From Hydrogenophaga sp. A37 (GTDB lineage Bacteria > Pseudomonadota > Gammaproteobacteria > Burkholderiales > Burkholderiaceae_C), in contig NZ_MUNZ01000101.1 of assembly GCF_002001205.1 (NCBI RefSeq), forward strand, positions 124,001-188,000: a stretch of DNA of 64,000 nucleotides, written 5' to 3'. This document shows positions 1-64,000 of this stretch, in pieces. The translations under genes were made by a program, and so were the position numbers. Within the stretch, counting starts at the first letter, position 1, and each line of letters opens with the position of its first letter. Under the pieces are notes generated by a model. That model saw only the letters and a program-made list of their open reading frames with translations, made no database searches and had not been told where the DNA came from.

Positions 1-968
1 TGGTGCCCGGCGGAGAGTATTCGATTGAAGTGGACCCCCGCACAGTGACAGGCCAGCGCTTGCAGACCTTGGCGCGCCTGGGTTTCAATCGTTTGAGCTT
101 TGGCGTGCAGGACTTCGATCCCGCGGTGCAGAAGGCCGTGCACCGTGTCCAGCCAGCCGAACAGGTGTTTGAACTGGTGGAGACCGCCCGCAAAATCGGC
201 TTCGAGTCGGTGAATGTGGACCTGATCTACGGCCTGCCGCTGCAAACCCCTGAGTCGTTTGCTCGCACGCTGGCGCAGGTCAACCAACTGCGCCCGGACC
301 GCATTGCACTGTACGCCTATGCCCATCTTCCTTCGCGCTTCAAACCGCAGCGCCGAATCGTCGCGGCGGAATTGCCCAGCCCCGGGGACAAGCTGTCCAT
401 GCTCTCAGCTTCGCTGGATGCGTTGAGCGAAGCAGGCTATGTGTATGTCGGAATGGACCACTTTGCGCTTCCGACCGATGCGCTGGCGGTGGCCAAGCGG
501 CAGGGGCGCCTGCACCGCAACTTCCAGGGCTACAGCACGCAGCCCGACTGCGACCTCATTGCTTTGGGTGTGTCGGCCATCGGACGCATTGGCGCCACCT
601 ACAGCCAGAACGCCAAGACACTCGAAGAGTATTACGACGCCCTGGACCAGGGTCGTTTGCCGATCATTCGTGGCCTCGCTCTCACGCGTGACGACCTGTT
701 GCGCAGGTCCGTCATCATGTCCTTGATGTGTCAGGGGCAGTTGCAGTATGAGTCGATCAACCTGGGTCATCTCATCGACTGCAGGACGTACTTTGTGCGA
801 GAACTTGAGTTGTTGGCCAGCTTCGCCGAGCAAGGGCTGGTGAGCATTGATGAATCGGGTGTGCAGGTGACGGCCACGGGCTGGTACCTGGTGCGCGCCA
901 TTGCGATGGTGTTTGATAAAAACCTGCAAGTGGATCAGGACCGGGCTCGGTTCTCCAAGATCATCTGA
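1..968 (+). CDS. hemN: Oxygen-independent coproporphyrinogen III oxidase, C-terminal part
   Basis: Radical-SAM enzyme that decarboxylates coproporphyrinogen III to protoporphyrinogen IX for anaerobic or low-oxygen heme synthesis. The gene enters from the left edge, so the N-terminus with the CxxxCxxC cluster motif is missing; about 322 residues are visible. Family signatures seen are GFNRLSFGVQDF, VDLIYGLPLQTPESF, GMDHFALP, LHRNFQGYSTQ and the C-terminal winged-helix part ending in FSKII. A GTG at base 3 is not a real start because the conserved sequence continues upstream. The next gene is a TauE/SafE-like protein, as often found beside ccoNOP-ccoGHIS clusters, so a cbb3 oxidase locus may lie to the left (inference). 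Confidence 0.95.
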   Translation, partial: VPGGEYSIEVDPRTVTGQRLQTLARLGFNRLSFGVQDFDPAVQKAVHRVQPAEQVFELVETARKIGFESVNVDLIYGLPLQTPESFARTLAQVNQLRPDRIALYAYAHLPSRFKPQRRIVAAELPSPGDKLSMLSASLDALSEAGYVYVGMDHFALPTDALAVAKRQGRLHRNFQGYSTQPDCDLIALGVSAIGRIGATYSQNAKTLEEYYDALDQGRLPIIRGLALTRDDLLRRSVIMSLMCQGQLQYESINLGHLIDCRTYFVRELELLASFAEQGLVSIDESGVQVTATGWYLVRAIAMVFDKNLQVDQDRARFSKII

Positions 969-1086
969 GGTGAAATGGTCGTCTGGTGCAGACGTTCATG
1001 CAGGCAAGAACTGCCAGGCGCAGGGCATGGGTGAGGCTTGTGGGGGCATCCGATGTCTCGTTCCACCTGCCTGCTAGAGTTCTCTA

Positions 1087-1758
1087 ATGCAGACTTCCAT
1101 GGCGATCACTGCCCTGTTCATGGGGCTGGCCGGTGGCCCGCACTGTGTGGCCATGTGCGGGGCTGCGTGCGCGGGTATCAGCCGCGCCGCTGGCGAGCAC
1201 AGCACGCAGGCGCTTTGGTCGTTTCAGGTCAGTCGCATGCTGGGCTACGCGCTCTTTGGTGCGTTCGCCGCTGGGTCGGTGCAAGGGCTGGCTTGGTTGG
1301 GCACCAACACCGCCGTCATTCGTCCGGTCTGGACGATGTTCCATGTGGCGGCGCTGTTCCTGGGTGCCGTGCTGATCTGGCAAGCAAGGCAACCCGCTTG
1401 GCTGGAAGGTCTGGGGCAAAGCGTCTGGCGCAAAGCGCGCCCCGTGCTCGGCCAACTGGGCAACAAGGCCCCGGTGGTGCTGGGTGTGGCTTGGGCCTTG
1501 ATGCCTTGCGGCTTGCTGTACTCGGCGTTGCTGGTTGCCTCGCTCTCGGCCAACGCGATGGAAGGCGCGCTCATCATGGCGCTGTTTTCGGCGGGCACTT
1601 CAATCTCCTTGACCGCCGGGCCCTGGCTCTTGCTGCGTTTGCGCGGCGGCCGTTCTGGCGCCTGGGGCATTCGCCTGGCGGGAATGGCGCTGGCGGCCAC
1701 TTCGGGCTGGGCGCTCTGGATGGGCATCACCAACCCCACCGGGCTGTGGTGTGCCTGA
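1087..1758 (+). CDS. TauE/SafE-like (DsbD_2/UreH-type) membrane protein
   Basis: A 223-residue integral membrane protein with about six hydrophobic segments. The N-terminal motif GGPHCVAMCG near residues 16-25 is the GGxHCxxMCG signature of the cytochrome-biogenesis-like transmembrane family (PF13386 type), with two cysteines in the first helix and a second MPCG motif near residue 139. Members commonly sit beside hemN and cbb3-oxidase assembly genes, where a role in copper or cytochrome oxidase maturation is suspected but not settled. The start is the ATG at 1087; no strong ribosome binding site precedes it. Its stop codon abuts the stop of the convergent transporter gene. Confidence 0.85.
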   Translation: MQTSMAITALFMGLAGGPHCVAMCGAACAGISRAAGEHSTQALWSFQVSRMLGYALFGAFAAGSVQGLAWLGTNTAVIRPVWTMFHVAALFLGAVLIWQARQPAWLEGLGQSVWRKARPVLGQLGNKAPVVLGVAWALMPCGLLYSALLVASLSANAMEGALIMALFSAGTSISLTAGPWLLLRLRGGRSGAWGIRLAGMALAATSGWALWMGITNPTGLWCA

Positions 1759-2630
1759 TCAGGGTTTTCGGCTGGGAAGGGTGGCAAGCACCAGGCCCAG
1801 AAGGGCGATGCCAAACGCCAAAAGCTGTATGGGCGCGAGCTGTTCGCCCATGAACAACACGCCGATGGTTGCGGCGCTGACGGGCAGCATGATGGAGAAC
1901 ACCCCGGCCCTCGATGCGGGGACGCTCTTCAGCCCGGTCATCCACAGCCACACCGTCCAGACGCTGGCGGCCAGAGCGTAAAACACCAGCAATCCCCCAC
2001 GGCGCCGAAATCGAAGCGCCACGCGGCCCAGATGCCCAGCGGCGTGACGAGCACAAAGCCCCACAGATTGATGATGGCCGAGATGCGTTTCGGGCCGAGG
2101 CCTTCTGTGAGTCGTTTGCCGATCACCACATAGGCCGCTTCGCACACGACGGCGGCAAACACCAACAGGTTGCCCCACACCTGCAGATCCAGACCCAGCG
2201 GTCCCGGTGACCCTGCGGCATGGATGTGGGCGTCTTTTTGCAATGAGAACAGCCCAATACCGATGGCTGCACAGGCGATGCCACCCCAGGTGCGTTTACC
2301 GATGCGCTCATTGAGGAACACCCGGCTCAACACCGCGACCACAGCAGGTATGGACGACATCACCACACCTGCCGCCACCGCAGTCGTCAGACTGACGCCG
2401 AACAACATGCAAATGGAAAAGAGGAAGTTACCCAGGAAGGATTCGAGAAAGAGCAGGCGCCGGGTGTGCGGGCTCCAGGTGGGTTCGTTGGACGGCTTGC
2501 GCAGCCAGCTGACCATGGCCAAGCCACCAATCCCAAAACGAAGCCAGGCCAGTAAAAACACAGGTAGGACCGCGACCAGCGGTTTTGACAGTGCAATGTA
2601 GCTGCCGACCAGTGACATGCTCATGGCCAA
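1759..2630 (-). pseudogene. EamA/DMT-family transporter, frameshifted
   Basis: Drug/metabolite-transporter superfamily permease of about ten helices, broken by one frameshift. The first frame (2630 down to about 2000) gives SLVGSYIALSKPLVAVLPVF through GIWAAWRFDFGAV; the second (about 1997 to 1759) continues with GLLVFYALAASVWTVWLWMT and ends LGLVLATLPSRKP. The break lies at a run of five C on the plus strand (1994-1998); one extra base there would restore a single full-length protein. This could be a real inactivating deletion, phase variation at a short homopolymer, or a sequencing error. The start is also uncertain: family-like residues continue upstream of the TTG at 2630 without an ATG or GTG. 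Confidence 0.85.
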
Positions 2631-3068
2631 ACTTACATAGGCCAGCCACCGCGAGCCAAGCAGGGGCGCGTTGTTCGAATCAATTATGGGTGGGCATCAT
2701 GCCTGACGAGATTGAACTGAATCCTGGCACCGTGTAGGTGAGTCTTCGGGTGGTTTCGAACGCTGGAAGGTCGTGTCACAAGGACTGGCCAATCTCGCTG
2801 AATGCATTCTTTCGTTATGAGAGAGCAAGTTTTCATAATATAAAAATGCATAATGTTGCATCGCAAGATATTTTCTCAATATAAGAATTTAAATTTCATG
2901 TGGAGAAATTAATTGAAAATAACATTGATATTAAACAGTTTATTTTTTGTCTTGTATAAGACATAAGAGATTTTAAAAGTCTTCTATAAGACTTAAAGTA
3001 GACACATCAGCATCCCGTTCGCATGCGGGCGCTGCCGACCCCTTCCTTCAACCTCATGGAGAGTTCAA
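2631..3068. other. AT-rich intergenic region upstream of aceA
   Basis: About 440 bp without a credible gene. The stretch 2815-3000 is strikingly AT-rich for this genome. It contains the palindrome TTGCATCGCAA at 2856-2866 and two matching 14-bp palindromes at 2949-2992 (separate entry). It probably holds the aceA promoter and possibly that of the divergent transporter gene. Confidence 0.7.
2949..2992 (+). promoter_or_regulatory. Two phased palindromic operators upstream of aceA
   Basis: GTCTTGTATAAGAC at 2949-2962 and GTCTTCTATAAGAC at 2979-2992 share perfect GTCTT/AAGAC arms and a TA-containing centre. Their starts are exactly 30 bp apart, close to three helical turns, so one face of the DNA would carry both sites. 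They lie 77-120 bp before the isocitrate lyase start. A dimeric regulator of acetate or fatty-acid use is the natural candidate; the sequence does not show which. Confidence 0.65.
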
Positions 3069-4400
3069 ATGCCCCAGTCCCTCACCGAACAACTCAGCCG
3101 CCAACAACAGATCGACGCCCTGGAAAAAGACTGGGCCACCAACCCACGCTGGAAAGGTGTGAAGCGCGGCTACTCCGCCGCCGACGTCGTGCGCCTGCGT
3201 GGCAGCATGCAGATCGAGCACACGCTGGCCAAGCGCGGTGCCGAAAAGCTGTGGGACAAGGTCAACGGCGGCGCCAAAAAGGGTTATGTCAACGCTTTCG
3301 GCGCCATCACTGCTGGCCAAGCCATGCAGCAGGCCAAGGCCGGTCTGGAGGCGGTGTATCTGTCGGGCTGGCAAGTCGCCGCCGACGGCAACACCAGCGA
3401 GACCATGTACCCCGACCAGTCGCTGTACGCATATGACTCGGTGCCCACCATGGTGCGCCGCATCAACAACACGTTCAAGCGCGCTGACGAGATCCAGTGG
3501 GGCCGTGGCATCGAGCCAGGTTCCAAGGACTTTGTGGACTACTTCCTGCCCATCGTGGCCGATGCTGAAGCCGGTTTCGGTGGCGTTCTGAACGCCTTCG
3601 AGCTGATGAAAAACATGATCGCCTCCGGTGCGGCGGGCGTTCACTTCGAAGACCAACTGGCCGCTGTGAAGAAATGTGGGCACATGGGTGGCAAGGTGCT
3701 CGTGCCTACCCAGGAAGCCTGCGAGAAGTTGATCGCGGCTCGCTTTGCCGCTGACGTGATGGGCGTTTCAACCATTGTGCTGGCCCGCACCGATGCCGAA
3801 GCCGCCAATCTGATCACCAGCGATCACGATGCCAACGACAAACCTTTCCTGACCGGCGAGCGCACGCAGGAAGGCTTCTACCGCGTCAAGAACGGTTTGG
3901 AACAAGCCATCAGCCGCGGTGTTGCCTACGCGCCCTACGCCGACCTGGTGTGGTGCGAGACCGGTGTGCCCGACATCGGCTTCGCCCGTGAATTCGCGCA
4001 AGCCGTGCAAGCAGCCTGCCCGGGCAAGCTGCTGTCCTACAACTGCTCGCCTTCCTTCAACTGGAAGAAAAACCTGGACGACAAGCAGATCGCTTCCTTC
4101 CAGGAAGACCTGGCCGCGCTGGGCTACCGCTACCAGTTCATCACGCTGGCTGGCATCCACATCAACTGGTTCAATACCTTCCAGTTTGCCCACGCTTACG
4201 CCCGTGGCGAAGGCATGAAGCACTACACGGAAATGGTCCAAGAGCAGGAATTTGCCGCTCGCGATAAGGGCTACACCTTCGTGTCGCACCAGCAGGAGGT
4301 GGGCGCCGGTTACTTCGACGACGTGACCACCGTGATCCAGGGCGGTTCTTCCAGCGTGAAGGCGCTGACCGGCTCAACCGAAGAAGAGCAGTTCCACTGA
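3069..4400 (+). CDS. aceA: Isocitrate lyase
   Basis: Cleaves isocitrate to glyoxylate and succinate, the first step of the glyoxylate bypass used on acetate, fatty acids and PHB-derived acetyl-CoA. The 443-residue protein has the catalytic motif KKCGHMGGK with the active-site cysteine near residue 203, the metal-binding [10 protein letters not shown] segment, and the family sequences [11 protein letters not shown] and [11 protein letters not shown]. Length matches the short bacterial form. The ATG at 3069 follows the purine-rich site GGAGAG by a normal distance. It is monocistronic: a terminator follows, and malate synthase is not in the window. Confidence 0.97.
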
Positions 4401-4467
4401 GACAGTGAGGCTTTGCTGCATGGGTTGCGCTGATCGTCTGGCGCGCCTCGATGCAGCAGCTCGCGAT

Positions 4468-4502
4468 AAAGCCCCTGAGCGCTTCGACGCTTCAGGGGCT
4501 TT
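4468..4502 (+). terminator. Intrinsic terminator after aceA
   Basis: AAAGCCCCTGA pairs with TCAGGGGCTTT around a GCGCTTCGACGCT loop that can itself pair (GCG/CGC). A short T tract follows. It ends the aceA transcript. Confidence 0.85.
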
Positions 4503-4657
4503 CCAGTTTTGTGGACTCCGGATAGCGCGTTGGGTGCCACGCACTTGTCGCCAATTTCATACAGGCACCGATGTTGGCCGGCGATAGACTAGATGCCGTT
4601 GGCGTATTTGCCGATCCGGGCTGGCGTGCCTGCCCATCACAAACAGGAGAGATTCAC

Positions 4658-5053
4658 GTGTTGATCAATTGGAAATGGGTGTCTGCGCTGTCCGTCGCTT
4701 CGGCTTTGGCGGCTTGTGGTGGCGGTGGTGACACGACTGCGAGGGGCGCCATTGCCGTCAACATGTCGAACGGCTATGGGGCTATCGTGGTCAACTACAC
4801 ATCCCAGCCCGAAGCCAACAGCGATGTCGTCGACAAATGTGCGGACGACAGTGGTGCCGGCTGTGCGGTGATCCTGGAGTTTTCCGGCAATGGAACCTGT
4901 GGTTCGGCGGCTTGGGCTGCTGGTAACGGCGTTTGGGGTGTGGGCAGCGCTGGCTCGAAAGAGGTCGCAGATTCCCGCGCCCTGTCTCAGTGTATTGCCA
5001 AGGGTGGTGTCTCGTGTGAAATCCCGGGATGGCTGGAAACGCAGTGCAATTGA
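4658..5053 (+). CDS. DUF4189 domain lipoprotein
   Basis: A small secreted lipoprotein of 131 residues. The GTG at 4658 follows AGGAGAG and gives a short signal with lipobox LAAC near residues 16-19 followed by GGGG; the frame is open further upstream but that part lacks a signal sequence. The mature part, from GYGAIVVNYTSQPEANSDVV to the end, matches the DUF4189 pattern: repeated small beta units with cysteines, here CADDSGAGC, GTCGSAAWAAG and CIAKGGVSCEI. Function of the family is unknown. It stands alone between the aceA terminator and the thrS leader. Confidence 0.75.
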   Translation: MLINWKWVSALSVASALAACGGGGDTTARGAIAVNMSNGYGAIVVNYTSQPEANSDVVDKCADDSGAGCAVILEFSGNGTCGSAAWAAGNGVWGVGSAGSKEVADSRALSQCIAKGGVSCEIPGWLETQCN

Positions 5054-5141
5054 GCCTGCGTCGCAAGAAGTTGCCTGACAGAAATTGTGGGAAAATCCGA
5101 GTGATTTTAATCTTTTGAAGAGCAGGAAAGGCAGTTTGGTT

Positions 5142-5183
5142 ATGACACCGCGAACTACGGAGATGTTCTCTCTGGCCTTGTGA
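5142..5183 (+). CDS. Putative thrS leader peptide
   Basis: Predicted 13-residue peptide MTPRTTEMFSLAL, with Thr at positions 2, 5 and 6 encoded by ACA, ACT and ACG. AGGAAAGG lies 10 nt before the ATG. A ribosome stalled at the Thr codons would cover the 5' arm of the 5149-5198 hairpin; one that reaches the TGA at 5181-5183 would cover the 3' arm. Three Thr in the first six codons is enriched but fewer than in the best-known leaders, so this is a candidate only. Confidence 0.55.
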   Translation: MTPRTTEMFSLAL

Positions 5184-5226
5184 GGTCTGCAGTTCGCGCC
5201 TGCCCGATTCCTTCTCATTCACATCC

Positions 5227-5252
5227 AGCGCGGCCTTTGCCGCGCTTTTTTT
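5227..5252 (+). terminator. Terminator hairpin immediately before thrS
   Basis: AGCGCGGC and GCCGCGCT form an 8-bp stem around CTTT, followed by a run of seven T. It lies 16 nt upstream of the thrS start codon, too close for a separate downstream promoter, which points to attenuation rather than simple separation from the upstream gene. Confidence 0.9.
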
Positions 5253-5267
5253 GTTTCTGGACTTCCC

Positions 5268-7175
5268 ATGCTTCACATCACGCTCCCCGACGGTTCACAA
5301 CGCGAATTTCCCGGCCCGGTCACGGTGGCCGAGGTGGCCGCCTCCATCGGCACTGGGCTGGCCAAGGCCGCTCTGGCCGGCAAGATCAATGGAAGGGTGG
5401 TGGACACCAGTTTCCAGATCGTCACCGACAGCCCGCTCGCCATCGTCACCGCCAAGGATGCCGATGGACTGGAGGTCATTCGCCACTCCACCGCCCACTT
5501 GCTTGCATATGCAGTGAAAGAACTGTTCCCGGACGCACAGGTGACCATTGGCCCTGTGATCGAGCACGGTTTCTTCTATGACTTCTCATACAAACGGCCA
5601 TTCACACCGGACGACCTGGTGGCCATCGAGAAGAAGATGATCGAGCTGTCCAACAAGGACGAACCAGTCGTACGTCGCGTGCTGCCGCGCGACGAGGCCG
5701 TGGCCTACTTCAAAGGTCTGGGGGAACACTACAAAGCGGAAATTATCGCCAGCATCCCGAGCAACGAGGATGTGTCGCTGTACCGCGAAGGCCAGTTCGA
5801 AGATCTGTGCCGCGGCCCGCACGTGCCCAGCACGGGCAAGCTCAAGCATTTCAAGCTCATGAAGGTGGCGGGCGCCTACTGGCGCGGCGATCACCGCAAC
5901 GAGATGCTGCAGCGCATTTACGGTACGGCCTGGGCAACCAAGGACGAATTGCAGCAGTACCTGACAATGCTGGAAGAGGCGGAGAAGCGCGACCACCGCA
6001 AGCTGGGGCGTGAACTCGATCTGTTTCACATCGACGAGCATTCTCCTGGCACCGTGTTCTGGCACCCCAAGGGCTGGACGGTGTGGCAGGAGGTGGAGCA
6101 GTACATGCGCCGCGTGTACCGCGACAACGACTACCAGGAAGTCAAAGGCCCACAGATCCTGGACAAAGGCTTGTGGGAAAAAACGGGCCACTGGGACAAG
6201 TATCGCGACAACATGTTCACCACCGAGAGTGAAAAACGCGACTACGCCTTGAAGCCGATGAATTGCCCGGGCCACATCCTGATCTTCAAGCAGGGCATCA
6301 AGAGCTACCGCGACCTGCCGCTGCGCTACGGCGAATTTGGCCAATGCCACCGCAACGAGCCCACCGGCGGTCTGCACGGCATCATGCGGGTGCGCGCTTT
6401 CACGCAGGACGATGGCCACATTTTCTGCACCGAGGACATGATCCTGTCCGAGTGCGTGGCCTACACAGCCCTACTGCAAAAAGTCTACAAAGATTTTGGC
6501 TTCAGCAACATCATTTACAAGGTGGCGACGCGACCCGAAGCCCGTATCGGCAGCGACGAAAGCTGGAACAAAGCCGAGCACGCTTTGATCGAGAGCCTGC
6601 GTGCTTCAGGTTGTGACTTTGAGCTTTCGCCCGGCGAGGGCGCTTTCTACGGCCCGAAGATCGAATACACGCTCAAGGATGCGATCGGTCGCCAGTGGCA
6701 GTGCGGCACCATGCAGGTGGACTTCTTCATGACCGAGCGCCTCGATGCTGAGTACGTGGGGGAAGACGGTGCCCGCCATCGCCCTGTGATGTTGCACAGA
6801 GCCATCGTCGGCAGCTTGGAGCGTTTCATCGGTATTCTGATTGAGCAACACGCCGGCGCCTTGCCCGTGTGGCTCGCACCCGTACAGGTTGCGGTGCTCA
6901 ATATCACCGACTCGCAGGCCGAGTACTGTCGCGAAATCGTCAAATCTCTGCAAAATCAAGGGCTTAGGGTCATGGCGGACCTGCGCAACGAGAAAATCAC
7001 GTATAAAATACGGGAGCACGCGTTGCAAAAGCTGCCTTACATCCTTGTCGTGGGCGACAAAGAGAAAGAAGCTGGTGCGGTGGCTGTGCGGGCGCGAGGT
7101 AACAAAGACCTCGGTGTTATGCCGCTGGAAGACTTTTCCAGACTGATTGCGGCAGACGTTTCATCCAAGGTTTGA
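5268..7175 (+). CDS. thrS: Threonyl-tRNA synthetase
   Basis: Charges tRNA-Thr with threonine. The 635-residue protein has the full family layout: an N-terminal TGS domain (residues 1-60), the SAD editing domain with [16 protein letters not shown] near residue 75, a class II catalytic core with motif 2 ([23 protein letters not shown]) and zinc-ligand segment MNCPGHI, and an anticodon-binding domain from about residue 535. The ATG at 5268 has only a weak GGA upstream, in the shadow of the attenuator terminator. It heads the infC-rpmI-rplT-pheST operon, as in other proteobacteria. Confidence 0.98.
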
Positions 7176-7274
7176 ATTCAAACATTCGGTTGGTGATCCC
7201 CGTGCGGCTGTTGCACACATCGCAGATGCGAAGTGGCGGCCAAGGGGTCGCCCGCCTGTCATTTCTGCCCACAC

Positions 7275-7290
7275 AAAGGAACTCACCATA
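7275..7290 (+). promoter_or_regulatory. Ribosome site and ATA start of infC
   Basis: AAAGGA at 7275-7280 is followed after 7 nt by ATA at 7288-7290, exactly where the conserved IF-3 sequence begins ([20 protein letters not shown]). No ATG, GTG or TTG lies in frame near it. IF-3 rejects non-canonical start codons, so such a start gives autoregulation; Escherichia coli infC uses AUU for this. Confidence 0.75.
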
Positions 7291-7896
7291 GCTACCAACT
7301 TTCGCGACCGCCGCCAACGCGAAGAGCGCGCACACCGACTGAACCGTGAAATCATGGCCCCCGAGGTTCGTCTGAATGGACCTGAAAATGAGCCGCTTGG
7401 CATCGTCAGTCTGATGGACGCGTTGCGCATGGCCGGTGAGTTGGATGTGGATCTGGTTGAAATTGCCGCCACCGCTGTGCCACCCGTGTGTCGCCTGATG
7501 GACTACGGCAAGTTCAAATACCAGGAGCAGAAAAAGGCAGCGGAAGCCAAGGCCAAGCAGACGGTCATCGAGATCAAGGAAATCAAGTTCCGCCCGGGCA
7601 CCGATGACGGTGACTACAACATCAAGATGCGCAATATCCGGCGCTTTCTGGATGACGGCGACAAATGCAAGATCACGCTGCGCTTTCGTGGCCGCGAGAT
7701 CACGCACCAGGAACTGGGTTTGGCCTTGCTCAATCGCATCCGCGATGAGTTGGCCGATTCGATCGTGATAGAGCAGTTTCCCAAGCTAGAAGGGCGCCAG
7801 ATGATCATGATGATCGCGCCCGGACGCAAAAAAGCTGGTGGCGGCGCACCCAAGGCAGAGCCTGCGGTGCAAAGCACTGAGCAGTCGGCGTCTTGA
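7288..7896 (+). CDS. infC: Translation initiation factor IF-3
   Basis: Binds the 30S subunit, prevents premature joining with 50S and checks start-codon pairing. About 202 residues from the ATA codon at 7288: an N-domain ([35 protein letters not shown]), a lysine-rich linker, and a C-domain ([47 protein letters not shown]). The C-terminal tail [19 protein letters not shown] is longer than in E. coli. An in-frame ATG at 7147 lies inside thrS and would add non-conserved residues, so it is not favoured. Second gene of the thrS operon. Confidence 0.95.
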
Positions 7897-7924
7897 GCGC
7901 AGTCTGAATCAACAAGATTGAACG

Positions 7925-8044
7925 GGCAGGGTAGTCTCCTGCCGGTTCGAGGTCGGTGGTGAAGTCCGCTGTGCCGAATTGAAAGGCTGAAAAGCCTTTC
8001 ACCAAAAGTGGCTCGGGGCCAACAAGTCCGCGGAAGGTTCGCGG
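7925..8044 (+). promoter_or_regulatory. Structured infC-rpmI intergenic leader
   Basis: The 182-nt gap before rpmI holds three hairpins: GGCAGG/CCTGCC (7925-7943), GAAAGGCT-GAAA-AGCCTTTC (7981-8000, an 8-bp stem with a GAAA tetraloop) and CCGCG/CGCGG (8028-8044). None is followed by a T run, so they are not terminators. In E. coli L20 represses rpmI-rplT by binding structured RNA at this place; an equivalent role here is inference. Confidence 0.4.
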
Positions 8045-8078
8045 CGCCTCACGAGCACAAATGAAAAGGAGCATTCAC

Positions 8079-8282
8079 ATGCCCAAAATGAAGACCAAGA
8101 GCAGCGCGAAGAAGCGATTCCGCGTGCGTCCCGGTGGCACCGTCAAACGCGGCCAAGCCTTCAAACGTCACATCCTGACCAAGAAGACCACCAAGAACAA
8201 GCGCCATCTGCGTGGTGCGGTGACTGTGCATGAGACCAATATGGGTCACATGGCACAGATGCTGCCCGGCATGGGCATTTGA
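8079..8282 (+). CDS. rpmI: 50S ribosomal protein L35
   Basis: A 67-residue basic protein beginning [20 protein letters not shown], with the L35 pattern [10 protein letters not shown] and the C-terminal [24 protein letters not shown] lies about 8 nt before the ATG at 8079, so this start is preferred to the in-frame one at 8061. It sits between infC and rplT as in most bacteria. Confidence 0.97.
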
Positions 8283-8306
8283 TCAACGACGAACAAGGAG
8301 TCACAC

Positions 8307-8666
8307 ATGCCTCGCGTCAAACGTGGTGTAACGGCACGCGCCCGTCACAAAAAAGTTCTCGCCCTTGCCAAAGGTTTCCGCGGTCGCCGCGGCAATGTCT
8401 TCCGCATCGCCAAACAGGCGGTGATGAAGGCCGGTCAGTATGCTTACCGTGACCGCCGCACCAAGAAGCGCGTTTTCCGTCAGCTGTGGATCGCGCGTAT
8501 CAACGCCGGTGCACGTGCTTGCGGCCTGACGTACAGCCAGTTCGCCAACGGCCTGAAGAAGGCCCAGATCGAAATCGACCGCAAGGTCCTGGCCGATCTG
8601 GCCGTGAACGACGTTGCTGCTTTCAACAGCATCGTGGAGCAAGTCAAAGCCAAGCTGGCCGCTTGA
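8307..8666 (+). CDS. rplT: 50S ribosomal protein L20
   Basis: A 119-residue protein needed for early 50S assembly, also a likely translational repressor of its own operon. It starts [20 protein letters not shown], with the conserved [20 protein letters not shown] and [20 protein letters not shown]. It lies 24 nt after rpmI behind an AAGGAG site. Confidence 0.98.
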
Positions 8667-8720
8667 TTCACGGCGGAGAACGTCATTGCCCGCAAGGGTG
8701 ATGGCGGTTTCCCGTCGCTC

Positions 8721-8770
8721 AAAGGGGTTGAGGCTTGAGGGGTTCCCTCGCTGCTCTCAGCCCCTTTTTT
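8721..8770 (+). terminator. Terminator-like structure between rplT and pheS
   Basis: AAAGGGGTTGAG (8721-8732) pairs with CTCAGCCCCTTT (8756-8767) with one G-T pair, and the loop contains a second hairpin (GAGGGG/CCCTC). Six T follow. The position matches the pheM attenuator of E. coli, but I found no phenylalanine-rich leader peptide here, so it may simply reduce read-through into pheST. Confidence 0.7.
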
Positions 8771-8792
8771 CATTTCTCTGCACAAAACACAC

Positions 8793-9845
8793 ATGAACGA
8801 GTTGGACGCACTGGTTGACAGCGCCCGCGCTGGCTTCGCGCAAGCTGCTACCCCGGCCGATCTTGAAAACGCCAAAGCCCAGTACTTAGGCAAATCGGGT
8901 CGCATCACCGAGCTGATGAAGGGCATGGCGGCGCTCCCGGTCGAGGAGAAAAAGACCCGTGGAGCCGCGATCAATGTGGCCAAGCAGGCCATCGAAGCCA
9001 CCCTCAATGCGAGGCGTCAGGCTCTGGCCGATGCGGAGCTCGAAACCCAACTCAAAGCCGAGGCGCTCGACGTGAGTCTGCCAGGCCGTCAGCGCGGCCA
9101 GGGTGGTTTGCATCCTGTGAGCCTGACATTGGAACGCATCGAAGCGATCTTCAGCTCGCAAGGCTTTGAAGTTGCCGAAGGCCCCGAGATCGAGTCTGAC
9201 TGGTTCAACTTCACCGCGCTGAACACCCCCGAAGACCACCCTGCGCGTTCCATGCACGACACCTTCTATGTGGAAGGTGGCAGCGCCAAAGCACCGAACC
9301 TGCTGCGCACACACACCAGCCCAATGCAGATCCGCCATGCGGTGCAGCACGTCAAGCGCCACCGCGCTGCGCTCGACGCCGGTCTGCCGATGCCCGAGAT
9401 ACGCGTGATCGCGCCGGGGCGCACGTACCGCGTGGACAGCGACGCCACCCATTCGCCCATGTTTCACCAGTGCGAAGGCCTGTGGATTGGCGAGAACGTG
9501 AGCTTCAAGGACCTCAAGGTCGTGTTCACCGATTTCTGCCGCACCTTCTTCGAATCCGATGATCTGGTGCTGCGTTTCCGTCCCAGCTTTTTCCCTTTTA
9601 CGGAGCCGAGCGCCGAGATCGACATCCAGTTCCAAAGCGGCCCGCTGGCCGGCCGCTGGCTGGAGGTGGCGGGTTCCGGTGAGGTGCACCCGAACGTGGT
9701 GCGCAACATGGGCCTGGACCCCGAGCGCTACATCGGATTTGCCTTCGGCATGGGGCCTGACCGCTTGACCATGCTGCGTTACGGCTTGAACGACCTGCGC
9801 CTGTTCTTCGATGGCGACATTCGTTTTCTTTCGCAGTTTCGCTGA
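8793..9845 (+). CDS. pheS: Phenylalanyl-tRNA synthetase alpha subunit
   Basis: Catalytic subunit of the heterotetrameric enzyme that charges tRNA-Phe. The 350 residues comprise an N-terminal coiled-coil arm (1-90), then the class II core with [69 protein letters not shown], and motif 3 [20 protein letters not shown]. It is followed after 18 nt by pheT. Confidence 0.98.
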
Positions 9846-9863
9846 TCCATTCGGTACGACACG

Positions 9864-12290
9864 ATGCAATTCCCTGAGTCCTGGCTGCGTGCCTTTTGCA
9901 ATCCATCCCTGACCAGCCAGCAACTGGCCGACACCCTGACCATGGCTGGTCTGGAGGTCGAAGAACTGCGCCCGTTTGCTCCTGCCTTCTCCGGCGTGGT
10001 GGTGGGCCAGATCCTGAGCGCCGAGCAACATCCCAACGCCGATCGCCTGCGCGTGTGCCAAGTGGATGTGGGGCAGGGCGTTCCGTTGAACATCGTTTGT
10101 GGCGCGCCCAACGCGCGTGTCGGCATCAAGATCCCTTGTGCCACCGTGGGTGCTTTTCTACCGCCGGGTGAGGATGGCAAGCCCTTTGCCATCAAGCTCG
10201 GCAAGCTGCGTGGCGTCGAGAGCCAAGGCATGCTGTGCTCGGCCAAGGAGCTGCATATTTCCGAAGAGGGCAATGGCCTGCTGGAGCTCGGTGATGATGC
10301 CGTCATTGGCCGCAACATCCGCGAGCAGCTGAGCTTGGATGACATGCTGTTCACGCTCAAACTCACGCCCAATCTGGCGCACTGCCTGAGCGTGTACGGC
10401 ATTGCGCGCGAGGTGTCGGCGCTTACCGGAGCACCGTTGCTGCAACCTGAGTTCCCCGTGGTCGCGGTGCAGATACAAGACCGCCTGCCGGTAAGCATTC
10501 AGGCGTCAGATTTGTGTGGCCGCTTCAGCGGTCGCATCGTGCTCGGTGTGAACACGCGTGCAGCCACACCTGCCTGGATGGTCGAGCGCCTGGCGCGCTG
10601 CGGTCAGCGCAGCATTTCCCCGCTGGTGGATATTTCCAACTACGTGATGTACGAGTTGGGTCGACCCTCGCACATCTTCGATCTCGACAAAATCCACGGC
10701 GGTTTGCAAGTGCGCTGGGGCCGCGAGGGCGAACAGCTCAAGCTGCTCAACGGAAATACCATCTTGGTGGACGACGAGGTTGGTGTGATCGCCGACGCCC
10801 AGCAGGTCGAGTCGTTGGCGGGCATCATGGGCGGCGACGCCACCGCCGTGTCCGAAAACACGCAAAACATCTTCATCGAGGCCGCCTTCTGGTGGCCCAA
10901 AGCGATTGCTGGCCGCTCGCGTCGCTACAACTTCAGTACCGACGCAGGTCACCGCTTTGAGCGCGGCGTGGACCCGTCCACGACTGTTGAGCACGTCGAG
11001 CGCATCACGCAACTGGTCCAGGAGATCTGCGGTGGCCAGGCCGGTCCGCTGGATGACCAGACACTGGTGCTGCCCGAAGGCAAGCCGGTCACGCTCCGCG
11101 TGGCACGCGCTGCCAAGGTGATTGGCATGCCGGTCACACAAGAACAATGCGTGGGCGCGCTGCGTCGCCTGGGTTTGCAAGTCACGGAAAGTGAGGGCGC
11201 GGTGACGGTTGCACCGCCGGCCTTCCGTTTTGACCTGCAGATCGAGGAAGATCTGATCGAAGAGGTGGTGCGGATCATCGGCTACGAACAGTTGCCGACC
11301 CATCCACCGCTCGCACCAATTACCGCCAAGTTGCGCGCTGAATCCAAGCGCGGTCCGTTCGCAGTGCGCCGCCTGTTGGCTCAGCTGGGCTACCAGGAAA
11401 CCATTAACTTCAGCTTCGTGGAGGAACGCTGGGAGCGTGAGCTGGCCGGCAATGCCGACCCAATCAAGTTGCTGAACCCGATCGCCAGCCAGATGAGCGT
11501 GATGCGGTCGTCGCTGTTGGGCAGCCTGATCGCGGTGCTGAAGTTCAACCTGGATCGCAAGGCGCAACGCGTGCGCCTGTTCGAGGTGGGCCGCGTGTTC
11601 CGCAAGGACGCTTCCGTGAAGGACAGTGACGCCAGCGTGGCTGGCTTCGATCAGCCCATGCATGTGGCTGGCTTGGCATACGGAAATGTCGACAGCCTTC
11701 AGTGGGGTAGCTCCGAGCGTAGCGCCGATTTTTTCGACGTGAAAGGGGATGTGCAAGCATTGCTGGCGCCGCTGCAACCCTTGTTCCAACCCGCAGAGCA
11801 CCCAGCCATGCACCCCGGTCGCTGCGCTAGCGTGTGGCTGGATGCTCGCTGCATCGGCCATGTGGGCGAGCTGCACCCAAAGTGGCGCCAGGCCTACGAT
11901 CTGCCGCAAGCGCCGGTGATGTTTGAACTGGCGCTCGACGCGGTGCTCGCGCGAGATGTGCCGATGTTCCAGGCCGTGAGCCGCCATCAGCCGGTGGAGC
12001 GCGACCTGGCCATCGTGGTCAAGGAGTCGGTGACGCACGCCACCGTGGTGGACGCGATCCGCTCGGGCGGCGGCAGCTTGCTGCGCAACGCGGTGCTGTT
12101 CGACGTATACCGCCCCAAGCGGTTGGCCGATGGCGCCGTATCTGGTGGTCTTGCTGCGGACGAGAAGAGTCTGGCGGTTCGACTGACGCTCAACCGTGAC
12201 GACGCTACACTGACTGAAGAAGAAATCGATACGGTGGTCAAAAACGCACTCGTTGCGTTGTCCAAAGGGGTTGGTGCTCGGCTGCGTTGA
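9864..12290 (+). CDS. pheT: Phenylalanyl-tRNA synthetase beta subunit
   Basis: An 808-residue partner of PheS, normal length. Domains in order: an EMAP/OB tRNA-binding domain (about 40-150, with QHPNADRLRVCQVDVG and GMLCSAKELHIS), B3/B4 editing domain (about 210-390, with FDLDKIHG and RHRFERG-like region), B5 (about 400-475, RFDLQIEEDLIEEVVRIIGY), the catalytic-like core, and a C-terminal anticodon-binding FDX-ACB domain ending LVALSKGVGARLR. The start codon ATG at 9864 is close behind pheS. Confidence 0.98.
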   Translation: MQFPESWLRAFCNPSLTSQQLADTLTMAGLEVEELRPFAPAFSGVVVGQILSAEQHPNADRLRVCQVDVGQGVPLNIVCGAPNARVGIKIPCATVGAFLPPGEDGKPFAIKLGKLRGVESQGMLCSAKELHISEEGNGLLELGDDAVIGRNIREQLSLDDMLFTLKLTPNLAHCLSVYGIAREVSALTGAPLLQPEFPVVAVQIQDRLPVSIQASDLCGRFSGRIVLGVNTRAATPAWMVERLARCGQRSISPLVDISNYVMYELGRPSHIFDLDKIHGGLQVRWGREGEQLKLLNGNTILVDDEVGVIADAQQVESLAGIMGGDATAVSENTQNIFIEAAFWWPKAIAGRSRRYNFSTDAGHRFERGVDPSTTVEHVERITQLVQEICGGQAGPLDDQTLVLPEGKPVTLRVARAAKVIGMPVTQEQCVGALRRLGLQVTESEGAVTVAPPAFRFDLQIEEDLIEEVVRIIGYEQLPTHPPLAPITAKLRAESKRGPFAVRRLLAQLGYQETINFSFVEERWERELAGNADPIKLLNPIASQMSVMRSSLLGSLIAVLKFNLDRKAQRVRLFEVGRVFRKDASVKDSDASVAGFDQPMHVAGLAYGNVDSLQWGSSERSADFFDVKGDVQALLAPLQPLFQPAEHPAMHPGRCASVWLDARCIGHVGELHPKWRQAYDLPQAPVMFELALDAVLARDVPMFQAVSRHQPVERDLAIVVKESVTHATVVDAIRSGGGSLLRNAVLFDVYRPKRLADGAVSGGLAADEKSLAVRLTLNRDDATLTEEEIDTVVKNALVALSKGVGARLR

Positions 12291-12328
12291 ATCCGTATCG
12301 AAACTTAAAACAACTGAGGAGAATTTTC

Positions 12329-12655
12329 ATGGAACTCGCCGTCGAAAGCCTGGAAACCCCGGCCCTGACCAAGGCGCAGCTGGCGGAGTTGCTGTTCGAC
12401 CAGATCGGTTTGAACAAACGCGAATCGAAGGACATGATCGACGCGTTTTTTGATCTCGTCACTGACAGCCTGGTGGAGGGCGCAGACGTGAAAATTTCAG
12501 GTTTCGGCAATTTCCAGATTCGCACGAAGGCACCCCGTCCGGGCCGAAACCCCCGTACGGGCGAGCCTGTGGCCATTGAGGCCCGTCGCGTGGTCACGTT
12601 CCACGCCAGCCCCAAGCTCAAGGAGCAGGTGCAGATGGCAGTGATTGGAGGCTGA
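12329..12655 (+). CDS. ihfA: Integration host factor subunit alpha
   Basis: DNA-bending nucleoid protein, alpha subunit, 108 residues. The ATG at 12329 follows GAGGAGAA at good spacing. Signatures: ALTKAQLAELLFDQIGLNKRESKDM in the dimerisation helices, ISGFGNFQIRTKAPRPGRNPRTGE in the DNA-binding arm, and RRVVTFHASPKLKEQV. It lies at the end of the pheST operon, as in E. coli, and is closed by a strong terminator. Confidence 0.97.
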   Translation: MELAVESLETPALTKAQLAELLFDQIGLNKRESKDMIDAFFDLVTDSLVEGADVKISGFGNFQIRTKAPRPGRNPRTGEPVAIEARRVVTFHASPKLKEQVQMAVIGG

Positions 12656-12682
12656 AGGCAATCCCCTTCAAGCGTGGATACT

Positions 12683-12712
12683 AAAAAACGGTGACTTTTG
12701 TCACCGTTTTTT
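12683..12712 (+). terminator. Terminator after ihfA
   Basis: AAAAAACGGTGAC and GTCACCGTTTTTT form a perfect stem around TTTT, followed by a T run. The A and T tracts make it likely to work on both strands. Confidence 0.95.
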
Positions 12713-12856
12713 CTTTGGCTGTTCAAGTTGGCGGCGAGGTGTTTGTTTACTTCTCGACACAATCACAACAGTGCTTACAGAAATTTCTGCTGCGCTGCGC
12801 GGACCAGCCATTGTTAGAGTAGATTTCAAGGTTCGGTTTGTACCGCTTTGATTTTC

Positions 12857-13309
12857 ATGGAAAAAACCCTTCCTCCCATACCAGCCAAGCGCTACTTCAC
12901 CATCGGCGAAGTGGGCGAACTGTGTGGTGTCAAGCCCCATGTGCTGCGGTATTGGGAGCAGGAATTTACCCAGTTGCGGCCCATGAAGCGCCGGGGCAAC
13001 CGCCGCTACTACCAGCACCATGAAGTACTCATGATTCGGCGCATCCGTGAACTTCTGTACGACCAGGGTTTCACCATCAGCGGTGCCCGCAACAAACTGC
13101 AGGAAATGGTGCAGTCAGAACGCGAGAGACGCCGCAACGACGACGGTGACGCAGTCGATTTGGTTGACTTCAGTGAAGCTGCGGGCGTGGACGATGTGGT
13201 TGCTGACGGGTCTCCTGCTGAGATTCCTTTTTCCATTCCCGCGTCTTCGTTGATCGGTATGCGACGCGAGCTCTTGGAAATTCGCGAGCTTCTGAGCCTG
13301 CAGGTCTGA
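12857..13309 (+). CDS. MerR-family transcriptional regulator
   Basis: A 150-residue MerR-like protein. The N-terminal winged helix is FTIGEVGELCGVKPHVLRYW with EFTQLRPMKRRGNRRYYQHH, then a dimerisation helix containing RIRELLYDQGFTISGARNKLQ. There are no metal-binding cysteines of the CueR or MerR type, and the acidic middle (NDDGDAVDLVDFSEAAGVDD) is probably disordered. The ATG at 12857 is preferred to a TTG 9 nt upstream. Its place between ihfA and tRNA-Pro is conserved in many Burkholderiales; the target is unknown. Confidence 0.85.
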   Translation: MEKTLPPIPAKRYFTIGEVGELCGVKPHVLRYWEQEFTQLRPMKRRGNRRYYQHHEVLMIRRIRELLYDQGFTISGARNKLQEMVQSERERRRNDDGDAVDLVDFSEAAGVDDVVADGSPAEIPFSIPASSLIGMRRELLEIRELLSLQV

Positions 13310-13344
13310 AACCTGCCAATTGCTGGCTATAATGAGAGGCTTGT

Positions 13345-13421
13345 CGGCGTGTAGCGCAGCCTGGTAGCGCACTTGCATGGGGTGCAAGGGGTCGCGAGTT
13401 CGAATCCCGCCACGCCGACCA
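13345..13421 (+). tRNA. tRNA-Pro (anticodon GGG)
   Basis: Complete 77-nt cloverleaf including encoded CCA. The acceptor stem is CGGCGTG/CACGCCG, the anticodon stem CTTGC/GCAAG around loop ATGGGGT with anticodon GGG, and the T arm GCGAG-TTCGAAT-CCCGC. A TATAAT box lies at 13328-13333, 11 nt before the mature 5' end. A terminator follows. No integrase or partial tRNA copy is nearby. Confidence 0.97.
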
Positions 13422-13427
13422 TTATTG

Positions 13428-13460
13428 AAAAGCCCGCAATCGAAAGGTTGCGGGCTTTTT
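13428..13460 (+). terminator. Terminator after tRNA-Pro
   Basis: AAAAGCCCGCAA pairs with TTGCGGGCTTTTT around TCGAAAGG, seven bases after the tRNA CCA end. Confidence 0.95.
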
Positions 13461-13518
13461 CGTTCGGCTGGGGCTGGAATCCCGTGCTGCCAGGTCGGCC
13501 GAGGCGCGCTCGGCGGTT

Positions 13519-14073
13519 TCACGCAATGTCGATTGCGTGAAATCTGAAACGTCCGAGGCGACGGTCGGCGAAATAGCACTCCAGCGTTTCGCGAACCGTG
13601 CGGAACGCGATCTCGTCCCAAGGAATCTGGTCTTCGGTGAAGAGCCTGGCTTCGATGGTTTCAAAACCGGGATCAAACTGGTCGCTGAGCAAACGCGCCC
13701 GGTAGTACATGTGCAACTGGCCGACGCGTGCCACGTTCATCAGGGTGAACAGCTCGCCGAGTTCGATCTGCGCCCCCGCTTCTTCGATGGTCTCGCGGTG
13801 AGCGCCCTCGGCGGTGGTTTCGCCCAGCTCCATGAAGCCGGCCGGCAAGGTCCATTTGCCCTTGCGCGGCTCGATGTTGCGCAGGCAGAGCAGCACCTGT
13901 TCGCCGGTCTCGCCCCACACCGGCACCGTGCCCACCACATTGAGCGGGTTCTCGTAGTGCACGGTGTGGCACACGGTGCAGATCGCGCGGGGTTTGGTGT
14001 CGCCGTCGTCGGGAAGCCGGTAGGTGACGCTCGCGCCGCATTGGCGGCAGTGCTGAATGGGGCTGCGTTGCAT
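13519..14073 (-). CDS. NUDIX hydrolase with N-terminal zinc ribbon
   Basis: Predicted nucleoside-diphosphate-linked phosphohydrolase, 184 residues. Two cysteine pairs (CRQC near residue 9 and CTVC near 32) form a zinc ribbon of the Nudix_N_2 type. The Nudix box is GFMELGETTAEGAHRETIEE followed by AGA, with all the metal-binding glutamates present. Substrate cannot be read from the sequence; relatives act on ADP-ribose or flavin/NAD-type nucleotides. It lies 81 bp downstream of the TRAP binding protein gene on the same strand and need not share its function. Confidence 0.9.
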   Translation of the reverse strand: MQRSPIQHCRQCGASVTYRLPDDGDTKPRAICTVCHTVHYENPLNVVGTVPVWGETGEQVLLCLRNIEPRKGKWTLPAGFMELGETTAEGAHRETIEEAGAQIELGELFTLMNVARVGQLHMYYRARLLSDQFDPGFETIEARLFTEDQIPWDEIAFRTVRETLECYFADRRLGRFRFHAIDIA

Positions 14074-14099
14074 GCGGCAAAGTGTAGGGGGAAATGACC

Positions 14100-14121
14100 A
14101 AGGGCTCCGTGAGGAGCCCTT
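14100..14121. terminator. Hairpin between TRAP and NUDIX genes
   Basis: AAGGGCTCC and GGAGCCCTT form a perfect 9-bp stem around GTGA. On the minus strand it follows the TRAP gene, but there is no T run, so it may only slow or stabilise transcripts. Confidence 0.45.
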
Positions 14122-14154
14122 GGTCTGTGGGGGTGGAGACAGGGTCTCCGGTGA

Positions 14155-15249
14155 TCAGCCCTTCTTGGCCGGCGCCGCCGCTTTGGCGGGCGCCGCAGGC
14201 GCTGCGGCCACCTTGCCGTGCTTCTCGATCAGGCCCTTGGCGGTCTCCAGCAGCTGCTTGCCGTTGAAGCCGCGCTTGTCCATGTCCTGCATCCACTCCA
14301 CCTCCACCAGGCGGGCCTTGCGCTTGAATTCCTGCGCTTCGGCGGCGGGGATGGTGTAGATCGAGTTGCCCTGTTTGACGGCCGATTCGCGACCGGCGAT
14401 GTCGCCGGTCTGCTGCACCTTGCCCAGCCAGGCCGAGGTCTCCAGGCCGGAGTTCTTGTCGATGATGGCCTTCAGGTCGGGCGGCAGCGAAGCGTATTTG
14501 GCCTTGTTCATCGCCATCACGAACGTGGTCGTGTAGAGCGCGCCGCCGGCGGGGTCGAACTCGCTGTGGAACTTGGTCAGCTCGTGCACCTTGACCGAGG
14601 GCACCACTTCCCAGGGGATCACGCAGCCGTCGATCACGCCTTTGGAGAGCGCGTCGGGAATCTGCGGCAGGGGCATGCCCACTGGCGACGCGCCCAGGTA
14701 GCTCAGCATCTTCGTGATCTGGCGCGTGGGGCCACGCACCTTGGAACCGGCGAGGTCAGCGGCGGTTTTGACCTGCTTGTTGCGCATGTGGAACATGCCC
14801 GGGCCATGCACCTGGAGCGCCAGCACCTGCACGTCCTTGAACTCGTCCTTGGCGGCGCTCTGGGTGTATTCCCAGAAGGCTTTTGAGGTGGCTTCGGCGT
14901 TGTTCATCATGAACGGCAGCTCGAACACCTCGATGCGCGGGAAGCGGCCGGGCGTGTTGCCGGGCAGGGTCCAGACGATGTCCACCACGCCGTCGCGGGC
15001 CTGGTCAAACAGCTGCACGGGCGTGCCGCCCAGCTGCATGGCGGGGTAGGCCTCGAACTTGATGCGGCCGTCCGAGTCCTTGGTGACCTTGTCCATCCAG
15101 GCCTTGTGCATGTTCAGCCACACGTTGGACTGCGGCGCCATGAAGGTATGGAACTTGAGCGTGACGCTTTGCTGCGCCAAGCCCACCAGGGCGGGCGCAC
15201 CGAAGGCCACGGCGGCGCCGGACTGTAGCAAGGTTCTGCGTTGGATCAT
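14155..15249 (-). CDS. TRAP transporter solute-binding protein (DctP family)
   Basis: Periplasmic binding protein of a tripartite ATP-independent transporter, 364 residues. A twin-arginine-like signal (MIQRRTLLQSGAAVAFG) is cleaved near residue 26. The DctP fold is shown by LKFHTFMAPQSNVWLNMHKA, PAMQLGGTPVQLFDQARDGV, DLAGSKVRGPTRQITKML and the ligand arginine region. Oddly, it ends in an alanine/proline/lysine tail (AAPAAPAKAAAPAKKG). The membrane subunits DctQ and DctM are not in the window, so this is an orphan. A 201-bp gap upstream separates it from the catabolic genes and may hold its own promoter. Organic acids are typical ligands. Confidence 0.92.
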   Translation of the reverse strand: MIQRRTLLQSGAAVAFGAPALVGLAQQSVTLKFHTFMAPQSNVWLNMHKAWMDKVTKDSDGRIKFEAYPAMQLGGTPVQLFDQARDGVVDIVWTLPGNTPGRFPRIEVFELPFMMNNAEATSKAFWEYTQSAAKDEFKDVQVLALQVHGPGMFHMRNKQVKTAADLAGSKVRGPTRQITKMLSYLGASPVGMPLPQIPDALSKGVIDGCVIPWEVVPSVKVHELTKFHSEFDPAGGALYTTTFVMAMNKAKYASLPPDLKAIIDKNSGLETSAWLGKVQQTGDIAGRESAVKQGNSIYTIPAAEAQEFKRKARLVEVEWMQDMDKRGFNGKQLLETAKGLIEKHGKVAAAPAAPAKAAAPAKKG

Positions 15250-15450
15250 GGGAAGGGTCTCCTGGGTTCAGTCAATCAAAAGAGGAAAGCGAGGGAGTCA
15301 GCCCGACGAAGTTAAGGCCTGAAGCGGTGGGGCGCTTCAGGTCAAACCCGCGAGGGGCAAATGGGAATGTCCATTTCGTGATTTATTTTTATGAAATGCA
15401 TTCACCTATGCGAAATTATAAGTGGGCACTGATGGTGGTCAGGCCCGGGT

Positions 15451-16146
15451 TCATGCCACCTTGACCGTGATGCCGCTCAACCCGTCGACGCCACCGGTCA
15501 TGGTGTCGCCCTTGACCACCGCCGCCACGCCTTCGGGCGTGCCGGTGTAGATCAGGTCGCCGGGCCGCAGTTCCCAGGCGTTGGACAGGTGTTCGATGGT
15601 TTCGGCGATGTTCCAGATCAGCTTGGCGACGGTGCTGCGCTGGCGGTCGCTGCCGTTGACCTGCACCCAGATCGCCGCGTTGGCGATGTCGCCGACCTCG
15701 GCCTCTGGCGTGATCGGGCCGATGGGGGCCGATTGGTCGTAGGCTTTGCCGATGCACCAGGGGCGACCCTGCTTCTTCATCTCGCTCTGCAGGTCGCGGC
15801 GCGTCATGTCCAGGCCCACGGCGTACCCAAAGATGTGGCTGGCGGCGTCTTCGGCCTTGATGCCACGACCGCCTTTGCCAATCGCCACGACCAGCTCGAT
15901 CTCGTGGTGCAGGTTGGAGGTGAGGCTGGGGTAGGGGATGACGGCGGTCTTGCCGGCGTCGGCGACCACGATGGCGTCGGCCGGCTTGAGAAAGAAAAAC
16001 GGTGGCTCGCGGCCGGTGAAACCCATCTCCTTGGCGTGCTCCTCGTAGTTGCGGCCGACACAATAGATGCGGTGCACGGGAAAACGTTCAGCGCGTCCGA
16101 CCACGGGCACGGAGACGACGGGCGGTGGGGTGAAAACGAAGCTCAT
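15451..16146 (-). CDS. Fumarylacetoacetate hydrolase family protein, fumarylpyruvate hydrolase-like
   Basis: A 231-residue C-C bond hydrolase. FPVHRIYCVGRNYEEHAKEM, EPPFFFLKPADAIV, LHHEIELVVAIGKGGRGI, and LIYTGTPEGVAAV give the FAH fold with the E-x-E metal site (HHEIELV). The N-terminal part resembles fumarylpyruvate hydrolases of the gentisate pathway (NagK type), which release fumarate and pyruvate. It lies in line with ferredoxin, GS-like and Rieske genes on the minus strand (37 bp after the ferredoxin gene), which supports a role in the lower part of an aromatic pathway. A ring-cleavage dioxygenase is not present here. Confidence 0.9.
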   Translation of the reverse strand: MSFVFTPPPVVSVPVVGRAERFPVHRIYCVGRNYEEHAKEMGFTGREPPFFFLKPADAIVVADAGKTAVIPYPSLTSNLHHEIELVVAIGKGGRGIKAEDAASHIFGYAVGLDMTRRDLQSEMKKQGRPWCIGKAYDQSAPIGPITPEAEVGDIANAAIWVQVNGSDRQRSTVAKLIWNIAETIEHLSNAWELRPGDLIYTGTPEGVAAVVKGDTMTGGVDGLSGITVKVA

Positions 16147-16183
16147 AAGGTCCTTTCTGGCGCGGGATGAAGGGGCAAGGCAG

Positions 16184-16507
16184 TCAGTACTGGCTGGCGG
16201 GCAGCCGCACCACCAGCCCGTCGAGCGCGGGCGTGAGCTGAACCTGGCAGCTCAGGCGGCTGCCGGGCTCCACCGGGCTGGTGGCGAAGTCCAGCATGTC
16301 GCGCTCATCAGGAATGGGCGCCGACAAGAGCCGGGCCCAGGGCGGGTCGATCATCACGTGGCAGGTCGCGCAGGTGAGCGTGCCGCCGCAATCGGCGTCG
16401 ATGCCCTTGACATCGGCGTCCACGGCCGCTTTCATGAGGCTTTGACCCGGTGGGGCCTGGATGGTTTGTTCCGTGCCGTCGGCGCGGATGAATCGGATCT
16501 GGATCAT
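16184..16507 (-). CDS. 2Fe-2S ferredoxin
   Basis: A 107-residue plant/adrenodoxin-like ferredoxin. Cluster ligands are in DCGGTLTCATCH (Cys near 40, 46 and 49) and SCQVQL (Cys near 86). The closest style is the electron carrier of oxygenase or P450 systems. Between the GS-like gene (20-bp gap) and the FAH gene, it is the likely electron donor to the Rieske oxygenase encoded at the start of the operon. The NAD(P)H-ferredoxin reductase is missing from the cluster. Confidence 0.92.
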   Translation of the reverse strand: MIQIRFIRADGTEQTIQAPPGQSLMKAAVDADVKGIDADCGGTLTCATCHVMIDPPWARLLSAPIPDERDMLDFATSPVEPGSRLSCQVQLTPALDGLVVRLPASQY

Positions 16508-16527
16508 GGTCTCGTGGGAGTGGGTAA

Positions 16528-18006
16528 TCAGGTGCGGCTGAAGTACTCGCGGCGCTCGAAATCGGTGGTGTCTTTGGCGTCGGCGTGGCGGTGAATTTCA
16601 GACTGTTTGACGCGGAAAAAATGGCGCACCACGTCTTCGCCCAAGCCCTCGTTGAGCGCCGCATCGGCGCGAAGCGCGGCCAGCGCTTCGCCCAGCGTGG
16701 TGGGTATTCTGGGGTGTTCGCTGGCATAGGGCGTGTCCGACGCGGCGGGGGGCTCCAGTCCGCGCAGAAGGCCGTCGAGCCCCGCGTGGATCTGCGAGGC
16801 GATGTACAGGTAGGGGTTGGCGGCGGGTTCGCCGATGCGGTTTTCGATGCGCGTGGCGCCATCGCCCGGCCCGCCGACCACACGCAGCATGGCGCCCCGG
16901 TTGTCCTGGCCCCAGATCACGCTCTGGGGCGCGAGGGCGTTCGGGCGGAAGCGGCCGTAGCCATTGACCGTGGGCGTGCACAGCGCGGTCATGCCCCCGG
17001 CGTGTGCCAGCAGCCCGGCCAGCCAGTGGGCACCGGCGTCTGACAGCAGGTGGCGCGCGTCCGCCCGCGTGCTGCCGGGATCGGCGCTGGCGCGCGCGAA
17101 CGCATTGAACCCCGTGTCTCGCTCCACCAACGACTGGTGCAAGTGCCAGCCGCTGGACATGATGTTCGGAAACGGCGGGCGGCACATGAACGTGGCGTGG
17201 TAACCCGCGCGGCGCAGCGCCTGGCGCACGCCGTTGCGGAACAGCACCATCTGGTCGGCGGCGGTCATCGCGTCGGTGGCGTCGAACACCGCCTCCACCT
17301 GGCTGGGGCCCAGTTCGATTTCGATCGACTGCAGGGGCAGGCCGAGCGCCTGCGCGGTGCGCATCACGATGCGCATCGGCTCGTCGGCCAGGTCCATCAT
17401 GGCCTCTGACTGCAGGTTGTAGCCCGGGTGAATCATCTCCACACTCGGCGGCAGGCCAGGCCAGCCGGCGAGCTCGGGGTCGAGCTGCGGCGTGGTGTCG
17501 GTGATGCGGTAGATGTGGAATTCGACCTCCAGGCCGGTCTTGAGACCGAAGCCGGTCTTGCCCAGTTTGGCCAGCGCCTGCTGCAACACACGGCGGCTGT
17601 CGATGGACACGGGCGTGGCGTCCTGGAACCAGGGCTGGCAGCGCAGCCAGGCCGTGCCGGCGCTCCAGGGCAGCAGCGTGAGGCTGGCCGGGTCGGGCAG
17701 CAGCATCAGGTTGGCGGCGCCTTCAAATCCGGGCAGATCGGCCGCGCCCCCGGACTCGAACACCTTCCAGGCTGTGCGGTCGGCGCTGTCCTTGAGCATC
17801 ATCGTGCCCACCATGCCCACGCCGTTGCGCAGCGCGTGGATCGCCGCCGGCGCCATGAGCGTCTTGCCGCGCAGCATGCCGTGCACGTCGCACCAGCCCA
17901 TGCGCACGCGCTGGATGTCGCTGGCTTCGATCAGCCGGGCCGCTCGTTGGCAGGCCGCTTCGCGTGTGATGTCGTGCAGGCCGCAGCGTTCGGCGAAGTG
18001 GGTCAT
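16528..18006 (-). CDS. Glutamine synthetase family protein (putative gamma-glutamyl-amide ligase)
   Basis: A 492-residue member of the GS superfamily, not a housekeeping GlnA. The metal and nucleotide site is retained: EVEF (Glu160, Glu162), [11 protein letters not shown] (Glu231, Glu238), [10 protein letters not shown] (His288, His290), [12 protein letters not shown] and [18 protein letters not shown]. Such divergent GS proteins ligate glutamate to amines, as in aniline (TdnQ/AtdA1), isopropylamine (IpuC) or putrescine (PuuA) breakdown. Its ATG overlaps the Rieske stop codon (ATGA), so the two are translationally coupled. I infer a catabolic amine ligase; the substrate is unknown. Confidence 0.85.
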
Positions 18007-19388
18007 TTGGCGCTGGCCGTTTCGGTCGCGGCTTGCGCGGCGGCGTTCTGCCAGGGCGCGCCTGCGCGTTTGGCGCGCACCGCGTCTTGCCACCAAGTCT
18101 GCCAGCCATCGGCGGGGGCGATGCCGTCCACGGTGTCGGGGCCGGTGATCAACGGCGCCTGTGCGGGGTCGGCGATGCCGGGTGCTGTGCCGCCTTGCTC
18201 CACGGTGTCCATGGCCTGCAACAACATGCGCCGGTTCGCCATGATCACCTTGTCTGTGGTGCCCAGGTGTTCGCGCGTGCGGTCCTGGATGGCGCCCATG
18301 CTCTCGCAGGCCCACTGGTCGTGCACGTTGATGTCGTCCTCGCCCATGCCGAGGTAGGTGCGGTTCTGCTGCTCTTCGGAGCTGAAGCCCCACTGGTTGT
18401 GGCGGCCGGACTTTGGGATGTAGTCGGGCAGGGTGACGGCTTGCAGGCGCTGGTTGCGCATGGTGTCCTTGTCCACGGGATCAGCGAAGCTGGTGAAGAA
18501 GGCAAACCAGTGGTTGTGCGTGTCGTCCACCGGCACGTGCATCTGCGTGATGGTCATGGTTTCGGACAGCGGGATCACGAAGGTCTGCGGGAACACCGCG
18601 TTGGTGATGCGCACGTGGGTGAGCGCGTCGGTCATCTTGCGCAGTGCGGTCAGCTGCAGGCCATACGGCTGTTGAGTGAAGCTGATCTCCGGCTGGGCGA
18701 ACTCGCGCATCACCTTGGTCATGGGCCAGCGCTCGCCGCCCACCTCGCCCACGCTCGCGCCGCGGAACTGTTTGCCGTAGCTGCCTTCGAGCGAAGCGTC
18801 GTTGAAGAAGCGGTGCAGGTACGAAGCGTGGGCCGGGTCGATGCCGACCTCAAACGCCTGCAGCCAGTTGCAGTGCCACAGGCCCTTGAACACGAAGCTG
18901 TGCGTGGCCGGCGCTTCAAAACAATCGAGCGCGGGGAAGGGCGGCGGCGTGCTGCCTTCGGGGCCGAACCAGCCGAACAGCGCGCCCGCCTTTTCCACCA
19001 GCGGGTAGCTGCGCTGTCGGATGCGGGTGCACAAAGTGCTGCCGGCGGGCTCGGCCGGGGTTTCGGTGCATTGGCCGCTCACGTCGAACTTCCAGCCGTG
19101 GAAGGGGCAGCGCAGGCCGTCGCCTTCGTTGCGGCCAAAGGCCAGGTCGGCGCCGCGGTGCGGGCAGTCGCGGTCGAGCAGGCCGAAGGCGCCTTGGGCG
19201 TTCCGGAACAGCACGAAGTCCTGCCCCAGCAACCGCACCGCCTTGACCGGGCGCACGGTCATGGCCGGGTCCAGCGCAGGGTTGAACTCGTCGAGCAGCG
19301 CCACCGGTTGCCAGTAGCGACGCAGCAACTCGCCGCCCGGTGTGCCTGGCCCGATCTGGGTGATGCGCTGGTTCAGTTCGGCTTTCAT
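18003..19388 (-). CDS. Rieske aromatic-ring-hydroxylating oxygenase, alpha subunit
   Basis: A 461-residue oxygenase of the phthalate/LigXa-like single-component class. The Rieske 2Fe-2S site is [12 protein letters not shown] (Cys75, His77) and CPFHGWKFD (Cys94, His97). The mononuclear iron site is [15 protein letters not shown] (Asp184, His187, His192). There is no beta subunit gene. The start ATG at 19388 follows AGGAGAC. First gene of a minus-strand operon with the GS-like ligase, ferredoxin and FAH hydrolase; it would hydroxylate or demethylate an aromatic or N-methyl substrate. Divergent from the phosphorylase gene across 123 bp. Confidence 0.92.
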
Positions 19389-19511
19389 GCGGGTCTCCTG
19401 CAGAACATGGCTGAAACGGTGCCGCGGGGCGGCCGCAGCCCGACAGTTTGCACCAGCTGGCGGCCAGGCTCTGTCTCGCGTGTGGGAGCCGGGCCGGTGT
19501 ATCGTCGAATC

Positions 19512-21086
19512 ATGGAGACACCCATCGACAACGCCCCGACCACCGACCGCAGCGGCCTGACGCTCAAGCGTGTGGCCATCGACACCTACCACGAGAACGT
19601 GGCCTATCTGCACCGCGACTGCGCGGTCTACCGCGCCGAAGGCTTTCAGGCCCTGTCCAAGGTGGAGGTCCGTGCCAACGGCAAGCGCATCCTGGCCACG
19701 CTCAACGTGGTGGACGATGCGTCCATCGTGGGCGGCAACCAGCTCGGCGTGTCGGAAGACGCTTTTGCCCAGTTGGCCGTGCCGGACGGCCACCCGGCGT
19801 CGGTGTCCCAGGCCGAGCCGGCCGAATCCATCCCGGCGCTGTTCCGCAAGATCAACGGCGAGCGCCTCACGCGCGACGACTTCCACGCCATCGTCCACGA
19901 CATCGCCGAGCACCGCTATTCCAAGATCGAGTTGACCGCTTTTGTGGTCGCCAGCAACCGCAGCGAGCTCGACCGCGAAGAGGTGTTTTTCCTCACCGAA
20001 GCCATGGTCGCCAGCGGCCGCAAGCTGGACTGGCACGAGCCGCTGGTCGTGGACAAACACTGCATCGGCGGCATTCCCGGCAACCGCACTTCCATGCTGG
20101 TGGTGCCCATCGTCGCCGCCTATGGCCTGGTGTTTCCCAAAACCTCGTCGCGCGCGATCACCTCGCCCGCGGGCACGGCCGACACCATGGAGGTGCTGGC
20201 CAATGTGGAGCTGCCGTTCGAGCAACTCACCGGCATCGTGCACTCGCTCAAAGGCTGCCTGGCCTGGGGCGGCACGGCCAACCTGTCGCCGGCCGACGAC
20301 GTGCTGATCTCGGTCGAGCGGCCGCTGAACATCGACTCGCCCGGGCAGATGGTGGCGTCCATCCTGTCGAAGAAGATCGCCGCCGGCGCCACCCACCTGG
20401 TGCTCGACATTCCCATCGGTCCCACGGCCAAGGTGCGGTCCATGCCCGAGGCTCAGCGCCTGCGCCGGCTGTTCGAGTACGTGGCGCAGCGCCTGCACCT
20501 GTCGCTGGACGTGGTCATCACCGACGGCCGCCAGCCCATTGGCCGAGGCGTCGGCCCGGTGCTGGAGGCTCGCGACGTGATGCGGGTGCTGGAGAACCAT
20601 CCGGACGCGCCCGACGATCTGCGCCAGAAGTCGCTGCGGCTGGCGGGCCGCCTGATTGAATGCAGCCCCGACGTGCGCGGTGGCGACGGGTTCGGCATCG
20701 CCCGCGACATCCTCGATTCGGGTCGTGCACTGGCGCAGATGCAGGCCATCATTGCGGCGCAAGGGGCGCGCGAGTTTGACCACCACCACCCGGCGCTGGG
20801 CGCGCTCACGCTTGAAGTGATTGCGGCGCAGGCGGGCACGGTCACCGGTATCGACAACCTGCAGATCGCGCAGATCGCTCGGCTGGCAGGGGCGCCCAAG
20901 GTGAAGGTGGCGGGCGTGGACTTGCGCGCCAAGCTGGGTGACAGCGTGCAAGCCGGTGAGCTGCTGTACCGGGTGCACGCCAGCTACCCGGCCGATCTGG
21001 AGTTCGCCCGCCAGGCAGTGGCCCGCGCCAGTGGCTATAGCATCGGCGAAGCGGGGCAACTGCCCCATGTTTTTGTGGAGTCCTGA
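19512..21086 (+). CDS. Thymidine phosphorylase family protein, AMP phosphorylase-like
   Basis: A 524-residue nucleoside/nucleotide phosphorylase. The extra N-terminal domain of about 95 residues and the core motifs [20 protein letters not shown] and [20 protein letters not shown] resemble archaeal AMP phosphorylases rather than the shorter bacterial DeoA. Archaeal enzymes split AMP with phosphate to adenine and ribose 1,5-bisphosphate. The glycine/lysine phosphate site and the barrel-sandwich C-terminal domain (about 430-524) are present. Its stop codon overlaps the start of the PRPP synthetase-like gene (TGATG). Start at ATG 19512. The substrate (AMP, CMP or thymidine) is not certain. Confidence 0.88.
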
Positions 21087-22009
21087 TGAGTGCCAGCCCC
21101 GAATCCGCCAGCGGCATGCTGCTGTGTTTTGACGATGAACAGACCATCGCCCAGGCAGCGGCCGCTGCAGCGGGCCTTGCGTTCGGCGTGATTCAGCGCC
21201 ACCGTTTTCCCGACGGCGAGTTGCGCCTGCGCCTGCCCGAGTCACTGCCGCCGCGCGTGGTGATCTGGCGTGGGCTGCACCAGCCCAACGAAAAGCTCGT
21301 GGAGCTGCTGCTCGTGGCGCCCGCTGCGCGGCAGCTCGGCGCGGAGCACCTCACACTGGTGGCGCCGTACCTGGCCTACATGCGGCAGGACATTGCCTTC
21401 AACCCCGGCGAGGTGGTGAGTCAGCGCGTGCTGGGCGCCTGGCTGGCCACGTTGTTTGACGCCGTGATCACCGTGGACCCGCACCTGCACCGTGTGGCGA
21501 CACTGGAAGAAGCGGTGCCGGTGAAAGACGCCATCGTGCTCAGTGGTGCGCCGCTGCTGGCGGATTTCATCGCCAGCCAGCGTCAGGATGTGCTGCTGAT
21601 CGGCCCAGACGAAGAGTCTCAGCAGTGGGTGGCGCGGGCCGCACAGCGCCACGGCTGGCAGAGTGGCGTGTGCCGCAAGCTGCGCCACGGCGACCGCCAT
21701 GTGGACATCGACCTGCCCGATCTGTCCGTGGCTGGCCGCGCGGTGGTGCTGCTGGACGACGTGGCCAGCTCGGGTCACACGGTGGCCCAGGCTGCGCGTT
21801 TGCTGAAGGCGGCGGGCGCGGCTTCGGTGGATGCGGCGGTGACGCACGCGCTGTTCGCCGCCGGGGCGGTGCAACTGGTCCATGAAGCCGGTGTTGGCCA
21901 GATCTGGAGCACCGACTGCATTCCGCATGCGAGCAACGCCGTGAGCATCGTGCCCGCGGTGGCGGCGGCGCTTCGTGAGCTCGTCGCGACCGGCCGATTC
22001 ACTGCCTGA
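21086..22009 (+). CDS. Ribose-phosphate pyrophosphokinase (PRPP synthetase) homologue
   Basis: A 307-residue Prs paralogue, divergent from the housekeeping enzyme. Recognisable parts are RFPDGELRLRLP, the metal/ATP region VAPYLAYMRQDIAFNPGEVV, ITVDPHLHRV, and the PRPP loop VVLLDDVASSGHTVAQAA. Prs makes PRPP from ribose 5-phosphate and ATP, releasing AMP. Translationally coupled by 1-nt overlap to the upstream phosphorylase, so the two enzymes probably work on linked ribose phosphates, perhaps returning ribose from nucleotides to PRPP. That link is inference. Confidence 0.9.
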   Translation: MSASPESASGMLLCFDDEQTIAQAAAAAAGLAFGVIQRHRFPDGELRLRLPESLPPRVVIWRGLHQPNEKLVELLLVAPAARQLGAEHLTLVAPYLAYMRQDIAFNPGEVVSQRVLGAWLATLFDAVITVDPHLHRVATLEEAVPVKDAIVLSGAPLLADFIASQRQDVLLIGPDEESQQWVARAAQRHGWQSGVCRKLRHGDRHVDIDLPDLSVAGRAVVLLDDVASSGHTVAQAARLLKAAGAASVDAAVTHALFAAGAVQLVHEAGVGQIWSTDCIPHASNAVSIVPAVAAALRELVATGRFTA

Positions 22010-22134
22010 ACGCCTCGCGCCGTGGCGTCCGCCTGGCGCGGTATTGCAGCGCCCAGGCCACCGTGCGACCTTTCGTTGCGGGCTATGCGCGTCAGCGCAC
22101 CGACCACAGGGCGTTGCCTGCCTAAGCTGGTTGA

Positions 22135-22638
<504 letters not shown>

Positions 22639-22652
22639 AGCCCTCACGGCCG

Positions 22653-22690
22653 GGCACGTCAGCTGCCCTGAAAGGGGTGGCTGACGTGCC
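22653..22690. terminator. Long hairpin after the collagen-like gene
   Basis: GGCACGTCAGC (22653-22663) pairs perfectly with GCTGACGTGCC (22680-22690), and the interior can pair further (CCC/GGG) around GAAA. There is no T run, so termination is possible but not certain. It separates the lipoprotein from maiA. Confidence 0.5.
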
Positions 22691-22727
22691 AGGACAGGGT
22701 GCGCCAACCGGTTTATCCTCGGCGTCC

Positions 22728-23369
22728 ATGAAGCTTTACAACTACTTCCGCTCCTCGGCCTCGTTCCGCGTGCGCATTGCGCTGGCACTCAAAGGCCTGC
22801 CCTACGAATACCTGCCGGTGCACCTGGCCAAGGGCGAACACAAACAGGCGGCTTATGGCGACATCGCGGCCGACCAGCTGGTGCCGGTACTGGAACTGGA
22901 CGATGGCACGCGGCTGTCGCAATCCATGGCCATCATCGAGTACCTGGACGAAATCCTTCCTGAACCCGCCCTGGTGCCGCGCGACGTGCTGGCCCGTGCC
23001 CGTGTGCGGGCGCTGGCCCAGTCGATCGCCTGCGAGATCCACCCGATCAACAACCTGCGCGTGCTGAAGTACCTGTCCAAGGAACTGAAGGTGGACGAAG
23101 ACGCCAAGAACACCTGGTACCGCCACTGGGTGCGCACCGGGCTGGAGTCTTTTGAGCGTCAACTGGCCCAACAACCGGTTTCACGCTTCTGCTACGGCGA
23201 CATGCCCACGCTGGCCGATTGTTGTCTTGTTCCCCAGATATTCAACGGCCAGCGCTTCAACACGCCGCTGGACGGGTTGCCGCGCACCATGGCCGCGTTC
23301 GACGCCTGCATGGCGTTGCCGGCCTTTCAGCAGGCCCAACCCTCCGCCAGCCCGGACTTCGAAGCCTGA
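22728..23369 (+). CDS. maiA: Maleylacetoacetate (or maleylpyruvate) isomerase, zeta-class GST
   Basis: Glutathione-dependent cis-trans isomerase of 213 residues. The thioredoxin-like domain begins MKLYNYFRSSASFRVRIALA with the active-site SSASFRVR; the glutathione site includes DQLVPVLELDDGTRLSQSMA; the helical domain has IHPINNLRVLKYL. It acts in tyrosine/homogentisate breakdown, or on maleylpyruvate in the gentisate pathway. The fumarylpyruvate hydrolase-like gene at 15451 makes the second option worth keeping. Its stop overlaps the next start (TGATG). Confidence 0.92.
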   Translation: MKLYNYFRSSASFRVRIALALKGLPYEYLPVHLAKGEHKQAAYGDIAADQLVPVLELDDGTRLSQSMAIIEYLDEILPEPALVPRDVLARARVRALAQSIACEIHPINNLRVLKYLSKELKVDEDAKNTWYRHWVRTGLESFERQLAQQPVSRFCYGDMPTLADCCLVPQIFNGQRFNTPLDGLPRTMAAFDACMALPAFQQAQPSASPDFEA

Positions 23370-24196
23370 TGCCCATGCCGCAAGACTGGCTGGTGCCCGA
23401 CTGGCCGTCGCCGGTCCGGGTGCGGGCCGTGTTCACCACCCGCTCGGGCGGTGTCTCGGCCGTGCCGTTCAACAGTTTCAACCTGGGTGACCATGTGCGC
23501 GACAACCCGGCGGCGGTCGCTACCAACCGGGTGCGTCTGGCCGATGCCATGGGTGCGCGGCCGGTGTTCCTGAAGCAGGTGCACGGCACGGCGGTGGCGA
23601 CGCTGGCTGCTGACACGCCCGATGAAATCGAAGCCGATGCCTGCATCAGCACGCAACCCGGCGTGGCCTGCACCATCATGGTGGCGGATTGTCTGCCGGT
23701 GCTGTTCACAAACATGCTGGGCACGGTGGTGGCCGCTGCCCATGCCGGCTGGCGCGGTCTCGCAGGCGAGGGCGCCGAGCTCGCCGGGCAGGGCGTGCTG
23801 GAGGCAACGTTCAAAGCGTTCGTGAAGGCCGTGCAAGGCGAGGACCCGACGGCGAGTCGAGGCAGCGTGGCCGCCCATACCCTGGTCTGGCTCGGGCCCT
23901 GCATTGGTCCGGAAGCGTTTGAAGTGGGGCCGGAAGTGCTCCAGGCGTTCGTTGCGCAGCGCGCCAGCGCCGCCGCCTGTTTTTCGCCGTCATCTGCGCC
24001 AGGCAAATACCGCGCGAACCTTCAGGCTTTGGCCCGCCAACGCTTGCTGGCATTGGGCATCACCAAGGTGTCTGGCAACGATGGCACACCCGCGTGGTGC
24101 ACCGTGTCGCAGGACTCAAGGTTCTTTTCTCACCGTCGCGACGCTGTCCAGCTGGGCAGCACAGGCCGCATGGCCGCCTGCATCTGGCTGAACTGA
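23369..24196 (+). CDS. pgeF: Peptidoglycan editing factor PgeF (laccase-domain protein)
   Basis: A 275-residue member of the YfiH/multicopper-polyphenol-oxidase-fold family, now assigned to editing L-Ala/L-Ser in peptidoglycan precursors. Metal-site motifs are KQVHGTAV, MVADCLPVLF with the conserved Cys, AAAHAGWRGLAGEG and WLGPCIGPEAFEVG. It starts at ATG 23369, overlapping the maiA stop. In betaproteobacteria it often precedes phaC, as here. The last 81 nt overlap the 3' end of a gene on the opposite strand. Confidence 0.92.
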   Translation: MPMPQDWLVPDWPSPVRVRAVFTTRSGGVSAVPFNSFNLGDHVRDNPAAVATNRVRLADAMGARPVFLKQVHGTAVATLAADTPDEIEADACISTQPGVACTIMVADCLPVLFTNMLGTVVAAAHAGWRGLAGEGAELAGQGVLEATFKAFVKAVQGEDPTASRGSVAAHTLVWLGPCIGPEAFEVGPEVLQAFVAQRASAAACFSPSSAPGKYRANLQALARQRLLALGITKVSGNDGTPAWCTVSQDSRFFSHRRDAVQLGSTGRMAACIWLN

Positions 24197-24439
24197 ATGG
24201 GGTGGCACTGCCGTTTCGCTTGCGGCGGCACGGCGAGCCTGGTCTTCAGCCGCTTCACGCGCTTTGATTTCTTTGCGGCGTTGTGGCGTGCGCATCAGGT
24301 AAACCACCAATGCGACCGGAAGCAAACCGTACAAAAAGAAGGTCACAATGGCCCCGAGAACGGTCCCCGTCGTGTTCGACGCTTCGGCCACCGCCATCAT
24401 CAGCACCACGTACAGCCAACCGATTACGACCAGATACAC
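24116..24439 (-). CDS. Small conserved membrane protein
   Basis: A 107-residue protein from a GTG start at 24439. Two hydrophobic helices (MYLVVIGWLYVVLMMAVAEA and TVLGAIVTFFLYGLLPVALV) are followed by a charged, alanine-rich tail (RRKEIKAREAAEDQARRAAA) and a final segment ending KEP. I believe homologues occur next to pgeF in other Burkholderiales, but know no function. The tail overlaps the convergent pgeF gene by 81 bp. Confidence 0.65.
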   Translation of the reverse strand: MYLVVIGWLYVVLMMAVAEASNTTGTVLGAIVTFFLYGLLPVALVVYLMRTPQRRKEIKAREAAEDQARRAAASETAVPPHSVQPDAGGHAACAAQLDSVATVRKEP

Positions 24440-24570
24440 AGCGTTCCTTGCACAGCGGGAAAGAAGTTGTCAGCTTGCTGGAAGCAGCCAGACAGACACT
24501 AGGGAAAACCCGGAATCTCTCCCCAGAGAACCCGATAATAAGCCGCTGGTCAAAACCATTGGAGACATGC

Positions 24571-26412
24571 ATGACATCTGGGAAAAACGCCCCTCAGCCT
24601 TGGCTGGAGGCTGCGCAGCAGTTTCAGCAAAACCTCATCAATCAGTGGACGCAGGCCGCCCAGGCCTTTCCGGGTGCTGCGGCGCAAGCGCCACAAGGCA
24701 CCGTCGATCCGTTCGCCGCGTTCAAGTCCTTCATGCCGCAAGCCGGTGCGGGCAACCCGTTTGGCATGGCCATGCCCCAGGTGGGTGGGCCGATGGGCAT
24801 GCCGGGCATGAGCGAGCTGTTCAACACCGCAGCGGGCCAGAAGGTCAGCTTTGATCCGGCCAAGCTGCTCGACATCCAAAACACCTACCTTCAGGACGTG
24901 GCGGGTCTCTGGAACCACGGTCTGGACGCCAAGGCACAGGGCGACCGCCGTTTCGCAGGAGAAGCGTGGTCGAGCAATCCGGTGGCCGCTTTTTCGGCCG
25001 CGGCCTACCTGCTCAACGCTCGCACCCTGATGGCTCTGGCCGATGCGGTAGAGGGCGATGCCAAGACCAAGACGCGCGTGCGTTTTGCCGTGCAGCAGTG
25101 GATCGATGCCAGCGCGCCGAGCAACTTTCTGGCCTTCAACGCAGAAGCTCAGAAAAAAGCCATCGAAACCCAGGGCGAGAGCATCGCCAAGGGCGTGGCC
25201 AACCTGCTGCACGACATGAAGCAGGGCCACGTGTCCATGACGGACGAGAGCGTGTTCGAGGTCGGCAAGAACGTCGCCACCACCGAAGGTGCCGTGGTGT
25301 TTGAAAACGAGCTGTTCCAGCTCATCGAATACAAGCCGCTCACCGCCAAGGTGTACGAGCGTCCGTTCCTGCTGGTACCACCCTGCATCAACAAGTTTTA
25401 CATCCTCGATCTGCAGCCTGCCAACTCGCTGATCCGCTATTGCGTCGAGCAGGGCCACCGCACCTTTGTTGTGAGCTGGCGCAACCCGGACGAGTCGATG
25501 TCCGGCAAGAGCTGGGACAACTACATCGAAGACGCGGTGATCAAGGCCATTGGCGTCACTCAAGACATCACCGGTGCCGAAACCATCAACGCGCTGGGTT
25601 TCTGTGTCGGCGGGACCATGCTCAGCAACGCCCTGGCCGTGTTGGCCGCACGCGGCGAAGAGCCAGTGAACAGCGCGACCTTCCTCACCACGCTGATCGA
25701 CTTCACCGACACCGGCATCCTCGACGTGTTCATCGACGAGCCCTTCGTGAAGATGCGCGAGATGCAGTTCGCCCAGGGCGGCCTCATGCCCGGGCGTGAT
25801 CTGGCCACGACCTTCAGCTTCCTGCGCCCGAACGACCTGGTGTGGAACTACGTGGTTGGCAATTACCTGAAAGGTGAGTCGCCGCCGCCGTTCGACCTGC
25901 TGTACTGGAACTCGGACGCGACCAACCTGCCCGGCCCTTACTATGCTTGGTACCTGCGCCAGACCTACCTGGAAAACAACCTCGTCAAGCCCTGCAAGAC
26001 CACCGTCTGCGGGGAGAAGATCGATTTCCGTCAGGTCAAGCTGCCGGTCTATATCTACGGCTCGCGCGAAGACCACATCGTGCCCATCGGCGGTGCTTAC
26101 GCCAGCACTCAGGTGTTCCCGGGCAAGAAGCGTTTCGTCATGGGCGCTTCCGGCCACATCGCCGGTGTGATCAACCCGCCTGCAGCCGGCAAGCGCAGCC
26201 ACTGGGTGAGCAGCGCCGCCAAATTCCCGGCCGACGTGAACGAGTGGATTGCGGGCGCCACTGAACACAAAGGCAGCTGGTGGACCGACTGGGCCGCTTG
26301 GCTCAAGCCATTGGCTGGCAAGCAAATTGCTGCCCCCAAAACCTATGGCAAAGGCAAGGCCTATGCCGCCATCGAACCCGCACCCGGCCGCTACGTCAAG
26401 GCCAGGGCATGA
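24571..26412 (+). CDS. phaC: Class I polyhydroxyalkanoate synthase
   Basis: Polymerises (R)-3-hydroxybutyryl-CoA to PHB on the granule surface. The 613-residue protein has a variable N-terminal third rich in Gln, Ala and Met, then the alpha/beta-hydrolase core with lipase-like box GFCVGGTM (Cys345), the aspartate in TTLIDFTDTGILDVF and the histidine in GASGHIAGVINPP. The ATG at 24571 follows TTGGAGAC. It heads phaC-phaA-phaB. The preceding 131 bp hold a possible promoter; no clear PhaR-like palindrome was seen there. Confidence 0.97.
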   Translation: MTSGKNAPQPWLEAAQQFQQNLINQWTQAAQAFPGAAAQAPQGTVDPFAAFKSFMPQAGAGNPFGMAMPQVGGPMGMPGMSELFNTAAGQKVSFDPAKLLDIQNTYLQDVAGLWNHGLDAKAQGDRRFAGEAWSSNPVAAFSAAAYLLNARTLMALADAVEGDAKTKTRVRFAVQQWIDASAPSNFLAFNAEAQKKAIETQGESIAKGVANLLHDMKQGHVSMTDESVFEVGKNVATTEGAVVFENELFQLIEYKPLTAKVYERPFLLVPPCINKFYILDLQPANSLIRYCVEQGHRTFVVSWRNPDESMSGKSWDNYIEDAVIKAIGVTQDITGAETINALGFCVGGTMLSNALAVLAARGEEPVNSATFLTTLIDFTDTGILDVFIDEPFVKMREMQFAQGGLMPGRDLATTFSFLRPNDLVWNYVVGNYLKGESPPPFDLLYWNSDATNLPGPYYAWYLRQTYLENNLVKPCKTTVCGEKIDFRQVKLPVYIYGSREDHIVPIGGAYASTQVFPGKKRFVMGASGHIAGVINPPAAGKRSHWVSSAAKFPADVNEWIAGATEHKGSWWTDWAAWLKPLAGKQIAAPKTYGKGKAYAAIEPAPGRYVKARA

Positions 26413-26453
26413 ATTTTTCACAACCGATTTTTTGACCTCTGAGGAGACAACCC

Positions 26454-27632
26454 ATGGAAGACATCGTCATCGTTTCAGCCGCCCGCACCGGCGTGGGCAA
26501 GTTCGGCGGCTCGCTCGCCAAGACCCCGGCCACCGAGCTGGGCAGCATCGTGATCAAGGCGCTGCTGGAACGCACTGGCCTGCCGGTCGATGCCATTGGT
26601 GAGGTGATCATGGGCCAGGTTTTGGCCGCAGGCGCGGGCCAGAACCCGGCCCGCCAGGCCATGATGAAGGCCGGTGTGGCCAAGGAAACGCCGGCACTGA
26701 CGATCAATGCCGTTTGCGGCTCGGGCCTGAAGGCCGTGATGTTGGCCGCGCAGGCCGTGGCCTGGGGCGACAGCGAGATCGTGATCGCCGGCGGCCAGGA
26801 AAACATGAGCGCCAGTCCGCACGTCTTGAACGGCAGCCGCGACGGCCAGCGCATGGGTGACTGGAAGATGACTGACACCATGATCGTGGACGGCCTGTGG
26901 GACGTCTACAACCAGTACCACATGGGCATCACCGCCGAGAACGTGGCCAAGGCCCATGGCATCACTCGCGAAATGCAGGACGCCCTGGCCGCCGGCAGCC
27001 AATCGAAGGCCGCCGCCGCACAGGCCGCCGGCAAGTTCAAGGACGAGATCGTTGGCGTGAGCATTCCGCAGCGCAAGGGCGACCCGGTGGTGTTCAACAG
27101 CGACGAGTTCATCAACGCCAAGACCACCGCCGAGGTGTTGGCCGGTCTGCGTCCTGCCTTCGACAAGGCCGGTTCGGTGACTGCTGGCAACGCATCGGGT
27201 ATCAACGACGGTGCCGCCGCTGTGATGGTGATGACGGCCAAGAAGGCCGCTGCCCTGGGCCTCACGCCGCTGGCCCGCATCGCCGCCTTCGGCACCAGTG
27301 GTCTGGACCCGGCCACCATGGGCATGGGCCCGGTGCCAGCCTCGCAGAAAGCCCTGGCCCGCGCGGGCTGGAAGGCGTCTGACGTCGACGTATTCGAACT
27401 CAACGAAGCTTTTGCTGCGCAGGCTTGTGCGGTCAACATGGCGCTGGATATCGACCCGGCCAAGGTGAACGTCAACGGCGGCGCCATCGCCATCGGTCAC
27501 CCGATCGGCGCGTCCGGTTGCCGCATCCTGGTGACGCTGTTGCACGAAATGCAGCGCAGCGGCGCCAAGAAGGGTTTGGCGGCGTTGTGCATCGGCGGCG
27601 GCATGGGCGTTTCTTTGGCGGTGGAGAGATGA
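26454..27632 (+). CDS. phaA: Acetyl-CoA acetyltransferase (beta-ketothiolase)
   Basis: Condenses two acetyl-CoA to acetoacetyl-CoA, the first PHB step. The 392-residue thiolase has the acylated cysteine in NAVCGSGLKAVM (near 88), the NEAFAAQACAVN and NVNGGAIAIGHPIGASG motifs with catalytic His, and the C-terminal CIGGGMGVSLAVER with the second Cys. TGAGGAGAC precedes the ATG. It is 41 bp behind phaC. Confidence 0.97.
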   Translation: MEDIVIVSAARTGVGKFGGSLAKTPATELGSIVIKALLERTGLPVDAIGEVIMGQVLAAGAGQNPARQAMMKAGVAKETPALTINAVCGSGLKAVMLAAQAVAWGDSEIVIAGGQENMSASPHVLNGSRDGQRMGDWKMTDTMIVDGLWDVYNQYHMGITAENVAKAHGITREMQDALAAGSQSKAAAAQAAGKFKDEIVGVSIPQRKGDPVVFNSDEFINAKTTAEVLAGLRPAFDKAGSVTAGNASGINDGAAAVMVMTAKKAAALGLTPLARIAAFGTSGLDPATMGMGPVPASQKALARAGWKASDVDVFELNEAFAAQACAVNMALDIDPAKVNVNGGAIAIGHPIGASGCRILVTLLHEMQRSGAKKGLAALCIGGGMGVSLAVER

Positions 27633-27633
27633 T

Positions 27634-27712
27634 CCACCCCCGCGCCGCCTGCGGCGTCACCCCCTCAGGGGGGCGCCAGCAGCGGCCTGGCAAACCCGGT
27701 TTCGCGCTGGCC
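27634..27712. repeat. Dispersed hairpin repeat between phaA and phaB
   Basis: This GC-rich segment begins two bases after the phaA stop. It holds CGCCGCCTGCGGCG (27643-27656) and CCCCCTCAGGGGG (27660-27672), then GCGCCAGCAGCGGCCTGGCA. I recognise this sequence as a frequent intergenic repeat in Comamonadaceae genomes (recalled, not searched). It separates phaB from phaA and could affect mRNA stability. Confidence 0.6.
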
Positions 27713-27782
27713 TGAGCTGGCGCGTTCCCGATCCACATTGTTTTTTAAATGCCACACGGCACCACCTAGAGGAGCACACAAC

Positions 27783-28520
27783 ATGAATCAAAAAGTAGCG
27801 TACGTCACCGGCGGCATGGGCGGCATCGGTACCGCTATCTGCCAGCGCCTGCACGCAGAGGGCTTCAAGGTCATCGCCGGCTGCGGCCCGACGCGTGACC
27901 ACCAGAAATGGATTGACGAGCAGAAAGCCCTGGGCTACACCTTCTATGCGTCGGTGGGCAACGTGGGTGACTGGGACTCCACCGTGGAGGCCTTCACCAA
28001 GACCAAGGCCGAGCACGGCAGCATCGACGTGCTGGTCAACAACGCTGGCATCACCAAGGACCGCATGTTCCTGAAGATGTCTCGCGAAGACTGGTCCGCA
28101 GTGATCGAGACCAACCTGAACTCCATGTTCAACGTGACCAAACAGGTGGTGCCTGACATGGTGGAAAAAGGTTGGGGTCGCATCGTCAATATCTCGTCGG
28201 TGAACGGCGAGAAGGGCCAAGCAGGTCAAACCAACTACTCGGCCGCCAAGGCTGGCATGCACGGCTTCTCGATGGCGCTGGCTCAGGAACTGGCCACCAA
28301 GGGCGTGACGGTCAACACCGTGAGCCCGGGCTACATCGGCACCGACATGGTCAATGCCATCCGTCCGGACGTGCTGGAGAAGATCGTCGCCACGGTGCCG
28401 GTCAAGCGCCTGGGCAAGCCCAGCGAAATCGCGTCCATCATTGCCTGGCTGGCGAGCGAAGAGGGCGGCTATGCCACCGGTGCCGATTTCTCTGTCAACG
28501 GCGGTCTGCACATGGGCTAG
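27783..28520 (+). CDS. phaB: Acetoacetyl-CoA reductase
   Basis: NADPH-dependent reduction of acetoacetyl-CoA to (R)-3-hydroxybutyryl-CoA. A 245-residue short-chain dehydrogenase with the dinucleotide motif TGGMGGIG at residues 9-16, NNAG (VLVNNAGITKD), the catalytic Ser in NISSVNGEKG and Tyr/Lys in YSAAK. The family ending TGADFSVNGGLHMG is present. GAGGAG lies before the ATG at 27783. Third gene of the PHB operon, followed by a terminator. Confidence 0.97.
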   Translation: MNQKVAYVTGGMGGIGTAICQRLHAEGFKVIAGCGPTRDHQKWIDEQKALGYTFYASVGNVGDWDSTVEAFTKTKAEHGSIDVLVNNAGITKDRMFLKMSREDWSAVIETNLNSMFNVTKQVVPDMVEKGWGRIVNISSVNGEKGQAGQTNYSAAKAGMHGFSMALAQELATKGVTVNTVSPGYIGTDMVNAIRPDVLEKIVATVPVKRLGKPSEIASIIAWLASEEGGYATGADFSVNGGLHMG

Positions 28521-28535
28521 GACGCATGGCCTCAC

Positions 28536-28562
28536 AAAAGCCCCGCCCAGGCGGGGCTTTTT
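28536..28562 (+). terminator. Terminator after phaB
   Basis: AAAAGCCCCGCC and GGCGGGGCTTTTT form a strong stem with a CA loop, followed by T. Confidence 0.95.
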
Positions 28563-28666
28563 ACTTTTTGATTCCTGTTGATGTTGCAAATCGGTGGTTG
28601 TAGGTGAATATCCTGATTTGACAGCGGGGTTGGTGTGTAATACGTGATCGTGCAAAAGGACTCGTG

Positions 28667-28729
28667 TCACACCGATGTGTGATTTGTCCCTGAACGTAGG
28701 GTGAAGAAAAGGTTTTTTCATTTCTTCAC
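28667..28729. promoter_or_regulatory. Palindromes in the leader of the outer-membrane gene
   Basis: The 279 bp before the next gene hold TTGACA (28618-28623), the palindrome TCACACCGATGTGTGA (28667-28682), and a perfect 9-bp inverted repeat GTGAAGAAA/TTTCTTCAC (28701-28709 and 28721-28729). Just before the start codon is a T-rich stretch with GGAG. A long structured 5' leader or a regulator site is possible; nothing more specific can be said. Confidence 0.35.
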
Positions 28730-28841
28730 ACGGGTCGGACGAGTGGGTCCGCAATACTTGACCAAGAGCCATTCACTGGTTCTGTTGAGTGTTCATGCAC
28801 TTGTCCGATGGCCATTTTTTGTTTTTTTGGAGTTTTTTTAC

Positions 28842-29906
28842 ATGACTTTCAACCTTCGAAGCGTCGCATTCGCCACGATGTGGGCCGCTGTTGCAACCAC
28901 CGCCGCAGCACAAACCAACGCCATCAAGGATGCCGACGGCAATGTGGGCTACGCCACGGCTGAAGCCTGTGACGCGGCCGTGCTCGACGGTTCCGCCAAG
29001 TTTTACACCCCATCCACCCGCATGGCGCCCAAGCGCCGCGCTGGCGAAGCCACGGTGACCGGCATGACCCTCAAGGATCTGGGCGCCGAATACAACCTGG
29101 GTGCCTGCGACAAGGGTGCTCCGCACGCCTTTGGCCGTGGTGGCGTGAGCAAGGCGTTGCAGGGTCGTTGGATCCCGTACAGCGCCTCCATGCCCATCAA
29201 CGCCTACAAGGACAAGAGCGGCAAAATCGTGCGCGTGACCATGCGCGATTGCGACAACAACTTCTCTGGCATGTTCCCGCGTGGCGTGCCGGCTCCGGCA
29301 CCCAAGGCCGCAGCGCCCGTGGCACCGGTCGCCGTTGCACCGGCACCTGTCGTGGTCGCTCCAGCTCCGATGGCAGCGCCTGCGCCAGCGCCCGTGGCAC
29401 TCAAGCCTGCCGTTGTCGCGTTCCCGTACGTGTTCGGTACCCTGGGTGCCCAGCGCGATCTGGTCGGCAACGACGCCATCAATGGCATTGCTCAGCACAA
29501 TGACCACGACTCGAAGTTGGCCTTGCAGGCCGGCGCTGGCTACCAGTTCAACAAGCTGTGGGGTGCAGAAGCCTTTGTGCAAGCCGGTAAGCGCCTGAAC
29601 TACGAAAACGGTTTCGAGTCCCAGGCCCGCACACTGGGTCTTCGCGCCACCGTGGGCCAGGACATCGGCGAGGCGACGCGTGTATTTGCCAAGCTGGGTG
29701 TCGCGCGCGTGGATCACCCGCAAGACACGGCCGGCGCGGCTCAGACCCGTCCGACCGTGGGTCTGGGTGTGACGTACAACCTGAACAACAACCTGGCGCT
29801 GCGCGGTGACTTCGACCACTACGTCAAGAAGAACACCAGCTCCGGTCAGGACTGGAAAGCACTGAACTACGTGGGCATCGGCCTGCAGTATTCGTTCAAG
29901 CCTTGA
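28842..29906 (+). CDS. Outer-membrane beta-barrel protein
   Basis: A 354-residue exported protein. The ATG at 28842 gives a signal peptide cleaved after TTAAAQ (about residue 24). The first mature part (25-145) is a soluble domain with paired cysteines; residues about 150-190 are an Ala/Pro/Val linker (APAPKAAAPVAPVAVAPAPV), which should span periplasm or peptidoglycan. The rest is an eight-stranded OmpA-like barrel with alternating residues (FNKLWGAEAFVQAGKRLNYE, LRATVGQDI) and a terminal aromatic strand YVGIGLQYSFKP. The order, soluble domain before barrel, is the reverse of classical OmpA. No known function. Confidence 0.8.
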   Translation: MTFNLRSVAFATMWAAVATTAAAQTNAIKDADGNVGYATAEACDAAVLDGSAKFYTPSTRMAPKRRAGEATVTGMTLKDLGAEYNLGACDKGAPHAFGRGGVSKALQGRWIPYSASMPINAYKDKSGKIVRVTMRDCDNNFSGMFPRGVPAPAPKAAAPVAPVAVAPAPVVVAPAPMAAPAPAPVALKPAVVAFPYVFGTLGAQRDLVGNDAINGIAQHNDHDSKLALQAGAGYQFNKLWGAEAFVQAGKRLNYENGFESQARTLGLRATVGQDIGEATRVFAKLGVARVDHPQDTAGAAQTRPTVGLGVTYNLNNNLALRGDFDHYVKKNTSSGQDWKALNYVGIGLQYSFKP

Positions 29907-29935
29907 GCATTGACTGACGGTCTTCCCTGACCGAG

Positions 29936-29980
29936 CCGCCGAGCATGCCGCACACTGCGGGGTGCTCGGCGGTTTTTTTT
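29936..29980 (+). terminator. Terminator after the outer-membrane gene
   Basis: CCGCCGAGCA pairs with TGCTCGGCGG, an inner CCGCA/TGCGG extends the stem, and eight T follow. Confidence 0.95.
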
Positions 29981-30077
29981 TGCCAACACGGCCAGGGTCC
30001 CACCGTCGGCCTATGGTCAGCGGATTCCCGTTGAAGGCATCACACTCGTTGAAAGCCGGTGCTGGGATAATCCCGGC

Positions 30078-31124
30078 ATGTTGTTTTCTGGTTCTCTGGT
30101 GTCCGATGCTCCGTCGGCACCTGCTTCCCCTTTCTGGCGCTTGTCGGTCGCTCCCATGATGGGCTGGACCGACCGCCATTGCCGCTATTTCCACCGCCTG
30201 CTGACCCGCCACACCTTGCTCTACACCGAGATGGTGACCACGGGTGCGCTGATCCATGGCAACGCTGCCCAACACCTGCATTTCAATGGCGAGGAACACC
30301 CGGTGGCTTTGCAGCTGGGTGGCAGCGAGCCCGCCGATCTGGCGCAGTGCGCGAAGCTGGGCCAGGACCGCGGTTACGACGAAATCAACCTCAACTGCGG
30401 CTGCCCGAGCGAGCGTGTGTTGCGTGGGGCCTTCGGCGCCTGCCTGATGGGGGAAGCCGAACTGGTGCGCGATGGTGTGAAGGCCATGGTTGACGTGGTG
30501 GGCATTCCGGTCACGGTCAAGCACCGCATCGGCATCGACAAGGTCGAAAGCTACGACTTTGTGCGCGACTTTGTGGGCACGGTGGCCGAGGGTGGCTGCA
30601 CGACCTTCCTGGTGCATGCGCGCAACGCCTGGCTGCAGGGCCTCTCGCCGAAAGAGAACCGCGAAATACCGCCGCTCCGCTACGAACTGGCCTACCACCT
30701 CAAACGCGACTTCCCTCACCTCACCATCGCGGTCAATGGCGGCATCACCACCAACGCGCAGATCGCCGAGCACCTGGCGCAGGTGGACGGCGCCATGATC
30801 GGCCGAGAGGCGTACCACAACCCCTGGCTCATGGTCGATTGGGACGCCCGCTTTTACGGTGACGCAACCCGCGAAGCGCCCACGCGCGACGCGGTGGAGC
30901 TGGCCATGGTGGGCTACATGGAGCGTGCCCACGCCGAAGACGGCGTGAACTGGTATTCCATCGCCAGCCACATGCTGGGCTTGCGCCACGGTCTGCACGG
31001 CGCGCGCAAGTGGCGCCAGGTCTGGAGCGACCACCGTCTGAAACCGCTGCCACCGCGAGAGGTGTGGGCGATGGCCCAGGTCCACGTCAGCTCGCAGGCC
31101 GATGCGGTGATGGCCGAGGCCTGA
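30078..31124 (+). CDS. dusA: tRNA-dihydrouridine(20/20a) synthase
   Basis: FMN enzyme that reduces uridines 20 and 20a in the tRNA D-loop. The 348 residues begin with SVAPMMGWTDRHCRYFHRLL (FMN phosphate and DusA-specific motif), then LQLGGSEPADLAQCAKL, and NLNCGCPSERVLRGAFGACL with the catalytic cysteine. VKHRIGID and VHARNAWLQGLSPKENREIP are typical of DusA rather than DusB or DusC. The first ~13 residues before APFWRL are not conserved, so a slightly later start is possible. Confidence 0.95.
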   Translation: MLFSGSLVSDAPSAPASPFWRLSVAPMMGWTDRHCRYFHRLLTRHTLLYTEMVTTGALIHGNAAQHLHFNGEEHPVALQLGGSEPADLAQCAKLGQDRGYDEINLNCGCPSERVLRGAFGACLMGEAELVRDGVKAMVDVVGIPVTVKHRIGIDKVESYDFVRDFVGTVAEGGCTTFLVHARNAWLQGLSPKENREIPPLRYELAYHLKRDFPHLTIAVNGGITTNAQIAEHLAQVDGAMIGREAYHNPWLMVDWDARFYGDATREAPTRDAVELAMVGYMERAHAEDGVNWYSIASHMLGLRHGLHGARKWRQVWSDHRLKPLPPREVWAMAQVHVSSQADAVMAEA

Positions 31125-31317
31125 TTTCCGACCGTGGACTGAACTTTTCGGAGACAATTTCCTCACACGCACAGAGCTTGCCGAGACAAATGACATCAGA
31201 TGCGGCAAGCCCTTGATCGGGCGGTGGTTGCGTGACGCCCGACACCGACGTCGGCGGGGAGCGGGCCTGGACGTTGGTGACCTTTCCGATTGGCGACCGC
31301 TCCGTCTTGGAGGTCGT

Positions 31318-33240
31318 ATGGACGTTGTCCGTCATTTCCTGAACCGCTACGAACAGGCACGCGAGGAAGAGCTGTCGATCGAAGACTACCTCGACGCCTG
31401 CAAGCGGGATCCACTGGTCTACGCCACCGCGGCGGAGCGAATGCTGGTTGCGATCGGCGAGCCGGAGTTGTTCGACACCCGGCACGACCAGCGGCTGTCG
31501 CGCATTTTTGGCAACAAGGTCATCAAGATTTACCCGGCGTTCCGGGATTTCTATGGCCTGGAGGAGCCGATCGAACAGGTGGTTTCCTACTTCCGTCACG
31601 GCGCGCAGGGGCTGGAAGAACGCAAGCAGATCCTGTACCTGCTGGGCCCCGTGGGCGGTGGCAAATCCTCGATCGCCGAGCGCCTGAAACAGCTCATGGA
31701 ACAGGTGCCGTTCTATGCGCTCAAGGACTCACCGGTCAACGAATCGCCGCTCGGTCTGTTCAACGCGGCCGAAGATGGTTCGTTGCTCGAATCGCAGTAT
31801 GGGATTGCGCCGCGGTATCTGGGGCGGGTGATGTCGCCCTGGGCGGTCAAGCGGCTGGAAGAGTTCGGCGGTGATATCCGGCGCTTCCGTGTCGTCAAGC
31901 GTTTCCCGTCGGTGTTGCGCCAGATCGCGATCGCCAAGACCGAGCCGGGCGACGAAAACAACCAGGACATTTCTTCGCTGGTGGGCAAGATCGACATCCG
32001 CAAGCTGGAGACCTTTGCCCAGGACGACCCGGACGCCTACAGCTATTCGGGTGGCCTGTGCCTGGCCAACCAGGGGCTGCTGGAGTTCGTCGAAATGTTC
32101 AAGGCGCCGATCAAGGTGCTGCACCCCCTGCTGACCGCCACCCAGGAAGGCAACTTCAAGGGCACCGAAGGCTTTGGCGCGATACCGTTTGACGGCATCG
32201 TGATGGCGCACTCCAACGAAAGCGAGTGGAAGGCGTTTCGGAACAACAAGAACAACGAGGCCTTTCTGGACCGGATCTACATCGTCAAGGTGCCGTACTG
32301 TCTGAGGGTGTCGGAAGAGATCAAGATCTACGAGAAGCTGATCCGAAATTCATCGTTGGCACAGGCCATCTGCTCCCCCGGAACGCTGAAGATGCTGGCG
32401 CAATTCGCGGTGTACACCCGCCTGAAGGAGCCGGAAAACTCCAGCATTTTCAGCAAGCTGCTGGTGTACGACGGCGAGAACCTGAAAGACACCGACCCCA
32501 AGGCCAAGAGCTTCCAGGAGTACCGCGATTACGCCGGGGTGGACGAGGGCATGACCGGCATTTCCACCCGCTTCGCGTTCAAGATCCTGTCCAAGGTGTT
32601 CAACTTCGACAGCACCGAGGTGGCGGCCAACCCGGTGCACCTGATGTATGTGCTGGAGCAGCAGATTGAGCGCGAACAGTTCGCCGCCGAGACCGAGCAG
32701 AAGTACCTGGGCTTCATCAAGGAGACGCTGGCGGTGCGCTACGCCGAGTTCATCGGCAAGGAAATCCAGACCGCTTACCTGGAGTCGTACTCCGAATACG
32801 GCCAGAACATCTTCGACCGCTATGTGACCTACGCCGACTTCTGGATCCAGGACCAGGAATTCCGCGACACCGACACCGGTGAAATCTTCGACCGATCCTC
32901 GCTCAACGCCGAGTTGGAGAAGATCGAAAAGCCCGCCGGCATCAGCAACCCGAAGGACTTCCGCAACGAGATCGTCAATTTCGTGCTGCGTGCGCGGGCC
33001 AACAACGCAGGCAAGAACCCGCTGTGGACCAGCTACGAAAAGCTGCGCGCGGTGATCGAGAAAAAGATGTTCTCCAACACCGAAGACCTGCTGCCGGTGA
33101 TTTCGTTCAATGCCAAGGCCAGCGCCGACGAGCAGAAGAAACACCAAGACTTTGTCAACCGCATGGTCGACAAGGGCTACACCACGCGGCAGGTCCGGCT
33201 GCTGTGTGACTGGTACCTGCGCGTGCGCAAGAGTTCTTGA
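31318..33240 (+). CDS. prkA: PrkA family serine protein kinase
   Basis: A 640-residue protein of the PrkA/YeaG family: an AAA-type ATPase domain (Walker A GPVGGGKS, near residue 107) followed by a C-terminal kinase-like domain. The start ATG at 31318 is set by TTGGAGG. YeaG is linked to stationary phase, nitrogen starvation and stress. First of three genes prkA-yeaH-spoVR, a conserved functional set. The 193 bp upstream contain CTTGCCG/CGGCAAG (31177-31209) but no promoter I can assign. Confidence 0.95.
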   Translation: MDVVRHFLNRYEQAREEELSIEDYLDACKRDPLVYATAAERMLVAIGEPELFDTRHDQRLSRIFGNKVIKIYPAFRDFYGLEEPIEQVVSYFRHGAQGLEERKQILYLLGPVGGGKSSIAERLKQLMEQVPFYALKDSPVNESPLGLFNAAEDGSLLESQYGIAPRYLGRVMSPWAVKRLEEFGGDIRRFRVVKRFPSVLRQIAIAKTEPGDENNQDISSLVGKIDIRKLETFAQDDPDAYSYSGGLCLANQGLLEFVEMFKAPIKVLHPLLTATQEGNFKGTEGFGAIPFDGIVMAHSNESEWKAFRNNKNNEAFLDRIYIVKVPYCLRVSEEIKIYEKLIRNSSLAQAICSPGTLKMLAQFAVYTRLKEPENSSIFSKLLVYDGENLKDTDPKAKSFQEYRDYAGVDEGMTGISTRFAFKILSKVFNFDSTEVAANPVHLMYVLEQQIEREQFAAETEQKYLGFIKETLAVRYAEFIGKEIQTAYLESYSEYGQNIFDRYVTYADFWIQDQEFRDTDTGEIFDRSSLNAELEKIEKPAGISNPKDFRNEIVNFVLRARANNAGKNPLWTSYEKLRAVIEKKMFSNTEDLLPVISFNAKASADEQKKHQDFVNRMVDKGYTTRQVRLLCDWYLRVRKSS

Positions 33241-33283
33241 GCCGCCGGTTCCTGATGTCCTGAAACACGGAAGGCAGGTCAGC

Positions 33284-34558
33284 ATGCTCCAACAGATCGT
33301 CGACCGCCGACTCTCGGGCAAGAACAAGTCCATCGGCAACCGCGAGCGTTTTCTGCGTCGCTACCGCGAGCAGATCGGCGACGCGGTGCGCAAGGCCGTG
33401 TCGGGCCGCAGCATCCGGGACATCGAGCAGGGCGAAGACATCACCCTGCCGCGGCGCGACGTGTCCGAGCCTGTGTTTGGCCACGGGCGGGGCGGGATGC
33501 GCGAGTCGGTGCACCCGGGCAACCGCGAATACGTGCGGGGTGACCGCATCGACCGGCCGGCCCAGGGCGCCGGGGCTGGCGGCGCGGGCGGGCAAGGCGG
33601 CCAGGACGGCCTGGGCGAAGACGATTTTGTCTTTCGCATCACGCGCGATGAGTTCATGCAGGTGTTCTTCGACGACCTGGCGCTGCCGCATCTGGTGCGC
33701 ACGCAACTGCTGCCCGATGCGCCCGAATGGAAGTCGCATCGCGCGGGCTTCATCTCGGAGGGCAATCCCGCCAGTCTGCACGTGGTGCGTTCCCTGCGCA
33801 CAGCGCTGGGCCGCCGCATCGCGATGGGAGGCGATGTGCGGCGCCTGCTGAACGAGCTGCAGGTCGAATTGGCCGAAGCCGAGCGCAACAAAGCCACGCC
33901 GACCGCAGGGATCCGCTTGCTCAAGGAGCGCATAGAGGCCCTGCAGCGCCGGTTGCGGCAGATCCCGTTTCTGGACACGCTGGACCTGCGCTTTCGCAAC
34001 CGGGTGCGGATTCCACTGCCTTCGGCCAAGGCGGTGATGTTCTGCCTGATGGACGTGTCGGGCTCGATGGATGAAGCCCGCAAGGACATTGCCAAGCGGT
34101 TCTTCATCTTGCTGTACCTGTTCCTGCAGCGGCACTACGAACGCACCGATGTGGTGTTCATCCGCCACCACACGCAGGCCGCCGAGGTGAACGAACCGGA
34201 GTTTTTCCAGGCCACCGAGAGCGGGGGCACCGTGGTGTCGAGCGCGCTCACGCTCATGCACGACATCATCCAGGCGCGTTACCCGCCGGGCGACTGGAAC
34301 ATCTACGGCGCCCAGGCTTCGGACGGCGAGAACTGGTACAACGATTCGGCCCGCTGCAGCGAGCTGCTGCAGCGCAAGCTGCTGCCTTTGGTGCGCTATT
34401 TCGCCTACGTGCAGGTGGCCGGTGACGAGCAGAACCTCTGGCAGGAATACACCCGGGTGCACGAGAAGGACCCCCGGTTGGCCATGCGCAAGATCACCGA
34501 GGCCGCCGACATCTACCCGGTCTTCCGGGAACTGTTCAGAAAGGCAGGCGCGGCATGA
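33284..34558 (+). CDS. yeaH: YeaH/UPF0229 family VWA-domain protein
   Basis: A 424-residue protein found with PrkA kinases. The N-terminus (LQQIVDRRLSGKNKSIGNRE) is the UPF0229 signature; a glycine-rich linker lies near residues 95-110; the C-terminal half has a von Willebrand A-like MIDAS motif DVSGSMDE. Function in the stress response is not known in detail; YeaH may be a partner or substrate of the kinase. Its stop overlaps the spoVR start by four bases (ATGA). Confidence 0.93.
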   Translation: MLQQIVDRRLSGKNKSIGNRERFLRRYREQIGDAVRKAVSGRSIRDIEQGEDITLPRRDVSEPVFGHGRGGMRESVHPGNREYVRGDRIDRPAQGAGAGGAGGQGGQDGLGEDDFVFRITRDEFMQVFFDDLALPHLVRTQLLPDAPEWKSHRAGFISEGNPASLHVVRSLRTALGRRIAMGGDVRRLLNELQVELAEAERNKATPTAGIRLLKERIEALQRRLRQIPFLDTLDLRFRNRVRIPLPSAKAVMFCLMDVSGSMDEARKDIAKRFFILLYLFLQRHYERTDVVFIRHHTQAAEVNEPEFFQATESGGTVVSSALTLMHDIIQARYPPGDWNIYGAQASDGENWYNDSARCSELLQRKLLPLVRYFAYVQVAGDEQNLWQEYTRVHEKDPRLAMRKITEAADIYPVFRELFRKAGAA

Positions 34559-36153
34559 ACGCCCGCTCCGAATCTGCGCCCGTTCCGCCAGCTTCGCCGG
34601 ATGCCCCGGACGGCGCGTTGTCGGCCGCTCCGCGCCCGTCGCTGCCCTGTCCGTCGGACTGGACCTTCGAGCTGATCGAGACCTACCACGCCGAGATCGC
34701 GCGGGTGGCCCGGGAGCAAGGGCTGGACACCTACCCGGTGCAGTTGGAGGTGATCACGGCGGAGCAGATGATCGACGCCTACGCCTCGGTGGGCATGCCG
34801 GTGAACTACCGGCACTGGTCGTTCGGCAAGCAGTTCATCGCCACCGAGAAGAACTACCGGCGCGGCCACATGGGGCTGGCCTACGAGATCGTGATCAATT
34901 CCGATCCCTGCATTGCCTACCTCATGGAAGAAAACACCATGACCATGCAGGCGCTGGTGATCGCGCACGCCTGCTACGGCCACAACTCGTTCTTCAAGGG
35001 CAACTACCTGTTCCGCATGTGGACCGACGCGTCGTCGATCATCGATTACCTGGTCTACGCCCGGGGCTATGTGGCCGAATGCGAGGAGTTGCACGGCGTG
35101 GAGGCGGTCGAGCAATTGCTCGACGCCTGTCACGCCCTGATGAGCCACGGCGTGGACCGGTACCGTCGCTCCCAGAAGCCGTCACTGGCCGAAGAGGAGG
35201 CCCGACGCAAGGACCGCGAAGCCTATCTGCAGCAACAGGTCAACGACCTCTGGCGCACCCTGCCCAAGTCCTCGGTCAAACAGGTGGACAAGTCCAGCCG
35301 CCGGTTCCCGGTGGAGCCGGAGGAAAACCTGCTGTACTTCATTGAAAAGAACGCCCCACTGCTCGAACCCTGGCAGCGCGAGGTGGTGCGCATCGTGCGC
35401 AAGGTGGCGCAGTATTTCTACCCGCAGCGCCAGACCCAGGTCATGAACGAAGGTTGGGCCACGTTCTGGCACTACACCCTGCTCAACACCCTGTACGACG
35501 AAGGGCGCCTCACCGACGGTTTCATGATCGAGTTCCTGCGCTCCCACACCAATGTGGTGAACCAGCTGCCGGTCAAGCACCCGGGGTACAGCGGCATCAA
35601 CCCCTACGCGCTGGGGTTTGCCATGTTCAGCGATCTCAAACGCATCTGCCAAGCGCCCACCGAGGAGGACCGGCGCTGGTTTCCCGACATCGCCGGTTCG
35701 GACTGGCACGCGACCCTGGACCACGCCATGCGGCACTACCGGGACGAGAGCTTCGTCGGCCAGTTCCTGTCGCCGCGGCTGATGCGCGAGATGCGCCTGT
35801 TCGCGGTCGTTGACGACGAGCACAGCCTCGACCTGGAGGTGTCTGCCATCCACGACGACGCCGGCTACCAGCGCGTGCGCGAAGCACTGGCGCGCCAGCA
35901 CGATCTGAACGAACAGGAACCCAACATCCAAGTCTGGAACGTCGCTGTGCGGGGCGACCGCTCATTGACGCTGCGCCACATCCGCCAGCACGACCGCCCG
36001 CTCCCTGAGAGTTCCCGGGAGGTGCTCAAACACGTGGCGCGGCTCTGGGGCTTCGGGGTGCGGCTGGAGAGCGTTGACCATCACGGCAAGATGGTGCAGC
36101 ACTGGGATGTGAACCCGCCGGTCACCGAGTTCCAGGCCACTACCGGCCCGTGA
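34555..36153 (+). CDS. spoVR: SpoVR family protein
   Basis: A 532-residue protein of the SpoVR/YcgB family, widespread in non-sporulating bacteria. Diagnostic sequences include MPVNYRHWSFGKQFIATEKN, MTMQALVIAHACYGHNSFFK and NEGWATFWHYTLLNTLYDEG, which carry conserved His/Glu residues. Third gene of prkA-yeaH-spoVR, coupled by ATGA overlap. Its last 14 bp overlap the end of the convergent sqr gene. Biochemical role unknown. Confidence 0.95.
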   Translation: MNARSESAPVPPASPDAPDGALSAAPRPSLPCPSDWTFELIETYHAEIARVAREQGLDTYPVQLEVITAEQMIDAYASVGMPVNYRHWSFGKQFIATEKNYRRGHMGLAYEIVINSDPCIAYLMEENTMTMQALVIAHACYGHNSFFKGNYLFRMWTDASSIIDYLVYARGYVAECEELHGVEAVEQLLDACHALMSHGVDRYRRSQKPSLAEEEARRKDREAYLQQQVNDLWRTLPKSSVKQVDKSSRRFPVEPEENLLYFIEKNAPLLEPWQREVVRIVRKVAQYFYPQRQTQVMNEGWATFWHYTLLNTLYDEGRLTDGFMIEFLRSHTNVVNQLPVKHPGYSGINPYALGFAMFSDLKRICQAPTEEDRRWFPDIAGSDWHATLDHAMRHYRDESFVGQFLSPRLMREMRLFAVVDDEHSLDLEVSAIHDDAGYQRVREALARQHDLNEQEPNIQVWNVAVRGDRSLTLRHIRQHDRPLPESSREVLKHVARLWGFGVRLESVDHHGKMVQHWDVNPPVTEFQATTGP

Positions 36154-37429
36154 TCTTGGCTTTGAGTTTGGTGATGCCGATGAAGTCCATGATGATCTTC
36201 TCGTAGATCGGCTCGGACGTGCCTTTCTCCATCTTGCGCATGAAGTACTTCTCGAAAGCCACCTTGGCCAGGTGCACCCACTTGCCTTCGGCGAACCAGC
36301 TCACGTTGCGCGGCGGGATCTGCGGCAGCGCCACGAAGGCCGCGCCGGTGTCGCCGAAGTCGGCCAGACACACCGTGTTCCAGGTGGCCTTCTGTGTGGG
36401 TTCCTGACCGTCCAGCAGTTCACGGATGTTGTGGGCCGTGGCCGTGACCATGGACTCGATCATGTAGCCGGTCTTGGGTGTGCCGCAGGGAATGGGCGTG
36501 ACTTCCACGGGCGGAATCGCCACACAAACCCCGATGCTGAAGATGTTCTTGAACTTGGCGTTGCGCTGGTGTGCGTCGATGGTGATGAAGCCGCGCGGGT
36601 TGGTCAGGCCCTCGATGCCGAACACCGCGTCCACACCCTTGAAGGCTGGCAGCATCATGCTGTGCTTGAAGGGCAGCACGTGTTCCTTGATCGGCTGGCC
36701 CTGGTCGTTGTGCTCGGTCACGTACATGTTGCCGGCCTCGACCCTGGTGGTCTTGGCGTTGCAGATCCACTTGATGTGGCGCTGGCGCATGGCTGATTCG
36801 AGCATGCCCTTGGAGTCGCCCACGCCGCCCAGACCGAGGTGGCCGATATAGGGCTCGGGTGTCACATAGGTCATGGGCACTTGGTCGCGGATCTTGCGAC
36901 GGCGCAGGTCGGTGTCCATGATCATGGCGAACTCGTAGGCCGGGCCGAAGCACGACGCACCTTGCACTGCTCCCACCACGATGGGGCCGGGTGCTTTCAC
37001 AAACCCGTCCCAAGCGAGCTTGGTGGTTTCGGCGTGACTCACATGGCAGACCGATTGCGTGTGGCCGCCGTGCGGGCCCAGGCCTTCGACTTCGTCAAAC
37101 GCGAGCTTGGGGCCGGTGGCGATGACCAGGTAGTCGTAGTCCACCCGGCTGCCGTCTTCCAGCTCGATCTGGTTGGCGTCAGGGTGCACGCGCTTGGCGC
37201 GCTGGATGATGGATTCGATGCCTTTGCGCTTGAGCGCCGGGGCAATGTCCACCTCAATGTCCTTGCGTTTGCGCCAGTCCACCGCCACCCAGGGGTTGGA
37301 CGGGACAAAGTGGAACTTCGGCGCTTCACTGATCACGGTGACCGTGTCGCCTGCGCGGGCGAGCGCCTTCATTTCGTAGGCCATGGGCATGCCGCCGAGG
37401 CCGGCGCCCAAAATGACGATGTGAGCCAT
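36140..37429 (-). CDS. sqr: Sulfide:quinone oxidoreductase (type I-like)
   Basis: Membrane-associated FAD enzyme that oxidises sulfide to sulfane sulfur and passes electrons to quinone. The 429 residues have the FAD motif ILGAGLGGMPMAYE, ATGPKLAF, and three cysteines matching the catalytic set of type I SQR: Cys128 (SVCHVSHAE), Cys160 (GASCFGPAYEF) and Cys354 (NTVCLADFGD). IGHLGLGGVGDSKG is also typical. Start ATG at 37429. A GC-box palindrome (37474-37491) sits in its promoter, suggesting control by a persulfide- or copper-sensing CsoR-type repressor, which is not encoded here. Confidence 0.92.
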   Translation of the reverse strand: MAHIVILGAGLGGMPMAYEMKALARAGDTVTVISEAPKFHFVPSNPWVAVDWRKRKDIEVDIAPALKRKGIESIIQRAKRVHPDANQIELEDGSRVDYDYLVIATGPKLAFDEVEGLGPHGGHTQSVCHVSHAETTKLAWDGFVKAPGPIVVGAVQGASCFGPAYEFAMIMDTDLRRRKIRDQVPMTYVTPEPYIGHLGLGGVGDSKGMLESAMRQRHIKWICNAKTTRVEAGNMYVTEHNDQGQPIKEHVLPFKHSMMLPAFKGVDAVFGIEGLTNPRGFITIDAHQRNAKFKNIFSIGVCVAIPPVEVTPIPCGTPKTGYMIESMVTATAHNIRELLDGQEPTQKATWNTVCLADFGDTGAAFVALPQIPPRNVSWFAEGKWVHLAKVAFEKYFMRKMEKGTSEPIYEKIIMDFIGITKLKAKITGR

Positions 37430-37473
37430 GGGTTTGTCTCCAAATGATCTGTGTTTCAGTCCTTTGGATGATG

Positions 37474-37491
37474 TATGCCCCTGGGGGTATA
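37474..37491 (-). promoter_or_regulatory. CsoR/CstR-like palindrome upstream of sqr
   Basis: TATGCCCCTGGGGGTATA is a near-perfect palindrome (seven of nine positions in each arm) about 45 bp before the sqr start. It resembles the ATACCCCC/GGGGGTAT operators bound by CsoR-family tetramers. CstR and related members of that family sense persulfides and control sulfide oxidation genes. Confidence 0.6.
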
Positions 37492-37538
37492 TGGATTGAT
37501 ATTTGTCAACCCCGTGACCCGGACAAACCCTTGGCTGG

Positions 37539-38429
37539 TCAGAGCCCAATGGCGCGCAGATCGATCCCGCCGCTGGCCACTGGCGGGCACCAGAAATAAG
37601 CGCCCGTTTCGGGCTCGGTGAAACCAAACAGCGCGTCGACGATGCCGTCTTCGGCGCCGGACATGCGGCGCAACTGGGCCTCAAAAGCATCAAACGAGCA
37701 GCCAAAAGCGGCAAACACCAAGCCCCCTTCGTTGCCGTCTGCCCAGGGCATCGAGCGCCGCAGGACAAAGGCCTCTGGGTCGAAGTTCTCTTGTGCGGTG
37801 CGCTTCACATGGGACGATTCGGGCGCGTCGTCCAGTTCCTCGTTGCTGTCGCGTTCTCTGCCGATGGCGTGGTCCTGTTGCTGCCTGGACATGGCCTCGA
37901 AGCGACTCATGTGGTGGCGCCAGCGCTGCACCGCGACAAAGCTGCTGCCGGCCAGCAGCCCGGCGCTGCCTGGCAACACCGCGGCGGCCTCGGCGTTGGC
38001 GCCTTCGGGGTTTTCGGTGCCGTCCTGGTAGCCGGTCAGGTCTCTGCCATGGTTGTGGTTGAAGGCGTCGGTGATGTCCTGCACGTCGAACGCCGGTGCA
38101 ATCAAGGCCTCCAGGTGGCGGCTGCGGATCAGCAGCTCTCCGCGGTCGGTACCGCGCAGCCAGATGAGCAGGTCGGCGGGCGTGGCCGGGAGTTTGACGC
38201 GCGCACCGTCAACACCCCGAAAGCTCCTGAGGCCCGGGACCGTCGCATCCAGCTCGCGCACCAGCGATGCGCCCAGCCCCACGAGGGTGTGTTGGCCGTC
38301 GGACTGACCGGCCAGTCGGTGAAGCACGGCGCGCGGGTCTGCGCCGACGCGCAACTGGCAGGTGAGGTAGCGGCCCTGGGCAGGAACGGGTTCGAAGATG
38401 CCCGGTTGGGCGGTGGGCTCGGTGCTCAT
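37539..38429 (-). CDS. DyP-type peroxidase
   Basis: Heme peroxidase of the YfeX-like subgroup, 296 residues. Distal GxxDG motif is GYQDGTENP (Asp136); the proximal heme ligand is His207 in ESSHVKRT; the distal Arg lies in VLRRSMPWADG. No Tat or Sec signal, so cytoplasmic. No encapsulin gene or clear encapsulation tag is visible. It is in line with sqr on the minus strand but a 109-bp gap with the palindrome suggests separate transcription. Confidence 0.94.
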   Translation of the reverse strand: MSTEPTAQPGIFEPVPAQGRYLTCQLRVGADPRAVLHRLAGQSDGQHTLVGLGASLVRELDATVPGLRSFRGVDGARVKLPATPADLLIWLRGTDRGELLIRSRHLEALIAPAFDVQDITDAFNHNHGRDLTGYQDGTENPEGANAEAAAVLPGSAGLLAGSSFVAVQRWRHHMSRFEAMSRQQQDHAIGRERDSNEELDDAPESSHVKRTAQENFDPEAFVLRRSMPWADGNEGGLVFAAFGCSFDAFEAQLRRMSGAEDGIVDALFGFTEPETGAYFWCPPVASGGIDLRAIGL

Positions 38430-38534
38430 GCAGGTTCCTGATGGGTTCGGTGAACGGCCTGGCCCGGTGTGGTCAAGCCTGCTTCACGCCGAATCTATCA
38501 GTCCGTGACCACCTGCCGTGGCCCTCGCCGATCA

Positions 38535-39170
38535 TCAGGCCGCGGCTTCGAGCCCGTTCTGGAAATGCTCGTGCATGCGCTGCTGCGTGAGCGCGGCGTT
38601 GCGCGCAAGCAGGGCGGTCATGATGGCGCGGTGCTCGGCCAACGATTCTTCGATGCGACCTGTCTTGAACAGCGAGTTGTGGCGGTTGAGCTTCATGACC
38701 TTGCGCAGGTCGGCCACCATCTGTTCTCGCCAGCGGTTGTCGGCGATTTCGAGCACGCGCATGTGGAAGCGCTCGTTGATCGCGAAAAAGCGGTCGCGGT
38801 CGGGGAGGGCGGCTTCCAGTTCGGCGTGCAAGGCCTTGAGTTCAGCCAGTTCAGCGTCGCTGGCTCGCTGGGCCACCACGCCGGCGGCATCCGATTCGAG
38901 CAGAGCGAGCAGGTGGTAGACATCGGCCAGGTCCTTGTCGGACACTTCGGTCACGTAGGCGCCGCGGCGCACTTTCATGGTCACCAGGCCTTCGGCGGCC
39001 AGCACCTTGAGGGCTTCACGCAGGGGCGTGCGGCTGATGCCGTATTCCTCGGCAAGCTTGAGTTCGTCGATCCAGCTGCCGGGCTCCAACTCGCGCTTGA
39101 AGATGCGCTGGCGCAACAGTTCTGCGACTTCTTCGTACAGGGCGCGGGGGGCGAGCGACAAGGCAGACAT
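38535..39170 (-). CDS. GntR family regulator with FCD domain
   Basis: A 211-residue repressor-type regulator. The winged helix is LYEEVAELLRQRIFKRELEP with EYGISRTPLREALKVLAAEG; the C-terminal FCD domain has the metal-binding histidines (FFAINERFHMRVLEIAD, EHRAIMTALL). It is transcribed away from scpA across 140 bp that contain a palindrome, so it probably controls the propionyl-CoA/methylmalonyl-CoA operon and itself. Effector not known. Confidence 0.9.
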   Translation of the reverse strand: MSALSLAPRALYEEVAELLRQRIFKRELEPGSWIDELKLAEEYGISRTPLREALKVLAAEGLVTMKVRRGAYVTEVSDKDLADVYHLLALLESDAAGVVAQRASDAELAELKALHAELEAALPDRDRFFAINERFHMRVLEIADNRWREQMVADLRKVMKLNRHNSLFKTGRIEESLAEHRAIMTALLARNAALTQQRMHEHFQNGLEAAA

Positions 39171-39234
39171 GGGTTTACAGCGGACTCGATGGGCGTGTGA
39201 CGGAGTGTGATTGTAAGCGGGTTGGAATATTTTG

Positions 39235-39252
39235 CATCAATAATTATGAATG
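39235..39252. promoter_or_regulatory. Candidate GntR operator between the regulator and scpA
   Basis: CATCAATAATTATGAATG is palindromic at 14 of 18 positions with a perfect ATAATTAT centre, in the AT-rich middle of the divergent intergenic region. It overlaps the best -10 region for either direction. Confidence 0.45.
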
Positions 39253-39310
39253 ATATAAAATCGCCAACGCGAATTTGTTGTCCATTTGTAGCCCCACGCA
39301 CCCGCCCGCC

Positions 39311-41463
<2,153 letters not shown>

Positions 41464-41467
<4 letters not shown>

Positions 41468-42468
41468 CGCCTGCCGAGTTGCAGGCCGGTGTGCTGACCG
41501 GCGCAGGTGCCGTGCAGCGCCGCGCCATGGCCAAGGCCATCACGCTGCTCGAATCGACCCGCGCCGACCACCGCGCGCAGGGCGACGAACTGCTGACCGC
41601 GCTGCTGCCGCATACCGGCCGCAGTTTCCGGCTCGGCATCAGCGGCGTGCCGGGTGTGGGCAAGAGCACCTTCATCGAAGCGCTGGGCCTGTACCTGATC
41701 GGACAAGGCCACCGCGTGGCGGTGCTCACCATCGACCCCTCGTCCACTGTGTCGGGCGGTTCCATCCTCGGTGACAAGACCCGCATGGAGCACCTGAGCG
41801 TTCACGAGAAGGCTTACATCCGCCCCAGCCCGAGCAGCGGCACGCTGGGTGGTGTGGCCGAGAAGACACGCGAAGCCATGCTGGTCTGCGAGGCTGCGGG
41901 CTATGACATCGTGATGGTGGAAACCGTGGGCGTGGGCCAGAGCGAAACCGCCGTGGCCAACATGACCGACATGTTCTGCCTGCTTCAACTGCCCAACGCG
42001 GGCGACGACCTGCAGGCGATCAAGAAGGGCGTGATGGAACTGGCCGATCTGGTGGTCATCAACAAAGCCGACATCGACCCCGACGCTGCCACGCGCGCCC
42101 GTGCGCAGATCACCTCTTCACTGCGCCTGCTTGGCTTGCACGGACATCCCGAGCATGCCCACCACGATCACAAGATCTGGCACCCGCAGGTGATCCAGAT
42201 CAGCGCGCTGCACAACCAGGGCGTGGACAGCTTCTGGGCCGAGGTGTCGACCTTCCGCAATGTGCAGACCGCCAACGGCCGGCTCACGGCGCGCCGCCAG
42301 CACCAGGCCGGCGCCTGGATGTGGGAGCGCATCGACGCTGGCTTGAAACAACGCTTCCGTGATCACCCGCAGATTCGCGCGCGGCTCGATGACACCACCC
42401 GCCGGGTGCTGGCCGGCGAACTGCCGGCATCCACCGCAGCGCGCCAACTGCTCGAATTGTTTGACTGA
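41464..42468 (+). CDS. meaB: Methylmalonyl-CoA mutase-associated GTPase MeaB
   Basis: G3E-family GTPase chaperone that protects and loads cobalamin onto the mutase. 334 residues, starting at GTG 41464 within the scpA stop. P-loop GVPGVGKST near residue 61, switch/Walker B region ETVGVGQSE, and VINKAD as the G4 motif. The overlap with scpA fits the known physical partnership. Confidence 0.96.
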
Positions 42469-42497
42469 AGACGTACCGATTTTTCTGGAGAAAACGC

Positions 42498-44030
42498 ATG
42501 CAAGACATCCTGGAACAACTCGAAGAAAAGCGCGCCGCGGCGCGCCTGGGCGGCGGGCAAAAGCGCATCGACGCGCAGCACGCCAAGGGCAAGCTCACGG
42601 CGCGTGAGCGGCTGGAGGTGCTGCTCGACGAAGGCACATTTGAAGAGTGGGACATGTTTGTCGAGCACCGCTGCGTGGACTTCGGCATGCAGGACCAGAA
42701 AATTCCCGGCGATGGCGTGGTCACCGGCTACGGCATGATCAATGGCCGCCTGGTGTTCGTGTTCAGCCAGGACTTCACCGTGTTCGGCGGCGCGCTTTCC
42801 GAGGCGCATGCCGAGAAGATCTGCAAGATCATGGACCAGGCCATGAAGGTCGGCGCGCCGGTGATCGGCCTGAACGACTCGGGTGGCGCCCGCATCCAGG
42901 AAGGTGTGGCCTCGCTGGGTGGTTATGCCGACGTGTTTCAGCGCAACGTCATGGCCAGCGGCGTGGTGCCGCAGATCAGCATGATCATGGGCCCCTCGGC
43001 CGGTGGCGCGGTGTACTCACCCGCCATGACCGACTTCATCTTCATGGTCAAGGATTCGAGCTACATGTTCGTCACCGGCCCTGAGGTGGTGAAGACGGTG
43101 ACGCACGAAGAAGTGACCGCCGAAGAACTGGGCGGCGCGATCACGCACACCACCAAGAGCGGCGTGGCCGACTTGGCGTTCGAGAACGACGTGGAGGCGC
43201 TGCTGATGCTGCGCCGGCTCTACAACTACCTGCCGCTGAACAACCGCGAAAAGGCGCCGGTTCGCCCCAGCGGCGACCCGATCGACCGCATGGACCTGAG
43301 CCTGGACACGCTGGTGCCCGAGAACCCGAACAAGCCCTACGACATGAAGGAACTGATCGTCAAGACGGTGGACGACGGCGACTTCTTCGAGCTGCAGCCC
43401 GAGTACGCGAAGAACATCCTGATCGGCTTCGCGCGCATGGACGGCCAGACGGTCGGCATCGTGGCCAACCAGCCGTTGGTGCTGGCCGGTTGCCTGGACA
43501 TCAAGAGCTCCATCAAGGCCGCGCGCTTCGTGCGTTTCTGCGATGCCTTCAACATCCCGGTGATCACCTTCGTGGACGTGCCAGGCTTCATGCCCGGCAC
43601 GAGCCAGGAGTACGGCGGGATCATCAAACACGGCGCCAAGCTGCTCTACGCCTACGCCGAGTGCACCGTGCCAAAGATCACCGTGATCACGCGCAAGGCC
43701 TACGGCGGCGCGTATGACGTGATGGCCTCCAAGCACCTGCGCGGCGACGTCAATTTCGCCTGGCCCAACGCCGAGATCGCGGTGATGGGCGCCAAGGGCG
43801 CGGTGGAGATCATCTTCCGCGAAGAGAAGAAAGACCCGGCCAAACTGGCGGGGCGCGAGGCCGAATACAAGGCCCGCTTCGCCAACCCCTTCGTGGCCGG
43901 CGCGCGCGGCTTCATCGACGACGTGATCCTGCCGCACGAGACGCGCAAGCGCATCTGCCGTTCGCTGGTGATGCTCAAGGACAAGAAACTGGAAAACCCT
44001 TGGCGCAAGCACGGGAACATTCCGCTGTGA
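42498..44030 (+). CDS. pccB: Propionyl-CoA carboxylase beta chain
   Basis: Carboxyltransferase subunit converting propionyl-CoA to (S)-methylmalonyl-CoA. 510 residues of two crotonase-like halves: [60 protein letters not shown] in the N-half, and [20 protein letters not shown] and [18 protein letters not shown] in the C-half. CTGGAGAA precedes the ATG. A 319-bp gap filled with inverted repeats separates it from pccA. Confidence 0.97.
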
Positions 44031-44072
44031 TGTTTCATTCGGCTGCCGTTGTTTGTCGCCGGGCCGGCTCGT

Positions 44073-44146
44073 GTTGCTCGGGCGTTTTGCTCCGTGTCCC
44101 CCGCGCTTCGCGCTCCTCCTTTACCTGCGCAAAACGCCCGAGCAAC
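44073..44146. repeat. Long-armed hairpin repeat, copy 1 (pccB-pccA gap)
   Basis: A perfect 18-bp inverted repeat (GTTGCTCGGGCGTTTTGC, 44073-44090, and its complement 44129-44146) encloses a 38-nt core. Read on the minus strand the core contains GTAAAGGAGGAGC, a small palindrome GCGAAGCGC, and GGGGGACA. The same core occurs in copy 2 in the other orientation. Confidence 0.85.
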
Positions 44147-44197
44147 CCGATCCTCACGGACCTGTTTTCCCCAGCCCCTCATACCACCGACTTCGCA

Positions 44198-44295
44198 GCA
44201 AGGAGTGCGGCGTGTGTGTCGCAGCGAAGTAAAGGAGGAGCCGGCCGCAGGCCGGCGGGGGACATGAGCGGAGGCACACACGCCGCGCTCCTTGC
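44198..44295. repeat. Long-armed hairpin repeat, copy 2 (pccB-pccA gap)
   Basis: Arms 44198-44218 and 44275-44295 pair over 21 bp with one mismatch (left arm core GTGCGGCGTGTGTG). The core on the plus strand contains GTAAAGGAGGAGC, a larger palindrome CCGGCCGCAGGCCGG, and GGGGGACA. Thus the conserved core parts are shared with copy 1, while the arms and the central palindrome differ. The rest of the 44031-44349 gap holds no gene. Confidence 0.85.
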
Positions 44296-44349
44296 GGGCA
44301 CAGAAACAACAGCCAGCCACAACCACTGACTTTTGCACCGGAGAATTCC

Positions 44350-46394
<2,045 letters not shown>

Positions 46395-46398
<4 letters not shown>

Positions 46399-46886
46399 AG
46401 GGAACGCCAAGACCATTCAAGGTGCTGGGTGTCCAGCAGATTGCCATCGGCGGCCCCGACAAGCTGCGCTTGCAGACGCTGTGGGTGGACATGCTGGGTC
46501 TGGAGAAGACCGGCACGTTCCAGAGTGAACGCGAGAACGTGGACGAAGACATCTGCGCCATCGGCAGCGGCCCGTTCAAGGTCGAGGTCGACCTGATGCA
46601 GCCGATGGACCCCGAAAAGAAGCCGGCCGTCCACGCCACACCGCTGAACCACATCGGCCTGTGGATCGACGACCTACCGACCGCCGTCGAATGGCTCACG
46701 GCCCAAGGGGTGCGTTTCGCGCCCGGTGGCATCCGCAAGGGCGCTGCGGGCTACGACATCACCTTCCTGCATCCCAAGGCGAATGAAGCGTTTCCGATTG
46801 CCGGCGAAGGGGTGCTGATTGAACTGGTGCAGGCGCCACCCGAGGTGGTGAGCGCGTTTGCGACGCTGGCAGGCAGTCCGGCCTGA
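46395..46886 (+). CDS. mce: VOC family protein, probable methylmalonyl-CoA epimerase
   Basis: A 163-residue vicinal-oxygen-chelate protein with two beta-alpha-beta modules. Metal-ligand candidates are in VQQIAIGG..., [17 protein letters not shown] (His) and [10 protein letters not shown] (Glu). Epimerisation of (S)- to (R)-methylmalonyl-CoA is exactly the missing step between PccAB and ScpA, and the gene overlaps pccA by four bases. A canonical first-module histidine is not obvious (Gln in VQQIAI), so the assignment rests partly on context. Confidence 0.75.
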
Positions 46887-46910
46887 AAAATTGACGGTGC
46901 CGAGGAGACA

Positions 46911-46945
46911 GGCCCTGCGGGTTCACGCTCGCAGGGCCATTTTTT
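46911..46945 (+). terminator. Terminator after the propionate operon
   Basis: GGCCCTGCG pairs with CGCAGGGCC around GGTTCACGCT-type loop, followed by ATTTTTT. Confidence 0.9.
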
Positions 46946-47121
46946 CTGCCCGCTCGGTTTGCTTGCAGACCATTCAAGCCGGCGGGTTGGACGGCCCGGA
47001 TGGTGCCCAAAGCCATGGCATGGGCCGAAGCAGGCCTGCTTTTACGGTGTTGTTCAACGGACTCCTCCGCTCGGGGCTGGGTACGCTGGTGCCATACCGT
47101 TCAACCACGCAGGACGCCAAC

Positions 47122-47460
47122 ATGGAAACGATGCCCAAGCCCACCAGCGCCATGCAGGGTCCCGACCCGTTGGTGTCTCAGATTGCCCAGGGTGACCGCC
47201 GGTGGGCGCAACGCCAGCGTGTTTGGCGCGAAACTGAACCCGCCTTGCCCTGGCCCTTGGAGATGCTGGATGCGTTCAGCCTGCGCATGGCCAGCCACGG
47301 CATGTCCATCAGCCGGCCGTTGATGCTGAGCGACAAGCGCTATGCCTTGGAGCAGCTCGTCCACGCACAGACCCTGTGCGACGAGACCCTGCGCCTGATG
47401 TCGGTGCAACTGTTTCGCCACTTCGTCGAGCGACAGGCCGGCATCCCTTCGCTGCACTGA
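47122..47460 (+). CDS. Hypothetical protein
   Basis: A 112-residue protein from ATG 47122, with AGGA seven bases upstream. No signal peptide or membrane helix. It is helical and basic with several Arg/Gln stretches ([38 protein letters not shown]). I do not recognise the family. It lies alone between the propionate operon terminator and the chemoreceptor. Confidence 0.5.
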
Positions 47461-47546
47461 GTCGCCCGGCTTTGCGCCGAGGGCTCAAGTGCGACCCCGT
47501 TCGCGTCGATAGACGTTTGTCGCCTTCCTTCTGGAGCCACTTGCTC

Positions 47547-49865
47547 ATGTTCCGTTTTCAACCCATGTTGCTCGGTGTGTGGCTGATGCGCCGCCTGCGT
47601 CTGCCCGTCAAACTCGGTGTCCTGGCCAGTGTGCTGGTGGTGCCACTGGTGGTGGTGTGCGTGCTGCTGGTGCAGCGCATTGGCGCAGACATTGATTTCA
47701 CCGAGCGGGAGACGCAAGGTTCCCGCAACATCGCGCGCCTGGCCGACCTCGTCGCGGTGGTTCAGACGCACCGCGGTCAGACCCACATGCTGTTGTCGGG
47801 CAACGCCACCGTTCGCCCGGGACTCGACAAGACCCGCGCCGAGTTGCAAAGCGCGCTGTCGGCGGTGAGCGCCGAATTCAATGTGCGTCCGGATTTTGAG
47901 GTCGCCACCGAATGGAAAACGCTGGTCGGCCGGCTGGAGCAGCTCCCGGCGACCGAACGGTCACCGGCCCCGGATGCCTTCCAAACCCACACGGCCGTGA
48001 TCAACGACCTGCGCCGCCTCGTCTACACGATGGGCGAACGCTCCAGCCTCCTGTTTGATCCCGACCCCGCCAGCTACTTTCTGATGGACATGGTGGTCTC
48101 CCGCACGGTGCCCTGGAGCGAGTTGATCGGGCGTTTGCGGGGTCAGGGGGCCGGGCAACTGAGCTTGCCCCAGCCCGAACCCGAAGCGGTGGCCCGCTTG
48201 TGGTTGCAGCTGGACACCTTGCAGTCCGATGCACACGATTACCGCTTTGCGATGGGATTTTCGGAGCGGTACGGTCAGCACGGCCTGCAAGGCGAAGCCG
48301 CGTTGAAAGGCAGCGAGACGTTCGTTGAACAGGCACGTCGTGCGCTGGACCAGCCGGGCTCGGTGACGGGTCCCGCCTTTTTCGACGCCGGTACCGTCGC
48401 GATCAGCGCCGTGCGTGCCTACCAGACGGCGGTGCTGCAGCGGCTGGACAGCTTGCTGCTGAGCCGGTTGGAGGGATTGCGCACCCAGCGCCTGGTGGCT
48501 ATGGGCGTGGCGCTGCTGGGCCTGGCCGTGTTGCTGTACCTGGTCCTGTCCTTCTACCTGAGCTTCGTGATCGACTTCCGGCATGTGAGCAGCGTGATGG
48601 CACAGACGGCCAAAGGCAATCTGCGGTCCCACGTGCAGGTCCGGGGCAGCGATGAGCTGGCCGACCTGGCGGCGCAGCTGGAGAACATGATCGGCAACCT
48701 GTCGGGCATGGTGGCCCAGGTTCGCAGCAATTCGGCGTTGGTGGCCCATGCAGGCAAGAGCCTGGCAGCGGGCAACCGCGACCTGGCCGACCGCACCGAG
48801 CAGCAGGCGGCCAACCTGGAGCAGACCGCGGCCAGCGTGCAGGAGCTGTCCAGTACCGTGCACCAGAACGCCGAGACCGCCGGCAATTCCGACGCCCAGG
48901 CAGCGCGGGTGCGCGACGTGGCGGAAGCGGGCGCACAGGCCATGGTGCGTGCTGTGGAATCGGTCGATGGCATCCAGAAGAGCGCGCAGCAGATGAACGA
49001 GATCATCGGCGTGATCGACAGCCTGGCTTTCCAGACCAACATCCTGGCGTTGAACGCGGCGGTGGAAGCGGCGCGTGCGGGCGAGCAGGGCCGGGGCTTT
49101 GCCGTGGTGGCGAGCGAGGTTCGCAATCTGGCGCAGCGCTCGGCCGCGTCGTCGCGTGAAATCCGCGAACTGATCCAGGCCTCCGGGGCGCAGGTGACTG
49201 CCAGCGTGGCGCAGATGCGCGCAGCCGGCACCAACATGACCGAGATCGTCAACGGTGTGCGCGGCGTGGCGGCCAACATGTCGCTGATCTCGGCCGCCAG
49301 CGCCGAGCAGAGCAGCGGGCTGAGGGAGATCTCGACCGCCGTGGGTCAGCTGGACGAGATCACCCAGCGCAACGCCCAGATGGTGGAGCGCGCCGTGCAG
49401 CAGGCCACGCAACTGGAAGGGCGAGCAGCCACCTTGGCGCAGGCGGTGTCGTCCTTCATGCTGCAGCAGGGGGCGGCCGAGGAAGCCATGCAACTGGTGC
49501 AGCAGGCGTTGGACCTGAGGACTCGATCAGGTCGCGAAGGCTTTCTGCGCTCTCTTACGGACCCGGCCCAGGCGTTTCACGACCGCGACATGTACGTGTT
49601 TGCGCTGGACCGCCAGGGCGGCTACCGTGCTTTCGGTGGCCGGCCCGACAAGGTGGGCACCCGCGTGCAGGACATCCCCGGTGTGGACGGTGCATCGCTG
49701 CTGGAGGCCATCGTCGAGCAGGCCGAGATGGAGCCGGGTTGGGTGGAGTACGACATCACCAACCCGCAGAGCGGGATCGTCCAGACCAAGATGTCTTACG
49801 TGACCAAGGTGGACGACCTGTACGTGGGATGCGGTGTGTACAAGTCACTGAGCGTGGCGGCCTGA
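47547..49865 (+). CDS. Methyl-accepting chemotaxis protein with C-terminal cache-like domain
   Basis: A 772-residue chemoreceptor. TM1 is near residues 23-45, the periplasmic sensor about 46-314 is mostly helical, TM2 about 315-342, HAMP about 343-395, and the signalling hairpin about 400-640 contains the conserved tip [20 protein letters not shown] and [20 protein letters not shown]. After it comes an extra domain (about 650-772) with [40 protein letters not shown] and [13 protein letters not shown], which looks like a single Cache/PDC sensor placed in the cytoplasm. Start ATG at 47547 after TGGAG. No chemotaxis genes adjoin. Confidence 0.9.
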
Positions 49866-49879
49866 CGGCGCCCGGTCTC

Positions 49880-49984
49880 ATACCGGTTTGCAATCAAAGC
49901 GATAACTGCGTTGCTTCGCCTTGCCGTGCTGTAGCACTGTCTGCGGCTTCGCGCCTTGTTCTCACTTTGATTGCAAACCCGTAT
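49880..49984. repeat. MITE-like inverted repeat between the chemoreceptor and rsxB
   Basis: Arms 49880-49899 (ATACCGGTTTGCAATCAAAG) and 49965-49984 are inverted copies with one mismatch in 20. The 65-nt interior has GTGCTGTAGCAC (49926-49937) at its centre and mirrored TTGCTTCGCC/GGCTTCGCG parts. The right arm runs into the stop codon of the minus-strand rsxB gene. Its interior is a sequence I recall as common in Comamonadaceae intergenic regions. It fills nearly the whole 118-bp gap and may act as a two-way terminator. Confidence 0.75.
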
Positions 49985-50640
49985 CAGGCCGCGTCCCGCT
50001 TGGCGCGGGCCCGGGCCAACGCCGCCTCGATCACCGCCCGCTTCTTGTCGAGCACGGCAGGGTCGGTGTGTTGTGAGTGGGCCGCCAGATCGGCCAGCTT
50101 CATACGGGCCTTGGCTTCCTGGCGTTGATCGTGTTCGAGCTGCTCGCGCGCCAGGCGCGCGGTGCGCTGCTGGTAGCGTTCGCGGCCTTGTGCCGCCTGG
50201 GCTGTGGTCCAGGCCTGCCAGCCGGTGCGTTCACCGCTCACCACTTCCAGTGAAATGCAGTCCACCGGGCAGACCGGCAGGCACAGCTCGCAGCCGGTGC
50301 AATAGGGCTCGATGACGGTGTGCATGAGCTTGTTGCTGCCGACGATGGCGTCGGTCGGGCAGGCCTTGATGCACAGCGTGCAGCCGATGCACCAGTCTTC
50401 GTCGATCACCGCCAAGGTCAGCGGGCCTTCGATGCCATGGGCGGGATGGAGCGGGGTGACAGGCTGGCCGGTGAGGGCCGCGAGCCGCGCAATGCCTTCC
50501 GCTCCACCGGGCGGGCACTGGTTGATGCCGGCCTCGCCAGCGGCGACGGCCTCAGCGTAGCGGGCGCAGTCTGGATAGCCGCAGCGCGTGCATTGGGTTT
50601 GCGGCAGGGCGGCGTCGATGCGCCGGGCGAGTTCGTTCAT
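49984..50640 (-). CDS. rsxB: RnfB/RsxB-like ferredoxin
   Basis: A 218-residue iron-sulfur protein of the electron-transport complex B family. The first cluster motif is [20 protein letters not shown]...CPPGG; two 4Fe-4S ferredoxin motifs follow, [18 protein letters not shown] and [16 protein letters not shown]. The C-terminal 80 residues are a basic helical extension. The N-terminal membrane helix of true RnfB is absent from this start (ATG at 50640), so it is a soluble version. No other rnf genes are near. Confidence 0.88.
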
Positions 50641-50687
50641 GAAGGCCAATATACCGGGGAGCAGGGCGCTCCCCGTGGCCCGCTCCA

Positions 50688-52124
50688 TCAGGCCGCAGAT
50701 ACCTTGCGCTTGGCGGCCGCCTTGGCCACGGGCTTGGGGGCAGTTTTGCTCGCGACCACGGCCTTGACCGCAGGTTTTGCGGCCACCTTGTTGCGTGCGG
50801 CTTTTTTGGCCACGGGCTTCACCACCACGGCGGGAGCAGGTGCCGCGACGGCAGCCACTTTGGGCTGGTGCGCCAGGATGAAGGTCTTGACCACGGGGTA
50901 CACCATGTCGCGCCAGCGGCGGCCGCTGAAGATACCGTAGTGGCCCGCACCTTTGGCTTCGTAGTGCATCTGGTGCGTTTTGGGGACGCCGGTGCACAGG
51001 TCGTGCGCCGCAGCGGTCTGGCCCGAGCCGGAGATGTCGTCCAGCTCGCCTTCCACGGTCAGCAGGCCGGTGGCCTTGATGTCTTCGGGGCGCACGCGCT
51101 CGATCTTGCCTTCCTCGTTCTTCACGTCCCAGGTGCCGTTGACCAGCTTGAAGTCCTGGAACACGGTCTCGATGGTTTCGAGGTAGTAATCGGCGTCCAT
51201 GTCGAGCACGGCGTTGTACTCGTCATAGAACTTGCGGTGGCTCTCGACGCTGGAGTTGTCGCCCTTGATCAGGTCCTTGAAGTAGTCGTAGTGGCTGGTG
51301 GCGTGGCGGTCGGGGTTCATGGCCACGAAGCCGGTGTGCTGCAGAAAACCGGGGTAGACGCGGCGGCCGGCACCAGGGAAGTTGCTCGGCACACGGTAGA
51401 TCACGTTGTTTTCGAACCAGCTGTGGCTTCGCTGCGTGGCCAGGTTGTTCACCGCCGTGGGCGATTTGCTGGCATCGATGGGACCGCCCATCATCGTCAT
51501 CGACAGCGGCGTGGTTTCTCCGCGGCTGGCCATCAGCGACACGGCGGCCAGCACCGGCACGGTGGGCTGGCACACGCTCATCACGTGGCAGTTGCCATAG
51601 CCCTTTTGCAGGTAGCGGATGAACTCTTGCACGTAGTTCACATAGTCGTCGAGGTGGAACTCGCCGTCGCTCAGCGGCACCAGGCGCGCGTTTTTCCAGT
51701 CGGTGATGTAGACCTTGTGGTCCTTCAGCATGGTGCGCACCGTGTCGCGCAGCAGGGTAGCGTAGTGGCCCGAGAGCGGCGCCACGATCAGCACCACTGG
51801 TTGGCCCTTGAGCTTGCCCAGGGTGGCCGAGTCGTCGGTGAAGCGCTTGAAGCGGCGCAGTTCGCAAAACGGCTTGTCGATTTCAATGCGCTCGAAGATC
51901 GCCACGTCCACACCGTCCACGTCGGCGGTGGTGATGCCGAACACCGGTTTCTCGTAGTCTTTGCCCAGGCGGTGCATGAGGTCGTAACCCGCCGCCACGC
52001 GCTGCGCCATCGGCATCTGCGCCATGGGCAGCGCAGGGTTGTTGTACAGCTTGGCGGCGACTTCGGCCAGGTCCGCGAACGGCTCCATCATGGAGCGTTG
52101 GGTTTCGTAAATCTGGTAGAGCAT
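50688..52124 (-). CDS. phaZ: Intracellular polyhydroxybutyrate depolymerase with basic tail
   Basis: Mobilises stored PHB. The 478-residue protein matches the Ralstonia PhaZ1 type: [20 protein letters not shown] at the start, nucleophile Cys185 in [11 protein letters not shown], and [19 protein letters not shown] with the catalytic His near the end of the core. Residues from about 417 to 478 form an extra Ala/Lys/Pro/Val tail ([22 protein letters not shown]) like histone H1 or PhaM-type DNA-binding tails. The core is about 416 residues, close to the usual length. A TTGCAGTGCAA palindrome lies just upstream. Confidence 0.93.
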
Positions 52125-52143
52125 GGGGGAACCAATGGTTATG

Positions 52144-52154
52144 TTGCAGTGCAA
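52144..52154 (-). promoter_or_regulatory. PhaR-like palindrome in the phaZ promoter
   Basis: TTGCAGTGCAA is a perfect TTGC-N3-GCAA palindrome. On the minus strand it directly follows TATATT, a possible -10, 20 bp before the phaZ start. PHB repressors of the PhaR family bind TTGCACTGCAA-type sites, so granule-status control is plausible. Confidence 0.55.
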
Positions 52155-52284
52155 TATAACAGCATGTGGTGTCGCCCGTAACGGTGGAAACACCTAATTT
52201 CCCCGGGCATTTGTCACCTTCGTGAAAGAATGGTTGCCCCATTTTTCGAGCTTCACAAGCCGAATCGCAGGGCCTGACGCCACC

Positions 52285-52319
52285 ATGCAAAAAGCCGCTC
52301 AGAGAGCGGCTTTTTGCAT
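52285..52319. terminator. Bidirectional-type terminator after tyrB
   Basis: ATGCAAAAAGCCGCTC and GAGCGGCTTTTTGCAT form a perfect 16-bp stem with loop AGA; on the minus strand the stem ends in a T run just after the tyrB stop. Confidence 0.95.
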
Positions 52320-52331
52320 GGGTAGCGCAGT

Positions 52332-53528
52332 TCAGACCACTTTGGCAATCGCTTGGCAGACGTAGTCGATGTTCTTGCTGTTGAGCGCGGCCACGCACAT
52401 GCGGCCGGTGTCGGTGCCATAGACGCCGAACTCGCTGCGCAGGCGCACCATCTGGTCTTTGGTGAGGCCCGAGTAGCTGAACATGCCGATCTGGGTGGTG
52501 ATGAAGCTCATGTCCTGCTTTACACCGGCGGCCTTCAGACCGTCGACCAGCTTCTGGCGCATCGCTTTGATGCGCACGCGCATCTCGCCCAGTTCCTGTT
52601 CCCACAGGGCACGCAGCTCGGGGTTGTTCAGTACAGCGGCCACCACCGCGCCGCCGTGGATCGGCGGGTTTGAGTAGTTGGTGCGTATCACGATCTTCAG
52701 TTGCGACAGCACACGGCCACATTCTTCCTGGCTCTCGCACACCACCGACAGGGCGCCCACGCGCTCGCCATACAAACTGAAGCTCTTCGAGAAGCTGGTG
52801 GAGACAAAGAAAGTCAGGCCCGCCGCCACAAATTTGCCGATCACGGCGCCGTCTTCGGCGATGCCGTAGCCGAAACCCTGGTAGGCCATGTCGAGGAACG
52901 CGGTCAGGTTGCGCGCTTTCACCACGGCGATCACCTGATCCCACTGGGTGGCGGTGATGTCGTAGCCGGTGGGGTTGTGACAGCAGGCGTGCAGCAGCAC
53001 GATGGTGCCGGCTGCGGCAGCGTTCAGGCTGGCCAGCATGCCGTCGAAGTCCACACCGCGCTTCTCGGGGTCGTAGTACACGTAGCTTTCAACGGCGAAG
53101 CCGGCGCTGGTGAACAGAGCGCGGTGGTTTTCCCAGCTGGGGTCGGAAATCAGCACGGTGGCGTTGGGGCTGACCTTTTTCAGGAAGTCGGCGCCGATCT
53201 TCAGACCGCCCGTGCCGCCAATGCCTTGCACCGTGGCCACGCGGCCGCTCTTGACGACGTCGCTGTCGGCGCCAAAGACGAGGCCTTTGACGGCCGCGTC
53301 GTAGGCGACGATGCCGTCGATGGGCAGGTACCCACGGGCCGTGGGCTTTTCCATCATGGTCTTTTCAGCGGCTTGCACGCACTGCAACAGCGGCAGTTTG
53401 CCGTTGTCGTCGAAATACACGCCAACGCCCAGGTTGACCTTGTTGGGGTTGGTGTCGGCAGCGAACTGTTCGTTCAGACCCAGGATGGGGTCGCGCGGGG
53501 CCATTTCGACGGCGGTGAACAAAGACAT
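52332..53528 (-). CDS. tyrB: Aromatic amino acid aminotransferase
   Basis: PLP enzyme of the class I aspartate/aromatic aminotransferase family, 398 residues. It starts [20 protein letters not shown], has [31 protein letters not shown], the PLP lysine in [16 protein letters not shown] and the substrate arginine in [11 protein letters not shown]. TyrB and AspC are hard to separate by eye; the form is closest to TyrB of betaproteobacteria. It makes or degrades tyrosine, phenylalanine and aspartate. Divergent from uvrB across 105 bp. Confidence 0.93.
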
Positions 53529-53633
53529 GAATATCCTTTGGAAGTTGTCAGTAGCGTGATTTACGGGGCTCGGTTAGCCTTGCAGGTTGCCCTAGATTTT
53601 ACCTGTGCCCTATCCGGGCCAGCCGAGCGCTCC

Positions 53634-55721
<2,088 letters not shown>

Positions 55722-55817
55722 GCTTCTGCCCCACAATGGAGGCTCAAGCGCCCACGCCGGGGCCGGCCAACAGTGTCGGGTCGTGGGCATCTCAAATAAG
55801 AAGACGCCATTTCACCT

Positions 55818-56513
55818 ATGTCAGCTTTGCCTGCGCCGCGCGAGTCGGCCACCAAGGACGATGTCACGCGCATCTACCTGATTGAAGACGATCCCGCGAT
55901 CCTGCAATTTGTCCAGCAAGCGCTGTTGTCCCGTCCCGCGTGGCGACTGGTGGGTCTTTCTGCCAGCCTGGATCATGCGCGACGGCATGCCTTGGCCGAC
56001 GACGAGTCCAATGTGTTTCTGGTGGACCTCGGGCTGCCGGACGGGCGGGGGGAGGAACTGTTGCACTGGTTGTCCCAAGAGCGACCCGATGCCGAGTTGC
56101 TGGTGTTCACCGTGTTTGGCGGGGAGTCGAGGTTGGTGGCGGCCTTGCAGGCCGGCGCCACGGGGTACGTCCTCAAAGGTTGCCGGTCGGAGGAGCTGAT
56201 TGCTGCGATTGAGCAAATCCGCGAGGGGGGCGCTCCCATTTCACCGTTGCTGGCTCGAATGCTGTTGAAGCAGTTCCGTGTGGCCCCAGACGCGCCTGCC
56301 TCCTCGTTGCCCCTCCACGAGGTGCTGCTGTCCGAGCGCGAAACCGAGGTGCTCAAGCTGGTGGCTCAGGGTTATGTGAACAAGGAGATCGCGCAGCGCT
56401 TGGTCATCTCGCCCGCCACGGTGGGCTCGCACATCAAGAACCTGTACCGCAAGCTTGCGGTCCACAGCCGTGTGCAGGTGGTCCGGGTGGCGCAGGAGCG
56501 CGGGTTGCTGTGA
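55818..56513 (+). CDS. LuxR/NarL-family response regulator
   Basis: A 231-residue two-component regulator. The receiver (about 20-135) has acidic pair EDD, phospho-acceptor Asp70 in VFLVDLGLPDG, and the Lys in YVLKGC. The HTH domain (about 165-231) is LSERETEVLKLVAQGYVNKE with VGSHIKNLYRKL. It overlaps the start of the kinase gene by one base (TGATG), so the two form a cognate pair. Target genes unknown. Confidence 0.93.
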   Translation: MSALPAPRESATKDDVTRIYLIEDDPAILQFVQQALLSRPAWRLVGLSASLDHARRHALADDESNVFLVDLGLPDGRGEELLHWLSQERPDAELLVFTVFGGESRLVAALQAGATGYVLKGCRSEELIAAIEQIREGGAPISPLLARMLLKQFRVAPDAPASSLPLHEVLLSERETEVLKLVAQGYVNKEIAQRLVISPATVGSHIKNLYRKLAVHSRVQVVRVAQERGLL

Positions 56514-58444
56514 TGCCCACCAACTCCGTGACCCGTCGGATACTGGCCACGCCAGCCTATCTGTCGGCCGGGCTGCTGGTGGTGACCCTCTTCGTCGGCC
56601 TGTTCTGGGTGTCCCGAACGGGGTCGCTCGACGGTGCGTATGCGATCCGTCAGGCGCTGGTCTCCCACGCCCAGCCAGGGGTCGATCAGCAGACCAGGGT
56701 GAGCCTGCCTCATGTGTGGGACGACCAGACGCCGCGATGGCATGGCGAGGCCCGCTATCGGCTGGACTGGCCTGCAGGTCTGACTGACGAACGCCCGCTC
56801 GCCTTGTTGTTGCCCCGCGTGGGTGCGCGCTACCGTGTGTGGCTCAACGGACAGGAAGTGAGTGACCGTTTCTGGACGCGGTCGGGCTTTGTCGACACCG
56901 CGCTGGTGCCGCACCTGGTGTCGCTGCCCAAGGCCTGGCTTGCGGTGAGTCCTGGTGCCAACCAGCTGGATATTGAGGTGCGGGGACAGCCTCTGCGCAA
57001 AAGCGGACTGTCCATCGTCTATCTCGGTGATGCAGATGCGCTGAACCAGCGCTACGAGCAGCTCATGTGGTGGCAGGTGTACGCGACATGGATGGTGGCC
57101 GCCTGCTCGCTCATGGTGGGTCTGATGTCGCTGCTGATGTGGCTGCAGACCCGCGAGCGCATGTTTGGCCTGCTCGTGGGCGCGACGTTCGCCTGGACCG
57201 TGCGCCTGGCGCTGACGCCCATGGAGACGCCGCCCATGACGTTCGAGGTCTGGTACTACCTCCACAAGCTGTCCTTCACCGTCTACTGCGGTTGTCTGTA
57301 CCTTTTCATGTGGGACCTCTTCGACTACCGCCAGGGTTACATCCGGAGCTTCGTCCATGGCTTGCTGGTGGTGGGACCGGTGTGGCTGGCGATCACGGTC
57401 TATTACAACCAGTACGACATGTACCGCCTCTGGATGGGCATCATCACCGCCATTTCCGCGGTGGCGCTGGTGAAGCTCTTTCATCGCGCCCGGTGGGGGT
57501 TGGATTCCAACCAGCGCCTCATGATGCTGGTGGGCATGGCCACCATGGCCACCGGTGTGCGTGACTTTGCAGTGGTCAACATGGGTGCGCCCGGTGATGC
57601 CGACATCCGGTGGATGAACGTGGGCTCGCTGATGCTCTTGTATGCCCTGGGCTGGGTGCTGGTGCGCCGCACCGTTTCTTCGATGGAGCAGGTGGGTCGT
57701 CTGAACGCTGCACTGGCCCAGAAGGTGAGTGATCGCGAGAGCGAGTTGCATCGCCTGTTCGAGCGCCTGCGTGTGGTGGAGAGCCAGCGGGTGCTGGAAG
57801 GTGAGCGCCGGCGACTCACGCGGGACATGCACGACGGACTGGGCAGCCAACTGGTGCAGGCGCTGAACGTGGTTCGCAGCAGCGGTGAGCAGGTGGACAG
57901 TGCGGCGGTGGCCGCCATGCTGGATCATGCGCTGGAAGACCTGCGCATGACGCTGGACTCGCTGGAACCGATGGAGGGTGACCTGCCCACCATCTTGGGG
58001 ACCCTTCGTCAGCGCATCGCGCCTGCGCTGCAGGCGGCGGGCATCGATCTCGACTGGCAGGTGCAGGACGTGCCCGCCATTCCCGGCTTGGAGGCGCGAG
58101 GCGTGCTCCATGTGTTCCGCTGTCTGCAAGAGGTGTTTGCCAACATCGTGAAGCATGCCCAGGCCAGCCGCGTGACGGTGCGGACACAGGAGATCAACGG
58201 ACACGTGGAGCTCAGTGTCAGTGACGACGGCGTGGGGCTTGGCGCGCTGCAGGAGGGTGGTTTCAGGGATGGCGGTCGGGGAATCGGCCACATCCGCTTG
58301 CGAGCGGCTGAATTGGGGGTGCAGGTTCACTTTGGTGGAGCGAATCCGGGCACCTGTGTGCGCTTCCTGTTCCCACTGCAGTCCCCGCCTTTTGACCTTG
58401 TCTCATCGGAGCCGATGGAGCCTGGACAACCTGCCTTGCTCTGA
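56513..58444 (+). CDS. 7TMR-DISM-type sensor histidine kinase
   Basis: A 643-residue kinase. One N-terminal helix (about 13-37), an extracellular domain to about 185 (PRVGARYRVWLNGQEVSDRF and GANQLDIEVRGQ resemble a carbohydrate-binding-like sensory fold), seven-helix membrane region about 185-400, HisKA_3 dimerisation domain with phospho-acceptor His440 in RDMHDGLGSQLVQAL, and a HATPase_c domain with NIVKHAQASRV and DDGVGLG. Alternative start GTG at 56510. Partner of the preceding NarL-type regulator. Confidence 0.92.
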   Translation: MPTNSVTRRILATPAYLSAGLLVVTLFVGLFWVSRTGSLDGAYAIRQALVSHAQPGVDQQTRVSLPHVWDDQTPRWHGEARYRLDWPAGLTDERPLALLLPRVGARYRVWLNGQEVSDRFWTRSGFVDTALVPHLVSLPKAWLAVSPGANQLDIEVRGQPLRKSGLSIVYLGDADALNQRYEQLMWWQVYATWMVAACSLMVGLMSLLMWLQTRERMFGLLVGATFAWTVRLALTPMETPPMTFEVWYYLHKLSFTVYCGCLYLFMWDLFDYRQGYIRSFVHGLLVVGPVWLAITVYYNQYDMYRLWMGIITAISAVALVKLFHRARWGLDSNQRLMMLVGMATMATGVRDFAVVNMGAPGDADIRWMNVGSLMLLYALGWVLVRRTVSSMEQVGRLNAALAQKVSDRESELHRLFERLRVVESQRVLEGERRRLTRDMHDGLGSQLVQALNVVRSSGEQVDSAAVAAMLDHALEDLRMTLDSLEPMEGDLPTILGTLRQRIAPALQAAGIDLDWQVQDVPAIPGLEARGVLHVFRCLQEVFANIVKHAQASRVTVRTQEINGHVELSVSDDGVGLGALQEGGFRDGGRGIGHIRLRAAELGVQVHFGGANPGTCVRFLFPLQSPPFDLVSSEPMEPGQPALL

Positions 58445-58477
58445 CCGCTGGCACGCCGCGAATGGCGGGAGAGGTGT

Positions 58478-58502
58478 ATACTCGATCAAAATAGTCGGAT
58501 AA
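58478..58502 (+). promoter_or_regulatory. Type 1 IscR box upstream of iscR
   Basis: A 25-bp segment running ATACTCGA...TAGTCGGATAA agrees with the type 1 IscR consensus (ATASYYGACTRWWWYAGTCRRSTAT) at 21 of 25 positions. It lies 120 bp before iscR. [2Fe-2S]-IscR bound there would repress the operon, as in E. coli. The following 119 bp to the start codon hold no gene. Confidence 0.75.
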
Positions 58503-58621
58503 CAGTTTGACAATGCAACTGCTCTCGATGCAGTTGGGGTGGGTGGAGAAACCGCTGGTTGGAAACTGGGATTTCAGCCAGTCATTGAACGACGTCCAAG
58601 CCTCACGAACAGGAGCTTCAC

Positions 58622-59155
58622 ATGCGCCTCACGACCAAAGGCCGCTTTGCGGTCACTGCCATGATCGACCTGGCCTTGCGCCAGAACAACGGGCCCGTCA
58701 CGCTCGCGGCCATCAGCCAGCGCCAGCAGATTTCGCTCTCTTATCTAGAGCAGTTGTTTGGCAAGCTGCGCCGCCACGAATTGGTGGAGTCCACCCGGGG
58801 ACCCGGTGGGGGCTACACGCTCGGCCGCAAAGCGACCGACATCACCGTCGCAGACATCATTGTGTCGGTGGACGAGCCGATCGATGCAACACAATGCGGT
58901 GGCAAGGAAAACTGCTTGGGCGAGGGCAATCGCTGTATGACCCACGAACTGTGGGCCACCTTGAACGCCAAGATGGTGGATTTTCTCGACTCCGTGTCCT
59001 TGCAGTCGCTCGTGAACGAGCAGCTCGCCAAGGGCGTGGTGGTGGAAAACGCACCCATGATCAAGCGCGCCATTTCCAGCGCTCCGGTGGTCAAGCCGAT
59101 CCGGGTCAATGCCCCGAATTCGGTGTTTGCTCTCGGCAACGCATTTTCCAAATAG
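58622..59155 (+). CDS. iscR: Fe-S cluster assembly regulator IscR
   Basis: Rrf2-family repressor and [2Fe-2S] sensor, 177 residues. Winged helix [20 protein letters not shown] and [20 protein letters not shown]; cluster ligands Cys92, Cys98 and Cys104 in [20 protein letters not shown], plus the nearby His. The C-terminal 20 residues are longer than in E. coli. AGGAG precedes the ATG. First gene of iscR-S-U-A-hscB-hscA-fdx. Confidence 0.97.
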
Positions 59156-59237
59156 TCGGTGAAGCGGTGGATGAGCGCCCTGTGGCGCCGATGAGCCGCG
59201 ACCCCGGAAGCCCAGCCAGCCCTCTTCTTTGTCAGTC

Positions 59238-60455
59238 ATGAGCACTCCTCACTTCCCCATCTACATGGACTACAGCGCCACCAACCCCTGCGACCCGCGG
59301 GTGGTGGATGCGATGATTCCCTGGTTGCGCGAACACTTCGGCAACCCGGCCTCACGCAGCCACGCCTGGGGTTGGGAAGCCGAGAAGGCCGTGGAAACGG
59401 CGCGTGAACAAGTGGCTGCGCTGATCAATGCCGACCCGCGTGAAATCGTCTGGACCAGCGGTGCGACCGAGTCCAATAACTTGGCTTTGAAGGGCGCTGC
59501 GCAGTTCTACAAGACCAAGGGCAAGCACCTGATCACGGTGAAAACCGAACACAAGGCCGTGCTGGACACCATGCGCGAGCTGGAGCGCCAGGGCTTTGAA
59601 GTCAGCTACCTCGATGTGCAGGCCGATGGTCTGCTGGACCTTGAGGTGTTCAAGGCCGCGATCCGACCGGACACCATCCTTGCCTCGGTCATGTTCGTGA
59701 ACAACGAGATCGGTGTGATTCAGGACATCGCCGCCATCGGCGCGATCTGCCGCGAAAAGGGTGTGATCTTTCATGTGGACGCGGCGCAAGCCACCGGCCG
59801 TGTGGACATCGACCTGCAGACGCTGCCGGTTGACCTGATGAGCCTGACCAGCCACAAGACCTACGGCCCCAAGGGCATCGGTGCCTTGTACGTGCGCCGC
59901 AAGCCGCGTATCCGCATCGAGGCGCAGATGCACGGCGGCGGACACGAGCGCGGCATGCGTTCGGGCACGTTGCCCACCCACCAGTGCGTGGGCATGGGCG
60001 AGGCCTACCGCATTGCCAAAGAAGAGATGCACGCTGAGAACGTACGCATCAAGGCACTGCATGACCGCATGTTGGCGGGCCTGAAAGATGTGGAAGAGGT
60101 GTTCATCAACGGCCATGAGACTCAGCGCGTGCCGCACAACCTGAACATGAGTTTCAACTATGTCGAAGGCGAGTCGCTGATCATGGGCATCAAGGGGTTG
60201 GCCGTATCGTCTGGCTCGGCCTGTACGTCCGCCAGTCTGGAGCCCAGCTACGTGTTGCGCGCCCTGGGCCGCAGCGACGAACTGGCCCACAGCAGCCTGC
60301 GCATGACCATTGGCCGCTGGACCACTGAAGAAGAGATCGATTACGCGATCGGCACCATCAAGGAAAACGTGGCGAAGCTGCGTGAGTTGTCCCCCCTGTG
60401 GGAAATGTTCAAAGACGGCATTGATATCTCGACGATTCAATGGGCCGCACACTGA
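59238..60455 (+). CDS. iscS: Cysteine desulfurase IscS
   Basis: PLP enzyme that takes sulfur from cysteine as persulfide and hands it to IscU and other acceptors. 405 residues: [33 protein letters not shown], the PLP lysine in [16 protein letters not shown], and the mobile loop cysteine in [20 protein letters not shown]. Start ATG at 59238 (an ATG-like start 9 nt upstream is less likely). Second isc gene. Confidence 0.98.
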
Positions 60456-60467
60456 AGGAGAAAGACC

Positions 60468-60854
60468 ATGGCTTATTCAGAAAAGGTCGTTGACCACTAC
60501 GAGAATCCTCGCAATGTCGGTTCGTTCGACAAAGGCGACGAATCGGTCGGTACCGGCATGGTGGGTGCACCCGCCTGCGGCGACGTGATGAAGCTGCAGA
60601 TCAAGGTGAACCCGACCACGGGCGTGATCGAAGACGCGCGCTTCAAGACCTACGGTTGCGGCTCGGCGATTGCTTCGTCGTCGCTGGTGACCGAATGGGT
60701 CAAAGGCAAGACGCTGGACCAGGCGGCCGCGCTGAAGAACAGCGAGATCGCTGAAGAGCTGGCGCTGCCGCCGGTGAAGATCCACTGCTCCATCTTGGCC
60801 GAAGACGCGATCAAGGCTGCGGTGGATGACTACCGCAAAAAGCACCTGAACTGA
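60468..60854 (+). CDS. iscU: Fe-S cluster scaffold IscU
   Basis: Scaffold on which [2Fe-2S] and [4Fe-4S] clusters are built, 128 residues. It starts [20 protein letters not shown] and has the three ligand cysteines in [17 protein letters not shown] and [11 protein letters not shown], with the HscA-binding LPPVK motif present (ALPPVKIH). GAAGGAGAAAG lies before the ATG, 12 bp after iscS. Confidence 0.98.
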
Positions 60855-60877
60855 TTTTTGTCCGGTCCCTCGAAACC

Positions 60878-61201
60878 ATGTCCATCTCGATCTCAGAAGC
60901 CGCAGCCCGCCACGTCACCCGTTACATTGCCAAACGCGGCAAGGGTGTGGGTGTTCGGCTGGGCGTCAAAACCACTGGCTGCTCAGGTTTGGCCTACAAG
61001 CTGGAATATGCCGACGAGATTGCCCCCGAAGATGTGGTGTTCGAGGACAACGGCGTCAAGGTGCTGGTGGACCCCAAGAGCCTGGCCTACATCGACGGCA
61101 CGCAGCTGGACTTTGTGCGCGAAGGTCTGAACGAAGGCTTTCGATTCAACAACCCCAACGAGCGTGATCGTTGCGGCTGTGGTGAGAGCTTCCGTATCTG
61201 A
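60878..61201 (+). CDS. iscA: A-type Fe-S carrier IscA
   Basis: Cluster carrier of 107 residues. [20 protein letters not shown] at the start, and ligand cysteines in TGCSGLAY and the C-terminal RCGCGESF. Fourth isc gene, 23 bp after iscU. A hairpin with a T run follows and precedes hscB. Confidence 0.97.
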
Positions 61202-61227
61202 TACTGTTGCCGGACCAACCACTTGCG

Positions 61228-61259
61228 GCCGCCAGTGCGTCACGTCCTGGCGGCTTTTT
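61228..61259 (+). terminator. Terminator-like hairpin between iscA and hscB
   Basis: GCCGCCA (61228-61234) pairs with TGGCGGC (61248-61254), loop GTGCGTCACGTCC with further GTG/CAC pairing, and five T follow. It ends six bases before the hscB ATG and takes the place of its ribosome site, so it may lower hscBA-fdx expression relative to iscRSUA. Confidence 0.7.
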
Positions 61260-61265
61260 AACGCC

Positions 61266-61784
61266 ATGAACCTGCTGTCCAACGATTTCGACATCTTCGG
61301 TATCACTCCAACGTTTGGATTGAACCGCGACGCCCTTGATCAACGCTGGAAAGACCTGCAGCGTGAAGCCCATCCGGACCGTTTCTCCACGGCCGACGCC
61401 CAGGCCCAGCGCCAGGCCATGCAGTGGTCGGTGCGCATCAATGAGGCCTATCAGCGCCTGAAGGACCCGCTCAAACGCGCGGCCTACCTGTGCGAACTCA
61501 ACGGTGCGCCGATTCAGGCCGAGAACAACACCGCCATGCCCGCCGCGTTTCTGATGCAGCAGATGCAATGGCGAGAGGACCTGGAAGAAGCCCGAGACAG
61601 TGAGGCTCTGGAGCGCATGGCGGACGAGGTGGCCGCGTCACGCCAGACCATGCTGACCCAGCTGCAACAAACCGCCGACGAGCAGCGCGACTTCACCGCG
61701 CTGGCCCAGCAGGTCAGAGCCCTTATGTTTGTTGAGCGCTTTGCCCGTGACGTGGAAAACCGGCTCGATCAACTGGGACAATAG
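61266..61784 (+). CDS. hscB: Fe-S assembly co-chaperone HscB
   Basis: J-domain protein that delivers IscU to HscA, 172 residues. The J domain has REAHPDRF with the HPD motif near residue 36 and [20 protein letters not shown]; the C-terminal three-helix bundle (about 95-172) binds IscU. No ribosome site is visible before the ATG at 61266, only the upstream hairpin. Confidence 0.96.
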
Positions 61785-61836
61785 CAGGCTGTCTTTCGCA
61801 GCCCTCCGTTTTCCTGTTCCACCGACACCCGCGCCC

Positions 61837-63720
61837 ATGGCACTCCTGCAGATTTCCGAACCCGGCCAGTCCCTCGATCCGCACCAGCGCCGCGTGGCGG
61901 TGGGTATCGACTTGGGCACCACGCATTCGTTGGTGGCTGCGGTGCGCCACGGCGTGTCCGAATGCCTGCCTTCAACCGACGGTCGGGTGATTTTGCCGAG
62001 CGTGGTGCGTTACCTTGATCCGGCACAAGGCGGCTCGGGTCGACAAATCGGCTTTGATGCATTGGCCGCGCAAGTCAGCGACCCCGCCAACACCGTGAGC
62101 TCGGTCAAGCGCCTGATGGGCCGCACACGCGCCCAGGTGGCCGACGTGGACAAGCTGCCCTACACGGTGGTGGACGAGAACGGCATGGCCGTGATCGAGA
62201 CCGTGGCCGGGCGCAAGACGCCGATGGAAGTCAGCGCTGAAATTCTCGCCACGCTGCGCTTCCGGGCCGAGGACAGCTTTGACGACGAACTGTTTGGTGC
62301 GGTGGTCACTGTGCCTGCGTACTTCGATGACGCACAACGCCAGGCCACCAAAGACGCAGCGCAGCTCGCCGGCATCAACGTGCTGCGCCTGATCAACGAG
62401 CCCACGGCGGCAGCGATTGCCTACGGTCTGGACAATGGCTCCGAGGGCGTCTACGCCATCTACGATCTGGGCGGCGGCACCTTCGATATCTCCATCCTGT
62501 GCCTGACGCGCGGCGTCTTCGAGGTCATGGCCACGGGCGGCGATTCGGCCCTGGGCGGTGACGACTACGACCAGGCGCTGGCCGCTTGGGTGTTGGAGCA
62601 GCAGGGCGTGACCCTGTTGCCGAACGCCTCAGAGCGCGCTGGTTTGCACGCCGAAGCCCGCCGCTGCAAAGAGGCCCTGTCTGGTGTGGACGCTGCAACA
62701 GGCTCCGTCGTGTTTGAAGCCACCATCGCCGGTCAGGCACTGCGCCAGACCGTGACCCCAGCCGAGTTCGAAGCCTGCACCGCAGCGCTCACCGCACGCA
62801 CCATGACCGCCGTGCGCAAGGTGCTGCGCGATGCCGGCCTCGGCAAAGACGAAGTCAAAGGCGTGGTGATGGTCGGCGGCTCGACCCGCATGCCGGTGAT
62901 CCGCCGCACCGTGGGCGAGTTCTTCGGTCAGGAGCCGCTGACCAACCTGAACCCCGATGAGGTGGTGGCGCTGGGTGCGGCCATCCAGGCCAACGCGCTC
63001 GCCGGCAACAGCCGCGACGGCGACCTGCTGTTGCTCGACGTGATCCCGCTCTCACTCGGCATCGAAACCATGGGCGGCCTGGTCGAACGCATCGTGCCGC
63101 GCAACAGCCCCATCCCCACCGCCCTGGCGCAAGATTTCACGACCTACCAGGACGGCCAGACCGCACTGGCGTTGCACGTGGTGCAGGGCGAGCGCGATCT
63201 GGTGGCCGACTGCCGCAGCCTCGCGCGCTTCACGCTGCGCGGCATCCCTCCCATGGCGGCGGGTGCGGCGCGCATCCGCGTGAGCTTCACGGTCGATGCC
63301 GATGGCCTGCTGTCGGTGCATGCGAAAGAGCAGGGCAGTGGCGTGGAAACCCAGATCGACGTCAAGCCTTCTTACGGTTTGTCGGACGAGCAGATCGCGT
63401 CGATGTTGAAAGACAGCTTCGCCACCGCTCAGCAAGACATGGCCGCCCGTGCGCTGGGCGAGGCCCGGGTGGATGCCGACCGCATGATCGCCGCCACCCG
63501 CAGCGCCCTGGCCGCCGACGGGGACCTGCTGGACGCCGCCGAGCGCGAGGCTATCCATTTGCTGATGAACCAACTCACCGAGGTCGCGACTGGCGCCGAG
63601 GCCGCTGTGATCGAGGCCGCGACCACCGCCCTGGCCAAAGGCACCGAGGCGTTCGCCGCCATGCGCATGAACCGGGGCATCCAGCACGCCCTGGCTGGCA
63701 AGCGGCTGGAAGAAGTCTGA
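61837..63720 (+). CDS. hscA: Fe-S assembly Hsp70 chaperone HscA
   Basis: Specialised Hsp70 that drives cluster transfer from IscU, 627 residues. Nucleotide-binding domain with [49 protein letters not shown] and [16 protein letters not shown], followed by the substrate domain from about residue 400 ([20 protein letters not shown]). The length and divergence from DnaK fit HscA. It follows hscB by 52 bp. Confidence 0.97.
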
Positions 63721-63744
63721 CACGCACCCAAGGCCAAAGAACCC

Positions 63745-64000
63745 ATGCCCATCATTAAGATATTGCCCCACCCCGAATACTGCCCACAAGGCACCGAGGT
63801 CAGCGCGCCCGCTGGCACCTCCATCTGTGAGGCCCTGCTGGACAATGACATTTCGATCGAGCACGCCTGCGACATGGTGTGCGCCTGCACCACCTGCCAC
63901 GTCATCGTGCGCGAGGGCTACAACAGCCTCAGCGATCTCGACGAGAACGAAGAAGACATGCTTGATCGCGCCTGGGGCCTGGAGCCGCAGTCCCGCCTGT
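63745..64000 (+). CDS. fdx: Isc-type 2Fe-2S ferredoxin, 5' part
   Basis: Electron donor for cluster assembly; the window ends after about 85 of the usual ~112 residues. It reads MPIIKILPHPEYCPQGTEVS, with ligand cysteines in HACDMVCACTTCHVI (C-x5-C-x2-C) and the acidic DLDENEEDMLDRAWG typical of isc ferredoxins. The fourth cysteine is expected just beyond the edge. Last visible gene of the isc operon. Confidence 0.97.
   Translation, partial: MPIIKILPHPEYCPQGTEVSAPAGTSICEALLDNDISIEHACDMVCACTTCHVIVREGYNSLSDLDENEEDMLDRAWGLEPQSRL

Follow-up and report, generated by a model that had tools for sequence, protein, structure and literature searches.

Organization of the thrS leader in Hydrogenophaga sp. 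A37

The window, the whole 64,000-nt stretch of Hydrogenophaga sp. A37 DNA that was analysed, contains thrS followed by infC, rpmI, rplT, pheS and pheT, which Pfam places on the same strand and in the order given in the preliminary description (Table 1). Ahead of thrS lie a ribosome site, a 13-codon ORF with three early threonine codons and both of the alternative pairings claimed earlier. The claimed terminator before thrS is also present, although its T-run ends 15 nt, not 16 nt, before the thrS ATG at 5268.

Table 1. Features of the thrS locus in window coordinates.
Feature	Position	Strand	Basis or remark
Candidate promoter, extended -10-like TGG GAAAAT	5091..5096	+	By eye; putative for the thrS leader
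Shine-Dalgarno sequence of the leader ORF, AGGAAAGG	5124..5131	+	Sequence; similar purine-rich element in many relatives, by eye
Nearly invariant stretch, GGTTATGACACCGCGAAC	5138..5155	+	Comparison of relatives
Leader ORF, MTPRTTEMFSLAL and stop, 13 codons	5142..5183	+	ATG 5142-5144, TGA 5181-5183
Segment 1, CGCGAACT, 5' arm of hairpin 1:2, over the Thr codons	5149..5156	+	Sequence, folding
Segment 2, AGTTCGCG, 3' arm of hairpin 1:2 (8 bp)	5191..5198	+	Complementary to segment 1
Segment 2 as 5' arm of antiterminator 2:3, UCGCGC	5194..5199	+	One U-G in the pairing
Segment 3, GCGCGG, 3' arm of the antiterminator, within the terminator 5' arm	5228..5233	+	Pairs with 5194-5199
Predicted intrinsic terminator 3:4 and T-run	5227..5252	+	Stem 5227-5234 / 5239-5246, T 5246-5252
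thrS, threonyl-tRNA synthetase	5268..7175	+	Pfam TGS, tRNA_SAD, tRNA-synt_2b, HGTP_anticodon
infC, rpmI, rplT, pheS, pheT, downstream of thrS	7288..12290	+	Pfam

Threonine occupies codons 2, 5 and 6 of the leader ORF (ACA, ACT and ACG). At window composition, at least three Thr in codons 2-6 would occur with p ~0.002, a figure that holds for one given ORF and is uncorrected for the number of ORFs. The terminator stem has 8 pairs, 7 of them GC; a terminator-like pattern taken alone was found once between 4700 and 5500, with 0.9 expected by chance. On folding, the 141-nt leader is more stable than 200 out of 200 shuffled sequences (z -3.3). The strongest evidence against a chance arrangement is its conservation among relatives. 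In the minimum-energy fold an outer helix between 5116-5134 and 5200-5221 might mask the Shine-Dalgarno sequence; this idea was set aside, as the helix did not look conserved by eye. When a second copy of the motif was sought in the window and its genome, just the one copy was found.

A sigma-70 scan of 4700-5500 returned no promoter. A -10-like hexamer is present upstream in 63 of 66 Comamonadaceae leader loci (a raw count from a lenient set of ten hexamers, without a chance baseline), and lies 39-50 nt before the leader ATG in 51 of these 63.

Further downstream, infC apparently starts with the rare start codon ATA (7288-7290; AAAGGAACTCACC ATA GCT ACC AAC TTT CGC); the listed ORF has as its only start an upstream TTG at 7147, which overlaps the end of thrS. 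A hairpin followed by six T at 8724-8770, just before pheS (GGGGTTGAG ... CTCAGCCCC TTTTTT), is possibly an internal terminator, and no Phe-rich leader was seen near it by eye.

The leader in close relatives

Eighty thrS loci were gathered by ThrS similarity, with the leader ignored in the choice. The leader is kept in 59 of them and 21 are without it; the 59 comprise 56 that match TTATGA[CG]ACCGC and three more divergent ones included manually (L020, L032 and L065). L065 has the shortest leader seen, MTTRT and then at once a stop. The threonine codons, whose conservation the preliminary description had proposed as a check, are well kept: codon 2 is ACA in 58 of the 59, and codon 5 encodes Thr in all 59, as ACT in 53 and ACG in 6. 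A sensitive attenuator is expected to use rare control codons, and ACA (9/115) and ACT (6/115) are the rarest Thr codons of seven window genes. CGA is likewise rare among the Arg codons of these genes (7/189). Past codon 6 the leader peptide is highly variable. Of the 59 leaders, 56 have CCG as codon 3, 57 have CGA as codon 4 and 58 have GTT before the ATG. The near-invariance of codons 2-4 goes beyond what a plain attenuator requires.

Twenty of the 21 leaderless relatives, several of them Limnohabitans, retain a terminator-like hairpin that ends 14-44 nt before thrS.

In leaderless relatives including L037, L043, L059, L068 and L078 a hairpin is seen within the last 75 nt before thrS. A -10-like hexamer lies just 55-93 nt before the thrS ATG in 17 of the 20 that carry the hairpin, so that the hairpin would sit very near the start of transcription.

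Threonine-rich leaders across the Burkholderiales

The 18-mer was found with at most two mismatches in 87 of 399 Burkholderiales genomes. The 31 perfect and 15 single-mismatch matches, 46 in total, all lie in loci with a thrS start, in families f1, f3, f8, f10, f32, f35, f39 and f47. A two-mismatch form, MTPLTT, precedes thrS in five loci from f10 and f23, and the match at L093 is also before thrS. Exact GTTATGACACCGCNNAC occurs in 5 of 369 genomes, three of the five belonging to the window's family. Eighteen further two-mismatch loci that were fetched (L083, L085 and L137-L152) have no thrS start and are likely due to chance; spread of the motif outside the order was also rejected, the only exact matches there being L156 and L157, neither with a detectable thrS start. 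One of the eighteen loci contains a tandem array with a CRISPR-like look (L151:706-1496; unit of 69 nt, ~11 copies, 72% matches), in which the repeat and the spacer-like part both recur and one unit resembles the motif.

From several Burkholderiales families 108 leaders were picked by TTATGA[CG]ACCGC, so that conservation inside this set is by construction. All 108 have an in-frame stop, giving lengths of 10-30 codons, and Thr codons are few (2-6 per leader, with just 2 in 27 of the 108).

Several families that lack the motif have a different Thr-rich ORF at the corresponding position, often flanked by tRNA-Val and the terminator that precedes thrS. Examples are MSFRTTTTGTLNQG (L183), MFKRTTTTRISR (L194), MQLNRTTTTS (L202), MLKTDTTTLMISG (L189) and MQRTSTKTITYLG (L173), among others, and their Thr-rich openings include MSFRTTTTGT and MFKRTTTTR besides that of L202. 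In 48 of 58 motif-less sequences from other families (ten of less than 60 nt were dropped), Thr upstream of thrS is enriched over shuffles with a z of 8.7 (47 vs 14.6, largest shuffle 25). Thr is the only one of the 20 amino acids clearly above shuffles in this set, the next being Met at 2.2. In a control of 27 upstream regions from outside the order, Thr reaches a z of 0.9 and Gln is highest (3.1). Among 25 motif-less Comamonadaceae sequences, some of which include coding sequence of the upstream gene, Thr is not at the top (Ser 3.7, Arg 2.6, Thr 2.5). An order-wide sample of 66 loci, taken from a 75-genome search and limited to genomes whose thrS start was fetched or aligned, gave 8 loci with the motif, 8 with another ORF of at least three Thr, 4 with two Thr and 46 with none by the rule applied; L192, L193 and L200 were scored as 'none' although Thr runs are visible by eye, with a non-ATG start or later in the ORF.

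These leaders bear on how the frozen leader start is to be read. The invariant MTPRT might be a dedicated stall or initiation element, working through the nascent peptide or codon context, beyond or instead of Thr-tRNA. The near-invariance of ACA, CCG, CGA and the preceding GTT would suit such an element, as would the leaders that have just two Thr. However, Pro3 and Arg4 are replaced in some leaders with Thr5 kept (MTLRTT, MTTRT, MTPLTT, MRPPTT), and the leaders of other families have mostly Arg-Thr alone in common. We consider this reading unlikely.

Conservation of the competing stems

A terminator lies downstream in 107 of the 108 motif loci, its 5' arm beginning 62-117 nt after the leader ATG. 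In these 107 loci segment 1 pairs with the spacer at a mean energy of -12.3 kcal/mol (shuffles -10.0, z -11.0) and segment 3 at -14.5 kcal/mol (shuffles -12.1, z -10.6). With 49 representatives of lower similarity, z is -6.0 for segment 1 and -6.7 for segment 3, and the spacer partners of the two segments overlap in 82% of these, compared with 57% in shuffles. The families differ: in f47, f39, f10 and f23 segment 1 pairs no better than shuffled sequences do, and in f39 and f10 the pairing of segment 3 is weak. A 1:2 hairpin with its arm in the control codons is supported in the window, its family, f8 and f35; an antiterminator exclusive with the terminator is supported in the window and its family and, by energy, in f8 and f35. 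In one f10 locus (L114) segment 1 is CGCUGAC and segment 2 GUCGGCG, which by eye form seven pairs with one U-G.

The two pairings were also assessed in ten of 13 other-family leaders picked by eye (L188 and L193 were left out because the script found no terminator, and L192 was left out too). Their mean z is -3.1 for segment 1 and -3.4 for segment 3; segment 1 does no better than shuffles in L189, L166, L198 and L202, nor does segment 3 in L201 and L202.

A cruder count of helices of at least six pairs, made on all 56 ThrS-selected leaders with a terminator, gave 36 of 56 for segment 1 (shuffles 23.9, maximum 30) and 55 of 56 for segment 3 (shuffles 42.0, maximum 47). By the same count there is no excess in 42 leaders of other families, for segment 1 (29 vs 24.1 in shuffles, maximum 31) or segment 3 (34 vs 32.5, maximum 38). 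An alignment (A1) was made of 36 of the 56 sequences, hand-picked as alignable and less redundant. Paired cells make up 91.3% for hairpin 1:2, 99.5% for the antiterminator and 100% for the terminator; the first two figures flatter the stems, because the 20 sequences left out include Polaromonas, Rubrivivax and Roseateles types with a differing segment 2. In these 20 sequences the cruder count for segment 1 shows no excess (12 vs 8.7 in shuffles, maximum 13). One antiterminator pair changes from C-G to U-A in L058 and L080, perhaps in a single event, and the terminator pair changes too. The covariation that the preliminary description had proposed to look for is thus real but modest, with few two-sided changes, since segment 1 is nearly invariant; conservation of the competing stems, which share one strand, does stand in the window's family.

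Across all representatives the cognate spacer fits its own terminator arm better than a permuted one in 1970 of 2000 permutations (30/2000 as good), a moderate effect. Within Comamonadaceae alone the test was not significant, 414 of 2000 permutations being as good.

The same data can be set against a simpler arrangement, in which an unrelated upstream ORF stands beside a plain terminator that belongs to the upstream gene or, in other families, to tRNA-Val, and thrS is expressed by constant read-through. The hairpin retained by the leaderless relatives would be expected on this arrangement, tRNA-Val does lie directly upstream in many families, and by the cruder count competing pairings do not exceed shuffles beyond the window's family. 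Yet it leaves unexplained the Thr enrichment, the rare Thr codons and the regular spacing of ORF and terminator; the competing pairings beat shuffles by energy, and in Comamonadaceae the -10-like element mostly falls between the upstream gene and the leader. A plain terminator seems very unlikely to us.

Operator-like hairpins before thrS across the class

E. coli ThrRS represses its own mRNA by means of hairpins that resemble the anticodon arm of tRNA-Thr, as described in PMC11088916. The preliminary description was correct in placing E. coli thrS under translational control. We looked for NGU-loop hairpins in the 80 nt immediately before thrS, a scan that detects the E. coli thrS positive control. 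Within the class but outside the order, 17 of 29 genomes have such an operator-like hairpin (0.5 in shuffles), 11 with a CGU loop and 6 with GGU; the 29 are the most ThrS-similar of 57 genomes searched. Inside the order the scan found none in the window, none in 58 other-family sequences without the MTPRT leader, and 4 in 191 Burkholderiales sequences, which is chance level (shuffles 2.1). A ThrRS-type operator before thrS was rejected here on this basis. The hairpin being frequent outside and at chance level inside Burkholderiales, the operator appears to have been lost in this order.

Outside the order the loops carry one or another of the Thr anticodons (L228, L237, L246, L252 and others), and a UGU loop was seen by eye in L246.

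The scan weighs against the leader being an mRNA operator bound by ThrRS through tRNA-Thr mimicry, with the ORF incidental. The precedent of E. coli thrS speaks for such an operator, the leader start is kept at the nucleotide level past coding need, and the [G/C]GU before the leader ATG looks like a Thr anticodon. The leader start itself lies outside the scanned 80 nt, but no flanking stem is seen there by eye, and an operator would leave the terminator and the Thr codons unexplained. We judge an operator here highly improbable. By sequence comparison, many Burkholderiales families seem to have a Thr attenuator in place of the operator.

A proposed switch

The sequence shows the parts in their order and spacing, Thr specificity recurs across different leaders, and in the window's family the stems are conserved and mutually exclusive. 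We infer from these features transcription and translation of the leader, stalling, termination and a response to threonine. The leader is very probably a ribosome-mediated transcription attenuator, through which charged tRNA-Thr would control thrS and perhaps, by read-through, infC-rpmI-rplT-pheST. In this respect the comparative data bear out the preliminary proposal of a Thr attenuator controlling thrS.

RNA polymerase would start just upstream and a ribosome would enter the leader ORF. With ample Thr-tRNA the ribosome would move on, hairpin 1:2 would pair, segment 3 would be left for segment 4 and transcription would stop. With scarce Thr-tRNA it would stall at the rare ACA (codon 2) or ACT (codon 5), or at codon 6, and cover segment 1; 2:3 would then pair before segment 4 is made, the terminator would be blocked and thrS transcribed. 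Such a leader very probably lets the cell sense Thr shortage and raise ThrRS, as predicted from its sequence.

We modelled the switch on RNA ending before segment 4, the probability being that of the terminator arm held in the antiterminator. In the 49 representatives this rises from 0.37 without a ribosome to 0.81 with a stall near Thr5; with shuffled spacers the values are 0.45 free and 0.70 stalled. The gain on stalling, 0.44 vs 0.25 in shuffles, is above all 30 shuffled sets (maximum 0.31). For the window alone the antiterminator is predicted at 0.05 free, 0.69 stalled and 0.78 with a ribosome at the stop codon; the ribosome would thus have to leave for 1:2 to form. The centre of segment 2 is ~10 nt past the first base of the leader stop. 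When segment 4 is present, the terminator of the window is favoured at equilibrium even during a stall in the model, so the choice would have to be kinetic.

A more far-reaching scheme would tie the frozen leader start to the change of control. In Burkholderiales the ThrRS-type operator would have been replaced by a Thr attenuator, and one large branch would have frozen the first five codons as GTTATGACACCGCGAAC, making the start of the ORF the sensor. Already in the first step of elongation, ACA after AUG would sense whether one minor tRNA-Thr is charged, CCG-CGA would act as a fixed slow stretch, and a specialized stall element, not a run of Thr codons, would set the switch. We offer this scheme as speculative and rather doubtful.

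Comparison with known systems

E. coli thrS is a textbook case of an enzyme that represses its own mRNA. The same gene seems to have moved to sensing by the translating ribosome in many families of one order, whose members are environmental and in some cases pathogenic. An essential gene would thus have exchanged one mode of control for another, with E. coli-type hairpins in one set of genomes and attenuators in the other. MTPRT-type leaders before thrS can serve as a rule for annotation, and the comparison also offers a candidate RNA family that has no Rfam match and a system for testing why a leader peptide is frozen down to its synonymous codons.

In the window and 20 related loci, Rfam returned no family other than tRNA. 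The covariance model of the Rfam Thr leader, which we take to be the enteric thrABC family, was among those without a match. A T-box was likewise rejected, with no match at the gathering threshold in the window or the 20 loci and none at E up to 10 between 5000 and 5300.

Leader-peptide attenuators are known for amino acid and synthetase operons, for example enteric thrABC, trp and pheST. PMC1262725 names pheST among such operons and, for Actinobacteria, its subject, describes attenuators ahead of trpS and leuS. In the main text of PMC2965389 the word threonyl occurs once, for E. coli. In the open literature covered, which surveys from 2004 and 2010 fall outside, there is no description of a thrS leader in Burkholderiales. 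The mechanism is well known; the thrS member, its spread and the swap of control appear to be new, subject to the 2004 and 2010 surveys.

The leader resembles the known leader-peptide attenuators in its short ORF of cognate codons, its overlapping 1:2, 2:3 and 3:4 pairings and its terminator before the gene, and that of pheST also in having a synthetase gene as target. It differs in that the target is thrS, the 2-6 Thr codons are spaced, the leader start is nearly invariant and Rfam gives no match. T-box leaders of Firmicutes likewise make a terminator ahead of a synthetase gene depend on tRNA charging; here, however, there is no T-box covariance match and sensing would be by the ribosome. With the E. 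coli thrS operator the leader shares its gene and a tie to tRNA-Thr, but no tRNA-mimic hairpin was found before thrS here and, if our reading is right, the leader would act at transcription and without the enzyme.
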